NCBI RefSeq assembly: GCF_001647675.1
Contig: NZ_CP015594.1
Location: 930,001 to 994,000, forward strand
Reading direction: 5' to 3'
From: Acinetobacter sp. NCu2D-2
Lineage (GTDB): Bacteria; Pseudomonadota; Gammaproteobacteria; Pseudomonadales; Moraxellaceae
Length of the DNA stretch: 64,000 nucleotides
A model generated the notes under the pieces. That model worked only from the letters and a program-made list of their open reading frames with translations, had not been told where the DNA came from and ran no database searches. Within the stretch, counting starts at the first letter, position 1. The number at the start of each line of letters is the position of its first letter. Below, piece by piece: positions 1-64,000 of the stretch. Position numbers and translations under genes: made by a program.

Positions 1-372
1 ATTGAAATTTCAGGTGATTACACAGAGACCCTTGCTCGATTAAAAACGTCTCCGCATGCAGTCGGTGTTTTTGGATTAGGTTTCTATGATCAAAACCGTG
101 ACAAATTGCGTGTTGCAACCGTGAATAATGTCATTCCTTCAGAACAAACCATTTTAAATGGTGCTTATCCAGTATCTCGTCCACTCTACATTTATGTGAA
201 AGGTGAGCATCTCAAATCTATCAAAGGTCTGAAAGAATTTTCTGAATATTTCCTCAGTAAAAAAGTCTCTGGAAAAGGATCGAAATTGGATAAAGCAGGT
301 TTGATTGCATTATCTGATAAAGACCGTGCTGCAATTCTTGCCAATTTTAAAGCAGGCAAAAGCGTTAAATAA
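1..372 (+). CDS. pstS: PstS-type phosphate-binding protein, C-terminal part (5' end outside window)
   Basis: An open frame runs from base 1 to a TAA at 370-372 and encodes the last 123 residues. The start lies outside the window. The fragment carries a G-x-FGLGFYD-type segment and ends in a short Lys-rich tail. This resembles the C-terminal lobe of periplasmic phosphate-binding proteins of the PstS family, which deliver phosphate to the PstCAB importer. The identification rests mainly on position, because pstC, pstA and pstB follow on the same strand. A 105-nt gap with a strong stem-loop separates it from pstC. An ATG at 106 is internal to the protein and is not a start. Confidence 0.85.
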   Translation: MEISGDYTETLARLKTSPHAVGVFGLGFYDQNRDKLRVATVNNVIPSEQTILNGAYPVSRPLYIYVKGEHLKSIKGLKEFSEYFLSKKVSGKGSKLDKAGLIALSDKDRAAILANFKAGKSVK

Positions 373-386
373 GCGTAATAGCACGT

Positions 387-412
387 CCATGATGAAGCTC
401 GCTTCATCGTGG
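387..412 (+). promoter_or_regulatory. intercistronic stem-loop between pstS and pstC
   Basis: A near-perfect 12-bp stem (387-398 pairing with 401-412, one G-T-type mismatch) is closed by a 2-nt TC turn. No T-tract follows, so it is not a typical intrinsic terminator. Stem-loops like this behind a binding-protein gene often protect the upstream mRNA or dampen read-through, giving more binding protein than membrane components. That role is inferred here. Confidence 0.55.
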
Positions 413-477
413 ATGATATTTGAGGTCAAATGTTTGATTGAGCAGCATTTGCCCGATCTAAATAAATTGGAGAGTAC

Positions 478-1857
478 ATGAATTTACTCCTCATTGGTGT
501 GTTGTTGGCACTGATTGCGATTGCTTATCAAATTGGACTGACCAAGAGTAAGAGCTTGGCAGGTGTCGGCAAAAACTCTGCTGCACTACATTCGCGTCCA
601 AAATATTATGCAGCATTAGTCGCTTTATGGTGTGGTTTACCTGCATTTCTCATTTTATTGGTATGGAATATTGTTGAACCATTCCTATTAAAACAAATTG
701 TTGTAGATCATGTGCCGGCACAATTAATTGCAGGTCTAGATCCAGCAAGTTTGAGTGTATTGATTGATCGTGTGCAAGCCATCGCTTCAGGCTTTGGAGT
801 CAATGATCAAGCTCAGGTTTATGAGTTACAAGCTGCAGCTGAATTGGCTAGATTCAGTCAACTTGCTCAATATGCAAAATTAGTAGTGGTCTTAACAGTG
901 GCAATTATGGGATTGATTTGGGCAAAGCGAAAAATCAGTGCGCAATATCGTGCCCGCAATCATGTTGAGAAAATCATGAACATCGGCTTGGCACTTTGTT
1001 CTGGTGTAGCCATTCTCACCACCATTGGCATTGTCATGTCGATGTTTAGTGAAGCGATGCGTTTCTTCAGCTTCGTGAATCCCATCAGCTTCTTCTTTGG
1101 CACAGTGTGGGATCCTGGTTTTAGTACCACAGGTAATGCTGAAGGCAGTTATGGCTTATTGCCTTTACTATGGGGAACGCTCATGGTTAGTGGCATTGCA
1201 TTACTTGTCGCGATTCCTGTCGGTTTAATGATTGCTATTTATTTAGCGGAATATGCATCTCCGAAATTTAGAACTTGGGCAAAACCAACTATTGAAATAT
1301 TGGCAGGTATTCCAACAATTGTTTATGGGGTATTTGCGCTCATGATCATTGGACCCTTTGCCAAATCCTTAGGTGCCAGTATCGGTTTAGACATTAATGC
1401 GACCAGTGCGCTAACCGCCGGTTTTGTCATGGGCATTATGATTATTCCTTTTGTATCGTCACTCTCAGATGACATCATTACTCAAGTCCCACGTGCGATG
1501 CGAGATGGCTCCCTTGGACTGGGTGCGACCAAATCAGAAACCATTCGCCAAGTTGTGATTCCTGCTGCATTACCAGGAATTATTGGTGCTTTTCTATTGG
1601 CTGCATCGCGTGCAATTGGAGAAACCATGATTGTGGTCTTGGCGGCAGGAAATAGCCCCTTGTTGCACATCAATCCACTTGAAGCGGTCTCGACAGTGAC
1701 CATTACCATTGTCAATCAACTGACAGGGGATACTGATTTTGCCAGTCCACAAGCCCTTGTTGCCTTTGCATTAGGACTTACGCTGTTTGTAATTACCTTG
1801 GGACTTAACATTGTTGCACTGATGATCGTGCGTAAATATCGCGAGCAATATGACTAA
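478..1857 (+). CDS. pstC: phosphate ABC transporter permease PstC
   Basis: This 459-residue integral membrane protein is one of the two permeases of the high-affinity phosphate importer. An N-terminal helix (about 2-22), a second at 50-70 and a third near 135-155 precede the core permease. The core holds the inner-membrane-component signature around residues 340-385 (LGLGATKSETIRQVVIPAAL), which contacts the ATPase. It is longer than E. coli PstC (about 319 residues) because of extra N-terminal sequence, including a soluble loop of about 65 residues between helices. The frame starts at an ATG behind GGAGAG. The stop codon overlaps the pstA start (TAATGA), so the two are translationally coupled. 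Confidence 0.93.
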   Translation: MNLLLIGVLLALIAIAYQIGLTKSKSLAGVGKNSAALHSRPKYYAALVALWCGLPAFLILLVWNIVEPFLLKQIVVDHVPAQLIAGLDPASLSVLIDRVQAIASGFGVNDQAQVYELQAAAELARFSQLAQYAKLVVVLTVAIMGLIWAKRKISAQYRARNHVEKIMNIGLALCSGVAILTTIGIVMSMFSEAMRFFSFVNPISFFFGTVWDPGFSTTGNAEGSYGLLPLLWGTLMVSGIALLVAIPVGLMIAIYLAEYASPKFRTWAKPTIEILAGIPTIVYGVFALMIIGPFAKSLGASIGLDINATSALTAGFVMGIMIIPFVSSLSDDIITQVPRAMRDGSLGLGATKSETIRQVVIPAALPGIIGAFLLAASRAIGETMIVVLAAGNSPLLHINPLEAVSTVTITIVNQLTGDTDFASPQALVAFALGLTLFVITLGLNIVALMIVRKYREQYD

Positions 1858-3251
1858 TGACAACATCTCAAACAACGACACCGATTGATGAAGTGATTGA
1901 GTCAAAGTTGGCTCAAGAGCGACGCGAAAAACGTAAACAAATTATCCAAAGTTCTTTGTCTAAACGCCATCGTAAAGAAAAAACCTTTAGATGCTTAGGG
2001 TTGAGTGCAGTGATTTCAGGTTTATTTTTTGTTGTGCTGTTATTTGGCAGTATTTTGGCAAAGGGTCTGCCTGCATTTTGGCAAAGTAGCATGAGTTTAC
2101 CAGTCTACTTCGATCCAAAAGTCATTGATATTGCACCGAAGCCCATAAAAAAATCCCAAGAAACACCCGCTCAATTTGAACAGCGTTATATTGCTTGGCA
2201 AACGCAAGTTGGCATGGTGGATTGGGATCAACTGATCATCAATGCCATGACTGCTAAATCACCTAAACTAGAATCTCAGCGCGATGAGTTATCTTCTATT
2301 TATACCAGCTCAGAAGCATATCGTATTCGAGATATGGTGACAGAGAATCCACGTTTAATTGGACAAACAAAGACCGTTAAAATTTTGGCAGATGCCAATG
2401 TGGATGTATGGTTAAAAGGCAATATTAATCGTGAGTTAGCCGATGATCAGCAACAATTGAGTCCTGAAGTTCGCACCATTGCAGATGAGTTAAAAGCAAC
2501 TAATATCATTGAAAATAGTTTCAATACTAATATCTTTTCTAGCCCTGACTCTAGAAGTTCACCTGCAACATCAGGTTTGGCGGGCGCCTTTATGGGCTCG
2601 TTATTTATGATGATGATCGTGATTTTTATCTCGATTCCAATTGGTGTGGCGTCAGCCATTTATTTAGAAGAATTTGCGCCTAAAAATGTCATCACTGACA
2701 TTATTGAAGTCAACATTAATAACCTTGCGGCTGTCCCATCGATTGTATTTGGTTTACTGGGTGCTGCGATTTTTATTGGTTGGATGCATTTACCACTTTC
2801 TGCACCATTGGTTGGCGGATTGGTCTTGAGTCTAATGACACTGCCAACAGTTATTATCACGACACGTGCTTCACTTAAAGCCGTTCCACCTTCTATTCGT
2901 CAAGCCGCTTTGGGTCTTGGTGCATCACGCTTACAAACGGTATTTCACCATGTATTACCGCTAGCCATTCCAGGTATTTTAACCGGAGCGATTATTGGTG
3001 TCGCACAGGCACTAGGTGAAACTGCACCTCTACTTCTTATTGGTATGAGCGCCTTTGTGGCAAGTGTACCTGCGACACCGTTTGATCAATCTTCCGCACT
3101 TCCTGTGCAAATCTTTTTATGGCAAGGCAATGAATTGCGTAACTTTTTTGAAGGACGTACCGCAGCAGCCATCATCGTATTACTTGCACTCATGATTGGA
3201 CTAAATGGTTTGGCCATTTGGTTACGTAAGAAATTTGAAGTTCGTTGGTAG
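1857..3251 (+). CDS. pstA: phosphate ABC transporter permease PstA
   Basis: This 464-residue permease partners PstC. It has a charged cytoplasmic N-terminus (about 1-45), a first helix at about 47-72, a soluble region of roughly 150 residues (75-230), and then the binding-protein-dependent permease core. The core carries an EAA-type loop near residues 345-370 ([20 protein letters not shown]). E. coli PstA has only about 296 residues, so the soluble insertion after helix 1 is the main difference. The ATG overlaps the stop of pstC, and the gene ends 10 nt before pstB. Confidence 0.93.
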
Positions 3252-3261
3252 GGGAGACAGA

Positions 3262-4176
3262 ATGATGAAAACCACAGATATATTGAAGGCTTTAGAAAAG
3301 GATCAAGTCACCATGCCGCACTCGACACAAGACAGTGATGCTCAAGACATAGAGCAGCCTGCGACTTCTTTTATTTCACAATTTGATGTACAGACAGAAC
3401 AAAGAAAAGAGATCAAACGTGATGTTAAAATGAGTACTTCAAATGTGCATGTCTACTATGGAGAAGCAGAAGCCATTAAAGGTATTGATCTGAATATCTA
3501 TGAAAATGAAGTGATTGCCTTTATTGGGCCATCGGGCTGTGGTAAATCGACATTTTTACGTACGCTCAACCGTATGAATGACACCATTGATGGCTGCCGT
3601 GTTACAGGTCAAGTAATGTTGGACCATCAGGATATTTATGATCCTAGTCTAGATGTTGTACTGCTACGTGCGCAAGTCGGTATGGTCTTTCAAAAGCCTA
3701 ATCCATTTCCAAAATCTATTTTTGATAATGTTGCGTATGGCCCGAAGTTACATGGTTTAGCTCGAGATAAATACGACTTAGAAGAGATTGTAGAAAATAG
3801 CCTAAGAAAAGCAGGACTGTGGGATGAAGTGAAAGACCGTTTGAATCAACCCGGAACCGGGCTGTCGGGCGGGCAGCAGCAGCGTCTATGTATTGCACGT
3901 ACGATTGCTGTATCGCCTGAAGTGATTTTAATGGATGAGCCTTGTTCGGCACTAGACCCGATTGCTACCGCTAAAATTGAAGAGCTGATAACGGAACTTT
4001 CACAGCAATATACCATTGCCATTGTGACTCATTCCATGCAGCAGGCAGCACGTGTCTCTCATCGTACCGCTTACTTCCACCTAGGTAATTTAATTGAAGT
4101 AAATGCGACAGAGAAAGTCTTTACCCAACCTGATCATCAGCTCACAGAAGCCTATATTACTGGTCGATTCGGTTAA
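3262..4176 (+). CDS. pstB: phosphate ABC transporter ATP-binding protein PstB
   Basis: ATPase of the phosphate importer, 304 residues from the ATG at 3262, which sits behind a GGGGAG ribosome-binding site at 3251-3256. The open frame reaches further upstream, but that would overlap pstA and lacks such a site. Walker A is GPSGCGKST (about 89-97), the ABC signature is LSGGQQQR and Walker B is VILMDEP. About 55 extra polar residues precede the family core. An alternative start at M57 (3430) would remove them, but it has no comparable ribosome-binding site. No phoU follows. A terminator closes the operon. Confidence 0.95.
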
Positions 4177-4200
4177 GATGGATTGCTCAAGAAACATTTT

Positions 4201-4230
4201 AAAAACAGAATCTTAAGATTCTGTTTTTTT
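4201..4230 (+). terminator. intrinsic terminator of the pst operon
   Basis: A perfect inverted repeat (ACAGAATCTT/AAGATTCTGT) is followed by seven T residues, 25 nt after the pstB stop. Confidence 0.85.
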
Positions 4231-4272
4231 GTTATGCTAAGCATAAAATTTAAACGATAAGTCCTATTTCAT

Positions 4273-4983
4273 ATGCGCAGTTATCATTTGACCAAAGAGG
4301 AAGGTAGGCTTGTTGAACAAGCGCTTAAAGAACTTTATCAATCATTATTTGGTTCGGTATATTTCCCACGTTATATAAGTGCTTTGATGGTCGCGCTAAG
4401 TATTATTATGGCGATATTCTTTGCACATGAGGGCTGGTTTCCAACATCACAAAGTCAGGGTATGACCAATTATCATCGCTGGATCTATGATGTGTATGTA
4501 GTCACTTCTATTTTTATCTTGCCAATGATTTATCTCAGGTTCAAACAACTCAATAAAACGGTAACTTTTCGAAGAAAATGGAACGCTTACATCAAAGCAT
4601 ATGCAGAGCATCAATTTAAATTAAAACAAGTTGTGGAAAATTCCGACAGTGAAAGTTCAGGTCAGCAAAAACTGAATGATTCGAGCTTGAAGTACTTTTT
4701 AAAAAATAAATGGTTTCAATATTTGATCATTGGTGCATGTATATATGGATCAATTGCGATGTATATTTGGGTGACACCTTTTGTAGGAAGTCGAGGATCA
4801 AGTTTTTGGATACTGACATGGTGGCCAATCAATGCCTTAATCATAGGTCTACTTTATTACGCTCAGTTTCCTTTGTTCCTACGTTTATTATCTATTGAAG
4901 AGGTCAATCGGCACTACCTACATTTGAAATTCAAAGCTTCTCGAGATAATTCTGTGAACAGAGTTGAAAAAATGCCAAATTGA
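4273..4983 (+). CDS. orphan four-helix inner-membrane protein
   Basis: This 236-residue protein is not assigned to a family. Four hydrophobic helices are visible, near residues 33-55, 72-92, 146-168 and 175-200. A polar stretch of about 45 residues (100-145) between helices 2 and 3 probably faces the cytoplasm. The C-terminal 35 residues are basic and polar. It has its own upstream region after the pst terminator and lies 47 nt before the sohB-like gene on the same strand, so the two may be co-transcribed. The ribosome-binding site is weak. That it is a membrane protein is clear, but its role is unknown. Confidence 0.75.
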   Translation: MRSYHLTKEEGRLVEQALKELYQSLFGSVYFPRYISALMVALSIIMAIFFAHEGWFPTSQSQGMTNYHRWIYDVYVVTSIFILPMIYLRFKQLNKTVTFRRKWNAYIKAYAEHQFKLKQVVENSDSESSGQQKLNDSSLKYFLKNKWFQYLIIGACIYGSIAMYIWVTPFVGSRGSSFWILTWWPINALIIGLLYYAQFPLFLRLLSIEEVNRHYLHLKFKASRDNSVNRVEKMPN

Positions 4984-5030
4984 CCTAATCTAGAAGACAT
5001 AAACCCAATTAAATTGAGAATCGATTTTTT

Positions 5031-5993
5031 ATGTTATTTCATACTTCAAAATTGCCTGCTGAAATTCGTATTGCGCATCTCAATGCCCGCATCAACGAAC
5101 AACGTAAAAAAATCGCGCAAACGACGGCATCAAAATTAGAGTTATTACAGTTAACTCAACAACTTTCTAAAGAAGCACGTGCACGTAAAAAGAATAATCA
5201 AAAAATTTATGTCCTCGATTTTAAAGGTGATACAGCAGCATCTGCTGTTGAACAACTGCGTGAAGAAACTACCCTCATTTTAGCCACTGCAAAATCAGGT
5301 CGTGACCGTGTAGTGGTTCGTCTTGAAAGCCCCGGCGGCATGGTGCATGGCTATGGCTTGGCTGCTGCACAACTGGTTCGTTTACGTGATGCAGGGTTTC
5401 ATTTGACCATTTGTGTCGATAAAGTTGCTGCAAGTGGTGGATACATGATGGCATGTATTGCTAATGAAATCGTATCTGCGCCGTTTGCAGTGGTCGGTTC
5501 TATTGGTGTGGTTGCACAAGTACCTAACTTTAATCGTCTACTCAAAGAAAAGAATATCGACTTTGAGCTGTATACCGCAGGTCAGTACAAACGTACCGTG
5601 ACGATGTTTGGTGAAAACACCGAAGAAGGTAAGGCTAAGTTTGAAGAAGAACTGCAACAAACCCATGCACTGTTTAAGCACTTTGTTGAAAAATATCGTC
5701 CACAGCTTAATGTTGAAAAAGTGGCAACTGGTGAGCATTGGTATGGTCAAGATGCCCTTGATTTAAACTTGGTCGACAGCTTAAAAACTTCAGATGAATA
5801 TTTATTATCACTGCTTCCACAGCATGATGTGTATGTGATTGAAACTCGTAAAAAACCGACACTTGGTGAGAAACTTGGTTTACAAGCGGCTCAAATGGCG
5901 GATTCAATTGTCCCAGCAGTCATGAATAAAGTCATGGAAACGTTGAGTAAAGCTAACTCAAGTTTAGTGCAAATGCGTGATCCTAAACTTTAA
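5031..5993 (+). CDS. sohB: SohB-like S49 family serine peptidase
   Basis: This 320-residue S49 (signal peptide peptidase/SohB) protein uses a Ser-Lys dyad. The nucleophile is Ser135 in AASGGYMMA, and the general base is Lys187 in GQYKRT. Their spacing of 52 equals that of E. coli SohB (Ser178/Lys230). The oxyanion region LESPGG lies upstream. Family members usually carry an N-terminal membrane anchor. Here residues 1-60 are charged and polar with no hydrophobic segment, so the enzyme may be cytoplasmic or anchored by a partner. It is followed by a strong terminator. It probably degrades membrane-released or misfolded peptides, as inferred from the family. Confidence 0.88.
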   Translation: MLFHTSKLPAEIRIAHLNARINEQRKKIAQTTASKLELLQLTQQLSKEARARKKNNQKIYVLDFKGDTAASAVEQLREETTLILATAKSGRDRVVVRLESPGGMVHGYGLAAAQLVRLRDAGFHLTICVDKVAASGGYMMACIANEIVSAPFAVVGSIGVVAQVPNFNRLLKEKNIDFELYTAGQYKRTVTMFGENTEEGKAKFEEELQQTHALFKHFVEKYRPQLNVEKVATGEHWYGQDALDLNLVDSLKTSDEYLLSLLPQHDVYVIETRKKPTLGEKLGLQAAQMADSIVPAVMNKVMETLSKANSSLVQMRDPKL

Positions 5994-6008
5994 GCAGTAT
6001 TAATGATT

Positions 6009-6036
6009 AAAAAGCCAGCGTTCTGCTGGCTTTTTT
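6009..6036 (+). terminator. intrinsic terminator after sohB
   Basis: GCCAGC/GCTGGC stem with a 5-nt loop, flanked by an A-run and followed by six T residues. Confidence 0.88.
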
Positions 6037-8018
6037 ACGTATAAATAACGGAGTTTAATTTGTTCTACTGAGCCAGATTTGTTAATTTGAACGCATTCAG
6101 GATTTATAAATTTTAATATTGGGGACATCATGACGAAGATCGTCGTTTATAGTAAAGATCATCTTATACCATTACAAAATACACAAAATAATCAAATCGT
6201 TTTAAATAAAAATTCATTGGTTTTGATTCATCATCCTAAAGAAAGTATTGCGTCAATTGAACGTTCAGGCACTTCAGCCATTATTCATCTTAAAAACGGT
6301 GAAACCATCGTTTTGGAGAATTTCTTTAATTTAGAGGGAACACCTGAAAACCAAATTGTGCTCAGTAATCCACAAGGATATTACGATGTAATGTTGTTGG
6401 ACGAGCAAGGTCAGCTGATTCAGTACAACCCTGTAAACAATATTAATGTCTTAGCCAATAGTCCGAATTGGATCAGTTCTACACAAGTCAATGCAATTCA
6501 GGCAGCAGCTGATGAATCTACGCCTTGGTATAGTTCAAATATTATTAAAGGCGGCTTGGCACTAGTTGCAGCCGAAGCGCTTTATCTGACCGCATTTAAA
6601 AAAGATGATGATAAAGACAATACACCTAAAGATACCATTGCACCTGCTACACCCAAAGGTACTTTAGATGAAGCAGGAAAAGTCATCACAGGTCAAACTG
6701 AGGCGAATGCAAAGATTTATGTGATTGATGCTAATTATAATGTACTGGCTGAAGTCCAAGCAGATGCATCGGGAAACTACAAACTGAGTTTAAGCCGCGA
6801 CATTGTGAATAATGAAAAGGTTTATGTTTATGCTAAAGATGCAGCAGGGAATTCTTCTTCATTATTGGCTTTAACAGGCACTAAAGATACTTTGGCCCCG
6901 GAGGTTGAATCAGCACAGTTTTCAGAAGATGGAGCATTCGTCACCGGTAAAACTGAAGCAAAGGCAAAGGTTTATGTTTATGCAGAAGATGGTGTGACAG
7001 TATTAGCTGGCCCAATTACCGCTGCAGCGGATGGCACATTTACGCTGAATTTAAATCCACCTTTGTCATCAAATGATAAAGCTAAAGTCATTGCAGTCGA
7101 TGAAGCTGGGAACAAGTCAACTGCTTATGAAGTGATTGTTGGGCAAGATACCATTTCACCGGCACAACCTCTTATCGAAGTAAGCACCGATGGAACTTTG
7201 ATTAAAGGCAAAGGTGAAGTTGGAACAACGGTTCAGATTTTAGATGCCAATCAAAATGTGATTGCAGAGCAAGTGATTGGTAGTGATGGCACTTTTAATA
7301 TCACTTTAAATCCCGCGATGACAGACACATCGAAATACAGTCTGATGCTGAAGGACAGTGCGGGCAATCAATCTAAAGCCGTTGAGTTAAAACTCGGCTT
7401 AGACACTTTAGCACCTGAAGAAGTTCAAGCAACATTGAGTGATGATGGTAAGAAACTCACAGGTACAGCAGAAGCAAATAGCACGATTGAAGTTAAGAGT
7501 GGAACGACTGTAATGGGTACGGGTCAAGCGGATGCTTCTGGGAAATTTGAAATCACACTCACAACTGCATTATTAAACAATAACAAAGCGACAGTGATTG
7601 CTTATGATGCGGCAAAGAATGCATCGCCGTCTTTGGAGATTACAGGGACTAAAGACACAGTAGCACCGAACAAAGTTGTACTTCGTACTGTGACTGATGA
7701 TATTGGGGACAGTAAAGGCTCAATTACGTCTGATAGCACGACTGATGACAGTCAACCTAAGTTTGAAGGCACAGGTGAGGCTGGAGCAACCATAACCATT
7801 TATAACCATGGTATTCCCATTGGAACGACGGTGGTCACTTCAAATTCAACGTGGTCATTTACCCCAATTAAGCCTCTGGAGTTGGGCGAACAGAGTATTA
7901 GTTTTACACAAATGGATGCTGCAAAGAATACCAGTGATATGAGTGATGCATTTAAATTTACTGTTGTTGCTCAGGTAAGTGTATCTGAGAGCGAAGAGAA
8001 TATAGATGTAGAAAGTCT

Positions 8019-8047
8019 ATTATCTGAAGATAACGGGGCGAATTCAA
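8019..8047 (-). promoter_or_regulatory. hybrid outward promoter formed by IS end and adhesin gene
   Basis: Reading outward on the minus strand, TTGAAT (complement of 8042-8047, inside the IS end) is followed after exactly 17 nt by GATAAT (complement of 8019-8024, in the adhesin gene). Both boxes match sigma-70 consensus well and transcription would run antisense to the adhesin gene. From memory, ISAba125 supplies the same TTGAAT -35 box with the same spacing upstream of blaNDM. Confidence 0.6.
8034..8036. repeat. 3-bp target-site duplication, left copy (CGG)
   Basis: CGG directly abuts the left IS end and is repeated at 9124-9126 after the right end. Removing one copy plus the 1087-bp element restores the adhesin reading frame, which supports this boundary over alternatives. 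Confidence 0.8.
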
Positions 8048-9123
8048 ACATGAGGTGCGACAGTTTCAAAAGCCTTATGATAATCAACAAGCTGAGCAAA
8101 TTTCTCTAATGGTGTAAGCCAATCTAACGCTTTTCTAGGGCGAGTATTCAGAGACATGGCAACTTGATTTAAATAATGCTGATCTGCCTGGTTTAAATTA
8201 ATCCCTTTAGGTAAATATTGCCTAATTAAACCATTCATATTTTCGCATGTGCCTTTCTGCCATGGCGAATGTGGGTCACAGAAATATACATCTATGCCTA
8301 AATCTTCTTCGAGGATTTTATGTTCTGACATCTCACGTCCACGGTCATAGGTCAATGTTTTACGCAGTTCTGCGGGTAAATATTTCAGAGCTTCAGTTAA
8401 AGCCTTGCGCACTGATTCTGCCTTTGCATCAGGTAATGTTGCCAAGATACAGAGCCGTGTATTTCGTTCAATAAGTGTTGCTATCGAACTTTTATTGTCT
8501 TTACCTTTAATTAAATCGGCTTCCCAATGACCCGGTATTTTTCTTTCTTGAACTTCGGTTGGGCGCTCATGAATAGTTTTAATATCCTGTAATATAGAAT
8601 CTTTTTTAGGTTCACCGTTAGCTTTTCGCTTTTTATTTTCATGACGCAGACAGGATAGTAAGTCTTTTTTCAGCTCACCCTTTGGTAATGCTCGTATCGT
8701 TGAATAAATCGTTGTATGGCTTACATTCATTGTTTGATCCAAATCAGGAAATCTCTTTAAACGCTTTGCTATTTGCTGAGGAGACCATAAACAACGGATC
8801 GCTTCAACAATAAATTTCCAGAGGATTGAATCGATTTTGAGTTTTCTGTGACCACGTCTACGTCTAGCGAAGGTGTTATCAGAAGCATATTGAGCTTGAT
8901 AAACGTCATTGATGCTATTTCTTTTAAGCTCACGATAGATCGTACTAGGATGTCTTTTAATGAGTTCAGCAAATTTTCTGGGTGAAAAGCCTTCTTTTCT
9001 TGACTCAAGCATTAATGCAGTACGATCTTCAAAGTTAAGATGATGGTATGACAATTTTATATACTCCATAAACCCTTTAAATTAATTAGGTGGTTTATGT
9101 CGCACTTCAAGTTTTACTCTGCC
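8037..9123 (-). mobile_element. ISAba125-like insertion sequence (IS30 family), 1087 bp
   Basis: A complete IS with imperfect terminal inverted repeats of about 27 bp (8037-8063 and 9097-9123). They share the core GTGCGACA and an AAAC block further out. Its length of 1087 bp, the 3-bp target duplication, the outward TTGAAT -35 box and the single IS30-type transposase all agree with what I remember of ISAba125, an Acinetobacter element known for mobilising and activating resistance genes. The name rests on memory of length and end sequence, not on a database comparison. Boundaries could shift by one base because G/C residues repeat at the junction. Confidence 0.85.
8044..9069 (-). CDS. IS30 family transposase
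   Basis: This 341-residue DDE transposase fills the element. An N-terminal helix-turn-helix (about 20-60, with FSPRKFAELIKRHPSTIYRE) should bind the terminal repeats. The catalytic core shows the IS30 motifs GHWEADLI (first acidic residue), LTYDRGREM (second) and DPHSPWQKGTCENMNGL (final Glu). The frame is intact from ATG 9069, and its TGA stop (8044-8046) lies inside the left terminal repeat, as is common in compact IS30 elements. The transposase therefore looks functional and the insertion may be recent. Confidence 0.93.
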   Translation of the reverse strand: MEYIKLSYHHLNFEDRTALMLESRKEGFSPRKFAELIKRHPSTIYRELKRNSINDVYQAQYASDNTFARRRRGHRKLKIDSILWKFIVEAIRCLWSPQQIAKRLKRFPDLDQTMNVSHTTIYSTIRALPKGELKKDLLSCLRHENKKRKANGEPKKDSILQDIKTIHERPTEVQERKIPGHWEADLIKGKDNKSSIATLIERNTRLCILATLPDAKAESVRKALTEALKYLPAELRKTLTYDRGREMSEHKILEEDLGIDVYFCDPHSPWQKGTCENMNGLIRQYLPKGINLNQADQHYLNQVAMSLNTRPRKALDWLTPLEKFAQLVDYHKAFETVAPHV

Positions 9124-9126
9124 CGG
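9124..9126. repeat. 3-bp target-site duplication, right copy (CGG)
   Basis: Direct repeat of 8034-8036 flanking the right IS end. Confidence 0.8.
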
Positions 9127-9343
9127 TAATGGTGAAATTGATAACTTACTAAGTCAATTTGATACAGATACAGCAAATACAAATTTAAATAGTGCTGCAC
9201 CATCTATATTGGCTACAAACATTGCTTCTACCAATCCGCAAGTGGAAGATTACGTGCATAATGATGTTTGGATCATAGGTTAAATATTTAGCTGTGTGCA
9301 TAGATTGAATTTTTTATATTGACTGTTTTATTAGGTTGGAATA

Positions 9344-9420
9344 GGGGCTATTGCTAAAGTATTTTAGCAATCCCAAATAGTTATTTTAAATATGATTTTG
9401 AGGATTGGATTGGATTGGGA
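9344..9420 (+). pseudogene. decayed partial copy of the 5' end of the gene at 9988
   Basis: This stretch aligns base by base with the first 75 or so nucleotides of the gene starting at 9988. Shared blocks include TTTTAGCAATC, GTTATTTTAA and TATGA-TTTGA. The start codon is lost and an in-frame TAG and indels are present. It is therefore a remnant of an ancestral tandem duplication lying between the adhesin gene and a small membrane-protein gene. No downstream remainder of the copy is recognisable. Confidence 0.6.
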
Positions 9421-9504
9421 TGAATTATGTGTATTTTAGTCAAGTAGTCACGGGTATAGAATTCTAATAATGATAAAATTATAAAAACGCGATTGAATTT
9501 TATA

Positions 9505-9960
9505 ATGTTATTTATATGTTTAGTTGTAATAGGCTTTGTTTTTTTAGTTCTCGGTCCAATTCTTATACCAAGAATGATGAGTTTGAACGGACGTGACATT
9601 CAACATGAGGGATTTATTTGGTACAGTTTTGGGCCTGGGCTATTCATAATGATTATTGCTTTTTATATACACTCACAACAACCGGTTAAAGTTTCATATG
9701 GCTGTGGTGTTGTTCAGTCCTATAAGTTAAATATAAATTCTAAAAACAAATTTGAAAGAGTTGTTATTCAATTTGAAGATTCTGCTTATTATCGACATTT
9801 AAGATTTAAAGATCATCTGTTACGTAAGGAATCGGGTGATTATGTTTGTTTCGAATTTAACGATAAGTTTAAAAATTCCTCTTTGAAAGAATCCGTCGTT
9901 TTAAAATGGATTGAGCCTACTGAAATGCAAAATATTAAGCGTATTAATCAGATAAAATAA
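9505..9960 (+). CDS. small membrane protein of unknown function
   Basis: This frame encodes 151 residues from ATG 9505. A TTG at 9493 is in frame, but neither start has a convincing ribosome-binding site. Two hydrophobic helices (about 1-20 and 40-58) are separated by a short polar loop. A soluble, charged C-terminal domain of about 90 residues rich in Lys, Phe and Asp follows. I do not recognise the family. The region is AT-rich, with weak translation signals. It sits between the decayed gene copy at 9344 and the intact gene at 9988, so it belongs to a variable patch of small genes downstream of the adhesin gene. Confidence 0.55.
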   Translation: MLFICLVVIGFVFLVLGPILIPRMMSLNGRDIQHEGFIWYSFGPGLFIMIIAFYIHSQQPVKVSYGCGVVQSYKLNINSKNKFERVVIQFEDSAYYRHLRFKDHLLRKESGDYVCFEFNDKFKNSSLKESVVLKWIEPTEMQNIKRINQIK

Positions 9961-9987
9961 AGCCGATTTTATTGTTCGAGCAGAAAC

Positions 9988-10224
9988 ATGGCTGTCGCTG
10001 AAGCATTTTTAGCAATCCAAAATTGTTATTTTAATTATGAGTTTGAAGAACTGAACTTGGATGGTTTTCCTGAAGAGTTATCGGTGTCTTTGCGTGGCAT
10101 GATGTTCCGTCACGAGATTCACTATGCAAACGCCACGTACTATGTTTACTTTAGTGATGTGCTGAGCGGGGGTGAATTGGACAAAATGAAGGCGGACTTC
10201 GCACGCTATTGCCCTGAGGAATAA
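9988..10224 (+). CDS. small hypothetical protein (78 aa)
   Basis: A soluble acidic protein of 78 residues with no signal peptide or transmembrane segment. It looks like a compact alpha/beta fold, with an aromatic-rich centre (about 44-56, YANATYYVYF) and a polar C-terminal helix. The family is not recognised. A decayed copy of its 5' end lies about 640 bp upstream. It is followed by palindromic repeats and a terminator shared with the convergent purB cluster. Confidence 0.6.
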   Translation: MAVAEAFLAIQNCYFNYEFEELNLDGFPEELSVSLRGMMFRHEIHYANATYYVYFSDVLSGGELDKMKADFARYCPEE

Positions 10225-10230
10225 TTTTTT

Positions 10231-10429
10231 ACACCCTCTCTCTAACTCTCTCCCAAAGGGAGAGAGAATTTTATGATGTATCTCTTTGCGTAGCAGCGCT
10301 ACTCATCCCAAAGGGAGAGGAAATCAAAGCATTGCGGAAATAAAAAAAGCGAAGCCGAAGCTTCGCTTTTTTACGCTGAATTTTTCATATTTACACCCTC
10401 TTTGTATTTCTGCCAAAGGGAGAAAGAAG
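10231..10429. repeat. dispersed CTCTCCC-AAA-GGGAGAG palindromes (three copies)
   Basis: Copy 1 (10231-10267) contains a perfect 9-bp palindrome around AAA (10246-10254 with 10258-10266). Copy 2 is a partial half (about 10305-10320). Copy 3 (10392-10429) resembles copy 1 across its whole length, including the leading ACACCCTCT. They surround a terminator between convergent genes. The pattern suggests a REP-like intergenic repeat. Confidence 0.6.
10342..10372. terminator. bidirectional terminator between the 78-aa gene and purB
   Basis: GCGAAGC/GCTTCGC stem with a CGAA loop. It has an A-run on one side and a T-run on the other, so it can serve both converging transcripts. Confidence 0.8.
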
Positions 10430-10450
10430 ATGCGATGAAAAACCGAAAAA

Positions 10451-11848
<1,398 letters not shown>

Positions 11849-11895
11849 TTAAATTTTGGAATTAAACGAAAAACGAAATGCGAGTTCAGCATCGG

Positions 11896-12627
11896 TTAAA
11901 TCACCTGAAACTGTAAACGCGCGAGGTTTTGGATATCTTTGAGTAACTTTCGTTTACCAAAAACCATGCCCCAAGAGCTACCACCGAGCTGACGCCAAAG
12001 GTGCGCCATCTGCAACCCTGTAAATAGAGAAGCACGAATGCGGTTGGTATGTCCTGCATCTTTAAATGCTTCAGCATTGCCGCGTACCATAATGCGTGGA
12101 TTAATCGATCCCGCAGTTTCGACATAGGTTTGCGCAAGATTGGCAATGATGCTTGGATGAAGGTAGTTGTTATCGAAGAATGAAAGTTGTCTTAAAATTT
12201 TTTGTTGAGATTGTTCAATAATCTCGACAAATTTTGGATTGCTATAGACCTTCTTTTCTAACTGAAGAAGTGCCATCGCATAGGTCATGGGAAGTTTAGT
12301 TGAAGATAATTTCGGAAGTCTAGATTTTGGAGAAGGATCAAATGGTTGGGTAATACTACTTTCTAATGTCTTTAGACCCAATGAAATATCCGAGAGTTGA
12401 TGAAAAAAATCCAATGTTTGAACATCCGAAATTTGGCTTGGACGAATGTTCAAACTGGCTTTAATCAATTGCTCGAAATAGAAGTTGCCCGTTTCACCAA
12501 TGCTTTGTTGCCCTGTAAGAGCCGTCATATGCGTCAGCTGTGTGGCTTGAAATACACCTGCTAACGCTAAAGCGCGGTTTTGACGAGTATTCAACGTTGT
12601 AGACTGTTGAAACGGTAACTCCGTCAT
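11896..12627 (-). CDS. hflD: HflD homologue (high-frequency lysogenization protein)
   Basis: Start placed at ATG 12627 (243 residues), which follows AAGGATGATC. An upstream ATG at 12666 would overlap mnmA by 32 nt. The protein is largely helical and lacks catalytic motifs. Residues such as [16 protein letters not shown] near the N-terminus match the HflD family. E. coli HflD is a membrane-associated protein that modulates phage lambda CII stability; its normal cellular role is unclear. It sits 7 nt after mnmA and before purB, as in E. coli. Confidence 0.88.
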
Positions 12628-12634
12628 GCCGAGA

Positions 12635-13786
12635 TCATCCTTTAATAAAATCTGGAATAGGGGCATTGGTATGATGAATCACACCACCACCTAAACAATA
12701 TTCACCTGAATAGAACACCACACTTTGACCTGGTGTCACGGCACGTTGTGGTTCATCGAACTCCACACGTACACCGTATGGTGCTTCAGGATCTTTAAAA
12801 ATTGTACATGCTTGGTCAGACTGACGGTAACGGGTTTTTGCAGTACAACGGAAACCTGTATCAGGAATCGCTTGTTCACCTGCCACCCAATCAATCGCTT
12901 CAGACCATAAAATGGTGCTTTGCATGAGTGGATGTTCGTGTCCTTGACCGACCACCAAACGATTGCCTTCGATATCTTTGTGAAGAACGAACCACGCACC
13001 CTCTGCGACGCCTTTCATCCCACCAATACCGATGCCACCACGTTGACCGAGCGTATAGTACATTAAGCCGTGATGATCACCAACCTCTTTACCATCTTCA
13101 AGTACAATTTTTCCAGGTTGTGCTGGAAGATATTGTTTTAAAAAGTCATTAAAGCGGCGTTCACCAATAAAACAAATACCAGTTGAATCTTTTTTCTTTG
13201 CCGTAGCAAGCCCCAATTCTTCAGCAATTTTACGTACTTGCGGTTTTTCAATTTCACCGACAGGGAACAAGGTTTTGTTAATTTCACGACCATGTACGGC
13301 ATGTAAGAAATACGTTTGGTCTTTATTGTTGTCATAGCCACGTAATAAAGGTGCATAGTGTTCACCTTTAGAATTGGTTGCAGTTTCACCGCGGCGGCAG
13401 TAGTGACCTGTGGCAATAAAGTCTGCACCCAAATTAATGGCATGGTCTAAAAAGGCACGAAATTTAATTTCTTTATTACAGAGAATATCGGGGTTTGGGG
13501 TACGACCTGCGGCATATTCTGCTAAGAAGTGCTCGAAGACACGATCCCAATATTCCATCGCAAAGTTGGCTGTGTGTAGTTTAATACCAATTTTATCGCA
13601 AACGGCTTGTGCATCGGCAAGGTCGTCCATTGCCGTGCAATATTCTGTGCCGTCATCTTCTTCCCAGTTTTTCATGAAAAGACCTTCAACTTGGTAACCT
13701 TGTTGAAGTAAAAGAGCCGCAGAAACAGATGAATCTACACCACCCGACATACCGACGATGACACGTTGTTGCATAGGATTAGGCAT
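12635..13786 (-). CDS. mnmA: tRNA-specific 2-thiouridylase MnmA
   Basis: This 383-residue enzyme thiolates uridine 34 of Lys, Glu and Gln tRNAs. The ATP-pyrophosphatase PP-loop SGGVDSS is at 14-20. Catalytic cysteines are Cys103 (in NPDILCN) and Cys205 (in [10 protein letters not shown]). The C-terminal beta-barrel domain runs from about residue 300. Its start codon lies inside the last 8 bases of nudJ (ATGCCTAA overlap), so translation of the two is coupled. Confidence 0.96.
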
Positions 13787-14264
13787 CCAAATTTGAAATT
13801 AAGGGAGAATTTTGGTGCTCGTAAATGAGCGATAAAGGATATTTTTGACCTGACAGGGCATCTTGCACGGCTTTAATCACCAATGGACTACGTGCGCGTG
13901 CAGATTCAATCAGTTCATCTAAAGTCATCCAAACTGCACCGACAATACCAGTATCGAGTTCGGCATGTGGGTCATGTGCAATGGATTGTGCTAAAAAGCA
14001 GAAACGGTAATAAGTACGGTCGGGGAACATCGGTGGGGTATAGGTATACATCCCAAGCAAGTTCGTCACTTCAACCGTATGACCTGTTTCTTCCATGGTT
14101 TCACGAATAGCTGCTTCAATGATGGTTTCGCCAGCTTCGACATGACCTGCAGGTTGGTTAAAGACGGTATGCGTTACGCCTTCTGTATGTTCTTCTACAA
14201 ACAGGAATTTTCCATCTTTTTCAACGACGGTTGCGACAGTGACGTGAGCAGTCCAAGCGGTCAT
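13779..14264 (-). CDS. nudJ: NUDIX hydrolase, NudJ-type
   Basis: Start chosen at ATG 14264 (161 residues, [12 protein letters not shown]), since NudJ proteins begin shortly before HVTVA. An ATG nine codons upstream (14291) is possible. The complete Nudix box spans about residues 40-62 (G-x5-E-x7-RE-x2-EE-x-G). E. coli NudJ hydrolyses thiamine pyrophosphate intermediates and nucleoside di- and triphosphates. It overlaps mnmA by 8 nt and heads the nudJ-mnmA-hflD-purB cluster. Confidence 0.92.
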
Positions 14265-14470
14265 AAAGCAGCACCATGGATAAGGATGCACTATTGTATA
14301 AAATTTTGGGGTGTGTGGCTATGACGGGAGGGGATTTCTTTCAGCGTGTAAAAGATTAGGTTGTTGTGGTTGAATGGAGATAATTTTTAACCATGTATCA
14401 GCGATAGTATGCTAATTTCGAAACACATAAAAAAACTTTCATAACATCTTTAAAAAAAATGGGGATAAAG

Positions 14471-14881
14471 ATGACATACATCATCTATTTTTTGGGAGTC
14501 ATTCTACGTGGTTTCATCGCCATTGTTTTAGCTGTTCCTTGCTTTTATACCATGATGATTCCTGACATGGTTGAATCCATGAATAGGTTCAGCTTTTTAA
14601 TTCCTCTATCAATTATTTTAAATTTTCTTGCATATGTATGTTATTTAGCTTTGGCTATTAATTGGGTCTTTCTCTTAGAAGTAAAAGATAAATGGCTTGT
14701 AACAATTGCCCCTCTCACTATGGCATTATTTACTCTGCCTCTTGTTATTATTTTTTTAAGTGTAGGCGTTATACTTTTGTTGTTTGTAGAAATCCCTTTT
14801 TTATTTTATTTGTGTTATTGGAATTTAGATCGCTACCAAAAATATCGTCATCATTCAGGATTAATACAAAATTTAAAATAA
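14471..14881 (+). CDS. small hydrophobic membrane protein
   Basis: Start at ATG 14471, behind GGGGATAAAG; an in-frame ATG at 14459 overlaps that site. The 136-residue product is almost entirely hydrophobic, with about four helices (near 4-25, 37-62, 68-88 and 90-112) and a basic C-terminal tail. I do not recognise the family. It is transcribed alone, between oppositely oriented genes, and its composition is AT-rich. Confidence 0.65.
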   Translation: MTYIIYFLGVILRGFIAIVLAVPCFYTMMIPDMVESMNRFSFLIPLSIILNFLAYVCYLALAINWVFLLEVKDKWLVTIAPLTMALFTLPLVIIFLSVGVILLLFVEIPFLFYLCYWNLDRYQKYRHHSGLIQNLK

Positions 14882-14926
14882 CGAATGAGTAATTTTTATA
14901 TTGAGGTAAAAATGCGGAATCTCATT

Positions 14927-15457
14927 TTATTTGTAATTCCCCGACACCTTTACATAATTCTGTGCTGAATATGGTAAAAACGCTTTTTCTTTCTCAGTCA
15001 GTGGACGTACTTTTTTGACAGGACTGCCCATATACAAATAACCGCTTTCCAAAACTTTGTTTGGCGGAACGAGCGAACCTGCACCAATCATCACATCATC
15101 TTCAACAACGACATCATCCAAAATAATCGTGCCAATCCCCACCAAAACACGGTTGCCAATGGTACAACCATGTAATTTCACATGATGACCAATCGTTACA
15201 TCTTCACCAATCATTAAAGGCGAACCTTCAGGCTTATCAGCTTTTTTATGGCTGACATGTAACATGGAGTGATCTTGCACATTGGAGTTTTTACCAATGC
15301 GAATATAATTCACATCGCCACGAATTACCGCAAATGGCCAAACTGAGACATTTTCGCCAAGAACAACATCACCAATCACGACTGACATCGGGTCGATATA
15401 ACAAGAATCATCAATAGTTGGGGCGGTGTCTAAATAGGGACGAATGTTTTGGCTCAT
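14927..15457 (-). CDS. gamma-carbonic anhydrase family protein (YrdA/PaaY-like)
   Basis: This 176-residue left-handed beta-helix protein is built from hexapeptide repeats (for example IGDVVLGENVSV and IGEDVTIGHHVKL). Candidate zinc ligands His67, His91 and His96 sit at gamma-carbonic-anhydrase positions in a trimer. Homologues interconvert CO2 and bicarbonate or act as thioesterase-like proteins, and the sequence alone does not distinguish these. It is transcribed away from dacC, with a dacC terminator in between. Confidence 0.85.
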   Translation of the reverse strand: MSQNIRPYLDTAPTIDDSCYIDPMSVVIGDVVLGENVSVWPFAVIRGDVNYIRIGKNSNVQDHSMLHVSHKKADKPEGSPLMIGEDVTIGHHVKLHGCTIGNRVLVGIGTIILDDVVVEDDVMIGAGSLVPPNKVLESGYLYMGSPVKKVRPLTEKEKAFLPYSAQNYVKVSGNYK

Positions 15458-15501
15458 AGCAAAGTCATCTATGTAATTGATCGGTTTTAAAGCAGTATAA
15501 A

Positions 15502-15535
15502 ATAAAAAAGCACCTAGACCGAAATCTAGATGCTT
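15502..15535 (-). terminator. intrinsic terminator of dacC
   Basis: On the minus strand an 11-bp stem (15525-15535 with 15508-15518, one mismatch) with a 6-nt loop is followed by a T-rich run, 38 nt after the dacC stop. Confidence 0.82.
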
Positions 15536-15572
15536 GAACTTAAGTCTAAAACGATTTTAAAAAACGTTTCAA

Positions 15573-16721
15573 TTAAAATAAGTTAGAGAAGAATTGTTTT
15601 ATATGGTCAATCATACGCGCGAAGAAGTTTGCTTCTTCAACTGCTTTTAAAGCCACAAGTGGTTTTTCAGCAATCACTTTACCATCTAAGGTTGCAACGT
15701 ATTTACCGACGACTTGACCTGCTTTTAAAGGCGCAGTCAGTTTAGGTTGAACCACCAATTGCGTTTTGATTGCATTGGCTTGACCTTTCGGCATAGTTAC
15801 GTTGAAGTTTTCAGCCAAACCGATTTGAACTTCAGAGTCTTTACCAAACCAAACTTTTGCTTTCGCTAAAACTTGTTTTGCAGGTTGAACACTCTTCGTT
15901 TCAAAGTTTGCATAACCCCAAGCCAACAATTCACGTGTTTGAGACGCACGTTCGTTCATGCTTGGCGCGCCGAAAATCACAGAAATTAAACGAGTCGGAC
16001 CGCGTTTAGCCGAAGTTGTTAAGCAGTAGCCAGCTTCTTCAGTGTGACCTGTTTTTAAACCATCCACGCTTGGATCTGAGTAAAGAAGGGCATTACGGTT
16101 GCCTTGACGAATACCGTTAAAGGTAAATTCTTTTTCAGAGTAGATTGGGTAATATTTTGAGCTGTCATGAATAATGTGCTGCGCCAAAATCGCCATATCT
16201 TTTGCAGTTGAATAATGACCATCTGCAGGCATACCTGTCGCATTGATGAAATGCGTATTTTTCATGCCGATACGTTGTGCTTCTTGGTTCATCATATGTG
16301 CGAAAGTACCTTCGTTCCCCGCAATATGTTCAGCCATCGCTTTTGATGCATCATTACCTGACTGGATAATAATACCGCGCAACATTTCCAAAGACGTTGC
16401 TGTACTATTTAAAGGCACATACATACATGATTCTGAACTGCTACCACGACACCAAGCAGATTCATTCATGCGAACTTTTTCGTTTTCAGTCAGTTCACCG
16501 CTCAATAATTTTTGTTCAATGATGTAACTCGTCATCATTTTAGTCATTGATGCAGGTGCTAACTTTTCATTTTCGTTTTTTGCAGCAAGGATTTGCCCAG
16601 TTTCGAAGTCCATCAACACAAATGATTTATTATTCAGTTCTGGTGGTGCTGTGAGGACAGTTGCTGCGAATGAAAAACTAGGTGCGATTAGTAGTGCAGC
16701 AAGGGCGGTTTTTCGGGTCAT
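15573..16721 (-). CDS. dacC: D-alanyl-D-alanine carboxypeptidase (PBP5/6 type)
   Basis: This 382-residue periplasmic penicillin-binding protein removes the terminal D-Ala from peptidoglycan stem peptides. It has a signal peptide (1-19, ending SFSFA) and the catalytic triad of motifs SMTK (58-61, Ser58 nucleophile), SGN (121-123) and KTG (223-225). A C-terminal beta-sandwich domain follows from about 275, and a C-terminal amphipathic segment (about 363-382, rich in Phe and Lys) should attach it to the outer face of the inner membrane. It is a single gene with its own terminator. Confidence 0.95.
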   Translation of the reverse strand: MTRKTALAALLIAPSFSFAATVLTAPPELNNKSFVLMDFETGQILAAKNENEKLAPASMTKMMTSYIIEQKLLSGELTENEKVRMNESAWCRGSSSESCMYVPLNSTATSLEMLRGIIIQSGNDASKAMAEHIAGNEGTFAHMMNQEAQRIGMKNTHFINATGMPADGHYSTAKDMAILAQHIIHDSSKYYPIYSEKEFTFNGIRQGNRNALLYSDPSVDGLKTGHTEEAGYCLTTSAKRGPTRLISVIFGAPSMNERASQTRELLAWGYANFETKSVQPAKQVLAKAKVWFGKDSEVQIGLAENFNVTMPKGQANAIKTQLVVQPKLTAPLKAGQVVGKYVATLDGKVIAEKPLVALKAVEEANFFARMIDHIKQFFSNLF

Positions 16722-16850
16722 TCTAGTTAGTCCAATAATCTTGAGGTGAGCACAAAAGAGCTAGCATTTTAGGACAAACCTGAACGGACTTCTATGGGGT
16801 AGAAAGGCTTATTTGAGAAGTATTGTAAGTACTTTGAAACATTCGAGATG

Positions 16851-16927
16851 AAAAGCCTAAAATCACTGAATGAATCGTATAAAAAAGCAGCTTTTATAAA
16901 ATTTCGAGATTCAATGACTTTAGGCTT
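16851..16927 (-). terminator. long imperfect hairpin downstream of the 16948 gene
   Basis: AAGCCTAAA-type ends (16853-16861 and 16919-16927) extend inward as an imperfect inverted repeat of about 20 bp per arm, around an AT-rich centre that contains AAAAGCTGCTTTT. On the minus strand TTTT follows the stem. It lies just downstream of the secreted-protein gene and probably ends its transcript. Confidence 0.5.
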
Positions 16928-16947
16928 GATGAGTATATTTTTAGAAA

Positions 16948-17322
16948 TTAGTAGTTGCTAAGCTCATTACAAATGGCTTGGTTTTTAGCTTGTCCTGCAA
17001 CTTTGGCATCATTACGTGCTTCAACAAGGACAGGGCTAAGTGTGCTTTGTTTCATCAATTGATTTAATGCTTGAACAGGATTTTTTTGGCTTGGTAAATA
17101 TTCTTTTGCCAATTTATTAAAGCCTTTTTCAAACTTTGCTTGATCTGACACTAAACTTGGACATACTTCTGAAATGACATAGATTGCAGCAAGCTCTTGT
17201 TGTGTTACTTGTTGGTCAGGCGTTACATCAATATTATCGTTGGCTGCAAAAGCATTTTGTGCAAGAAGTCCACTCATAGACAAAGCTAAAATAGACAGGG
17301 CATTGAACAGTGGCTTTTTCAT
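16948..17322 (-). CDS. secreted small protein, paralogue 1
   Basis: This 124-residue protein has a clear signal peptide (1-26, ending QNAFA). The mature part is helical, with two cysteines (near residues 54 and 118) that could form a disulphide. The motif TQQELAAIYVISEVCPSLVS is paralleled in the neighbouring gene at 17523, as is a C-terminal ARNDAK...AICN-type block, so the two are paralogues. The function is unknown and I know no characterised member. Each gene has its own upstream region of about 200 nt. Confidence 0.75.
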   Translation of the reverse strand: MKKPLFNALSILALSMSGLLAQNAFAANDNIDVTPDQQVTQQELAAIYVISEVCPSLVSDQAKFEKGFNKLAKEYLPSQKNPVQALNQLMKQSTLSPVLVEARNDAKVAGQAKNQAICNELSNY

Positions 17323-17522
17323 ATTAAAACTCTAAATTTACAATGAAACAATTTGAGACAAGCTTAAACTGATTTCGCCTGTTGCAAAGCATAAAAATGT
17401 TATTTTTGAGTAGCATCATGAAAGAATTATGAAGATAACAATTTGAAATTCTGTCTAAAATTAAGCAAAAACTAGGATAACGTAACCATCATCCTAGCTT
17501 AGATGTCTTGTGATGCGATGGA

Positions 17523-17897
17523 TTATTCAGCTTCATAAGCCACTAAATCTTCACATGCAGCTTTTTGTTCAGCAGCATTCACTTGTTTCGCATCCTGACG
17601 CGCCGTATTTAAAAGAGTTTTATATTCAGCATCTAATTGTAATTGTTCAAAGCTAAATTGAACGCCTTGGAAATCACTCAAATACGTCTGTGTTAAAAGT
17701 TGTGCCTTTTGTTCAAGACTTGGATTTGAACCGGTAATGGCAGGACATACTTCTTTCAGCACTTGGACAGACGCGAGATTTTCTTTCAGAATCGTATTTT
17801 CTTCTGCTTGTTCCACATTTGGTGCTGCAAATACAGGGGAGAATGTCGCACCAGTTATAAGAGCAATTAGTGCAGCACGTTTTTTTGTTTGAATCAT
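17523..17897 (-). CDS. secreted small protein, paralogue 2
   Basis: Start placed at ATG 17897 (MIQTKK), which gives 124 residues, the same length as its paralogue. An ATG four codons upstream (17909) is the alternative. It has a signal peptide of about 24 residues (ending SPVFA) and shares ENLASVQVLKEVCPAI and the ARQDAK...AACEDL region with the neighbour at 16948, including two Cys at equivalent positions. The mature proteins are only moderately similar, so the duplication is old. It is probably periplasmic and of unknown role. Confidence 0.72.
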   Translation of the reverse strand: MIQTKKRAALIALITGATFSPVFAAPNVEQAEENTILKENLASVQVLKEVCPAITGSNPSLEQKAQLLTQTYLSDFQGVQFSFEQLQLDAEYKTLLNTARQDAKQVNAAEQKAACEDLVAYEAE

Positions 17898-18008
17898 CTT
17901 GAACCACATACTTTAAGATGGAGAAAGACCAATAAATATATATAATTCCAACACTAATACAAACAAATGACCTCACCGGTCACTATGTTCGGCAAAATGA
18001 GAGTGTGA

Positions 18009-18794
18009 GTGAATATATTAATTTCCAATGATGACGGGGTATTGGCACCGGGCATTCAGGCATTGGCTCAGGCATTAAAAAAACTCGGTCGCGTGGTAAT
18101 CGTGGCACCTGATCATGAACGTAGTGGATTTTCCAGTGCATTAACCATTGATCGACCCTTACGTCCTGTCGAAATTTCCACTGATGTTTGGGCGGTAGAT
18201 GGAACGCCAGCAGATTGTGTCTATTTAGCCACCAATGGTTTATTTGATTTTGAGTTTGACCTTGTCGTGAGTGGAATAAATAACGGACCTAATCTGGGCG
18301 ATCATATCTTGTATTCAGGTACGGTGGGCGCAGCGATGGGTGGACGTTTGGGTAGATTACCTTCTATTGCTGTTTCACTCTGTGGTGCAAAAGTTCGTCA
18401 ATATACTTCACCGGATGATTTTAAAGCTGCTGCAGAATGGGTTGCACAGTTTATAGCATCAGGTTTACCTAAACTGCCACCACGTTATGTGCTGAATATG
18501 AATATTCCTGATATTGAGGAAATTAAAGGTATTCAGGTGACGCATCAAAGTCACTGTCATACACCGAAGCCAATTATTCCACAGGTGAATCCACGTGGAT
18601 ATCAGACCTATTGGATTAGTCTTGCAAAGGAACTGCAGGCACACGATATGCATGTCAATCATTCGATGGCAGATTTTGAGGCGGTTGCTGCAGGCTTCGT
18701 TAGCCTAACACCTATACAAATGGAGACAACAAATGCCCAAGTTATACAAGATTTGCAGTCTCAGCTTTCGCAAAGGCATCAAGTAGTGTTATAA
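18009..18794 (+). CDS. surE: 5'-nucleotidase SurE
   Basis: This 261-residue metal-dependent nucleotide phosphatase begins with GTG ([10 protein letters not shown]). The catalytic Asp pair is D8-D9, and the family motifs [22 protein letters not shown] occur near residues 87-108. SurE dephosphorylates nucleoside monophosphates and polyphosphate in stress. In many gammaproteobacteria surE is followed by pcm, nlpD and rpoS; here nlpD follows directly and rpoS is absent. Confidence 0.95.
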
Positions 18795-18890
18795 CTTTGT
18801 GAAAATATAGCCATTACTCTAATAATGTAATGATTTTTTGCTAATCTTGACTGGTTTTTTTAGCCCCACAGATAGTTCGAGAGGATAATA

Positions 18891-19751
18891 ATGTCATTGG
18901 TGACACCAAAACGTAAATTCGCAACCGCGACATGGATAAAAGCCTGTGCAATTTCAGCTGTTGTAAGCTCTACTGTCTTGGTGACTGGCTGTGCATCTAA
19001 GCCACAGTTTGGTGGGGCAACACGTACTGCACCTGCACCTGAATTTTATACTATTCGCTCTGGCGACACTTTGAGCGGTATTGCTGCACGATATGGCTTG
19101 AACTACGTCACCGTCGCGCAGATGAATGATATTCCTGAACCTTATCGAATTTTTGTCGGTCAATCGATTCGCTTAAAGAGTAATGGTAGTACGCCAAAAA
19201 CTACGACTCAAGCGCTTGATTCAGCAGCGCCAATTCAACGTCAAACCATTGCGTTGCCAAGTGCATCTACAAGCACAACTGTAGTAACTACCCCTGTGCA
19301 AAAAGCGCCTACAACGACAGTGACCCAGCCAGCCAAAACTACGACTACAGTCACTCAGCCTTCTGTAGTTGCTGCAACGACCGGTATTCGTTGGGTGAAA
19401 CCATCGAATGGTCCTATATTACAGGCCTATAATTTGGCTTCAGGCATTAAAGGGACACGTTATGGCGGTAAAGAAGGTGATCCTGTGTATGCGGCTGCGG
19501 AAGGTCAAGTGGTCTATGCAGCCGATGGTTTAAAAGAATACGGTAATTTGGTATTGATTAGACACGTTAAAGGATACATCACCGCTTATGCACACAATAG
19601 TAAATTGCATGTGAAAAGTGGAGAGAATGTTAAAGCAGGTCAAAAGATTGCGGACATGGGTTCTACAGGGACAACCAAGACCATGCTTGAATTTCAGGTG
19701 CGCTTAGATGGGAAGCCGATCAATCCTTCTACAGTTGTTGCAAATAACTAA
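18891..19751 (+). CDS. nlpD: NlpD-like lipoprotein with LysM and degenerate LytM domains
   Basis: This 286-residue envelope lipoprotein has a lipobox VTGC with the acylated Cys at about residue 34. A LysM peptidoglycan-binding domain (about 52-97, YTIRSGDTLSGIAARYG) comes next. A Thr/Pro/Gln-rich linker (about 100-160) leads to a C-terminal M23/LytM fold (165-280). The zinc ligands are missing: the H-x(n)-D site reads GTRYGGKEGD and the final HxH reads MLEFQ. It is therefore probably an amidase activator for daughter-cell separation, like E. coli NlpD, rather than a peptidase. Confidence 0.9.
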   Translation: MSLVTPKRKFATATWIKACAISAVVSSTVLVTGCASKPQFGGATRTAPAPEFYTIRSGDTLSGIAARYGLNYVTVAQMNDIPEPYRIFVGQSIRLKSNGSTPKTTTQALDSAAPIQRQTIALPSASTSTTVVTTPVQKAPTTTVTQPAKTTTTVTQPSVVAATTGIRWVKPSNGPILQAYNLASGIKGTRYGGKEGDPVYAAAEGQVVYAADGLKEYGNLVLIRHVKGYITAYAHNSKLHVKSGENVKAGQKIADMGSTGTTKTMLEFQVRLDGKPINPSTVVANN

Positions 19752-19844
19752 ATAAATAATGCAAATCTGAAAATTCACCGTATAATACAATGAGTTGCTT
19801 TTATCAAATAATATAAAGCATCTCATAAGTTTAGAGGGGAATTT

Positions 19845-20774
19845 ATGTTAGATCAACTTCGAGCAATGGGTGTCTTTGCTTGTGTTGTAGAGAAAAACTC
19901 GTTCAGCGGTGCTGCTCGTGAGTTAGGGATTACGACCAGTGCGGTGAGTCAACAAATTCGCTCTTTAGAACAAGATATGGAAGTCATACTTTTAAATCGT
20001 TCTACACGCAAATTAAGTTTGACTGAGGCGGGCCAAGCATTTTTCTACAGCTGTCAGGAAATGTTATCAGCAGCTGAACGTGGCAAAGTGCGTATTAATG
20101 AGTTGCGCGATGATTTGGTCGGGGAACTACGTATTGCTTCCACTGCTGAACTTTGTGCAGCACATGTCGTGCCTGCGCTTTCTCATTGGATGTCGGCTCA
20201 TCGCGGCTTAAACATCCATTTTGAAACAGATGATCAAGAAACCAGCTTGGTGGATGGACGAATTGATATCGCACTTCGTCTTGGACAGAATCTTGAAGAT
20301 CAACATCATACAGTGATTCCACTCATTCAGATTGAGCAAATTTTGGTGGCAGCACCAAGTTATATCAATCAGTCTGCATTGATCTCACAGCCTGATGACT
20401 TGAAGCAGCATGATCTGTTAATCGCATCAGCACAGAAGACTCAAGCGCGTATTGAAGTGCAACATGTCAATACAGCTGAAAAAGTCTCCATGGAAATTCA
20501 ATCACGTTTTAATGTGAGTAGTGAGCTGATTGCAAAAGCAATGTGCTTACAAGGCAATGGGATCAGTAAGAGCGCATATTTAGATGTCCAAAAAGACTTG
20601 AAAAATGGTGCATTAGTTGAAGTTTTACCCGAATGGAAACTTGCCCCTGTGACATTGTATGCAGTGATACCAAAGAGCGATCAACAGCCGACTAAAATTT
20701 TACGTTGCCTAGATACCTTAAAGCAGTATTTCAGTCAGATTAATGGCGGTCGTATATTCCATATCGCATCATAA
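19845..20774 (+). CDS. LysR family transcriptional regulator
   Basis: This 309-residue regulator has a winged helix-turn-helix at about 2-60 (GAARELGITTSAVSQQIRSLE) and a substrate-binding-like effector domain at 90-300. The frame is preceded by GAGGGG. The target genes are unknown. Its neighbours nlpD (upstream) and argD (convergent) give no obvious divergent target, which is where LysR regulators often act. The N-terminal segment places it near the CrgA/DsdC-like group, but I cannot name an orthologue. Confidence 0.9.
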   Translation: MLDQLRAMGVFACVVEKNSFSGAARELGITTSAVSQQIRSLEQDMEVILLNRSTRKLSLTEAGQAFFYSCQEMLSAAERGKVRINELRDDLVGELRIASTAELCAAHVVPALSHWMSAHRGLNIHFETDDQETSLVDGRIDIALRLGQNLEDQHHTVIPLIQIEQILVAAPSYINQSALISQPDDLKQHDLLIASAQKTQARIEVQHVNTAEKVSMEIQSRFNVSSELIAKAMCLQGNGISKSAYLDVQKDLKNGALVEVLPEWKLAPVTLYAVIPKSDQQPTKILRCLDTLKQYFSQINGGRIFHIAS

Positions 20775-20785
20775 TGATTAAATAA

Positions 20786-20813
20786 TAAAAAAGCCGCTTA
20801 ATGCGGCTTTTTT
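20786..20813. terminator. bidirectional terminator between the LysR gene and argD
   Basis: AGCCGC/GCGGCT stem with a 5-nt loop, flanked by A6 and T6 runs between convergent genes. Confidence 0.88.
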
Positions 20814-20825
20814 ATTGGGTTTGAC

Positions 20826-22037
20826 TTATGCAAGATAAGCTTTTAATAAAGTCACAAGACGTTCAATTAAAAGATCCGCTTGTTCTTGTGTGATATTCAG
20901 TGGCGGCAATAGACGAACTACATTACCCGCAGTCACATTCACGATCAATTTGTATTCATCACGTGCGATATCAACCACATCACCACAAGCTTTTGGTAAT
21001 TCAATACCGATCATTAAACCAAAGCCACGTACAGTGACATTTAAGTCAGCAAGTTGGCTACGCAATTGCTCAACGATATAAGCACCTTTTTCAGCAGCAT
21101 TGGCCACGATATTTTCTTTTTGGATAATATCAATCACGGTATACACCACACGTGAACCTAAAGCAGTACCGCTATAAGTTGAACCATGGTTGCCCGCAGT
21201 TAATACACCGACACCACGACCTTGCGTCATCACAGCACCAATAGGGAAACCATTACCCAAACCTTTTGCTGTGGTTAAAACGTCAGGAACGATATTGGTG
21301 TGTTGGTAAGCAAAGTATTTACCTGTACGGCCATTACCTGTTTGAACTTCATCCAGCATCATCAGCCAGTTGTGTTTGTTACAGATTTGACGAACATCTT
21401 CAAGGTAGCTAAAACCTTGAGGCGCCGTGTTTACACCACCTTCACCCTGAATGGGTTCAACCAACACAGCAACAATGTCTGGATGGTTGATCGCAGCTTC
21501 TTCAATCGCTTCAACATCGCCAAACGGTACACGAATGAAACCATCAAGTAACGGTGCGAAACCTTCTTGAACTTTTTTGTTACCAGTTGCAGATAAAGTT
21601 GCCATGGTACGACCATGGAAAGAATGATCTGCTACAATAATTTTTGGTGTACTGATGCCTTGCATATGACCAAATTTACGTGCAATTTTAATTGCACCTT
21701 CGTTTGATTCAGCACCACTGTTGGCAAAGAAGACTTCTTCCATGCCTGCAACTTCAGCAAGTTTTTGTGCAGCAGCAGTTTGCCATGGCACTTCGAACAA
21801 GTTACTGGTGTGAATTAAAGTCGATGCTTGATCTGCAATCGCAGCAGCAATTTCTGGGTGTGCGTGCCCTAAACCACACACCGCGATCCCTGTTAATGCA
21901 TCTAGATACTCAGTTCCGTCTTCAGTATATAGAAATGCGCCTCGTCCTCGGACAAAGCTGATCTTTTGACGGCCGAATACAGGCATCAAGTGAGATGGTT
22001 GATCAGTTTGCACCGGAGCGAGGGTAATATTATTCAT
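20826..22037 (-). CDS. argD: acetylornithine aminotransferase family protein
   Basis: This 403-residue class III PLP aminotransferase carries the GAESNEGAIKIARK substrate/PLP region near residue 106 and the Schiff-base lysine near 253 in TTAKGLGNGFP. ArgD converts N-acetylornithine and 2-oxoglutarate to the semialdehyde and glutamate in arginine synthesis, and may also use succinyl-diaminopimelate. AstC and other omega-aminotransferases are close relatives, so the exact substrate is inferred from the family. It stands alone, with the start about 160 nt from the divergent grxD. Confidence 0.88.
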   Translation of the reverse strand: MNNITLAPVQTDQPSHLMPVFGRQKISFVRGRGAFLYTEDGTEYLDALTGIAVCGLGHAHPEIAAAIADQASTLIHTSNLFEVPWQTAAAQKLAEVAGMEEVFFANSGAESNEGAIKIARKFGHMQGISTPKIIVADHSFHGRTMATLSATGNKKVQEGFAPLLDGFIRVPFGDVEAIEEAAINHPDIVAVLVEPIQGEGGVNTAPQGFSYLEDVRQICNKHNWLMMLDEVQTGNGRTGKYFAYQHTNIVPDVLTTAKGLGNGFPIGAVMTQGRGVGVLTAGNHGSTYSGTALGSRVVYTVIDIIQKENIVANAAEKGAYIVEQLRSQLADLNVTVRGFGLMIGIELPKACGDVVDIARDEYKLIVNVTAGNVVRLLPPLNITQEQADLLIERLVTLLKAYLA

Positions 22038-22197
22038 GACTAACTCTTTAGTGTTAGGTGGAAAGAAAAACTTATATAAGCAAAAAAGGGCTCAGATTTA
22101 AAGTCTAATTGTAAATAAAATTGGATTTATTGCTTTTGACGTACTGTTTTCTTTGGATTTGGGTATAATGCGACACAGAATAGTTGAGGATTAATCA

Positions 22198-22539
22198 ATG
22201 ACTGAACAAGCACGCGATACTGAAGCGTTAATTCGTGACCAAATTGCTAAACATGCAGTTCTTCTATACATGAAAGGTACACCACAATTCCCACAGTGTG
22301 GTTTCTCGGCACGTGCAGTAGAAGCACTCAGTCAAATTGGTCGTCCTTTTGCTTATGTAAATATTCTTGAAAATCAAGATATTCGTGCAACTTTGCCACG
22401 TATTGCAAACTGGCCGACTTTCCCACAACTGTGGATTAACGGTGAGTTAATCGGCGGTAGTGACATCATGCTCGACATGTTCCAAAAAGGTGAATTACAA
22501 CCTTTAGTTGAACAATACAGCCCAGCACCTGAAGCTTAA
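22198..22539 (+). CDS. grxD: monothiol glutaredoxin Grx4 family
   Basis: This 113-residue monothiol glutaredoxin has a CGFS active site at residues 34-37. The WPTFPQLW and GGSDI motifs downstream bind glutathione. Proteins of this type carry a [2Fe-2S] cluster with glutathione and deliver it in iron-sulfur protein maturation, often with BolA partners. The gene is monocistronic with its own terminator. A TATAAT box lies at 22164-22169, though no good -35 box stands at optimal distance. Confidence 0.95.
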   Translation: MTEQARDTEALIRDQIAKHAVLLYMKGTPQFPQCGFSARAVEALSQIGRPFAYVNILENQDIRATLPRIANWPTFPQLWINGELIGGSDIMLDMFQKGELQPLVEQYSPAPEA

Positions 22540-22551
22540 TTCAGAGCTGAT

Positions 22552-22581
22552 AAAAAAAGCGCTTCGATAAGCGCTTTTTTT
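22552..22581 (+). terminator. intrinsic terminator after grxD
   Basis: GCGCTT/AAGCGC stem with a CGAT loop, flanked by an A-run and followed by seven T residues. Confidence 0.88.
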
Positions 22582-22607
22582 GTGTCTGGATAAAAGAACA
22601 ACAGAAT

Positions 22608-25232
22608 TTAATCCTGTTGTTCAGGTGTTTCAGCTTCGGTATTTACTGATTCTGGTGAATTTTCAGCCTGTTCCTTCTTTTTTTTATCTTTTTTCTTCTT
22701 CTTTTTTTTCTTTTTCTTTGGCTCTTCCTCCTCAAGTTCAGCGCCGTCTTCTATGGCTTGCCAGTATTCAAGCTGTTCCATCACCGCAGCAAAGATCGAA
22801 TTTTTGGTATAGCGACCTTTCTTGTCCATAGTCCCGACAGGGCGTGCCATCAGAATTTCTAGTGCTTGAGCAATGTTGTCAATGGCATGAATATGGAATT
22901 GACCGGCTTCTACAGCAGCAATCACATCCTTACGTAACATCAAATGTTGCATGTTATGACGTGGAATAATCACACCTTGTTTGCCAGTTAAGCCTTGTAG
23001 CTTACACGCATCATAGAAGCCTTCAATTTTGGCATTGACGCCACCGATTGGTTGGACTTGACCCAATTGGTTCATCGAACCTGTAATTGCCCAAGATTGA
23101 TCAATTGGTAGTTGGCTGATTGCTGAAATAAGCGCTGAAAGTTCGGCAACTGTTGCGCTATCACCATCGACTTGACCGTAGCTTTGTTCAAAAGCGAGGG
23201 CAGCAGAGAAGTGCAATGTTTGTTCACGACCAAAATGCGCCTTTAAGAACGATGACATAAGAAGCACGCCTTTAGCATGCAATGAGCCACCAAGTTCTAC
23301 ACTGCGCTCAATATCGAGAATATCGCCGCCGCCTTGATAAACCGATGCTGTTAAGCGTGATGGCATACCAAACTCAACATCTGCATAATGAATCACAGAG
23401 AGGGCATTAATCTGTCCCAAACGATGACCACGTGTTTCAATCAGCTGAGTACCACGTGTTAAATCTTGCCAGTAAAGCTCACGTAAATAACCTAAACGAT
23501 ATTTACGGTGATCGAGTGCCGTATTGATATGTTGCTCGGTCACCATTTTATCGCCAGCTTTAAACGCATGATGATGTGCTTCACGGATCAAATCACCCAA
23601 AGTTAGGGCATGTAATGACAATGAACTTTGATCTTCCGCTTGACGGCTAGAATCTGTAAGGAGAGCTGCAAGTGCTGAACGATCAAATGGTAAAAGTTTG
23701 TCAGATTGCACATAGTCGGCAATCAACTGCATGTAGGCTTGTTCATTTATGTCATTACGTTGTAATGTATCTGTAAAGTCAGCACGGATTTTAAAGATGC
23801 TGCCAAGCTCAGGCTCTAATTCCAAAATATCATAATAAATATCAGGTTCTGCAAGCAGCACAACCTTGATATTTAAAGGAATTGCAGCTGGTTCAATTGA
23901 AATACTGCCTGTTAAAGTCAGCATATGCTCAAGTGATGACAGTTTAAGATGACCAGATTTTAAGGCACGTTTTAAACCTTGCCATGCGTAGGGCTGTTCA
24001 AGTAATTGTTCCGCTTCAAGCATCAAATAACCGCCATTGGCTTTATGCAATGAACCTGGGCGGATTAAGGTAAAGTCAGTGGTAATGGTGCCATTTTGAG
24101 TAAGTTGCTCTACATGACCCAACAAATTGTAATGTGTTGGGAAATCTTCAAAAATTACAGGCGCACCGCTATTCGGTTTGTTGGTCACAATGACATTAGC
24201 CTGATAGCGTGATGGCACACGGCTAAATAGCGCAGGCGTAAAATCATCTTCTTCTTGTTCAAGTACAATTTCAACATTGTTAATAATGTCTTCGGCATAA
24301 TACTGAAGATATTCTTTTAATCCTTCAACGGTTTTAAATTTCGATAGAATTTGCTCAACTCGTGGCATCACCACTTGTTTAGCAATATCTCGATTTAAAA
24401 GCTGGACTTGATCTCGCGCATCATCTTCCAAGTCTCCTAAGTGCAGCCCAAGACGCTCAAGTTTTTTGTCCATATAACGCATATTGGATGCGATTTCTGA
24501 ACGATCCTTATTGCTTAGTGCATTTAGATCTTCTTGAGTCATTTCAATGAGCTTGTCACCTTTTAAATGGACGGGCACAAAAGTATGTTCTTCATTACGA
24601 GTGACAAGTTTAAGCTGATATTCTTCACCTTCACGGGTCAGTTCAATCAAGGCTTGTTGTTGCTCATCGCCAGTTTGCTGACGAATGAGTTCAATACGAT
24701 TGTGATAGCTTTCTGCGGTAAAGCGTCGCTCAAGTTGCTTTAAAATGGTTTGCCAGCTTTGATGCAGCAAAGCTTGGAATTTTGGACCTTGACCTGCGGG
24801 AAGTTCAAGAGCGAGCGGTTGACGCTGATTTTTAAAATTATTGACGTAAACCCAGTCATTCGGTGTAGTAATAGTTTTGGCATGTTGTTGCAGTAAACGC
24901 TTCACCATGGTGCGCTTACCTAAGCCTGCTGTACCCACTGCGAAAATGTTGTAGCCTGAGTAAGGCAGTGCAATACCTGCTTCAACTGAAGCACGTGCAC
25001 GATCCTGACCTAAGAAATTATTCAGCGGCTTGATACGTTTGGTTGAAGCCGGAATGTTATCGAGGTCTGGAATTCGTGTCAGTTGTGCTGATTTTAACCG
25101 TGTATGATCAAGTGTCGCTTGAATATCGCTGGTTTCAGGTGAACTATTCGCTTGTATTTTACTGTCAATGTCGGCAGTTGTTATTGTGGTATTGGCCAAA
25201 GAAGAATTCATCTGATCGAGTTTTTGCGTCAC
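22608..25232 (-). CDS. Lon-like ATP-dependent protease (YcbZ/LonH type)
   Basis: This 874-residue protein has an AAA-type ATPase interrupted by a long helical insertion and a C-terminal Lon protease domain. Walker A is GTAGLGKRT (100-108). The catalytic dyad is Ser692 (GDSAT) and Lys735 (NAKIEG), with a spacing of 43 as in E. coli Lon. The C-terminus is unusual: a glutamate cluster is followed by about 10 consecutive Lys and a further Lys-rich run, then an acidic tail. Relatives such as YcbZ lack the N-terminal Lon substrate domain, and their substrates are poorly known. Confidence 0.88.
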   Translation of the reverse strand: MTQKLDQMNSSLANTTITTADIDSKIQANSSPETSDIQATLDHTRLKSAQLTRIPDLDNIPASTKRIKPLNNFLGQDRARASVEAGIALPYSGYNIFAVGTAGLGKRTMVKRLLQQHAKTITTPNDWVYVNNFKNQRQPLALELPAGQGPKFQALLHQSWQTILKQLERRFTAESYHNRIELIRQQTGDEQQQALIELTREGEEYQLKLVTRNEEHTFVPVHLKGDKLIEMTQEDLNALSNKDRSEIASNMRYMDKKLERLGLHLGDLEDDARDQVQLLNRDIAKQVVMPRVEQILSKFKTVEGLKEYLQYYAEDIINNVEIVLEQEEDDFTPALFSRVPSRYQANVIVTNKPNSGAPVIFEDFPTHYNLLGHVEQLTQNGTITTDFTLIRPGSLHKANGGYLMLEAEQLLEQPYAWQGLKRALKSGHLKLSSLEHMLTLTGSISIEPAAIPLNIKVVLLAEPDIYYDILELEPELGSIFKIRADFTDTLQRNDINEQAYMQLIADYVQSDKLLPFDRSALAALLTDSSRQAEDQSSLSLHALTLGDLIREAHHHAFKAGDKMVTEQHINTALDHRKYRLGYLRELYWQDLTRGTQLIETRGHRLGQINALSVIHYADVEFGMPSRLTASVYQGGGDILDIERSVELGGSLHAKGVLLMSSFLKAHFGREQTLHFSAALAFEQSYGQVDGDSATVAELSALISAISQLPIDQSWAITGSMNQLGQVQPIGGVNAKIEGFYDACKLQGLTGKQGVIIPRHNMQHLMLRKDVIAAVEAGQFHIHAIDNIAQALEILMARPVGTMDKKGRYTKNSIFAAVMEQLEYWQAIEDGAELEEEEPKKKKKKKKKKDKKKKEQAENSPESVNTEAETPEQQD

Positions 25233-25424
25233 TATTGAAGTCCAAAACGAAATATTACGTTGATAGTTTAAGGTATACAGAATTACTTGAAAAATTCAAG
25301 CCAACATCTGAGATTTGGCTCAAAATAAACAATCCTGATCGATAAACTGATAAATTTTATTGAAAGATACGTTATTAAAGGATTGAATAGCAGCTATTGG
25401 TTTTTTGCGGAAAATAATAAAGCA

Positions 25425-27593
25425 ATGACAACACAAACGACGGGTTGGAAGTCCGCATTTACAGCATTTTTAGATCGACGTGCGTTAATTATGCTGTTTT
25501 TGGGCTTTTCGGCAGGTATACCGATTCTCCTGATCTTCTCTAGTCTATCACTTTGGTTAGGTGAGGCGGGCATTAGTAAAAGTGCTGTAACATTTTTTAG
25601 TTGGGCAGCACTAGGTTATTCCTTCAAATTTGTATGGGCACCTTTAATTGATGAGCTTCCTGTACCATTTCTGACCAAAGCATTAGGACGTCGTCGGGCT
25701 TGGTTGCTCATTGCGCAAATCCTGATTATTGCTGCCATTTCCATTATGGCATTGTCTGATCCTGCATTAGGACAGGCGCATATCCAGCAGATGGCGCTTG
25801 GGGCAGTATTACTTGGCTTCTCGGCGGCAACCCAAGATATTGTGATTGATGCGTATCGTATTGAACTTGCGGAAACCCAAATGCAGACTGTGTTGGCATC
25901 GACTTATAATGCAGGCTATCGCATCGGAATGATCGTGGCGGGGGCAGGTGCACTGTTTTTGGCTGCATATTTAGGCACAGCCAAAGGTAACTATATCTAT
26001 GATGCGTGGAAGTGGACGTATCTAGCCATGGCTGCGGTCATGCTGGTCGGTGTCATCACCACCTTATGTATTCGGGAACCTCAAGTTGACCGTGTCGAAA
26101 AGCATTATAAACGGACAGATTACTACCGTTTAGTTGCTGTATTTTTTGTTTCCGTGCTGAGCTTCGTGGCGAGTTATATTTACTCAGGCAATTTGGTTGC
26201 TACGCTAACGGAAAGTTTTGCAATCAAAGATACATTTGCCTTATTTGGTCTTGAAAGTATTCGCTTTATTGGTTCAGGTGCAGTTGCGTTTTTAGTGGGT
26301 TCAAGTTTAGTCAAATTTGGTGCTGTGAATAAACAGATGGCCTATGAAACTTGGGTCAATCCTGTTGCCGATTTCTTTAAGCGCTATGGTATTAAACTCG
26401 CATTCGTGTTGTTGCTCTTAATCGGATTCTATCGCGTGTCTGACATTATCGCAGGTGTGATTTCTAATGTGTTCTACCAAGATTTAAACTTCAGTAAAGA
26501 ACAAATTGCTGAAGCGGTCAAAGTCTACGGGGTGATTTTCTCACTTTTAGGTGGCTTCTTAGGTGGTCTACTTGCGCAAAAAATGAATATCATGAAATTG
26601 ATGTTTGTGGGTGCAGTTTTGGCCTGTTCAACCAATCTGATTTTTATTGGTTTAGTAAAATCTGGTCAAACACTGAATCCTGTTCAAGTTAAAGTTGGCA
26701 GCCATAGTTATTATGCAACTACTGATGAAGTGGGTTATTGGAAAACTCAGGTTCCGCAAAATGTGCTTGCACAAAATAAACAGCTGAATGTCACTGTGGG
26801 ATATGCAGATGCAGCGACTGCAACTCAAGCACCGATTACTTTAAATATGCCGTATTTGGTCAATCAGGATCATCAAACACAGCTGCAGATTCTTCCAATT
26901 ACCAGTGATAATACGTTGACCTTGAGCGAACATGATTTAAGTCTAGTGATACGTGGGCAATATATTGGTCAAGCACTGAATGAAAATCAAAAGATTGTGT
27001 TTGAACTCAATGATGAAAGTTTTGATGCCAAACTCGAGGACAATGGCGTATTTACCGCTGCGATTCCTGGACAGAAACTTAAAAGTGCGCCAACGCATTT
27101 AATCACTGCTGTATTAATGCAAAACGGACGTGTCTTGCAACAAACCACGCATGCATATCAAGTCAATGATCATCTAACAACATCAGCTGATTTGGATGTC
27201 GATATTCAGCCATTAGTACCGATTGATCGCAACAAAACAGAGATGGTCGACGTCAGTGGTAAAGTGATTCAATCTTATAGTAAAGCATGGCTATACTTCG
27301 CAATTATTGTTGATAATTTGGCGGCAGGTTTAGCAGGGGCTGCGTTTATTGCATTCTTATCGAGTTTGACCAGCGTTTCATTTACCGCGGTACAATATGC
27401 GATTTTTAGCTCACTTATGACATTAACCCCTAAGATTTTAGGCGGTTATTCGGGTACTATAGTGACCAATATTGGTTATCCAAAATTCTTCCTGATGACC
27501 ACTTTGATTGGTATTCCAATTCTGATTTTAGTGGTTTGGGTGGCAAAGCTTTTGGGTAAACATCAACGTCAATCGATTCAAAAAGGTGAATAA
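25425..27593 (+). CDS. ampG: AmpG-family muropeptide permease with large Ig-like insertion
   Basis: Start placed at ATG 25425 (722 residues); a TTG at 25383 is in frame but less likely. The product is a major-facilitator permease related to AmpG, which imports anhydro-muropeptides from peptidoglycan turnover and feeds AmpC beta-lactamase induction in other bacteria. The N-terminal helices carry the family motif around [17 protein letters not shown]. coli AmpG has 491 residues. Here about 205 extra residues (about 413-619) lie between transmembrane segments and resemble Ig-like adhesin modules ([20 protein letters not shown]). The terminal helices resume at [13 protein letters not shown]. The gene is followed immediately by gloA. 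Confidence 0.88.
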
Positions 27594-27594
27594 T

Positions 27595-27996
27595 ATGCGC
27601 ATGCTGCATACCATGTTACGTGTAGGCAATTTAGAACAATCTTTGAAGTTCTATACTGAAGTGCTTGGTATGACTTTACTTCGTAAACGTGATTATGAAG
27701 AAGGTCGTTTTACTTTAGCATTTGTGGGTTATGGTGAAGAAGATACGCATACCGTGATCGAATTGACACATAACTGGGATACAACTAGCTATGACCTAGG
27801 TAATGGTTATGGTCATATTGCACTTGCGGTAGATGATGCTTATAAAGCATGTGAAGAAATTAAAGCACGTGGCGGTAAAGTTGTACGTGAAGCGGGTCCA
27901 ATGAAAGGTGGTGTGACTGTCATTGCTTTTGTTGAAGATCCAGATGGTTATAAAATTGAATTGATTCAACAAGACCAAAATGCACGTAATAACTAA
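27595..27996 (+). CDS. gloA: lactoylglutathione lyase (glyoxalase I)
   Basis: This 133-residue enzyme converts the methylglyoxal-glutathione hemithioacetal to S-lactoylglutathione. ATG 27595 follows AAGGTGA with good spacing, one base after the ampG stop; a GTG at 27586 would overlap ampG. Metal ligands match E. coli GloA by alignment: His near the start (RMLHTM), Glu in VIELTHNW, His in GYGHIAL and Glu in YKIELI. It probably shares a transcript with ampG. Confidence 0.95.
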
Positions 27997-28129
27997 GGAA
28001 TAGTTTAGATTTAATGCTGAGGATTTTTCAGCTGATGCATTAAATCTTATCATCCTTATCGGTGCCCGGAATCTGCTATGATGCCCGGGCATTTTTGTAC
28101 TTATAAAAAAGATCGAGGGTAAATCTTAT

Positions 28130-29110
28130 ATGCTTAAGCTGTTGGCGTTAGACCGTTTTACGATTTTATTATTCTTAATGGTGATACTGGCGAGTATATT
28201 TCCAGTCTCAGGTCAGGCAGCTCAAGGCTTTAGTATTGTCACAACAGTTGCCATTGCGATTTTATTTTTTTTACATGGTGCCAAGCTTTCGCGTGAAGCG
28301 GTTATTGAAGGTTTAACGCACTGGAAATTGCATAGTCTAGTTTTTGCTTTTACCTTTGCATTATTCCCGATTTTAGGACTACTTGCGAAACCACTTTTGT
28401 TGCCAATGCTTGGACAGGAACTCTATTGGGGTTTCTTGTTTATGTGTTTTTTACCCTCAACCGTACAATCTTCCATTGCTTTTACCTCAGTGGCTCACGG
28501 CAATGTCGCAGGGGCAGTGTGTAGTGCTTCTTTTTCCAATATTATCGGCATGTTTATTACGCCAGTCTTAGTTGCTTTTTTTATTTTGGAACAATCTCAG
28601 CACGGTTTTGACCCGACGTCTTCAATTATTCAAATTACCTTATTGCTGCTTGTGCCTTTTATTTTAGGGCAGATATTACGACCTTGGGTTTTTCCTCAAA
28701 TGAAGAAAATGCCAAAGATTGTCAAAGTATTCGATCAAGGTTCAATTTTGATGGTGGTGTATGGTGCTTTTAGTAGTGCCGTGGTCGCAGGTCTTTGGCA
28801 TCAAGTCAGTCTAACAACATTACTATTATTAATCTTAGTGTGTTCAGTATTGTTGACCGTCGTCATGCTCACTGCCTTATATTTACCTCGATTTATGGGC
28901 TTTAATACAGCTGATCAAAAAACCATTTTTTTCTGTGGCTCTAAGAAAACTTTGGCAAGCGGTGTGCCCATGGCGCAGATTTTATTTATTGGTCAACCTT
29001 TAGGTATGATTGTGTTACCGATTATGATTTTTCATCAAATTCAATTGATGGTCTGTGGAATCATTGCCAACTATTGGGCAAAACAATCTGAAATAACTGC
29101 TCAAGAATAA
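28130..29110 (+). CDS. bile acid:sodium symporter family carrier (YfeH-like)
   Basis: This 326-residue polytopic protein has about nine to ten hydrophobic helices and the SBF-like pattern (FLHGAKLS near residue 45, FLPSTVQSS near 108, GSKKTLASGVPMAQ near 270). Family members are secondary transporters of organic anions. The substrate cannot be read from the sequence. It follows gloA by 133 nt, with a GC-rich palindrome around 28082-28093 in the gap, so it may have its own promoter. Confidence 0.85.
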   Translation: MLKLLALDRFTILLFLMVILASIFPVSGQAAQGFSIVTTVAIAILFFLHGAKLSREAVIEGLTHWKLHSLVFAFTFALFPILGLLAKPLLLPMLGQELYWGFLFMCFLPSTVQSSIAFTSVAHGNVAGAVCSASFSNIIGMFITPVLVAFFILEQSQHGFDPTSSIIQITLLLLVPFILGQILRPWVFPQMKKMPKIVKVFDQGSILMVVYGAFSSAVVAGLWHQVSLTTLLLLILVCSVLLTVVMLTALYLPRFMGFNTADQKTIFFCGSKKTLASGVPMAQILFIGQPLGMIVLPIMIFHQIQLMVCGIIANYWAKQSEITAQE

Positions 29111-29111
29111 G

Positions 29112-29141
29112 TTCGCAAATCAGAAATCTTTCGCGTATAAT
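29112..29141 (+). promoter_or_regulatory. rpmE promoter
   Basis: TTCGCA (29112-29117) and a consensus TATAAT (29136-29141) are separated by 18 nt. Transcription would start near 29148, leaving a leader of about 160 nt before rpmE. Confidence 0.6.
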
Positions 29142-29147
29142 ACAGCC

Positions 29148-29306
29148 CACTTGTTGTGCTTAGCTCTGACGGTATCCGTCTCGGTGGGCCAAAAGAATGG
29201 TCTGTTATGGTGTTGATCTGCTGAATCTCAGCTTTCCTCATTGATTTAATGAGAGTGATCAATTGCGATGACAGCTAAACCTTCTTAATCTAATGGAGAA
29301 TCGACC
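29148..29306 (+). promoter_or_regulatory. long structured 5' leader of rpmE (candidate L31 autoregulatory leader)
   Basis: The predicted leader contains a GACGG-TAT-CCGTC hairpin (29168-29180) and a CTCATT/AATGAG hairpin (29237-29253), then a single-stranded AU-rich approach to the start codon. L31 of E. coli binds its own leader, and an L31 leader motif has been proposed for gammaproteobacteria. That this leader belongs to that class is inferred. Confidence 0.4.
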
Positions 29307-29531
29307 ATGCGCGCCGATATTCACCCAAAATACGAAAAAGTTGTTGCTACTTGTTCATGTGGTAACGTAATCGAAACTCGTTCAGCTCTTGGTAAAGAAA
29401 CTATCTACCTAGACGTATGTTCAGCTTGCCACCCATTCTACACTGGTAAGCAAAAGAACGTTGACACGGGCGGTCGTATCGACAAGTTCAAACAACGTTT
29501 TGCTGGTATGTCACGTTCTGTTAAACGTTAA
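29307..29531 (+). CDS. rpmE: 50S ribosomal protein L31, zinc-binding type
   Basis: This 74-residue L31 carries the CxxC zinc-binding cysteines (C16, C18, C37, C40), making it the primary (C+) form rather than the zinc-independent YkgM/RpmE2 paralogue. The N-terminus [10 protein letters not shown] is typical. ATG 29307 follows TGGAGAATC. It is monocistronic, behind a long leader and before a strong terminator. Confidence 0.97.
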
Positions 29532-29544
29532 TACCCAAAATGAA

Positions 29545-29572
29545 GAAAACGGGCTTTATGCCCGTTTTTTTT
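29545..29572 (+). terminator. intrinsic terminator after rpmE
   Basis: ACGGGC/GCCCGT stem with a 5-nt loop, preceded by A residues and followed by a run of eight T residues. Confidence 0.85.
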
Positions 29573-29622
29573 GTGCCTGTGATTTACTGTCACCGAAGTC
29601 ACAGCAAATCAGTTTATCTCAA

Positions 29623-31779
29623 TTAGTGTTCTTGAATATCAATGAGTTGATCCAACGGTTTTTGGAAATAAGCCCCTTGGATATAACGCACATCAACATT
29701 CCAAGCATTCGCGAACAATGTCATATCATCTAATTCACGCAGCATGATATTGATGGTCTTAATTTCGTTAAACTTAGTGATTTTTTCCTGAAGCTCTTGT
29801 GCTTCAGCTTCATTTTTTAACATGGTTGTTAATTTTTGATGAAGCGTCAAACCATTGATGTCTAAATCTTTCAACAACATTTCGCTATACATCGAATAAC
29901 CAAAGTCGCGGATAGAAACACGTGCGCCATGATCACGTAAAATGCGGATATATTTCTGCGCATCTTCACGATTCATCAATAGATCTTCTTCAGCAAATTG
30001 CAGTGTTAAAGGATGATCCAATTGACTGCGAATAATCGTAATCAGTTTTGAAATAAACTCAGGGAAAGTACGATCATTAAACAGAACAGCTTTGTTTAAA
30101 TTAACAATTAAACGTGCTTGAGGGTATTGGGTAATAAAGTTATGCAATTGCTTACATGATTCAACCAAAATCCAGCGATCCAGCTTAATTGATAATTCAT
30201 CATCTTCTGCCAAGTCACGCAAGCTTGAAATGTCATGCCATTTATTTTCATAAATGAAGCCGCTTGTCACTTCATACACGTATAAATCAGAGTCTTCTTT
30301 GTCGTAAAGCTGTTGATACTTGAGATGAATCTCACCACGTTCTAAGCACTGACGTAAAGCAAAGAGGATTGAAACTGGGCTGGTCGGTAGAATTGACGAT
30401 GTCGTCGTCGGTGCAGGGGTAGCTGTAATTGGTTGATCAGACACGCTGAAATCAATACTAGGCTGCACTGTATTTTGTACTGATGTTGGAATGTCTAAGC
30501 TAAACTCATGGCTTGCTGTATCTTGTGGAAGTGCGGTACTAAAAGCTGTATTTACATATTGATTGAGATGATCATCATCACGCAAATCGCTATCAAGAAT
30601 GGTATAACCCATACGTAGTTGTAATGGGTAGCTATTGTTATTGATGTTCAAGAGTTGCGGTTTAGCTAAAGTGCCTAAGCTGATGAGTTTAGAATTCAGC
30701 ACTTCTTTAGAGTCAGCTTGGAAAAGACCGACATAAGCCTGATCATCAAACTTAAACAGCGGTACATGAGTTTGTTCTTTAAGGAAGGTTTTGATCGCTT
30801 TAAAGTATTGAGTATAGATCGACCAATTTGAGTTCAGTACGCTTGAATCGATATTAGCAAGGGTAAAGAGTACCAAGGCATTGACAGGTGCAGACTCTTT
30901 ACTTATTTCACGCTTAATTTGCTGCGCAGTACTTACTTTGCCTGTTTTTTCAGTTGGGGCATTTTGCGCTACTGCATTCGCAGTTTCAATGGTGATTTGA
31001 ATAGCATCTTCATCTACATTTGATGCTAAAAATTCAATTTTTAAAGGATTGGGTTGACTCAGAGATGGATTATTACTGCAAACTTCCAAGCCACCTAAAT
31101 CAAATTGACCTTGAGAGGCTTTTTTTAGACGGGTCTTAAACTCGTTTAAGTTCTCAGGTTGAATCACATCAAGAAGTGGTAAGCCGATAATGTCATCACC
31201 TGAAGTAATGCCAAAAAGTTTTAAATAGTCATCGTTGGCTTCAAGATGAATCCCTTCTTGAATCACCGCTACTGCTTTATGACTTTCATCGACTAATACT
31301 TGAGCTTGGCTCTGTGCTGTTTCAAGTTCATCCATCAAATGCTGTTGCGTTTGTACCATACGGCTAAAAGATAAGGCACGAACCAAGCCAACATAAAAAC
31401 GCTCAGGGAAATCTAAGTTAAGGATGTCATAAATGCCCTTATGTACATAAGTCGCATATTGCTCAGCCTGATAATCATCTGGTTTTAATAGGATGATCGG
31501 TAAATTCGGCTGATTTGAAAGACGAACAATACTTAAGGCTTGTTCATATTTAAGGTCATAAGCGCGACCAAAAATAATCAAATCCCAATGAAAATTAAGC
31601 TGTTTTTCAAAGTTTTGTAAGTCATCAAGTAAGATCGCATCCACTTGATATTCATTTGAAGTTAAAAGATCCTGAATTTGATTAAATCTAATCTGATTAT
31701 CATCAATAATGAGTAAACGTGTTTCGGTACGTTTTAACTTTTTGGACAATAATGGATTTCTCACTTCAATGCTTCCCAT
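29623..31779 (-). CDS. FimX-like protein: REC-like, PAS, degenerate GGDEF and EAL domains
   Basis: This 718-residue protein has a receiver-like domain (about 18-130, TRLLIIDDNQ), a PAS-type domain (about 165-270), a GGDEF-like region without the catalytic motif (about 300-420), and an EAL domain from about 480. The EAL residues are altered: the EAL triplet reads EVT (503-505), DDFG reads RDFG (624-627) and the Lys of the KID motif is missing. It is therefore likely a c-di-GMP receptor rather than a phosphodiesterase, as in Pseudomonas FimX, which controls type IV pilus assembly. It overlaps the upstream PilZ-type gene by 19 nt. Confidence 0.8.
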   Translation of the reverse strand: MGSIEVRNPLLSKKLKRTETRLLIIDDNQIRFNQIQDLLTSNEYQVDAILLDDLQNFEKQLNFHWDLIIFGRAYDLKYEQALSIVRLSNQPNLPIILLKPDDYQAEQYATYVHKGIYDILNLDFPERFYVGLVRALSFSRMVQTQQHLMDELETAQSQAQVLVDESHKAVAVIQEGIHLEANDDYLKLFGITSGDDIIGLPLLDVIQPENLNEFKTRLKKASQGQFDLGGLEVCSNNPSLSQPNPLKIEFLASNVDEDAIQITIETANAVAQNAPTEKTGKVSTAQQIKREISKESAPVNALVLFTLANIDSSVLNSNWSIYTQYFKAIKTFLKEQTHVPLFKFDDQAYVGLFQADSKEVLNSKLISLGTLAKPQLLNINNNSYPLQLRMGYTILDSDLRDDDHLNQYVNTAFSTALPQDTASHEFSLDIPTSVQNTVQPSIDFSVSDQPITATPAPTTTSSILPTSPVSILFALRQCLERGEIHLKYQQLYDKEDSDLYVYEVTSGFIYENKWHDISSLRDLAEDDELSIKLDRWILVESCKQLHNFITQYPQARLIVNLNKAVLFNDRTFPEFISKLITIIRSQLDHPLTLQFAEEDLLMNREDAQKYIRILRDHGARVSIRDFGYSMYSEMLLKDLDINGLTLHQKLTTMLKNEAEAQELQEKITKFNEIKTINIMLRELDDMTLFANAWNVDVRYIQGAYFQKPLDQLIDIQEH

Positions 31780-33506
31780 AAATCATTATTTCGAATTTCA
31801 TTCATTTGTTTATTGATAAAGTTCTGTACGATCGGTTCTTCTTGATCGTTAAGCAGTTCATAATCGAAGCGCATAAAACTTTGAGTAATGAGCTGAGCTT
31901 TGGTCAGATAGATTTTGATTTCATGTTGACCTAAACGTAAATGAATGGTTTGTTTTTCCTTAAACAAATGCACGCCTGAAACAATAATACTTATTGAAAT
32001 TTGGTCCAATTGTGTCGTTTGTACCAATAGTGCGGGTTGAGGATATAAATTCTTTTCAGAACGGGTATAGACAGCACAAGGGAATAGCTCTTGCGCCAAG
32101 ATTTCTAAACCAAGTTCTAAACTTTTTTCAGCTGATTGTTTAATCCAGCGAATGACACCACCGCGCCATTGGCTTTGGGCATTTTCTTGCACCAAAATAA
32201 ATTCGCCCGTTTTTAAATTCACAGGTGTCGCACCTGTCCATTTAATGCGATAACCATTTACGCTAATGTCTAAAACTTCAGCCTGATGAATTTGTTTCGC
32301 TTCACGGTCTAGGGCTTTAATATTACTAAATGCACTAGGCAGAGCAGCTTGTGTCGAGCTGACAAAACTGGATTCCGATTGGACATTAAAGTTGGTTTCG
32401 ACAATATCCAACGTTTCTTTAAAATTTTTCCCTTTCGATAGGTAAAAATGCGCCACACCTAAACCAAAACAAATATTGATCTGTGCCGAATACTCATAGC
32501 GTTCATGGCGACGCTCAGCAGTAGTCGACAATAAAGTATGTAAATGGAAATGTAGTGCAGGGGTTAAAAACAGCTTTTCATTGCGACTTAAATTATGGTT
32601 GTTTTTAGATTGTGCAGTCGCTATATGCTCCATTAAATTTTGTGTTGAGATAAAGATATTGGCTTGGAAATGTGAAGCTTGGCGCGTATTAAATAAAGGT
32701 GGATGATCTTTACTTGTATCCACTACATAGCGGGAAACTGTGGTTTCTTTTGGTAAAATATGGATCAATTTCGCCCATTCAAAGCTACATAAGAATAAGC
32801 CTTGAATCTCCGCAGGGCGGATTTGATGGGTATTAAAGATTTCAAGAATAATCAACTGAGCATAGGCTTGTGAAATATTTTGAATATCGTGCTGCGTACC
32901 AAGGACTTGATTAATATTGCTCAAATAGAAATTATTTTCTATCGCGCATTCAATTAATTGGTGTGCAGCGAGCCACTGTCCCATTACAGGTGAGCTATAC
33001 AACATATGTTGTTGATAGAGCAATAAGCTCAGCTGTTGTAGCGCATAGTAAATCGACACCATACGTGCGGTTTCTAAGCGTTTTTTCAAGCTAAGCTTAA
33101 AAATTGAAAACTTGTGTTCGTTGAGTTGCTGCTGGCAACGTTTCGCAATATCGATATAGATTTTGGCAAAGTGACTGCGTAGCAGCATTGCCAATTCTAT
33201 GATTTGGTCATTACGATCCGTAGTGATCAAGCCTTGATTGACAAAGTGCTTTTCGAGGCTGGTTAAAACATTTTCAAGTGTCGGGTGTAAGACTTGAATC
33301 AGGTCAAACCGCAACGTTTCATCACAATCAAGTTCAGCAATTTCTAACAGAGCACTAAATAAAGATTTAGATGATGTCCCTAATTGCAAAATCGAGATGC
33401 TTGAAACCCATTCTTGAAGTGCTTTTGCATTGGTCTGGCAAAAGCTGAGTTGAGCGAGTTTCTTTTCCGTCGGCGTCTGAAAAATATCTGAAGTATGCTT
33501 GCTCAT
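31761..33506 (-). CDS. PilZ-type domain protein of unknown function, coupled to the FimX-like gene
   Basis: This 581-residue cytoplasmic protein has no signal peptide or membrane segment. Residues 1-390 are mostly helical and unassigned. A PilZ-like beta-barrel starts near 405, with LDISVNGYRIKW (412-423) and a WRGGVIRWI...LELGLEIL pattern typical of PilZ folds. The N-terminal RxxxR binding motif is not clear. The gene overlaps the FimX-like gene by 19 nt, implying co-translation and a joint role in c-di-GMP signalling. It lies 9 nt after epmB on the same strand, so an epmB-led transcript is possible. Confidence 0.65.
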   Translation of the reverse strand: MSKHTSDIFQTPTEKKLAQLSFCQTNAKALQEWVSSISILQLGTSSKSLFSALLEIAELDCDETLRFDLIQVLHPTLENVLTSLEKHFVNQGLITTDRNDQIIELAMLLRSHFAKIYIDIAKRCQQQLNEHKFSIFKLSLKKRLETARMVSIYYALQQLSLLLYQQHMLYSSPVMGQWLAAHQLIECAIENNFYLSNINQVLGTQHDIQNISQAYAQLIILEIFNTHQIRPAEIQGLFLCSFEWAKLIHILPKETTVSRYVVDTSKDHPPLFNTRQASHFQANIFISTQNLMEHIATAQSKNNHNLSRNEKLFLTPALHFHLHTLLSTTAERRHERYEYSAQINICFGLGVAHFYLSKGKNFKETLDIVETNFNVQSESSFVSSTQAALPSAFSNIKALDREAKQIHQAEVLDISVNGYRIKWTGATPVNLKTGEFILVQENAQSQWRGGVIRWIKQSAEKSLELGLEILAQELFPCAVYTRSEKNLYPQPALLVQTTQLDQISISIIVSGVHLFKEKQTIHLRLGQHEIKIYLTKAQLITQSFMRFDYELLNDQEEPIVQNFINKQMNEIRNNDLWEALK

Positions 33507-33515
33507 CTTTATTAT

Positions 33516-34538
33516 TTAACTCAAAAATGTTGAAACCCCAAAAAGCGGTGTCTTATTTTTTTCGCCCGCAATTTCCCGAACTAATTTAGGAACCAAATAC
33601 CCCGGTAGATTCGCTAAAAGCTCTGTATAAATTTCATTGATTCGATCAGGATCGAGATCAAAATGATGTGCACCTTTCACTTTATCAAGTACATGTAAAT
33701 AATATGGCATCACACCCGCATCAAATAAACGATAGCTTAAATTGGTTAAAACCTCAGCAGAATCATTTACCCCAGCCAATAATACAGCTTGGTTTAACAC
33801 CGTGATTTTGTGTTCAGATAACTGCGACAGTTTAGAACAAGTAAAATCATCAAGTTCTGATGCGTGATTTGAGTGTACCACTAGAATAATACGTAGCCTA
33901 CTGTTTTTTAACATGCTGATAAGCTCTTCGTCGATTCGATTTGGAATCACGATAGGCACGCGTGAATGGATTCGTAAGTATTTTAGCTGCGGTAAAGTTT
34001 CTAAACGCTCTAACCAAACTTTGAGTTTTCGGTTTGATAAAGTTAGTGGATCGCCGCCACTTAAAATCACTTCATTAATATCAGGCTGAGATTCAATGTA
34101 TTCTTTGATATTGAGCCAATCATCCGATTTAGGCAGGTTTTCCTGATAGGGAAAGTGGCGACGGAAGCAATATCGACAATGTACCGCACATGCACCAGTT
34201 AAAGTCAAAAGGAAGCGGGATTTGTATTTATGTAAAACACCAGGCTGCTGATTGGCTTGTTCTTCTCCCAATGGGTCGGTGACAAACCCAGGATGATCTT
34301 CTAGTTCTAAGTGGTGAGGAAGCACTTGGAGCAATAAAGGGTCTAAAGCATTGCCGATTTGCATTTTTCCGACGAATGCACGAGGCACGCGTAATTTAAA
34401 TTGTTCAATGGCTAAAATAGCCCCAGACAGTAGGTCATTTTCAGAGAGCGCTAATAGTGAAAGTAATTCTTTAGGGTCGGTGACTAAATCGCTAAGTTGA
34501 GATTGCCAATTTTGCTCTTGAAATAAATACTGTGTCAT
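33516..34538 (-). CDS. epmB: EF-P (R)-beta-lysylation protein EpmB (radical SAM)
   Basis: This 340-residue lysine 2,3-aminomutase-type radical SAM enzyme converts L-alpha-lysine to (R)-beta-lysine, which EpmA attaches to EF-P. The [4Fe-4S]-binding triad is C117-x3-C121-x2-C124 (CAVHCRYC). PLP-binding and SAM-binding segments follow (SGGDPL near 162-167). It is encoded divergently from efp, its pathway target. EpmA is not in the window. Confidence 0.93.
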   Translation of the reverse strand: MTQYLFQEQNWQSQLSDLVTDPKELLSLLALSENDLLSGAILAIEQFKLRVPRAFVGKMQIGNALDPLLLQVLPHHLELEDHPGFVTDPLGEEQANQQPGVLHKYKSRFLLTLTGACAVHCRYCFRRHFPYQENLPKSDDWLNIKEYIESQPDINEVILSGGDPLTLSNRKLKVWLERLETLPQLKYLRIHSRVPIVIPNRIDEELISMLKNSRLRIILVVHSNHASELDDFTCSKLSQLSEHKITVLNQAVLLAGVNDSAEVLTNLSYRLFDAGVMPYYLHVLDKVKGAHHFDLDPDRINEIYTELLANLPGYLVPKLVREIAGEKNKTPLFGVSTFLS

Positions 34539-34924
34539 GCCAAATCTTTAATATGAAGGATAATGCAAATCATTGCTGAGTCTTATTATTTTAACAGATA
34601 TGTCGCGTAAGCTGTATTTTAGCTGTAGGCGACGTAAAGAGTTCAGAATATTATTTTTGATTCAGCCAACTAAAAACAAAAAATCACAATATCAGGCTTA
34701 TTTTCACCCTAAAATTTTAGATGTATGAACGTTAGTTAGTCAGCTTGCTGCTGTTAAAGAAGAATTTTTCATTGCGGCATAGTGTATTGCTCATTTAGAA
34801 TACGCCTCATCAAATGAATGTGCATGCGGCAATATAATGTTGGCATCATTTCGACTAATGAATGACGACCCGACAGCCCATCGCATGTATAGATTAAAGT
34901 TAGTAAGTTTGGAGTGAGCCAATC
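34539..34924. other. 386-bp intergenic region between epmB and efp
   Basis: This AT-rich region holds the divergent promoters. Toward efp, TATAAT at 34833-34838 is a good -10 box without a clear -35. Toward the middle, GTCGC (about 34601) and GCGAC (about 34630) with inner AGCT blocks form an imperfect hairpin lacking a T-tract. I see no coding frame and no other element. Confidence 0.6.
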
Positions 34925-35494
34925 ATGGCCTATTATTCAACGAACGAATTCAAGTCTGGCCTTAAGGTTATGCTTGATGGTAACCCATGTTCAATCATGG
35001 AAAACGAATACGTTAAACCAGGTAAAGGCCAAGCGTTCAACCGTGTTAAATTACGTAACCTAAAAACTGGTAAAGTTTTAGAAAAAACGTTCAAATCAGG
35101 TGATTCTTTAGAAGCTGCTGACATCGTAGAAGTAGAAATGAACTACTTGTATAACGATGGTGAAATGTGGAACTTCATGGATCCTGAATCATTCGAACAA
35201 ATCGCTGCAGACAAAACTGCAATGGGCGATGCTGCGAAATGGTTAAAAGACGACTCTAACGAACTTTGCACAATTATGCTTTGGAACGGTGTTCCACTAA
35301 GCGTTAGCGCACCAAACTTCGTTGTATTAAAAATCGTTGAAACTGATCCAGGTGTTCGTGGTGATACTTCTGGCGGTGGCGGTAAACCAGCTAAACTTGA
35401 AACTGGCGCAGTTGTACGTGTTCCTTTATTCGTACAGCAAGAAGAAAGCGTTCGTGTAGATACTCGTACTGGTGACTACCTAGAACGTGCATAA
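34925..35494 (+). CDS. efp: translation elongation factor P
   Basis: This 189-residue EF-P rescues ribosomes stalled at polyproline motifs. The modifiable lysine is Lys34 in KPGKGQAF, the target of EpmA/EpmB beta-lysylation, consistent with the divergent epmB. The KOW-like N-terminal domain and two OB domains are intact, and the C-terminal motif [12 protein letters not shown] is typical. GAGTGAGCC precedes ATG 34925, and a strong terminator follows. Confidence 0.98.
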
Positions 35495-35518
35495 TGGTTT
35501 AAAAATAAACTATTATGG

Positions 35519-35548
35519 AAAGGGATGATACAAATCATCCCTTTTTTT
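35519..35548 (+). terminator. intrinsic terminator after efp
   Basis: A 10-bp perfect stem (35520-35529 with 35534-35543) has an ACAA loop and runs into seven T residues. Confidence 0.88.
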
Positions 35549-35664
35549 ATGCCAAAGTCTTAGAGGAAAATAACGAGAACAAGGGTAAAGTCGCAAGGGA
35601 AAACAGCAGTACCTCGAATAAAAAACAAATGCTGATTGAAATGCAATAGATATGAGGGATTGAA

Positions 35665-37764
35665 ATGGAAACAATACAGCGGAAGTCAACGATGACTTCA
35701 AAAATGATTTGGCTGCTTGTCGCGATTGTCGGCGCCGTTTCATTTGGAATCTTGGCACTGAGTCGTGGAGAAAGTGTCAATGCAATCTGGTTAGTGCTTG
35801 CAGCAGCCTGTATTTACAGTATTGCTTATCGCTTCTACAGTTTATTTATCGCAGAAAAAGTTTTTGAATTAAACGAACGCCGTCTTACACCTGCACATCG
35901 CTTAACCGATGGTCTGGATTATGTACCGACCAATAAAAGTGTACTGTTTGGACATCACTTTGCAGCGATTGCAGGCGCAGGTCCACTTGTTGGTCCAATC
36001 CTAGCAGCGCAAATGGGTTATTTGCCAGGTACGATTTGGCTTCTTGTGGGTGTTGTTCTTGCCGGTGCCGTACAAGACTTTTTAGTCCTGTTTATATCAA
36101 CCCGTCGAGAAGGTCGTTCACTTGGTGAAATGGCGAAGCAAGAGCTAGGTTCATTTGCTGGTGTGATCGTGATGCTAGGTGCATTAGGCGTGATGATCAT
36201 CATCCTTGCTGTACTTGCACTGGTGGTTGTGAAAGCGCTAACAAATAGTCCTTGGGGTGTGTTTAGTATTGCAGCGACTATTCCAATTGCGATCTTCATG
36301 GGTGTCTACATGCGTTTTATCCGTCCGGGTAAAATAGCAGAAGTGTCGATCATTGGTTTCGTGTTGATGATGCTTGGCATTATCTACGGTGAAAATATTG
36401 CACAGCACCCGTATTGGGGACCATTCTTTACCTTGACAGGTACAGAGCTGACTTGGGCATTAATCATTTACGGATTTATTGCATCTGTTCTACCAGTTTG
36501 GTTGCTTCTTGCACCGCGTGATTATCTATCTACATTCTTAAAAATTGGAGTGATTGCCGGTCTTGCGCTTGGTATTGTATTTGCAATGCCAGAAATGCAA
36601 TTACCAGCATTAACTAAATTCGTTGATGGTACAGGTCCTGTCTTTGCAGGTTCAATGTTCCCATTCCTATTTATTACCATTGCCTGTGGTGCGATTTCAG
36701 GTTTCCATGCTTTGGTATCTTCAGGAACAACGCCTAAGTTGGTCAATAACGAAAAAGACATTCGTATGATCGGTTACGGTGGTATGTTGATGGAGTCTTT
36801 CGTTGCGATCATGGCTTTAATCTGTGCTGCGGTACTTGAGCCAGGTCTATACTTTGCCATTAACTCTCCAGCAGCGTTACTTGGCACAACAGCTGAATCA
36901 GCTGCCGAAGCCGTTCGTAATCTAGGTTTTGTCATTACACCTGAAACACTGACTTTAGTTGCAAAAGAAGTGGGTGAAAGTTCAATCCTGTCTCGTACAG
37001 GGGGTGCACCGACATTTGCAATTGGTATGGCACATATTATCTCTGAGATTTTCAATAGCCGTGCCATGATGTCATTCTGGTACCACTTCGCCATTCTTTT
37101 TGAAGCATTATTCATTTTAACTGCTGTGGATGCAGGTACACGTGCTTGCCGTTTCATGGTGCAAGATACTGTTGGTATCGTAATTCCAGCAGTGAAAAAA
37201 TCGTCTTCATTTGTAGGTAACTTAATTGGTACAGCAGTTGCTGTTGCCGGTTGGGGCTTCTTCGTTTACCAAGGTGTGGTCGATCCACTTGGTGGTATTA
37301 ACAGCTTGTGGCCGTTATTTGGTATTGGTAACCAAATTTTGGCAGCAATGGCACTGATTTTAGGTACCGTGATTCTGTTTAAAATGAAAAAAGAAAAATA
37401 TGTTTGGGTGACTATTGTTCCAACTATTTTCTTATTCATTACTTCAATGACTGCGGGCTGGCAAAAGATTTTCCATGAAAACCCGAAAATTGGTTTCTTG
37501 GCACAATCTGAGCGTTTCAATAATGCCATTGCTAATAATGAAATTTTAGCGCCTGCTAAAACCATGGCAGAAATGCATACGGTTGCATTATCAAATCAGA
37601 TTAATGCTGCACTTTGTGCATTCTTTATGATTGTTGCGATTGTGATGTTAATTGCATCGGTGAAAGTGGTTCGTCGTGCATTGGCAAACCCACAACCATC
37701 AGTGAATGAAGGCGAAGCAATCTATCGTGATCCTGCTGAGATTAAAGCTCAAGCACATCACTAA
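35665..37764 (+). CDS. cstA: CstA family carbon-starvation transporter (peptide/pyruvate)
   Basis: This 699-residue polytopic membrane protein has about 16 to 18 helices and the CstA motifs GHHFAAIAGAGPLVGP (near 93-108) and SGFHALVSSGTTPK (near 345-358). E. coli CstA and its relatives BtsT/YjiY import pyruvate or peptides during carbon limitation. ATG 35665 follows GAGGGA at good spacing. The partner gene of the YbdD type follows 10 nt downstream, a conserved two-gene unit. The C-terminal cytoplasmic tail is acidic. Confidence 0.94.
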   Translation: METIQRKSTMTSKMIWLLVAIVGAVSFGILALSRGESVNAIWLVLAAACIYSIAYRFYSLFIAEKVFELNERRLTPAHRLTDGLDYVPTNKSVLFGHHFAAIAGAGPLVGPILAAQMGYLPGTIWLLVGVVLAGAVQDFLVLFISTRREGRSLGEMAKQELGSFAGVIVMLGALGVMIIILAVLALVVVKALTNSPWGVFSIAATIPIAIFMGVYMRFIRPGKIAEVSIIGFVLMMLGIIYGENIAQHPYWGPFFTLTGTELTWALIIYGFIASVLPVWLLLAPRDYLSTFLKIGVIAGLALGIVFAMPEMQLPALTKFVDGTGPVFAGSMFPFLFITIACGAISGFHALVSSGTTPKLVNNEKDIRMIGYGGMLMESFVAIMALICAAVLEPGLYFAINSPAALLGTTAESAAEAVRNLGFVITPETLTLVAKEVGESSILSRTGGAPTFAIGMAHIISEIFNSRAMMSFWYHFAILFEALFILTAVDAGTRACRFMVQDTVGIVIPAVKKSSSFVGNLIGTAVAVAGWGFFVYQGVVDPLGGINSLWPLFGIGNQILAAMALILGTVILFKMKKEKYVWVTIVPTIFLFITSMTAGWQKIFHENPKIGFLAQSERFNNAIANNEILAPAKTMAEMHTVALSNQINAALCAFFMIVAIVMLIASVKVVRRALANPQPSVNEGEAIYRDPAEIKAQAHH

Positions 37765-37774
37765 GGAGAAGATG

Positions 37775-38077
37775 ATGAATCTTAAATTTGCAAAAAGTGG
37801 TAAAGCGGTGGTTTATAAAATCATCAAAATGACCGTGATGTCGCAAAAAGATTTAATTCTGAATCCGAAGAATTGGTCACGGATTGCAACATTGTGGCAA
37901 CGTCTGCAACAAAGTTTCCGTTTAATGGTGGGTGTTCCAGATTATCAAACCTATTTGGAACATATGAAAAAGCATCATCCTGATTTGCAAGCCATGGATG
38001 CGAAGACGTTTTATCGCCACTGTGTGGATGCTCGTTATCCATCAGCAGGTGGAGAGATGAAGAAATGTCCTTGCTAG
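37775..38077 (+). CDS. YbdD/YjiX family (DUF466) CstA partner protein
   Basis: Start taken at ATG 37775, 6 nt after AAGGAG; ATG 37772 is immediately adjacent. The 100-residue product shares the family core VGVPDYQTYLEHMKKHHPD and the ending in DARY...KKCPC, compared with 65 residues in E. coli YbdD. It has about 30 extra N-terminal residues. YbdD-type proteins are always encoded next to CstA-type transporters and are needed for their activity. The open frame reaches back into cstA, but that part is not translated. Confidence 0.88.
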   Translation: MNLKFAKSGKAVVYKIIKMTVMSQKDLILNPKNWSRIATLWQRLQQSFRLMVGVPDYQTYLEHMKKHHPDLQAMDAKTFYRHCVDARYPSAGGEMKKCPC

Positions 38078-38093
38078 TGATTTGATTTTTAAA

Positions 38094-38116
38094 GAACGCC
38101 TTTCGGGGCGTTTTTT
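38094..38116 (+). terminator. intrinsic terminator after ybdD-type gene
   Basis: AACGCC/GGCGTT stem with a 6-nt loop and six T residues. Confidence 0.8.
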
Positions 38117-38188
38117 ATTTTTAGATTGAATTTATCTTATGTGGATGATAGAGATAACATTTAAATATTAATCTTAAATTTAAAAAAG

Positions 38189-39076
38189 ATGTCAAATATT
38201 ATTCAGTTTAAAAAAAGAAAACTTCAACGAGGAATCGTAGCCCCAGCAGGAATAATGTCCATATCTGGTAGTTCATTGCATCTTGAACGAACTTATAACT
38301 TAGAAGATATTTATTATTATGTTATGTATTGGGATAGGATCTCTATCCCAACCTCAAATGCATTCTATTGTGGATTGCCTTTAGAAAAGGAATTATTTGC
38401 TACAGGAATGTTGGAACGGCCAAGTTTACCTATTGTGGGTACTGTAGACGTGGCACAACACACTCATTTTACTTTCGGCGAAGTCGCAAAAAATAAAATG
38501 AAAGATGATAGTTTAGATTGGATGATACACCATATGTCAGGGGATCCAATTTATTTACCTGAACATACAACTCAAAAAGAGTCAGTAAGATTAAAGATAA
38601 CAAAGGCTTTGCCAATTCCATCTGTAAATGCAAAATTTTCGTTAGATGATCTTTTAAGTTTTAAAGTGAAGCGTTCTTCAGAATTAGAAGCTTTACATGA
38701 AACAATGGATAAACTTTTAAAAAAAATTCATTATGAGGAAATAGATGCAATTAGAAGATCTGAATTAATTAGATTCGAGAACGCTATTCAAGAGTTGGAT
38801 AGAACTATTTTTGAAAGATTTAAAGTGTATAAAAAAAGTGATTTTGAGGTAAATCTAGATTTGAAAGGGGATGCACACTATGCATTAGCACTTAATGCAC
38901 CGACATTGAGTTCAGCTTTACTAACGGATGAAATCCAATTAGCAACTTTGGTTCCAAGTATTATGTCACTATTTACTTTAACCAAAAAATATGGGGTTAC
39001 ATTCAATCAGTATAATCATGGAGATTTAAATTTAGAGTACCTTTCTAGTGCAAGATCAGAAAATATAATATTTTAA
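38189..39076 (+). CDS. orphan AT-rich protein of unknown function (295 aa)
   Basis: This 295-residue soluble protein is unassigned with confidence; the start region (RGIVAPAGIMSIS...) recalls DUF6236-type proteins, from memory only. No signal peptide or membrane helix is visible. Residues 165-220 form a charged helical, possibly coiled-coil segment rich in Leu, Glu and Lys. The flanks are mixed alpha/beta. The gene is markedly AT-rich compared with cstA and moxR, and it uses many AAA, ATA and TTA codons, which suggests acquisition by transfer. It is isolated between the cstA unit and the moxR cluster. Only 29 nt separate its stop from moxR, so co-transcription is possible but not implied. Confidence 0.65.
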   Translation: MSNIIQFKKRKLQRGIVAPAGIMSISGSSLHLERTYNLEDIYYYVMYWDRISIPTSNAFYCGLPLEKELFATGMLERPSLPIVGTVDVAQHTHFTFGEVAKNKMKDDSLDWMIHHMSGDPIYLPEHTTQKESVRLKITKALPIPSVNAKFSLDDLLSFKVKRSSELEALHETMDKLLKKIHYEEIDAIRRSELIRFENAIQELDRTIFERFKVYKKSDFEVNLDLKGDAHYALALNAPTLSSALLTDEIQLATLVPSIMSLFTLTKKYGVTFNQYNHGDLNLEYLSSARSENIIF

Positions 39077-39105
39077 ACAATATAAGAATTTTATAGGGGA
39101 ATATT

Positions 39106-40068
39106 GTGATTTGGGGCATGAAACAAAAAGAAGATGACAAGTTACTACAGCAAAATGAAATTCTTCATCAAAAAGTGAATGCTTTTGCACCTCAAATTCA
39201 ACATTTCCTCCAAGAGATTAATGCGATTGTTTTAGACAAAGAACAGCAAACGACGTTGGCATTGTGTTGTTTAATCGCTGGTGGTCATGTTCTATTTGAA
39301 GACCTTCCGGGCTTAGGTAAGACCACATTGGCGAGTAGTTTGGCACATCTTGCTGATTTAAAATTTCAACGCATTCAATTTACCAATGACATGCTTGCAA
39401 GTGATGTAATAGGCATCAATATGTTTAATCAGAAAGAGCATCAATTTGAGTTTAAGCAAGGTCCAATCTTTACCCAAATTTTATTGGCAGATGAAATTAA
39501 CCGTTGCAGCCCTAAAACACAAAGTGCATTACTCGAAGCCATGGAAGAGGGCAATGTGACTGTTGATGGCACCCGATATGAGTTACCTAAGCCATTTTGG
39601 GTAATCGCAACTCAAAATCCATTATTTCAAAGTGGTACTTATGCCTTACCAGAGTCACAGTTAGACCGTTTTTTAATGCGTTTATCTTTGGGGTATCCAT
39701 CGCGGCAAGCAGAGAAAATACTGCTACAACAGGAATCTCGATCAGCGCTCATTGCGACACTTAATCATGTGTTCCACGAACAAGATATTTTACAGCTGCA
39801 AGCAATAGTGCATGACATCTATGTCAGTGAGGTGATGCAGGACTATTTATTAGACCTTGCTGCAGAAACACGAAAAAAACGGCAAGGACTTTCTACGCGT
39901 GGATTGTTAGCGCTAAAGCGTGCTGCGCAAGCCCATGCTATTATCCAAAATCGTGCCTTTGTAACGCCTGATGATATTCAAGCTGTGTTTAGTGCAGTCA
40001 CATCACATCGTATTGGATTGAATGACGCTGAAACATTACAACTGATGAAGCAAGTTGCCGTGAATTAA
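39106..40068 (+). CDS. MoxR-type AAA+ ATPase
   Basis: This 320-residue AAA+ protein of the MoxR class is a chaperone-like ATPase usually encoded beside VWA, DUF58 or transglutaminase genes. Walker A is GLGKTT (about 69-74, in LPGLGKTTLAS), Walker B is LLADEINR and sensor 1 is ATQNP. GTG 39106 follows AGGGGA with good spacing; ATG 39118 is less well placed. It is the first gene of the three-gene MoxR-DUF58-TgpA cluster, with an intergenic gap of 11 nt. Confidence 0.92.
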   Translation: MIWGMKQKEDDKLLQQNEILHQKVNAFAPQIQHFLQEINAIVLDKEQQTTLALCCLIAGGHVLFEDLPGLGKTTLASSLAHLADLKFQRIQFTNDMLASDVIGINMFNQKEHQFEFKQGPIFTQILLADEINRCSPKTQSALLEAMEEGNVTVDGTRYELPKPFWVIATQNPLFQSGTYALPESQLDRFLMRLSLGYPSRQAEKILLQQESRSALIATLNHVFHEQDILQLQAIVHDIYVSEVMQDYLLDLAAETRKKRQGLSTRGLLALKRAAQAHAIIQNRAFVTPDDIQAVFSAVTSHRIGLNDAETLQLMKQVAVN

Positions 40069-40079
40069 GGAGAAGGCAT

Positions 40080-40985
40080 TTGCGGAACATTTGGCAAGGA
40101 TGGTTAAAGAAGCGTTTCAGATTTCAGGATACTAAAACCTTAAAACAAAAAGATGTACTGATTTTTATTTATCAGCAGGGTTATCTATTTATTTTTTTAA
40201 TCCTGATTACCTTTATTGCTGGCGTGAATTACGCCAATAATTTGATTTTAGGATTTTGTTTTCTGATTAGTGCAGTGCTGTGCATGAGCTTCTATTTAAC
40301 CTTTAAGCAATTGCATGGCTTAGAGATAGAACTCGTTGCTGATGAATTGGGGCAAGTCGGGCAGTCCCTACATTTACAGCTTTATTTTAAACAAAAAAAT
40401 ATTCAGCCAAGATTTCTCTATATCGAATACGAAGATCAGCTTGAGAAAATTTATTTAAATGCCTTAGTTCAGCGTTGTGATATCAAAATATTGGCGAAGG
40501 AGCGTGGACTTTTTAAGTATCCTAATTTGAAAATTTATAGTGTTTATCCATTTGGACTCGTCCGTGCATGGACGTATCTATTTCATCATGCTCAAGCTTG
40601 GATTGCCCCTAAAGCGGAAATGAATGATATAGAACATCATCAAGCGAGCGATCATTTTCATGCAGATATGGACGAATATCGAGAACTGCGAAATTATCAG
40701 TTAGGAGATTCATTGCAAGCAGTGTCTTGGAAACAAGTGGCGCGTGGGCAGGGCTTATATATTAAGGTGTTCGAACAGCATCAGGATGATCATCGTGTGG
40801 AGATCGACTATGCGTATATGCCGAGTCAATCGCATGAGCTGATTTTACAACAGATGATGGGGGTGATTGAGCGTTGTGAACAGCAAAATATTGAATATAA
40901 GCTGATTTTACCAAAAGCTGAATTGGATTATGCTTGCGGTGAACAGCAGCTCAACAAAGCCAAATTATTGCTTGCGCAGGCTTGA
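40080..40985 (+). CDS. DUF58 domain-containing membrane-anchored protein
   Basis: This 301-residue protein starts at TTG 40080 behind AAGGAGA. Two adjacent hydrophobic helices (about 35-52 and 56-75) anchor it. The DUF58 signature (DEYRELRNYQLGDSLQAVSWK, about 198-218) marks the cytoplasmic vWA-like domain. It belongs to the MoxR-DUF58-transglutaminase cluster, thought to assemble or condition envelope proteins. Biochemical roles remain poorly known. Confidence 0.88.
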   Translation: MRNIWQGWLKKRFRFQDTKTLKQKDVLIFIYQQGYLFIFLILITFIAGVNYANNLILGFCFLISAVLCMSFYLTFKQLHGLEIELVADELGQVGQSLHLQLYFKQKNIQPRFLYIEYEDQLEKIYLNALVQRCDIKILAKERGLFKYPNLKIYSVYPFGLVRAWTYLFHHAQAWIAPKAEMNDIEHHQASDHFHADMDEYRELRNYQLGDSLQAVSWKQVARGQGLYIKVFEQHQDDHRVEIDYAYMPSQSHELILQQMMGVIERCEQQNIEYKLILPKAELDYACGEQQLNKAKLLLAQA

Positions 40986-40987
40986 AG

Positions 40988-42979
40988 ATGAATAAAGTAA
41001 TTCAAACGCCAATATTTTTAAGTCTCGCTGTGATTTTGCTGCTACAAGCCACCTTTTTGGCTGTGCCTTTGACTGTGGTTTTGGTGATTCAATTAGTTAC
41101 CCTAATCTATACGCAGAGAAAGCAGCGCGCGGTAAATAAAGTTATTACATTTTCGCTTACGCTTAGCGCATTAGGCGTTATTTATCTCAATTATAAAAGT
41201 TTTATTGGTGTTGATGCAGGAGTCTCTGTATTAACCAGTTTTTTATTTGCTAAAGCCTTAGAGAGTAAAAACAAACGTGACTCTATTATTCTGTTTAACT
41301 TTTCCATGTTTGTTGCTGCGAGTTCATTCTTGTTAAGTCAAAGCATTTGGATGGCAATGGGCGTATTGATCAGTTTATTGATTAATATGCTGGGGTTGTA
41401 TCGTATTCAGACCAACGAGTTTGATCTGCATCAGCAGAGCAACGCATCATTTAGAAAAGTACTTTCGCATGATTTGAAGCATGTGGCACGTTTAATTAGC
41501 TTAGCAGTGCCTTTCTTTATCTTATTATTTATATTTTTCCCTAGATTACCACCGCTTTGGCATATTCCGATTCCAGAGAATAAAGCAGTCACAGGCATCA
41601 GTGACACGATGTCACCTGGGGATATCGCATCGCTCTCACAATCATCGGCACTTGCTTTTCGAATTGTAGGCGATGTTTCCCAATTACCAAACCGTTCCAA
41701 TCTTTATTGGCGAGCATTGGTGCTAGATCAATATGATGGTCAGCGTTGGACCAGTAGCTTTGCCAATCAGCAGCCACAGCTTGCACAGGTGACGGGTGCA
41801 GCCCTGCAGTGGGATTATCAATATATTGCTGCGGATCCAAGTGTGAGTTGGGTAATGGGATTAGATAAATCTGTTCCCTTAGAACGCCGTTTTTATAATC
41901 GCCAAGATTGGGGAATAGAACCACGCCGATTGACACAAAGAATTGAACCTATTCCACTGCGCTGGCTAGGTGAAAGAGTCACATCGAACGTGAGCATTCC
42001 ACCATTTGTTTATCAAATTAATACTAAGTATCTGCAACAGTATGATCCAAATGCTCAGCGCCTTGCGATACGTCTATATCAGGAAAGTGATCGTCAGCCC
42101 GAGCGGTATATCCAAAACGTTTTACAGTGGTATAGAGATAATGGCTTTGTGTATACCTTAAATCCAGGGCTATTAGGGACACATCGTATTGATGATTTCT
42201 TATTTAATAGCCGCGAAGGTTTTTGTGAGCATTATGCATCCAGCTTTGTCATGCTGATGCGCTATGTTGGCATACCTGCACGTGTGGTAACGGGTTATCA
42301 AGGTGGTCAATTATCACCTGATGGTAAAACTTGGGAAGTGCGACAACTTGATGCGCATGCATGGACAGAAGTTTTAATAGATGGTACTTGGAAACGCTTT
42401 GATCCAACGTCAGTAATTTCTGCACAACGCATTGATGAGGGTATGCAAAATCTTTTAGAGCAGGATAACCGAGTTCTGGGTAATCAAGCGGCATGGTCAG
42501 CTCATCGGTATCAATTGTTAAGAAAAATGCGGATTTGGAGTGATTATGCGAGTTATCAATGGCAAAGTAAGGTTGTCGGCTATACAGCAGAATCTCAGCA
42601 AAGATGGTTTGAAAAGCTAGGTGTGAGTTCATCCTACCGCGCGATTTTAATGATGGTGCTCGGTATCGCATTTTTCATAGCAGTTTATATCGGCATTTAT
42701 TTACTGCAGCAACGAAACAAAATATCTGTGGCAGAGCGTTTGCTCCATCAATTCAATAAAAAATTAGATCAGGGATTGAAAAGACAGCATTCAGAAACGA
42801 TACAACATTGGTTTACACGTCTGGCTGAATCCGTAGACATTAAGCATGCTGATGCGTTTAATAAACTGAGTCAGCTTTATGCTCGTCTACAATATTCTGC
42901 CCAGCCCATGTCAAAAAAGGATGTCATACAATTGAAGAAATTGTTTAAATATTGCACGCACGTTTTAAAAAATAACTGA
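40988..42979 (+). CDS. TgpA-type transglutaminase-like membrane protein (DUF3488)
   Basis: This 663-residue protein starts at ATG 40988, two bases after the DUF58 stop; a TTG at 40982 would overlap. N-terminal helices (about six, 7-190) belong to DUF3488. A periplasmic transglutaminase-like domain carries the papain-type triad Cys413 (GFCEHYA), His457 (DAHAW) and Asp472 (FDPTS). A further helix is near 553-575, and a DUF4129-like tail follows. P. aeruginosa TgpA is essential and has transglutaminase activity in the periplasm. Complete triad residues argue that this protein is active. Confidence 0.92.
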   Translation: MNKVIQTPIFLSLAVILLLQATFLAVPLTVVLVIQLVTLIYTQRKQRAVNKVITFSLTLSALGVIYLNYKSFIGVDAGVSVLTSFLFAKALESKNKRDSIILFNFSMFVAASSFLLSQSIWMAMGVLISLLINMLGLYRIQTNEFDLHQQSNASFRKVLSHDLKHVARLISLAVPFFILLFIFFPRLPPLWHIPIPENKAVTGISDTMSPGDIASLSQSSALAFRIVGDVSQLPNRSNLYWRALVLDQYDGQRWTSSFANQQPQLAQVTGAALQWDYQYIAADPSVSWVMGLDKSVPLERRFYNRQDWGIEPRRLTQRIEPIPLRWLGERVTSNVSIPPFVYQINTKYLQQYDPNAQRLAIRLYQESDRQPERYIQNVLQWYRDNGFVYTLNPGLLGTHRIDDFLFNSREGFCEHYASSFVMLMRYVGIPARVVTGYQGGQLSPDGKTWEVRQLDAHAWTEVLIDGTWKRFDPTSVISAQRIDEGMQNLLEQDNRVLGNQAAWSAHRYQLLRKMRIWSDYASYQWQSKVVGYTAESQQRWFEKLGVSSSYRAILMMVLGIAFFIAVYIGIYLLQQRNKISVAERLLHQFNKKLDQGLKRQHSETIQHWFTRLAESVDIKHADAFNKLSQLYARLQYSAQPMSKKDVIQLKKLFKYCTHVLKNN

Positions 42980-42985
42980 AAATAC

Positions 42986-43012
42986 TTGTCTTTAGCTTAG
43001 GATATTTATAAT
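42986..43012 (+). promoter_or_regulatory. promoter of tRNA-Val
   Basis: TTGTCT (42986-42991) and TATAAT (43007-43012) are 15 nt apart, with transcription expected around 43019, just ahead of the tRNA. Confidence 0.6.
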
Positions 43013-43026
43013 ATGCGAAGCATTCT

Positions 43027-43103
43027 AGGTGTATAGCTCAGTTGGTTAGAGCGCTACGTTGACATCGTAGAGGTCTCCAGTTCGAGTCTGGATATACCTA
43101 CCA
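43027..43103 (+). tRNA. tRNA-Val (anticodon GAC)
   Basis: A full 77-nt cloverleaf is visible. The acceptor stem AGGTGTA pairs with TATACCT, with one G-T pair. The D-arm contains GCTC..GAGC, and the anticodon stem CTACG/CGTAG encloses TTGACAT, so the anticodon is GAC. The T-arm contains TTCGAGT, and CCA is encoded at 43101-43103. It stands alone with its own promoter and terminator, with no integrase or att duplication nearby. Confidence 0.95.
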
Positions 43104-43108
43104 AGATT

Positions 43109-43141
43109 CAAAAAACCTCCCGACAATGTGGAGGTTTTTTT
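43109..43141 (+). terminator. intrinsic terminator after tRNA-Val
   Basis: A 10-bp AAAAACCTCC/GGAGGTTTTT stem with a 9-nt loop runs into T residues. Confidence 0.85.
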
Positions 43142-43820
43142 ATGTCGATTCTTTTAAGTTTTATTTGTTATCCTGATTTTATTATTGGCTAGAATCACCT
43201 AAAAGGACTTGGTTAGCAAAGACTGTGTAACTTTGCTTAAAAAATAACTGCACAATAACAACTCTAAAATGCTTGCATACGATTTAAAATAACGATGCAT
43301 GGGGTATCGGGAATTGGAAATGACTCCAAAAATATCTAAGACTGATTGGTTAAATTCATTGTCTTTTTTTGCATCGTGTTATGAAAAAACAGCCAATGAT
43401 AATTTATTTTCATGATACCCAACATGTAGCTAGGAATTGATACTGTATTTATCAACTAATGTTGTTTTATATACAGGCTCGTAAAAATTAAATAAATTTA
43501 TTTAAGTATATGATATTTATAATTTTATTAATAGATATTGTGTGCTTTATGATTTATTTGATTTTTCTCCTAATTTTGCAGTTTAGAAGGCTTGGCAGGG
43601 GAGCCTGATTCGAAAAAAGGTTAATTTTCACGTAGAATACCCCGCGTTAGTGAACAACACTGATCTTAACGAATTTTCAGATATTTGGATGTAAATCAAT
43701 ATTCTGGTATCTGAGGTGCGATAGGCACCAATACTTTTGAGTTTATTTAAGTAACCGGTTCGCTGACATTAGGTCAAAAGCCTGATTGTCAGAAACTCTA
43801 TCCAATGCAAGGGGCTATAT
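43142..43820. other. 0.68-kb non-coding region upstream of icd
   Basis: No reading frame over about 60 codons is supported. The region is strongly AT-rich and includes several inverted repeats: ACGATGCA (about 43291) with TGCATCGT (about 43370), GGTATC with GATACC nearby, AGGCT/AGCCT around 43589-43607, and GGTGC-GATAG-GCACC (43715-43729) extended by GTAT/ATAC. A TAGAAT box near 43633 could be a -10 for icd, which would give a leader of about 180 nt. The upstream half remains unexplained. Confidence 0.5.
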
Positions 43821-46058
43821 ATGGCTGGTGGAAAGTCAACAATCATTTACACACTGACCGACGAGGCGCCATTGTTGGCGACTTATTCGCTATTGCCGAT
43901 CATTGAGACCTTTACTAAGCCTGCTGGCGTAAAAATCGTTAAAAGCGATATCTCTGTGGCTGTACGTGTACTCGCAGAATTTTCTGACTGCCTAACAGAA
44001 GAGCAAAAAGTATCTGACAATCTGGCTGAACTTGGTCGTCTTACTCAAGACCCAGACACTAATATTATTAAACTCCCTAATATTAGTGCTTCTGTTGCAC
44101 AGTTAACTGCGTGCATTAAAGAGCTTCAATCTAAAGGCTATGCGCTTCCTGATTACCCAGAAAATCCAACTTCCGAAGAAGAAAAAGCGATTAAAGCGCG
44201 TTATAGCAAATGTTTAGGTTCAGCTGTAAACCCTGTACTTCGTGAAGGTAACTCTGACCGTCGTGCACCGACAGCTGTTAAAAACTATGCGAAAAAACAC
44301 CCACATTCTATGGGTGAATGGAAACCATGGTCACAAACTCACGTATCGCACATGCAAGAAGGTGACTTCTACCATGGCGAAAAGTCTATGACTTTAGACC
44401 GTGCACGTAATGTGAAAATGGAATTGATCACTAAGTCTGGTGAAACCATCGTTCTTAAGCCAAAAGTTGCGCTTCAAGACGGCGAAATCATCGACTCAAT
44501 GTTCATGAGCAAAAAAGCGCTTTGCGACTTCTATGAAAAAGAATTAGAAGATTGTAAAGAAGCGGACATCTTGTTCTCTTTACACGTTAAAGCAACAATG
44601 ATGAAAGTATCACACCCGATCGTATTCGGTCACTGTGTGAAAATTTACTACAAAGAAGCGTTCGAAAAACACGGTAAATTATTCGACGAGCTCGGCATTA
44701 ACGTGAACAACGGTATGGCTGGTCTTTACGAAAAAATCGAAACTTTACCGACTTCTTTACGTGAAGAAATCATCGAAGATTTACACGCTTGCCAAGAACA
44801 CCGTCCAGCACTTGCGATGGTTGACTCAGCAAAAGGTATTACGAACTTCCATTCTCCAAACGACGTAATTGTAGATGCTTCAATGCCTGCAATGATCCGT
44901 ACTGGCGGTAAAATGTGGGGTGCTGACGGTAAACCGTACGACTGTAAAGCAGTTATGCCTGAATCTACATTCGCACGTATTTACCAAGAAATGATCAACT
45001 TCTGTAAATGGAATGGTAACTTCGACCCACGTACCATGGGTACTGTTCCAAACGTTGGTTTGATGGCTCAAAAAGCGGAAGAATACGGTTCTCACGACAA
45101 AACTTTCGAAATCCCTGAAGCAGGTGTTGCGAACATCACTGACCTAGAAACAGGTGAAGTGTTGATGTCACAAGACGTGGAAGAAGGCGATATCTGGCGT
45201 ATGTGTCAGGTGAAAGACGCACCGATCCGTGACTGGGTGAAACTTGCAGTAACTCGTGCACGTAACTCTGGTATGCCAGCAATCTTCTGGTTAGACCCAT
45301 ACCGTCCACACGAAAATGAATTGATCAAGAAAGTTGAAAAATACTTGAAAGATCATGACACTGACGGCTTAGATATCCAAATCATGTCTCAAGTACGTGC
45401 GATGCGTTACACACTTGAACGTGTTGCTCGTGGTCTAGATACCATTTCTGTAACTGGTAACATCTTACGTGACTACCTCACAGACTTGTTCCCAATTATG
45501 GAGCTTGGTACTTCTGCGAAAATGTTGTCTATCGTGCCGTTAATGGCAGGTGGCGGCATGTACGAAACTGGTGCGGGTGGTTCTGCGCCTAAACACGTAC
45601 AACAACTTGTAGAAGAAAACCACTTACGTTGGGATTCTCTAGGTGAGTTCTTGGCATTGGCTGTTTCACTTGAAGAAATGGGCATTAAAGAAAACAACCC
45701 TAAAGCAAAACTTCTTGCGAAAACACTTGATGCTGCGACTGGTAAGTTGTTGGATAACGACAAATCACCATCACGTCGTACAGGTGAGTTAGACAACCGT
45801 GGTAGCCACTTCTACCTAGCTAAATTCTGGGCTGAAGAGCTTGCTGCGCAAGACGAAGATGCAGAATTGAAAGCGAAATTTGCACCGATTGCTGCTGAAC
45901 TTGCCGCAAACGAAGCGAAAATCGTAGAAGAATTGAACACAGTTCAAGGTCAATCTGTAGATATCGGTGGTTACTATGCAGTAGATCCTGCAAAAGTAAA
46001 TGCTGTAATGCGTCCTAGCGCGACATTGAATCAAATTATTGAATCAATCCAAGCGTAA
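43821..46058 (+). CDS. icd: NADP-dependent isocitrate dehydrogenase, monomeric type
   Basis: This 745-residue enzyme of the monomeric IDH family (about 80 kDa) oxidatively decarboxylates isocitrate to 2-oxoglutarate with NADP. The N-terminus ([20 protein letters not shown]) and the conserved blocks SVRD-equivalent NSDRRAP (near 153), [10 protein letters not shown] and [10 protein letters not shown] are characteristic. It is unrelated in length to the 420-residue dimeric enzyme. The gene has a long upstream region and a strong terminator. Confidence 0.97.
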
Positions 46059-46084
46059 TCGCTGCATTCAGTTAACTGAATCAT

Positions 46085-46122
46085 AAAAGAAACCGATGCA
46101 TAGGCATCGGTTTCTTTTTTTT
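46085..46122 (+). terminator. intrinsic terminator after icd
   Basis: A 13-bp perfect stem around an ATAG loop (46086-46099 with 46104-46117) is followed by a T-run. Confidence 0.9.
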
Positions 46123-46273
46123 AATAAAAATATTCACGAATAAAATGATTTGAACCATATCAAATTTATAATTTTTTGCTATTCACTAATTCCATACAGC
46201 TTGCTAATGTTGCGCGACTTTTTATCGTTGCCTTGTGCCAAGTCGTAAAAATTTAAGTAGGGATATAGGCTGA

Positions 46274-48412
46274 ATGTTGCAAATAAACAGGATTCAATTT
46301 AAACCAAAAAGATTAGGTGTCGCACTTGCAGCAGTCTATAGCAGTTTGATTTATGCTGAAGATCAGTTGAATCGCGACACTCCACATAATCATCAGCTTG
46401 AAACGATGGTGGTTACCGTTGCTCAGGATCATGTTCAATCTAAATCAAAAGAAAAATTACAACAGGTTGCAGGTGCAACGAACTTTATATCAGGTGACGA
46501 ACTTAACGAGCAAAGACTTGCCACCACAGAAGATGTCTTTAAGTTACAGCCAGGGATCTATGCGAAATCTGCGGGTAATGAAGGAGTTAAAGTTTCGATT
46601 CGAGGATCAGGTATTAATAGAGCGCCCGGTGCACATGCCTCTGGTTTATATGTTCTTCTGGATGATATTCCTTTTACAGGTCCGGGTGGGACACCTTACG
46701 AACTCTTGGAGCCATGGTGGCTGAGTGGTGTAGAAGTTTACCGTGGTGCCAATGGGTTTGACGTGAATGTATTGGCGCTAGGTGGGGCAATCAACTACTT
46801 GAGCAAAACAGGGCAAAACAGCGATCGGTCAAATTTACGCCTTGAATTGGGTAGTCATGGCTATCAAAAATATGCATTCAGCACAGCTCAACAAAAAGAT
46901 CGCTGGGATTATTATCTTTCTGTCAATGCAAGTCAGTATGATGGTTATCAGGATCATGCTGCAGGTAAAAGCAAGGGAATCACAGCAAATGTGGGTTATC
47001 AGATAAATCCAAATGTTGAAACTCGATTTTACCTTAGGTATCGAGAAACAGAACATCAAACACCTGGTCGCTTAACCAAGGCACAAATCGAGCATGACCC
47101 AACGATCGCCAACAGTTATAACCTACATTGGAATGCCAAGCGGATACAGCCCGGCAGTACGTGGCTCGCGAATAAAACAACGTTTAAGTTAGATCGGGAT
47201 GCCGAGTTCGTTGCGAGTCTGGCATATCATCGCTATCCGATGGATTTGCAAGAAAGTCCTTATCGTACCGATGTAACTTACGCAGATTTGACCGCTGCAC
47301 TCGCATATACGCAGCCATATCAACTCTTTGACCGAGATAGTACAGCTAAGATTTCTTTGCGCAGTACTACACATCGTCCTGACAGTGGCGTTGTGGAGTC
47401 CTTAAGGTTTCCAGTAAATGGTTATGATGCTGGTACTATAACGCGTAAATATAGTTATCGAGGTTCTGATAACGTTTTAAATATAGGTAATGACTTAGCG
47501 ATAACACCAAAGCTGACATTACAGACCAGTTTTTCTGCAATCTATACGCATCGGGAAAATGAAGTTTATTATCCTTATACCGGTGAAAAAATCAGTGAAT
47601 ATGAGTGGCATTTTGCACCTCGGCTTGGACTAAATTATCAAATCAACCCTGATCTTCGACTATATACAAATCTGAGTCGATCCATAGAACCAGCCCATCC
47701 ATGGTCCATGATCTGGGGCTCAAATCACTATTTCCCTGCGGGAAGTGGCGCAGCATCAGGCAGACAGCGTACACCAGTACATTTAGATGCACAAAAAGCA
47801 CATAGTATTGAAATGGGTGGAGAGGGTGAAAGTCGAATTGGGCAATGGCAACTCAATTTATATTATGCGCGGCTTAAAAATGAGTTACTCAGTGTGGAGA
47901 TCGCACAGAATCCACCTTTTGTTGCAGAATCGAATGCATCGAAGACCGTTCATCAGGGTATTGAGTTCGGACTTGATACGCCTTTAATTGAAATTGCGGA
48001 CTGGAATGTTTCACTAAAACAAAGTTATACCTTAAGTGATTTTTATTATAAAAATGATGCAGTCTTTGGGCGAAACCAGTTGGCTGGGATACCAAAACAT
48101 CATTATCAGGCGCAGCTACAATTAAAATCACCACAGGGTTATTTTGCAGCGGTAAATGCCGAATATGCGGCTAAAGTACCTGTTGATTATGCCAATTCTT
48201 ATTATGCCAATGCATATACAATTTGGGGTTTAAGCTTGGGCTATACGCCAGAGCAGCATAACTGGACAACATGGCTAGAATTTAAAAATCTGTCAAATAA
48301 GCATTATGCTGCAACCGTTACACCTGGATATAACGATCAAGGACAAGATATTGCACGATCAACACCGGGTGAAGGGCGTTCAGCTTACTTCGGTTTAAAT
48401 TATCGTTTCTAA
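46274..48412 (+). CDS. TonB-dependent outer-membrane receptor
   Basis: This 712-residue receptor has a signal peptide (about 1-28), a TonB box region (LETMVVTVA near 43-50), a plug domain (about 60-170, ending GALGGAINYLSK-type) and a 22-strand beta-barrel ending in aromatic Phe (NYRF). The plug motifs (GIYAKSAGNEGVKVSIRGSGI) resemble the FecA/ferric-siderophore group, but the ligand cannot be assigned. No siderophore biosynthesis, periplasmic-binding protein or sigma-factor genes are adjacent. No consensus Fur box is obvious upstream. Confidence 0.88.
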   Translation: MLQINRIQFKPKRLGVALAAVYSSLIYAEDQLNRDTPHNHQLETMVVTVAQDHVQSKSKEKLQQVAGATNFISGDELNEQRLATTEDVFKLQPGIYAKSAGNEGVKVSIRGSGINRAPGAHASGLYVLLDDIPFTGPGGTPYELLEPWWLSGVEVYRGANGFDVNVLALGGAINYLSKTGQNSDRSNLRLELGSHGYQKYAFSTAQQKDRWDYYLSVNASQYDGYQDHAAGKSKGITANVGYQINPNVETRFYLRYRETEHQTPGRLTKAQIEHDPTIANSYNLHWNAKRIQPGSTWLANKTTFKLDRDAEFVASLAYHRYPMDLQESPYRTDVTYADLTAALAYTQPYQLFDRDSTAKISLRSTTHRPDSGVVESLRFPVNGYDAGTITRKYSYRGSDNVLNIGNDLAITPKLTLQTSFSAIYTHRENEVYYPYTGEKISEYEWHFAPRLGLNYQINPDLRLYTNLSRSIEPAHPWSMIWGSNHYFPAGSGAASGRQRTPVHLDAQKAHSIEMGGEGESRIGQWQLNLYYARLKNELLSVEIAQNPPFVAESNASKTVHQGIEFGLDTPLIEIADWNVSLKQSYTLSDFYYKNDAVFGRNQLAGIPKHHYQAQLQLKSPQGYFAAVNAEYAAKVPVDYANSYYANAYTIWGLSLGYTPEQHNWTTWLEFKNLSNKHYAATVTPGYNDQGQDIARSTPGEGRSAYFGLNYRF

Positions 48413-48425
48413 ACATATGAAGCAT

Positions 48426-48455
48426 AAAAAAGAGAAGCCATAGCTTCTCTTTTTA
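48426..48455. terminator. bidirectional terminator between the TonB receptor and OsmC genes
   Basis: AGAGAAGC/GCTTCTCT stem with a CATA loop between convergent genes. A-run and T-run flank it. Confidence 0.85.
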
Positions 48456-48468
48456 TTTAATGAGTAGA

Positions 48469-48891
48469 TTAAGCCGCTTCAATCACTTCAAAATCATGTG
48501 TGATTACAACGCCACCATCCATTAACATTTTACTTGCTGAACAGTATTTTTCAGCTGAAAGTTCAACTGCTTTTGCGACTTGTTTTTCTTTAATTGCTTT
48601 ACCTGTCACCACAAAATGCAAATGAATTTTGGTGAAAACGGCAGGAATACTATCTGCACGTTCTGCTTTTAATTCACAACGAACGTCGGTAATGTCTTGA
48701 CGCGCTTTTTTTAATATGGTCACAATATCAAAGGAAGCACAGCCACCAAGACCTGTGAGGATGAGTTCCATTGGGCGTGGACCACGGTTTTCACCGCCGT
48801 ATTCAGGTGAACCGTCCATGATAACACTATGACCGCTTTGAGTTTTTGCTTCAAAAGCAACATTCTCTAGCCAATGAACACTTGTTTGCAT
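48469..48891 (-). CDS. OsmC/Ohr family protein (YhfA-like)
   Basis: This 140-residue OsmC-fold protein has redox cysteines Cys51 (LGGCASFD) and Cys117 (EKYCSAS), in the positions used by OsmC/Ohr peroxidases. It lies divergent from crp, the same arrangement as yhfA-crp in E. coli, and YhfA-type proteins belong to this subfamily. A role against organic hydroperoxides is inferred from the family; for YhfA itself function is not established. Confidence 0.88.
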   Translation of the reverse strand: MQTSVHWLENVAFEAKTQSGHSVIMDGSPEYGGENRGPRPMELILTGLGGCASFDIVTILKKARQDITDVRCELKAERADSIPAVFTKIHLHFVVTGKAIKEKQVAKAVELSAEKYCSASKMLMDGGVVITHDFEVIEAA

Positions 48892-48986
48892 TGCAACTAC
48901 CTAAAAAAAGCTATAAATTTAAGAAAGTACCTGTACACTAACATAAATTGAGTTGATAAGGAATTTCATCTCTCATAAGTGACAAG

Positions 48987-49015
48987 TTCACTTTAGGTCT
49001 TGTGCGATCTATAAA
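48987..49015 (+). promoter_or_regulatory. promoter of crp/vfr
   Basis: TTCACT (48987-48992) and TATAAA (49010-49015) lie 17 nt apart, 25 nt before the start codon. Confidence 0.5.
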
Positions 49016-49039
49016 TTATCCATATTCGGAACTGTTAGC

Positions 49040-49747
49040 ATGACTTCAAATTTTTCACAACTAAGCACAGATGCACTTTCTCCGGGTCAACTTCCTGATT
49101 CGGTCAAAGCATTATTAAAACGTGCATATATTAATCGTTATCCTAAACGTACAACGATCATCGATGCTGGTTCAGAGTCAAAATCTTTATATTTAATTCT
49201 GAAGGGGTCAGTATCAATTATTCTTCGTGAAGACGATGAGCGTGAAATTGTCGTTGCTTATTTGAATGCCGGTGACTTCTTTGGGGAAATGGGGTTATTT
49301 GAGTCAAATCCGCAGCGTACTGCAGAAGTGCGTACCCGTGATGTATGTGAAATTGCAGAAATCACTTATGAAAACTTCCATGAGCTAAGTAAACAATACC
49401 CAGACTTGAGCTATGCAGTATTTGCTCAACTCGTGCGCCGTTTGAAAAATACCACACGTAAAGTAACTGACCTTGCATTTATTGATGTATCCGGTCGTAT
49501 TGCGCGTTGCTTAATCGACTTGTCGGCACAACCTGAAGCAATGATTCTTCCAAATGGCCGTCAAATTCGCATTACACGTCAAGAAATTGGTCGTATAGTG
49601 GGTTGTTCACGCGAGATGGTCGGTCGTGTCTTAAAAACACTTGAAGAGCAAGGCATGATTGAAACCGATGGTAAAGCAATCTTGATCTTTGATGCTTCGC
49701 TAGAACAAGCTGAAGTTGATGGTGATGACGACTTTGATGATGAATAA
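49040..49747 (+). CDS. crp: cAMP-responsive Crp/Vfr family regulator
   Basis: This 235-residue global regulator has a cyclic-nucleotide-binding domain (about 28-135) with the phosphate-binding motif FFGEMGLFESNPQRTAEV (81-97). Arg93 and Thr94 occupy the positions of E. coli Arg82 and Ser83. The C-terminal winged helix (about 170-215) has the recognition helix SREMVGRVLKTLEEQG. It is closest in type to Pseudomonas Vfr. A short acidic C-terminal tail (Asp/Glu-rich) extends beyond the DNA-binding domain. Confidence 0.93.
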   Translation: MTSNFSQLSTDALSPGQLPDSVKALLKRAYINRYPKRTTIIDAGSESKSLYLILKGSVSIILREDDEREIVVAYLNAGDFFGEMGLFESNPQRTAEVRTRDVCEIAEITYENFHELSKQYPDLSYAVFAQLVRRLKNTTRKVTDLAFIDVSGRIARCLIDLSAQPEAMILPNGRQIRITRQEIGRIVGCSREMVGRVLKTLEEQGMIETDGKAILIFDASLEQAEVDGDDDFDDE

Positions 49748-49764
49748 TCATTATTAAACGTTAT

Positions 49765-49796
49765 AAAAAAGCAAATCTTAGGATTTGCTTTTTTTT
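49765..49796 (+). terminator. intrinsic terminator after crp
   Basis: GCAAATC/GATTTGC stem with a 4-nt loop, preceded by A6 and followed by T8. Confidence 0.88.
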
Positions 49797-49901
49797 CATC
49801 TCAATTTTGTCATAGCTTCTACAAAAAGATGATTTTAATTCGATCATGATTTCCATTAGGCTATGATGATCTAAACCTCATGATTTAAGATGGAAAAATC
49901 A

Positions 49902-50951
49902 ATGCAATTTAAGCCTTTAGCAGGAACAGGAATTTTACTGCCAGAAATTTGTTTGGGTACCATGACTTTTGGTGAGCAGAACACACAAGAGCAGGCATTT
50001 GAACAACTCGACTATGCTTTGGATCAGGGTTTAAATTTTTGGGATACAGCAGAGATGTACCCAGTTCCACCTAAACCTGAAACCCAAGGTTCAACTGAGC
50101 GAATTATAGGGAACTGGATTGCAGCTCGTGGTGGTCGTGATAAATTATTTTTGGCGTCAAAAATTGCAGGCCCAGGACAAGGTGGCGGCCAAATTCGTGA
50201 TGGCAAAACCCGATATATCGCAAGTGAAATTGCATCGGCATTAGATCAATCTTTAGCGCGTTTGCAGACAGATTACATCGATTTATATCAGTTACATTGG
50301 CCGCAACGTCCAGTGAATTTCTTTGGTAAATTAGGTTATGGCAATGCTGAAGCCAATAACGATCGTGAAGTGACGAATCTTGAAGAAACTTTGGTTGCAC
50401 TGAGTGATGAGGTGAAAAAAGGACGTATCCGTTATATTGGTTTGTCAAATGAGACCCCATGGGGCACTTTGAAGTTCCTGCATCTGGCAGAAAAACTCGG
50501 TTTAGAAAAAGTTGTTAGTGTCCAAAACCCTTACAGTTTACTTAACCGTACCTATGAAATTGGGATGTCGGAAATTGCCAAATACGAAGGTGTAGGTTTA
50601 CTCGCCTATTCACCGTTGGCCTTTGGCTATTTAACAGGTAAATATCGTCATGGTGCACGTCCAGCCGATGGACGAGTGACGTTATTTTCACGATTTGCGC
50701 GTTATAGCAATCCTGAGAGTGAATGGGCAACTGAAGCCTATGCTCAGCTTGCGGAAAAATATGGTCTGACCTTAACACAGTTAGCCTTAGCTTTTATTAA
50801 ACAGCAATTCTTTGTCACCAGTACGATTATTGGTGCAACTAACCTAGATCAGTTAAAAGAAAATATTCAGGCATTTGAAATCAATTTGTCAGATGAAATT
50901 CTACAAGAAATTGAAGCGATTCATCGTCAGCAACCAAATCCCGCACCTTAA
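49902..50951 (+). CDS. tas: aldo/keto reductase, Tas family
   Basis: This 349-residue TIM-barrel NADPH-dependent oxidoreductase aligns closely with E. coli Tas through LGTMTFGEQN, DTAEMYPVPPKPETQG, LHWPQRP and NPYSLLNR. ATG 49902 was chosen because Tas proteins begin MQ(Y/F); ATG 49890 is a few codons upstream. The catalytic Tyr is in EMYPV. E. coli Tas was found through tyrosine auxotroph suppression and its physiological substrate is unknown. Confidence 0.92.
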   Translation: MQFKPLAGTGILLPEICLGTMTFGEQNTQEQAFEQLDYALDQGLNFWDTAEMYPVPPKPETQGSTERIIGNWIAARGGRDKLFLASKIAGPGQGGGQIRDGKTRYIASEIASALDQSLARLQTDYIDLYQLHWPQRPVNFFGKLGYGNAEANNDREVTNLEETLVALSDEVKKGRIRYIGLSNETPWGTLKFLHLAEKLGLEKVVSVQNPYSLLNRTYEIGMSEIAKYEGVGLLAYSPLAFGYLTGKYRHGARPADGRVTLFSRFARYSNPESEWATEAYAQLAEKYGLTLTQLALAFIKQQFFVTSTIIGATNLDQLKENIQAFEINLSDEILQEIEAIHRQQPNPAP

Positions 50952-50963
50952 ATTTTTAATTTT

Positions 50964-50997
50964 TAAAAAAAAGCTCCCAAAGGTGGAGCTTTTTTTA
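50964..50997 (+). terminator. intrinsic terminator after tas
   Basis: AGCTCC/GGAGCT stem with a 7-nt loop and T7. Confidence 0.85.
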
Positions 50998-51124
50998 TTT
51001 CTATATGACATTTTTGACAGCATGCCACTTGAAATTAAGATGATTTGTACCAATATTATCACTAAAGAGTAAATTAATTATTAATATAAGTTTTTGAAAA
51101 ATATTAAAAAATTATAAATATTAT

Positions 51125-51152
51125 ATTGAAAATTAAAAAAACATTCCCATAT
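51125..51152 (+). promoter_or_regulatory. sigma-32 (heat-shock) promoter of clpB
   Basis: ATTGAAA (51125-51131) and TCCCATAT (51145-51152) are separated by 13 nt. They fit the sigma-32 consensus CTTGAAA-N11-16-CCCCATnT with few mismatches. Transcription would begin near 51160, leaving a 30-nt leader before clpB. Confidence 0.65.
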
Positions 51153-51191
51153 ATGAATCAAGTTAAAAATTTGTTGTGAGGAATAACAATA

Positions 51192-53771
51192 ATGCGTTTT
51201 GAAAAATTCACAAATCGCTTACAGCAGACGCTCTCAGATGCTCAAGTCTTTGCCATGAGTAAAGACCACACAGCGATTGAACCGATTCATTTACTTCATT
51301 CAGTGCTCAAAGAGGCTTCTTATGCCAGTCTTTTGCAACAAGCAGGTGCTAATTTGCCTGAGTTGCAAGCGAAACTGCAACAAGCATTGAATGATGCCGC
51401 GACTTTATCCACCCCATCTGCGGATATCAATGTCAATCCAGAAGCCTATAAGGTGTTAACACTGACCGATAGCTATGCACAAAAAGCAGGTGATGAGTTT
51501 GTAAGTGTTGACTGGCTGTTACTGGCTTTGGCGGAAACAGGATCGACCCAAAAATTACTCAGCAGCGTTGGTGTAAAAGCTGATGTGCTGAAACAACTGA
51601 TTAATCAAATTCGAGGTGATGAAAAAGTCATGAGCAATAATCATGAAGATCAGCGTGACTCACTCAATAAATACACCATTGATCTCACTGAGCGCGCTTT
51701 ATCAGGCAAGCTCGATCCTGTCATTGGTCGTGATGATGAAATTCGCCGCACCATTCAAGTATTGTCACGTCGTACCAAAAACAACCCTGTATTGATTGGT
51801 GAGCCAGGTGTGGGTAAAACCGCGATTGTTGAAGGCTTGGCACAACGTATTGTGAATGGTGAAGTGCCAGAAAGCCTAAAAGGCAAACGTGTATTGTCTT
51901 TAGACTTGGGTTCACTTTTGGCAGGTGCAAAATATCGAGGTGAGTTTGAGGAGCGTTTAAAAGCGGTACTCAGCGATTTAGCCAAACATGATGGTGAAAT
52001 CATTCTATTCATCGATGAGTTGCATACCTTGGTCGGTGCAGGTAAGGGTGATGGTGCGATGGATGCGGGGAATATGCTAAAACCTGCGCTTGCACGGGGT
52101 GAGCTGCGCTGCGTGGGTGCAACCACGCTTGATGAATATCGTCAATTCATTGAAAAAGATGCGGCACTTGAACGTCGTTTCCAAAAAGTCTTGGTGGATG
52201 AGCCGAGTGTTGAAGATACCATTGCGATTTTACGTGGTTTAAAAGACCGTTATGCAACGCATCATGGCGTGCAAATCTTAGACTCTGCGATTATCGCGGC
52301 TGCAAAAATGTCGCATCGTTATATCACCGATCGTCAATTGCCCGACAAAGCCATTGACCTGATTGATGAAGCGGCATCACGCATTAAGATGGAGCTTGAT
52401 TCTAAACCTGAGGCTTTGGATAAACTCGAACGCCGTTTAATTCAACTCAAAATGCAACTTGAAGCGGTCAAAAAAGATGAAGACTCAGGTGCTAAATCTG
52501 AGGTCAAATATCTTGAGGAGCAAATTGCAACTGTTGAGAAAGAATACTCAGAGTTGGAAGAAATTTGGCGTGCCGATAAAGCCTTAGTGGCTGGTAACAA
52601 AGATATTCAGATTAAACTGGATCAAGCGCGTATCGCTTTGGAAAAAGCACAACGTGAAGGTGATTTGGGTGAAGCGGGTCGTTTGCAATATGGTGTAATT
52701 CCTGAACTGCAAAAACAGTTAGAGAAAATTGAAGCTGCTGAAGAACATGAAGCACCGAAATTATTGCGTGACAAAGTCACCGATAATGAAATTGCTGAAG
52801 TGGTCAGCGCAGCAACCGGTATTCCTGTAGCGAAAATGCTGCAAGGTGAACGTGACAAGTTATTGCAAATGGAAAGCTTCTTGCATAACCGTGTGGTGGG
52901 TCAAGAAGAAGCCGTAGTTGCTGTTTCTAATGCGGTACGCCGTTCACGTGCAGGCTTGTCAGATCCGAATCGCCCAAGTGGTTCATTCCTGTTCTTAGGT
53001 CCAACAGGTGTGGGTAAAACAGAATTGACCAAAGCCTTGGCTAACTTCCTGTTCGACAGTGATGATGCGATGATTCGTATTGATATGTCTGAATTTATGG
53101 AAAAACATTCGGTAAGCCGTTTGGTCGGTGCGCCTCCAGGCTATGTCGGTTATGAAGAAGGCGGTGTGTTAACAGAAGCTGTGCGTCGTAAACCATACAG
53201 CGTGGTGTTATTCGATGAAGTGGAAAAAGCGCATCCTGATGTGTTCAATATCTTATTGCAGGTGTTGGATGATGGTCGCTTAACTGACTCACAAGGGCGT
53301 ATTGTTGACTTTAAGAACACCGTAATTGTGATGACTTCTAACTTGGGTTCACAAGATGTACGTGAATTGGGTAAAGGTGCAAGCAACGAAGAAGTACGTG
53401 CAGTGGTGATGAGTGCGGTGTCTGAGCATTTCCGTCCAGAGTTTATTAACCGTATTGATGAGTTGGTGGTATTCCATTCACTTGAAAAAGCGCAAATTCG
53501 CGGTATTGCTGATATTCAATTGGATCGTCTACGTGCCCGTCTTGCAGAACGTGATTTACGTTTACAAGTCGAAGACAGTGCATTTGATCAGTTGGTCGAT
53601 GTCGGCTTTGATCCTGTATACGGTGCGCGTCCATTAAAACGTGCGATTCAACAACGCATTGAAAATGGATTAGCTCAAAAAATCCTTGCAGGGGATTTTG
53701 CTCCGGGCGATACCATTGTGGTGAATGCGGATGCAGGTGAGCTTGTCTTTGAAAAACTCAAATTGAATTAA
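51192..53771 (+). CDS. clpB: chaperone ClpB (AAA+ disaggregase)
   Basis: This 859-residue Hsp104-type disaggregase acts with DnaK/DnaJ/GrpE to recover aggregated protein. Order: N-terminal Clp domain (1-145), NBD1 with Walker A GEPGVGKT (203-210), a long coiled-coil middle domain (about 400-530) that distinguishes ClpB from ClpA/ClpC, and NBD2 with Walker A GPTGVGKT (603-610). No ClpP-binding IGF loop is present. GAGGAATAACA precedes the ATG. Regulation is likely by sigma-32, from the promoter just upstream. Confidence 0.98.
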
Positions 53772-53782
53772 GTTCAATTAAT

Positions 53783-53812
53783 AAAAAACCCAGCCTAGGC
53801 TGGGTTTTTTAT
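53783..53812. terminator. bidirectional terminator between clpB and rlmKL
   Basis: CCCAGCC-TA-GGCTGGG palindrome with A6 before and T6 after, between convergent genes. Confidence 0.9.
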
Positions 53813-53825
53813 TAAGCATTAGAAA

Positions 53826-56042
53826 TTAAGCTTGTACATCTAATTTTGGATGCTGGATTTTCCATGCACGGTGGATTTTTTGATTACGTTTGAAGTCTAG
53901 ACCGATGGTTTCAGAGGTAATTTCTTCAACATCAAAGAATGCCAAGATTTCTGCATCCATTTCAAATCCACGATAGTTATTCGAGAAGTACAGTGTCCCT
54001 TCAGTGGTTAAACGGTTCATGGCGCGTTTAATCAAAGACAAGTGGTCACGCTGAACGTCAAAGGTGCCGTAGAATTTTTTAGAGTTTGAGAATGTCGGCG
54101 GGTCAATAAAGATCAAGTCATATTGCTCATGACCTTCTTTCAGCCACTCAAAACAGTCACTTGCGAAGAACTGGTGTTGTTCATCGGCATGGTCAACTGT
54201 TAAACCATTCAATACGAAGTTTTCTTTTGACCAGTTCAAATACGTATTCGATAAATCGACACTTGTCGTGCTTGCTGCACCACCTAAAGCGGCATGAAGG
54301 CTCGCAGTAGAGGTATAGCTGTACAAGTTTAAGAAGTGCTTGCCTTTTGCTTCACGGGCAATACGTAAACGCATTTGACGGTGATCGAGGAACAAACCGG
54401 TATCGAGGTAATCTGTTAAGTTCACCAAGATTTTCGCTTGACCTTCTCTCACGATAAAACGCTTAGAAGCCGTACTTTGTTTGGTGTACTGATTTTTACC
54501 TTCCTGACGGGCACGGGTTTTAATAAAGATCGCATCACGACCTAAACCTGTGACTGCACGAATCGCTTGTAAGGCAAGGTTAAAGCGTTTTTTCGCTTTT
54601 TCAGGATCAATTTTTTTCGGTGGTGCATATTCTTGCACGTGCAAACGTTCACCGTATAAATCAACTGCAACATTAAAGTCTGGTAGGTCTGCATCATATA
54701 AACGTAAGCAATGAATTTCTTCTTTCACTGCCCATTTTTTTAAATTCTGCATGTTTTTGGTGAGGCGGTTGGCAAATTCCATTGCGCCTTCAATTTCTTC
54801 AAACTGCTGAGGTTGCCATGACTCTAAGAATGGACGAACCACAGGTGCTGGTTTGACATGACCAAAACGAATATAGATTGGTAATTTACCGTTCATCAAG
54901 CGCAATAATTGTGGATCATTAAACGCAAGCACATCGGCTTGTTCGACTTGTGACGCAATTACGGCTGCTGGCTGATTTGGGAAATTCTTTTGTAAAAGAT
55001 TCGATAAACCTAAATACAAGGCACGGTTCGACGCTTTATCACCGAGACGTTCACCATAAGGTGGGTTGGTGACGAAGAATACTTTTTTGCCTTCAGCTTT
55101 AAAATCAGGCCAGTCGTTTAAAGTACGTTCTTCAATTTTGATATTGTCGAGTACAGACTCAAAACCTGCAGCAATAATATTTTGACGGGTTGCTTTGACT
55201 GCTTCCCAGTCGGCATCAAAAGCATAGAACTGAGGGAGTGGATTTGCCATTGCCGCTTGGTGACGTTCAGCAGCTTCTGCTTTAATACTCATCCAAAGTT
55301 CATGGTCATGACCGCTCCAACCATTAAAGCCAAAGCGACGCACAAGACCCGGTGCACGATCGGTGAGAATCATCAATGATTCAATAATGAATGTGCCTGA
55401 ACCACACATTGGATCTAGAACGATGTCAGGATTGGTGTCTTTTAAATTGCCTTTTTGCAAAATGGCAGCTGCCAAGTTTTCTTTAATCGGTGCTTCGGTC
55501 ATAAAGCGGCGATAACCACGTTTATGCAGAGAATCACCTGACAAGTCTAGGCAGTAAGTATGTTGTTTTTTACCTGCCAAAATATACATGGTAATTTCAG
55601 GCGATTTTGTATCAATACTTGGGCGTTTACCTACAGCTTCCATAAAGGAATCGACTACACCATCTTTCGCACGTAATGTTGCAAATTGAGTATTCACCTT
55701 AATTTCACGTTCTACGTGTAAACGAATGGCAAAGGTACTTTGTGGTGCAAAAATAAGTGACCAATCAAAACTGATCGCACCTTCATAAAGCTCTTCAGCA
55801 ACATCGCGGGCATCATGTGAAAATTCGATTTCATGAGTATGAATCGGCATTAAGACACGCGAAGCCAAGCGTGACCACATACAAATACGATAAGCATTTT
55901 CCAGATTACCTTTAAAGGTAATACGACCAGGGAAACGTTCAGTATTTTGAACACCTAAACCTTTGAGTTCTTCTTCTAATAAGGTTTCCAGACCATCGGC
56001 ACAGGTGACCCAATAATTGCTTAAACGTGAAGAGGTATTCAT
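53826..56042 (-). CDS. rlmL: bifunctional 23S rRNA methyltransferase RlmKL
   Basis: This 738-residue fusion makes m2G2445 (RlmL half) and m7G2069 (RlmK half) in 23S rRNA. It has a THUMP domain (about 60-170), then the RlmL Rossmann methyltransferase with DPMCGSGTF (near 215) and NPPYGERLGD (near 327), and the C-terminal RlmK methyltransferase with DPPTFSNSKKF (near 660). The length agrees with the E. coli 702-residue fusion. The gene is transcribed alone and converges on clpB. Confidence 0.94.
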   Translation of the reverse strand: MNTSSRLSNYWVTCADGLETLLEEELKGLGVQNTERFPGRITFKGNLENAYRICMWSRLASRVLMPIHTHEIEFSHDARDVAEELYEGAISFDWSLIFAPQSTFAIRLHVEREIKVNTQFATLRAKDGVVDSFMEAVGKRPSIDTKSPEITMYILAGKKQHTYCLDLSGDSLHKRGYRRFMTEAPIKENLAAAILQKGNLKDTNPDIVLDPMCGSGTFIIESLMILTDRAPGLVRRFGFNGWSGHDHELWMSIKAEAAERHQAAMANPLPQFYAFDADWEAVKATRQNIIAAGFESVLDNIKIEERTLNDWPDFKAEGKKVFFVTNPPYGERLGDKASNRALYLGLSNLLQKNFPNQPAAVIASQVEQADVLAFNDPQLLRLMNGKLPIYIRFGHVKPAPVVRPFLESWQPQQFEEIEGAMEFANRLTKNMQNLKKWAVKEEIHCLRLYDADLPDFNVAVDLYGERLHVQEYAPPKKIDPEKAKKRFNLALQAIRAVTGLGRDAIFIKTRARQEGKNQYTKQSTASKRFIVREGQAKILVNLTDYLDTGLFLDHRQMRLRIAREAKGKHFLNLYSYTSTASLHAALGGAASTTSVDLSNTYLNWSKENFVLNGLTVDHADEQHQFFASDCFEWLKEGHEQYDLIFIDPPTFSNSKKFYGTFDVQRDHLSLIKRAMNRLTTEGTLYFSNNYRGFEMDAEILAFFDVEEITSETIGLDFKRNQKIHRAWKIQHPKLDVQA

Positions 56043-56293
56043 AAAATAGAGAGACCAAAAAAAGATAAATAAAAACTGCGCTCAGTTTACCGTATTTTGC
56101 TATTTAAAGCTTTTGAAAATGATAGCTTCTCACGCTGTTTTTAAATGTTGATACAGAATTTATTTTCAAATTACACGACTAATCAATTTAAAAAGAAAAT
56201 GATTGGTATGTTTTTTGCTCAAGATTTCTAGAGTTCAGTTTCTGATCTAAAACTATTTTTGATGCAGACATCAAATATTTAAGAGGAATGTTT

Positions 56294-56632
56294 ATGGGTC
56301 TTGATCATCTTGTTACCAATGAAGCTTTTTCAATTGCTACACTGATTTATGCACGCTTACGTCGAGTCACAGGGCGTGTAATCGACGTTGCATATTTTAC
56401 CGAGAATATGGAATATGCAAAACGTATTGCCGATTTAGCAGTCGAGACACAAGATGAAGAATTACTCAAGCTGATTGAAAAATTAAAAATCATCAGTGGA
56501 TTTGATGAGCTGGATGAATCAAAGCATGGGCTCGAATACGATAATGAACAAGATTTAGAGCGTATTGAACCGACAGATGATGACATTTATCGTGCACAAG
56601 TTTCACATCATTATATTGGGGCACTGCGTTAA
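56294..56632 (+). CDS. small conserved-looking acidic protein (112 aa)
   Basis: Start chosen at ATG 56294, 6 nt after AAGAGGA; ATG 56288 lies inside the ribosome-binding site. The 112-residue product is helical at the N-terminus, with a basic LRRVTGR segment, and highly acidic at the C-terminus (about 65-100). No signal peptide or membrane segment is present, and I do not recognise the family. It is flanked by rlmKL (divergent) and pyrB, each with separate promoters, so it is probably monocistronic. Confidence 0.7.
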   Translation: MGLDHLVTNEAFSIATLIYARLRRVTGRVIDVAYFTENMEYAKRIADLAVETQDEELLKLIEKLKIISGFDELDESKHGLEYDNEQDLERIEPTDDDIYRAQVSHHYIGALR

Positions 56633-56815
56633 AAGTATTCGATTGGTGGCTTGAGTAAAATCGCTTATTTTTGCTTTTAAAATCACAATACTAAAAAATG
56701 AGTTTAAATTATCTTATTGATAATTCGTATAGGAATTTAAATTTTCATTTTTATTATCGTGATGCTTTTTGATCAACTAAGCTGTTTAGTAACTATTCAG
56801 GCTGTACAATCTCTG

Positions 56816-56821
56816 TATAAT
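56816..56821 (+). promoter_or_regulatory. -10 box of pyrB
   Basis: Consensus TATAAT lies 30 nt before the pyrB start, with no good -35 box. The leader would be only about 22 nt, which leaves no room for a pyrimidine attenuator. Confidence 0.5.
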
Positions 56822-56850
56822 ACGTTGACTTAACGTATAAGGAATCTCTC

Positions 56851-57867
56851 ATGCACTTGGCTGCATTGCATACACCGAGCCAGATTCAACTCAATAAAGA
56901 AGGCAATTTAAAACACTTCTTGACCATCGAAGGTCTTTCTAAAGAAACTCTTACAAAAATATTGGACACCGCGGCGTCCTTTTTTAATGACCAAAATCAG
57001 CTCATTACCAATAATTTGCTCGAAGGCAAGACGGTAATGAACCTCTTCTTTGAAAATTCTACCCGTACGCGAACGACCTTTGAAGCAGCCGCAAAGCGAC
57101 TTTCTGCCAATGTATTAAACATCGATATTGCCCGCTCAAGTACCTCTAAAGGTGAAACTTTACGTGATACTTTGTGGAATTTAGAAGCCATGGCTGCGGA
57201 TATTTTCGTGGTTCGTCATTCGTCATCAGGTGCAGCGCACTTTATTGCCAAAGATGTATGTCCGCACGTAGCAATCATTAACGCAGGTGATGGTCGTCAT
57301 GCACATCCAACTCAAGCTATGCTTGATATGTTGACCATTCGCCGTGAAACCAAAAAGAACTTTGAAGATATTTCAATTGCGATTATTGGTGATATTAAAC
57401 ATTCACGTGTGGCTCGTTCAGATGTCGCAGCACTACAAACTTTAGGGTGTAAAGATATTCGTGTGATTGCACCGAATACCTTGCTGCCATATGGTTTTGA
57501 TGATTACGGTCCTGAAGTTCGTTTATTTAACGACATGGAATCAGGTATTAAAGACTGTGATGTCATTATTACGTTACGTATTCAAAATGAACGTATTGAT
57601 TCGCCAGCACTTGCATCACAAGCTGAATTCTACAAAATGTACGGTCTTAACAAAGAACGTCTTGCTTTGGCGAAACCCGATTGTATCGTTATGCACCCAG
57701 GCCCAATGAACCGTGGTGTAGAAATTGATTCAAGCATTGCTGATGGTCCTCAATCTGTCATTTTGCATCAAGTGACGAATGGGATCGCTGTTCGTATGGC
57801 AGTATTGGCACTTGCCATGCAAGGTCAGTTACAAGAACAAGGTTTAATTGAAGCAATTGCGGTTTGA
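56851..57867 (+). CDS. pyrB: aspartate carbamoyltransferase catalytic chain
   Basis: This 338-residue enzyme of pyrimidine synthesis joins carbamoyl phosphate and L-aspartate. The carbamoyl-phosphate-binding motif STRTR is at 70-74, HPTQAMLD lies near 152 and HPGPMNRG near 283. About 20 extra N-terminal residues match the Pseudomonas-type ATCase, which needs the dihydroorotase-like PyrX partner. pyrX follows 10 nt downstream. Confidence 0.96.
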
Positions 57868-57877
57868 GGAAAAAGTC

Positions 57878-59116
57878 ATGACTATTGTAAAAATTGAAAA
57901 TGTACGTGTGCTTGATCCAATCAATCAAACTGATCGCATTCAAACGGTTTATATTGAAAACGGCAAAATCGTTGCAGAAGCTGCAAATGTGACTGAAACC
58001 GTAGACGGTCAAGGCAAATGGTTGATGCCATCAATGGTTGACCTTTGTGCGCGTTTACGTGAGCCAGGGCAACAGCAGCACGGAACTTTAAAGTCTGAAG
58101 GTACAGCAGCACGCGAAAATGGTATTTTGCATGTGTTTACTCCACCAGATTCAAAACCAATTGTTCAGGACAATGGTGCACTGATTCATGGTTTAGTTGA
58201 AAAAGCCATGTTAGATGGTGGTATTTACTTAGAAGTGATTGGTGCGCAAACACAAGGTTTGAAAGGTAATCAACCTGCTAACATGGCAGGCTTGAAAAAG
58301 GGTGGTTGTAGTGCCGTTTCAAATGCCAATGCGCCTTTCGCTGATGATGATGTTGTATTACGAACTTTAGAATATGCAGCAGGTTTGGGTTTGACTGTTG
58401 TGTTCTATGCAGAAGAGCATCAAATTGCCAAAGATGGCTGTGCGCATGAAGGTTTTGTTGCATCACGTCAAGGTTTGCCGATGATTCCTGCACTGGCTGA
58501 GACTGTGGCAATCGCGAAATACTTATTAATGATTGAAGCAACAAAAGTACGTGCCCATTTCGGTTTGCTATCGTGTGGTGCTTCAGTTGAACTGATTCGT
58601 ATTGCTAAAGAAAAAGGCTTACCTGTAACCTGTGATGTTGCGATGCATCAATTGCATTTGACTGACCATTTGATTGATGGATTTAATTCATTGGCTCATG
58701 TTCGTCCGCCGCTACGCTCAGAAAATGACAAAGAGCTTTTACGTCAAGGCGTGAAAGCTGGCGTAATCGACGCGATCTGTACGCATCATGAACCTTTAAG
58801 CAGTTCAGCGAAAATGGCACCGTTTGCGGAAACTCTACCGGGTTTTACAGCGTTCGATACCTATGTACCCTTTGGTGTGAAATTAGTGGAAGAAGGCTTG
58901 TTTACACCACTTGAATGGGTAGAAAAAGTCAGCTTAGCACCAGCGAAAGTGGCGCAAATGGAACAACGTTGGGCAGCGGAATCGGGTTGGGTTTTGGTTG
59001 ATCCTGAACTTGAATGGACGTTAACCAAAGATACGATTCGTTCACAAGGTAAGAATACACCGCTTATTCAGCAAACTGTGAAAGGTAAAGTGATTCAGAC
59101 GTATTATCCTGCCTAA
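57878..59116 (+). CDS. pyrX: inactive dihydroorotase-like protein (PyrX, PyrC')
   Basis: Start at ATG 57878 behind GAGGAAA (412 residues). The fold is that of class I dihydroorotases, but the metal-binding HxH of DxHxHLREPG is replaced, reading DLCARLREPG (55-64; Cys57 and Arg59 in place of His). Other ligands are also lost. In Pseudomonas such a protein is a structural subunit that assembles with PyrB into the dodecameric ATCase. The true dihydroorotase must lie elsewhere. It is co-transcribed with pyrB. Confidence 0.9.
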   Translation: MTIVKIENVRVLDPINQTDRIQTVYIENGKIVAEAANVTETVDGQGKWLMPSMVDLCARLREPGQQQHGTLKSEGTAARENGILHVFTPPDSKPIVQDNGALIHGLVEKAMLDGGIYLEVIGAQTQGLKGNQPANMAGLKKGGCSAVSNANAPFADDDVVLRTLEYAAGLGLTVVFYAEEHQIAKDGCAHEGFVASRQGLPMIPALAETVAIAKYLLMIEATKVRAHFGLLSCGASVELIRIAKEKGLPVTCDVAMHQLHLTDHLIDGFNSLAHVRPPLRSENDKELLRQGVKAGVIDAICTHHEPLSSSAKMAPFAETLPGFTAFDTYVPFGVKLVEEGLFTPLEWVEKVSLAPAKVAQMEQRWAAESGWVLVDPELEWTLTKDTIRSQGKNTPLIQQTVKGKVIQTYYPA

Positions 59117-59132
59117 TATATTGAAATATTTT

Positions 59133-59160
59133 AAAAGTCAGCTTCGGCTGGCTTTTTTTG
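59133..59160 (+). terminator. intrinsic terminator after pyrX
   Basis: GTCAGC/GCTGGC (one G-T pair) stem with a TTCG tetraloop and T7. Confidence 0.82.
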
Positions 59161-59289
59161 TCATTTATGTGATCTAAACAAAACTGTTGTGCTTGAATGT
59201 GATAACCATACAATAATTTACATTTACTAAAGAATCGCTCGATAAACTATTCGTTAAGCATTAGAAAAAACGAAAAAAATGGTGATGTG

Positions 59290-60777
59290 ATGAGTACAAA
59301 TTTCATCGAGCTTTTGAAAGATCATGTGTCTCCCATTGTATTAAATGGTGAAACCGAGCAATTGTTTGAAAAAGATCAAGCCTTAAGTAAGTTTCTTCCC
59401 ATATTGTTAACTATATTCAAGAATCGTCCTGAATGGTTTGAAAGTTTAAGACATCAGTTGAACCCACATCTTTCTGAGATCTTTGTTGGGGAAAATACGC
59501 TTAAACAGCAATTGCTAAACCAATTAAGTAGCACAGTTCGTTCTGATGAGCTTGAACATACTTTGGATCAGTCACTAACACCTACTATTGGCTTCTTGGA
59601 AGCACAAGCTGGCGGTACAGATGCTACAGCAGTCAGCCATTTACTGGAAACGCATGCTGACTCAATCCATAGTGCATTACCTATTTGGGCTGGGCCAATC
59701 TTAGCTTCATTAGGTATATCACAGTATTCAAATAAAGTATTAAATCAACAACCGAGCGCGGTAGCAGCAAATAGATACGCAGAAGAAGACAAGAAAGGCA
59801 GTTTTTGGCTGCCATTTATTATTTTCTTGATTCTCGCAGCCATTGCACTGTTCCTTTATAAATCTTGTACCAATAAAAAAGATGAGCAAGCAGTCGTACC
59901 TGCAGCTCAGACTGTTACAGATCAACCTGCGGCACTGCAATTGACAACTGGATCAAATGCTGAAGTCACCAATTGTAGTATTTATCTGAATAATCCTAAT
60001 TATGTTCAAACACTGCAAAATGAAATTAAGCAGATTTTCAATCACACCGCTGGCTGTGGCGTAGATGGTAGTGCGAGTTATCATTCATCATTTACTGATC
60101 AAGATACGATTCCTTCGATCTTGAAATTAGTCAAGGGTATTCCGAATTTGTCACTAAATTGGGTGGGTGATCAACTAAACATTACTGCGGCAAATCCAGC
60201 TGATGCTGATCGTGTAGCTGGCGAAATTCGTCAGTTGGCTAAAAACTTAACTGTAACGACCAACAGTCAAACTGTCAGTCAGTCACCAGCAAGCAGTGTT
60301 GACGAAATGGTAAGCTCTGCAAATAACCAAGCGGAACAAGCATTGGCGGCAATTAAAACCGATAATGTCAAAGCACTTGATGTTGCCACTGCACTTAATA
60401 TGCAAATTATTAACTTTGCGACAGCATCCTCTGAGATTCCTGATGTCAATAAATCGATTTTGGATCAAGCTGCTGCCTTGTTAAAACGCGCATCAAATGT
60501 ACATTTGAAAGTGGTTGGACATACCGATGCTTCTGGTGATGCGGCTAAAAATAAAGCCTTGTCGCAAGATCGTGCACAAGCCATTGTGAATTATCTAACC
60601 GCACAAGGTGTTGACCCTGCACAACTTCAAGCTGTGGGCGTGGGGGCAGAACAGCCACGTGCAGATAATGAAACTGAGGAAGGTCGTTTTAAAAACCGCC
60701 GTATTGAGTTTGAAGTATTAAATACTGATACAGGTGTTGTACGTTCGGTGGATGATGAAGGTATTCAGAAAAAGTAA
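59290..60777 (+). CDS. OmpA-family inner-membrane protein with BON-like domain
   Basis: This 495-residue protein has an unusual order. An N-terminal soluble segment (1-168), partly helical, precedes a single transmembrane helix (about 171-191). A short Gln/Ala-rich linker follows, then a BON-like alpha/beta domain (about 225-325), an Ala-rich linker and a C-terminal OmpA peptidoglycan-binding domain (about 370-480, with GHTDASGDAAKNKALSQDRA). It thus resembles the mycobacterial ArfA layout rather than outer-membrane OmpA. ATG 59290 is preferred over GTG 59287. It probably links the inner membrane to peptidoglycan. The N-terminal domain is unassigned. Confidence 0.82.
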   Translation: MSTNFIELLKDHVSPIVLNGETEQLFEKDQALSKFLPILLTIFKNRPEWFESLRHQLNPHLSEIFVGENTLKQQLLNQLSSTVRSDELEHTLDQSLTPTIGFLEAQAGGTDATAVSHLLETHADSIHSALPIWAGPILASLGISQYSNKVLNQQPSAVAANRYAEEDKKGSFWLPFIIFLILAAIALFLYKSCTNKKDEQAVVPAAQTVTDQPAALQLTTGSNAEVTNCSIYLNNPNYVQTLQNEIKQIFNHTAGCGVDGSASYHSSFTDQDTIPSILKLVKGIPNLSLNWVGDQLNITAANPADADRVAGEIRQLAKNLTVTTNSQTVSQSPASSVDEMVSSANNQAEQALAAIKTDNVKALDVATALNMQIINFATASSEIPDVNKSILDQAAALLKRASNVHLKVVGHTDASGDAAKNKALSQDRAQAIVNYLTAQGVDPAQLQAVGVGAEQPRADNETEEGRFKNRRIEFEVLNTDTGVVRSVDDEGIQKK

Positions 60778-60789
60778 GTTTTAAATGAA

Positions 60790-60818
60790 TAAAAAAGCCT
60801 GTTGAACAGGCTTTTTTA
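60790..60818 (+). terminator. intrinsic terminator after the OmpA-family gene
   Basis: AGCCTGTT/AACAGGCT stem with a GA loop, flanked by A6 and T6. Confidence 0.88.
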
Positions 60819-60918
60819 TTGGCTACAGTATTTTAATTAAACGACCTTTAAATGCTGAGATTGTTTAATATCTTTTTTCTTGGCATGCTGTAAATGAATT
60901 AAACTCAAATGATCAATT

Positions 60919-61698
60919 ATGCGTATTAGTCTCATTGGCACAGGACGTGTTGCTTTTCATCTAGCAAAAGTATTATCCGAGCATCATCAATTGGTGCAAA
61001 TCTATGGGCGTAATTTAGATAAACTATTAAGTTTATCTAATCAATTTGGTGTTCATCCGATTCAAAATTACGCTGATTTAGATGTAACGGTTGATCTGAT
61101 GATTATTGCAGTCAGTGATCAAGCCATTCAGCAGGTGATTCAGGATCTACATACCTATGCTGCAGATACATTAATTGTGCATACTTCTGGGAGTACCCAT
61201 ATACAGGTATTAACCGATACGCATACAAGATCGGGAGTATTTTACCCATTACAAACCTTTAGTGTAGAGCGTGAAATCGATTGGCAAAATACGCCTTTAT
61301 TTGTTGAAGCACATCATCCTCATGATGCAATGCTTTTAAAAGAATTAGCAGGCAGTTTAAGTCAACGTACTTATATGTATAGCTCTGAACAGCGTTTGAG
61401 CCTGCATTTGGCAGCTGTATTTGCCTGCAATTTTAGTAATTATTGTTACGATATGGCGAAACAAATCGTAGATGCAAAGGATGTTGATTTTAGCTTGTTA
61501 TATCCGTTGATTTTAGAAACGGCACATAAAGCAGTACAAAATGATCCAAGGCAAATGCAAACAGGACCAGCGATGCGTGGTGATCAAAATATTTTGACGA
61601 TGCATCGAAGCATGTTGGGTCAATCACAGCGAGATGATTTAGCAGAGGTATATGCTTTGCTGAGCCAACAATTGTTAGCACGACATCAATCTAGATAA
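60919..61698 (+). CDS. Rossmann-fold DUF2520 protein
   Basis: This 259-residue protein has an N-terminal NAD(P)-binding Rossmann fold (LIGTGRVAFHLAKVL, glycine motif at 6-9) and a C-terminal helical DUF2520 domain (about 125-255). It resembles ketopantoate reductase and pyrroline-5-carboxylate reductase in layout, but no substrate is known for the family. It has an upstream AT-rich region and lies 79 nt before the aldehyde dehydrogenase gene on the same strand. Confidence 0.85.
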   Translation: MRISLIGTGRVAFHLAKVLSEHHQLVQIYGRNLDKLLSLSNQFGVHPIQNYADLDVTVDLMIIAVSDQAIQQVIQDLHTYAADTLIVHTSGSTHIQVLTDTHTRSGVFYPLQTFSVEREIDWQNTPLFVEAHHPHDAMLLKELAGSLSQRTYMYSSEQRLSLHLAAVFACNFSNYCYDMAKQIVDAKDVDFSLLYPLILETAHKAVQNDPRQMQTGPAMRGDQNILTMHRSMLGQSQRDDLAEVYALLSQQLLARHQSR

Positions 61699-61777
61699 AT
61701 GCATTTAAACTTGGCATTGGTTGTGAATTTAAAAAAATTACTTAATTAAAAAGAATATTGCTATAGGGATAGAAAAG

Positions 61778-63205
61778 ATGCCGTCATGGGAACAAGCTAA
61801 ATATCTGAATCAGACAGAACAACTTCATCAACTATTTGGGCTACAAAGACAAGCATGTTTGGCTGATGCTTATCCAAGTTATGATCAGCGTGTGAGACAG
61901 CTTAAAACCTTGTATCAAATTGTGGTTCAGCATCAAGATGAAATTGCTGCTGCGATCAGCCGTGATTTTTCCAATCGTAGTATTGATGAAAGCAAACTGT
62001 TTGAAGTCATGACTAGTCTCAATGGCATTAAACACAGTTTAAAGCATTTAAAAAAATGGATGAAACCGAGTAAGCGCAAAGTCGGAATTCTATTTCAACC
62101 GGCAACAGGCTATGTGATGTATCAGCCTGTCGGTGTTGTCGGGATTGTTGTGCCATGGAATTATCCATTATTTTTAGCCGTAGGACCATTGGCTCAGGCT
62201 TTAGCTGCGGGTAACCGTGTGATATTGAAAATGAGCGAATATACCCCTGAATTTTCAGCACTGTTTCAGAAGTTGATTGCGGCGAACTTTTCAGAAGATC
62301 AAGTTTGTGTGGTAACGGGGGATGCACAACTGGCACAGCAATTTACCGCCTTAGCATTTGATCATTTGCTCTTTACAGGAGCGACTTCTATTGCACGTCA
62401 TGTATTACATGCAGCGGCAGATAATCTTACGCCTGTAACGTTGGAACTTGGTGGGAAGTCACCTGTAATTGTTGCTAAAGATGCTGATCTTGTTGAGAGT
62501 GCGCGCCGTCTTGCTTTCGGTAAAACCATGAATGCAGGTCAAACGTGTGTTGCCCCTGACTATGCCTTTGTTCACCAAAGTCAAATCAATGCATTTATAG
62601 CGGCATATTTTGAAACGATTAAACAGTTTTATCCGAATAGTATTCTGCAGAATCCGGATTACACCAGTATTGTCAATGATCGACAGTTTGAACGCTTACA
62701 GCATTATTTAGAGGATGCAAAGGATAAAGGGGCTGTTTTCCATCAAATTGAATCAGAGACTGATGGACGTCGTTTGCCTCATGTCGTGTTAAGCAACGTC
62801 AATGACGATATGCTTATTATGCAAAATGAGATTTTTGGACCTATTTTACCGATTATCACCTATGAACAGATTGATGAGGTGATTCACTATATCAACTCGC
62901 ATGATCGACCTTTAGCACTGTATTATTTTGGCTATAATAAAACTGAGCAGCAAAAAATATTGCATGCTACACACAGTGGCGGTGTTTGTTTGAATGAAAC
63001 TTTAATGACGGCTGGTATGGAGGATATGCCTTTTGGTGGGATTGGACCATCAGGTATGGGGCATTATCATGGGCATGAAGGTTTTAAAACATTTAGTCAT
63101 GCCAAATCTGTTTTTAGCCGTCCTAAGTTCAGTTTGATGAAATTGATTTATCCACCTTATGGAAGTTCAATTTTAAAACTCATTTATAAGTTTTTCTTAC
63201 GTTAA
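61778..63205 (+). CDS. aldehyde dehydrogenase, ALDH3-type (coniferyl aldehyde dehydrogenase-like)
   Basis: This 475-residue NAD(P)-dependent dehydrogenase of the short ALDH3 class has catalytic Cys257 (NAGQTCVAPD) and the Glu in TLELGGKSP. The C-terminus is hydrophobic and basic (KLIYPPYG...YKFFLR) and resembles the membrane-associated tail of fatty-aldehyde or coniferyl-aldehyde dehydrogenases. The substrate is therefore likely a medium- to long-chain or aromatic aldehyde. The neighbours do not narrow it further. Confidence 0.9.
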   Translation: MPSWEQAKYLNQTEQLHQLFGLQRQACLADAYPSYDQRVRQLKTLYQIVVQHQDEIAAAISRDFSNRSIDESKLFEVMTSLNGIKHSLKHLKKWMKPSKRKVGILFQPATGYVMYQPVGVVGIVVPWNYPLFLAVGPLAQALAAGNRVILKMSEYTPEFSALFQKLIAANFSEDQVCVVTGDAQLAQQFTALAFDHLLFTGATSIARHVLHAAADNLTPVTLELGGKSPVIVAKDADLVESARRLAFGKTMNAGQTCVAPDYAFVHQSQINAFIAAYFETIKQFYPNSILQNPDYTSIVNDRQFERLQHYLEDAKDKGAVFHQIESETDGRRLPHVVLSNVNDDMLIMQNEIFGPILPIITYEQIDEVIHYINSHDRPLALYYFGYNKTEQQKILHATHSGGVCLNETLMTAGMEDMPFGGIGPSGMGHYHGHEGFKTFSHAKSVFSRPKFSLMKLIYPPYGSSILKLIYKFFLR

Positions 63206-63237
63206 GAAAAAAGCGCTGAATCAATCAGCGCTTTTTT
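63206..63237. terminator. bidirectional terminator between the ALDH gene and trmB
   Basis: GCGCTGA/TCAGCGC stem with a 5-nt loop, A6 before and T6 after, between convergent genes. Confidence 0.88.
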
Positions 63238-63241
63238 ATGC

Positions 63242-63958
63242 TTATTTAATTTTCTTAAATAAGAAATCGTTAATTTTATGACCTTCTTCTAGACCACGAC
63301 GTTCAAACTTAGTTTGTGGACGCCAGTCTGGGCGAGGGTAGCTGTTGCCTTTACCTGCCATATTTTCTAAACGTGGACGATTATCTAAAACGTCAAGCAT
63401 CCATTCAGCATACGGTTCCCAGTCTGTAGCGGAGTGGAATGTACCGCCAATTTCAAGTTTTTGTTCCACAAGTGGCATACGATCATGAGAAACAAAACGA
63501 CGTTTGAAATGACGTTTCTTTTGCCATGGGTCAGGGAAGTAAAGCTGTACAGCATTAATACTTTCATCTGGCATCTCACGAAGGACTTGAATTGCATCAG
63601 CATCAAGTAAGCGAAGGTTTGTTAAACCTGCCATACCTGCTTCATATACGCATTGAGCAATACCCGGAACGTGTACTTCAATACCTACATAGTTACGTTC
63701 AGGATTGGCTTTTGCCATGAGTACCAATGAACGCCCCATACCGAAACCTATTTCTACAGTCAGTGGGTGTTCTGGATGTTCAAAGTGCTGACGTAAGTCA
63801 CCAGCAGGGTATTCCAAAATTAAGTGACCATATTGTTCAAGCGCAGTACGTTGAGAGGTATTCAGCGGTGTTGAGCGGCGCATAAACGTTACAATTTCGC
63901 GGTGCTCGCTTAAATTGTCCAGCTCTACGACTTGCTGGTCTAATTGATCGTTCGACAT
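63242..63958 (-). CDS. trmB: tRNA (guanine-N7)-methyltransferase
   Basis: This 238-residue SAM-dependent methyltransferase makes m7G46 in tRNA variable loops. The SAM-binding motif VEIGFGMGRSLV (near 70-80) and the family signature YFPDPWQKKRHFKRR (near 140) are present. The C-terminus FERRGLEEGH is typical. It starts at ATG 63958 and converges on the aldehyde dehydrogenase gene. Confidence 0.96.
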   Translation of the reverse strand: MSNDQLDQQVVELDNLSEHREIVTFMRRSTPLNTSQRTALEQYGHLILEYPAGDLRQHFEHPEHPLTVEIGFGMGRSLVLMAKANPERNYVGIEVHVPGIAQCVYEAGMAGLTNLRLLDADAIQVLREMPDESINAVQLYFPDPWQKKRHFKRRFVSHDRMPLVEQKLEIGGTFHSATDWEPYAEWMLDVLDNRPRLENMAGKGNSYPRPDWRPQTKFERRGLEEGHKINDFLFKKIK

Positions 63959-64000
63959 AACTTTGGCAAATCTAAAAAATTCAGAATGCGGTATTTTAAG

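What the first reader, a model, noticed from the sequence alone, without database searches (positions are those of the whole stretch)
6130..9283. BLP2-type adhesin gene knocked out by an ISAba125-like element with exact reconstruction
The IS occupies 8037-9123 (1087 bp) with CGG repeated on both sides. Deleting IS plus one CGG rejoins the frame and yields a 687-residue protein with an intact C-terminus, so the gene was recently functional. The missing C-terminal part of such proteins normally holds the secretion region. The strain has probably lost this biofilm-associated protein.
Basis: partly seen in the sequence, partly recalled or inferred. Interest (0 to 1): 0.7.

Follow-up and report, generated by a model that had tools for sequence, protein, structure and literature searches.

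The report
Adhesin gene split by jumping element
In this Acinetobacter genome a copy of a well-known jumping DNA element sits inside a gene for a small biofilm-type surface protein and cuts off its last 51 amino acids, an ordinary kind of gene damage that an uninterrupted relative confirms.

Summary
A 1087-bp IS30-family element (8037-9123) interrupts a Blp2-like adhesin gene, with identical 3-bp repeats on both sides. It is ISAba125: 98.2-98.3% identical to the best listed public copies, with both published inverted repeats. The closest relative found (G012, unnamed) has the gene uninterrupted, 687 aa, beside the same protease gene. Both window pieces, compared separately, align to it without gaps. 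No call rejoined the gene.

The element swaps the last 51 residues for a 23-residue tail but leaves every recognised domain. 'Knock-out' therefore depends on the lost tail carrying a type I secretion signal. Blp2 tails share a terminal pattern in 21 of 25 non-redundant sequences against 2 of 169 controls; the window's 3' piece has it and the new tail does not. The pattern was chosen post hoc: suggestive, not proof. A transporter and three other BapA_N proteins remain.

One addition: the element's outward -35 box meets a -10-like box in the gene, a candidate antisense promoter.

The case is ordinary. Whether other strains of the species share it is unknown.

The parts
6130..8036 (+). 5' piece of a Blp2-like adhesin gene: BapA_N domain, five Big_6 stretches and one Big_13 Ig-like match
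   Evidence: (scanned as 6130-8031): PF22783 72.6 bits, PF17936 260.3 bits (5 stretches), PF19077 78.2 bits; NF040520 Ig_like_BLP2 674.2 bits (cut-off 750)
6130..8109 (+). open reading frame as it stands, 659 aa: 636 residues as in the gene, then a 23-residue tail read from the element
   Evidence: residue count from the coordinates
8034..8036 (.). left copy of the 3-bp repeat (target duplication)
8037..9123 (-). ISAba125 (IS30 family), 1087 bp, inserted against the gene's orientation; IR-R at the left end, IR-L at the right end
8044..9069 (-). IS30-family transposase, 341 aa, intact frame
   Evidence: NF033563 334.2 bits, cut-off 80
9124..9126 (.). right copy of the 3-bp repeat (target duplication)
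9128..9283 (+). 3' piece of the Blp2-like gene: 51 full codons and the stop, now in another frame and separated from the start
   Evidence: 72.5% aa to L017:3409-3561, 51 codons, no gaps
8019..8047 (-). candidate fusion promoter reading out of the element, antisense to the adhesin gene: -35 TTGAAT (element), 17-nt spacer, -10-like GATAAT (gene)
   Evidence: same -35 as in published ISAba125 fusion promoters; a -10 match this good at this spacing occurs at 2.3% of sites in the window
5031..5993 (+). S49-family peptidase gene, left neighbour of blp2 loci
9493..9960 (+). 155-aa ORF without Pfam or NCBIfam match, right neighbour

Best explanation
A copy of ISAba125 transposed recently, by ordinary IS30-type transposition with a 3-bp target duplication, into the 3' end of an otherwise intact Blp2-like adhesin gene in an unnamed Acinetobacter. 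The nearest known source is the almost identical copy on the genome's 310-kb second contig (probably a plasmid, not typed). The insertion replaces the last 51 residues by 23 element-derived ones. Shown: the insertion, the repeats, the uninterrupted relative and the changed C-terminus. Inferred: that the lost C-terminus carries a type I secretion signal, so that the truncated protein is made but not exported and the adhesin is lost at the surface. Also inferred: that the element's outward -35 box with the gene's GATAAT may drive antisense RNA over what remains.
For: Element identity, ends and repeats. Recent movement: the copy on the second contig differs by 2 of 1087 bases and a second chromosomal copy by 11; all three have exact 3-bp repeats and transposase frames without internal stops. 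Gene intact before insertion: both pieces align without gaps to the uninterrupted 687-aa ortholog L017, with dN below dS (0.139 against 1.59 for the 5' piece, 0.137 against 0.33 for the 51-codon 3' piece). A second 687-aa protein, P0002, represents a 90%-identity cluster of 20 member sequences (78% to the 5' piece). Synteny: in 19 of the 80 named Acinetobacter loci kept (of 211 relatives found) a Blp2-like gene follows the same S49 peptidase, with a frame of 704-742 aa to the stop in all 19. Secretion inference: 21 of 25 tails against 2 of 169 controls; one LssB-type type I secretion ATPase is over its cut-off (860 bits, cut-off 693).
Against: No expression or secretion data exist. The truncated protein keeps every recognised domain and could still work or be secreted. 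The four C-terminal features were chosen after looking at the sequences; a stricter motif modelled on the window and Bap-like tails fits only 4 of 38 Blp2 tails (and 0 of 423 controls), and the two large adhesins of this genome that I tested fail the four-feature test. The sequence of the 3' piece is recognised in only 1 of the 112 other loci searched. Only one genome of this species was found, so the insertion could be peculiar to one isolate.
Confidence: 0.8

Rival explanations
1. The truncated protein is still functional: the last 51 residues are dispensable, and the 659-aa product with its BapA_N and Ig-like domains is exported and works, so the insertion is nearly neutral.
For: All recognised domains lie in the retained piece. 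The 3' piece has no Pfam or NCBIfam match and no sequence match at E <= 1e-3 in the other loci searched except L017 (1 of 112, some of which end before this region), so its sequence as such is poorly conserved.
Against: A terminal pattern is kept in 21 of 25 non-redundant Blp2 tails against 2 of 169 controls and is absent from the new tail (features chosen post hoc). Adhesins that use type I secretion usually carry the signal at the C-terminus (recalled knowledge, not tested here).
Confidence: 0.2
2. The insertion is a strain-private or laboratory event (arisen during culture of this one isolate), without ecological meaning.
For: The only exact match in the protein search was the window itself (P0001, 1 member, 1 contig); the other listed relatives (119 of 826 hits) are at most 78% identical. 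The element looks active and has three full-length copies.
Against: Nothing specific. Blp2-like genes are also broken or missing elsewhere: a two-frame split in G028, 5 of 6 A. junii genomes in PMC4647330 (passages), and no Blp2-like gene at this locus in 61 of 80 kept loci, of which 57 have at least 4 kb held downstream.
Confidence: 0.3
3. The insertion is a switch: the element excises precisely now and then and turns the adhesin back on.
For: Both gene pieces are free of decay and the repeats are exact.
Against: Those traits equally follow from recency. No variant site was seen, and precise excision of IS30-type elements is rare (recalled, not tested).
Confidence: 0.03

Closest known systems
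ISAba125 (IS30 family)
   Same: 1087 bp; published IR-L and IR-R present exactly; 98.2-98.3% nucleotide identity to the best listed plasmid and E. coli records, 9 of the 10 listed E. coli ones labelled ISAba125; -35 TTGAAT at IR-R overlapping the transposase stop codon
   Different: 18 of 1087 bases and 5 transposase residues differ from the copy beside blaNDM in an A. lwoffii plasmid; here it lies inside an adhesin gene
Blp2 (BAP-like protein 2) of the A. calcoaceticus-baumannii complex, PMC4647330
   Same: BapA_N start, Ig-like repeats, about 700 aa, and the same S49 neighbour in the fetched loci
   Different: 41-48% aa identity to the nine proteins over the NCBI cut-off, a shorter and different C-terminal region, and a score below the Blp2 cut-off even for the intact ortholog
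IS-broken surface genes of A. baumannii NCIMB8209 (PMC7392541, abstract and passages seen)
   Same: IS copies at or in adhesin genes (bap locus with ISAba13, ata with ISAba26), linked there with low biofilm
   Different: other elements, other genes and another species

Membership tests
ISAba125 / IS30 family | IS30-type transposase | tested here: met
   NF033563 334.2 bits, cut-off 80
ISAba125 / IS30 family | published ISAba125 inverted repeats at both ends | tested here: met
   IR sequences of PMC3356367 (passages) found near both ends
ISAba125 / IS30 family | high nucleotide identity to labelled copies over full length | tested here: met
   98.2% over 1087 bases; 9 of the 10 E. coli records listed (of 617 with a match) carry the label ISAba125; plasmid records 98.3%
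ISAba125 / IS30 family | short target duplication | tested here: met
   3-bp repeat at 3 of 3 full-length copies in the genome
ISAba125 / IS30 family | ISfinder name comparison | not testable with these tools
   no ISfinder copy on hand
Blp2 (NF040520 equivalog) | score at or above the curated cut-off of 750 bits | tested here: not met
   broken piece 674 bits; the intact ortholog in G012 also below, 650 bits. Called Blp2-like here
Blp2 (NF040520 equivalog) | BapA_N start followed by Ig-like repeats | tested here: met
   PF22783, PF17936 (5 stretches), PF19077
Blp2 (NF040520 equivalog) | same locus (after the S49 peptidase gene) | tested here: met
   S49 gene beside the Blp2 gene in 9 of 9 loci over the cut-off (L005-L013; cut-off); some of these are the same genomes as named loci
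type I secreted adhesins | C-terminal secretion signal | tested here: inconclusive
   terminal features in 21 of 25 Blp2 tails against 2 of 169 controls, chosen post hoc; two large adhesins of this genome fail them
type I secreted adhesins | export shown by experiment | not testable with these tools
   needs fractionation or mass spectrometry

The most novel reading that the evidence does not exclude
The insertion does more than truncate. By landing so that its outward -35 box stands 17 bases from a GATAAT box, facing the gene's start, ISAba125 has built an antisense promoter that silences what remains of the adhesin gene, so one insertion gives both truncation and shut-down.
Probability: 0.2. 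Interest if true: 0.35.

Novelty: new member of a known kind. Interest (0 to 1): 0.17.

Why it matters
It is a clean example of an active insertion sequence removing the end of a biofilm-type adhesin in an unnamed Acinetobacter. It points to two cheap tests: whether Blp2 proteins use a C-terminal type I secretion signal, which the 2015 description gives for BAP and BLP1 in the passages seen, and whether ISAba125, known for switching on resistance genes, can also silence a gene by antisense transcription. For the strain itself it is at most one adhesin fewer, with three related ones left.

Tried and rejected
A scan of genome contigs with the 5' piece found no relatives (64 pattern matches, none confirmed), because patterns from one protein reach close relatives only. 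The scan with the S49 neighbour gave 211 relatives, of which the best 80 were kept. No uninterrupted allele of the same species was found: the protein search scored 8000 candidates and listed 120 of 826 hits, and its best match other than the window itself is at 78%. Of 58 genomes searched with the Blp2 model, 27 match and 9 pass the cut-off; 2 of 14 control genomes match, none over the cut-off.

A strict C-terminal motif modelled on the window and Bap-like tails was rejected as a family mark: 4 of 38 Blp2 tails, 0 of 423 controls. It was replaced by four looser features chosen after seeing the tails: 21 of 25 at under 50% identity, 30 of 34 at under 70%, 2 of 169 controls. Proteins outside 650-760 aa or without a stop were dropped, as were P0001 and L015 (the window's own product). 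The controls are mechanical ORFs of at least 150 aa from the same loci and the window, not checked as genes.

The promoter scan as a whole is no better than chance (8 sites against 6.1 +/- 2.8 in shuffles). Only the published role of the -35 box singles out the site at 8047-8019. The other two copies of the element lack such a -10 box, and with three copies to look at one hit at 2.3% each is only mildly surprising. A first comparison of the other two transposases was made on the wrong strand and repeated correctly. The lower dS of the 3' piece was not taken as a sign of anything at the insertion, since identity to G012 is also high just left of it (89%). No structure prediction was run.

Print searches: 15 papers; 23, of which 15 listed; 9; 3; 5; 3; 1. 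Only PMC8987773 holds both 'blp2' and 'ISAba125' (listing and start of abstract seen, text not opened). Passages were seen of PMC4647330, PMC7392541, PMC9330008, PMC3356367, PMC10051319 and PMC12075148; the last two report blp2 presence (75.6% of 78 equine isolates; all isolates) and in the passages seen no IS in it. I saw no report of this insertion; subscription papers are not in the library.

Full report
What was checked. The IS occupies 8037-9123, 1087 bp, with CGG on both sides. Its minus-strand ORF (341 aa) is an IS30-family transposase. It carries, near its two ends, the IR-L and IR-R sequences printed for ISAba125 in PMC3356367 (passages seen; match). Over the full length it is 98.2-98.3% identical to the best listed public records, and 9 of the 10 E. 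coli records listed (of 617 with a match) carry the label ISAba125. Among plasmids 2207 records hold a match, 1034 of them over at least 80% of its length, so it is very common; 64 have a best place at 99% identity or more, which were not among the 20 rows listed and were not examined.

The genome. The window lies in a 2.74-Mb contig of a two-contig genome. Three full-length copies of the element exist: this one, one on the 310-kb second contig that differs by 2 bases, and a second chromosomal copy that differs by 11. All three have exact 3-bp repeats and transposase frames without internal stops. The organism is an Acinetobacter without a close named relative among those fetched: over the 5.5 kb upstream the best-scoring named match, A. 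pseudolwoffii, is 74.6% identical (loci). The record itself, or one very near it, may be left out of the named collections.

The gene. The 5' piece has a BapA_N start, five Big_6 stretches and one Big_13 match, and matches the NCBI Blp2 model over positions 1-621 of 730 with 674 bits, below the cut-off of 750. The intact ortholog in G012 also falls short, at 650 bits, so these two genomes have a divergent, slightly shorter Blp2-like protein. I therefore do not file it as Blp2 in the strict sense. Its place beside the S49 peptidase gene is the same as in 9 of 9 loci that pass the cut-off.

The test by orthologs. G012 has the gene uninterrupted: 687 residues, with matches to the window's 5' piece (634 codons, 78.4% aa, no gaps) and 3' piece (51 codons, 72.5% aa, no gaps) in one continuous frame. 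P0002, representing a cluster of 20 member sequences, is also 687 aa and agrees with L017 at 662 of 687 positions. Among the 80 named loci kept by the S49 search (of 211 relatives), 19 have a Blp2-like gene there, all with 704-742 aa to the stop. In 61 it was not found at this locus; 57 of these have at least 4 kb held downstream. By sequence the 51-residue 3' piece is recognised at E <= 1e-3 in only 1 (L017) of the 112 loci other than the window's own two, some of which end before that region.

Is it a knock-out? The frame as it stands makes 659 residues: 636 as in the gene, then 23 read from the element. No recognised domain is lost. The case for loss rests on the C-terminus. PMC4647330 (passages seen) states that BAP and BLP1 end in sequences like those of RTX toxins secreted by type I systems, and does not say so for BLP2 in those passages. 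I compared tails: of 25 Blp2 tails less than 50% alike, 21 have all four of two terminal hydrophobic residues (a final G allowed), no charge in the last five, an acidic residue at -6 to -14, and no K or R in the last twelve. Of 169 control tails, 2 do. The window's 3' piece has all four; the new tail lacks three. The features were chosen post hoc, the two large adhesins of this genome that I tested do not meet all four, and a stricter motif failed as a family mark. I read this as a probable, unproven, type I secretion signal. The genome has one LssB-type transporter over its cut-off and three other BapA_N proteins with stop-to-stop frames of 2644, 1960 and 2627 aa. The phenotype is therefore uncertain, although knocking out BLP2 in A. 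baumannii AYE made the biofilm about half as thick and lowered adherence 1.7-fold (PMC4647330).

A side effect. The element lies with IR-R towards the gene's start. Published work describes the -35 box TTGAAT at this end forming fusion promoters with a -10 box outside, for blaNDM-1 and aphA6 (PMC3356367 and PMC9330008, passages seen). Here a GATAAT follows at 17 bases on the minus strand, antisense to the adhesin gene. A -10 match as good as this at 16-18 bases occurs at 2.3% of sites in the window (3.0% in the gene's own antisense strand), and neither of the other two copies has one. This is a modest coincidence worth a test.

Verdict. The insertion is real and recent-looking, and its identification is right. 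It is an ordinary member of a known kind: IS-broken adhesin genes are described in A. baumannii NCIMB8209 (PMC7392541, passages), and frameshifted blp2 genes in A. junii (PMC4647330, passages). The functional claim is plausible but not shown.

Noticed in passing
6250-7929 against L118: The middle of the gene is 64-78% identical to G012 in 120-base steps, while its first and last steps before the insertion (88-89%), the S49 gene upstream (86%) and the DNA downstream (85-86%) are closer, as if the Ig-like centre had been exchanged or had diversified separately.
   Followed up: partly
L032 1486-3683 in its reverse complement (G028): In another Acinetobacter genome the Blp2-like gene is split into two overlapping frames, apparently an independent break by frameshift.
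   Followed up: partly
9493-9960; loci such as L036, L037, L057, L087: The 155-aa neighbour without family match gives three tblastn matches in some other loci, possibly tandem copies of a small gene at this spot.
   Followed up: no
L116 1887-9791 (minus); L117 3-4271; G000:C1:812545-812865: The genome holds three further BapA_N proteins: a 2634-aa chromosomal one and a 2627-aa open frame on the 310-kb contig, both with visible long repeats (no family scan of the whole proteins run), and a 1960-aa open frame.
   Followed up: partly
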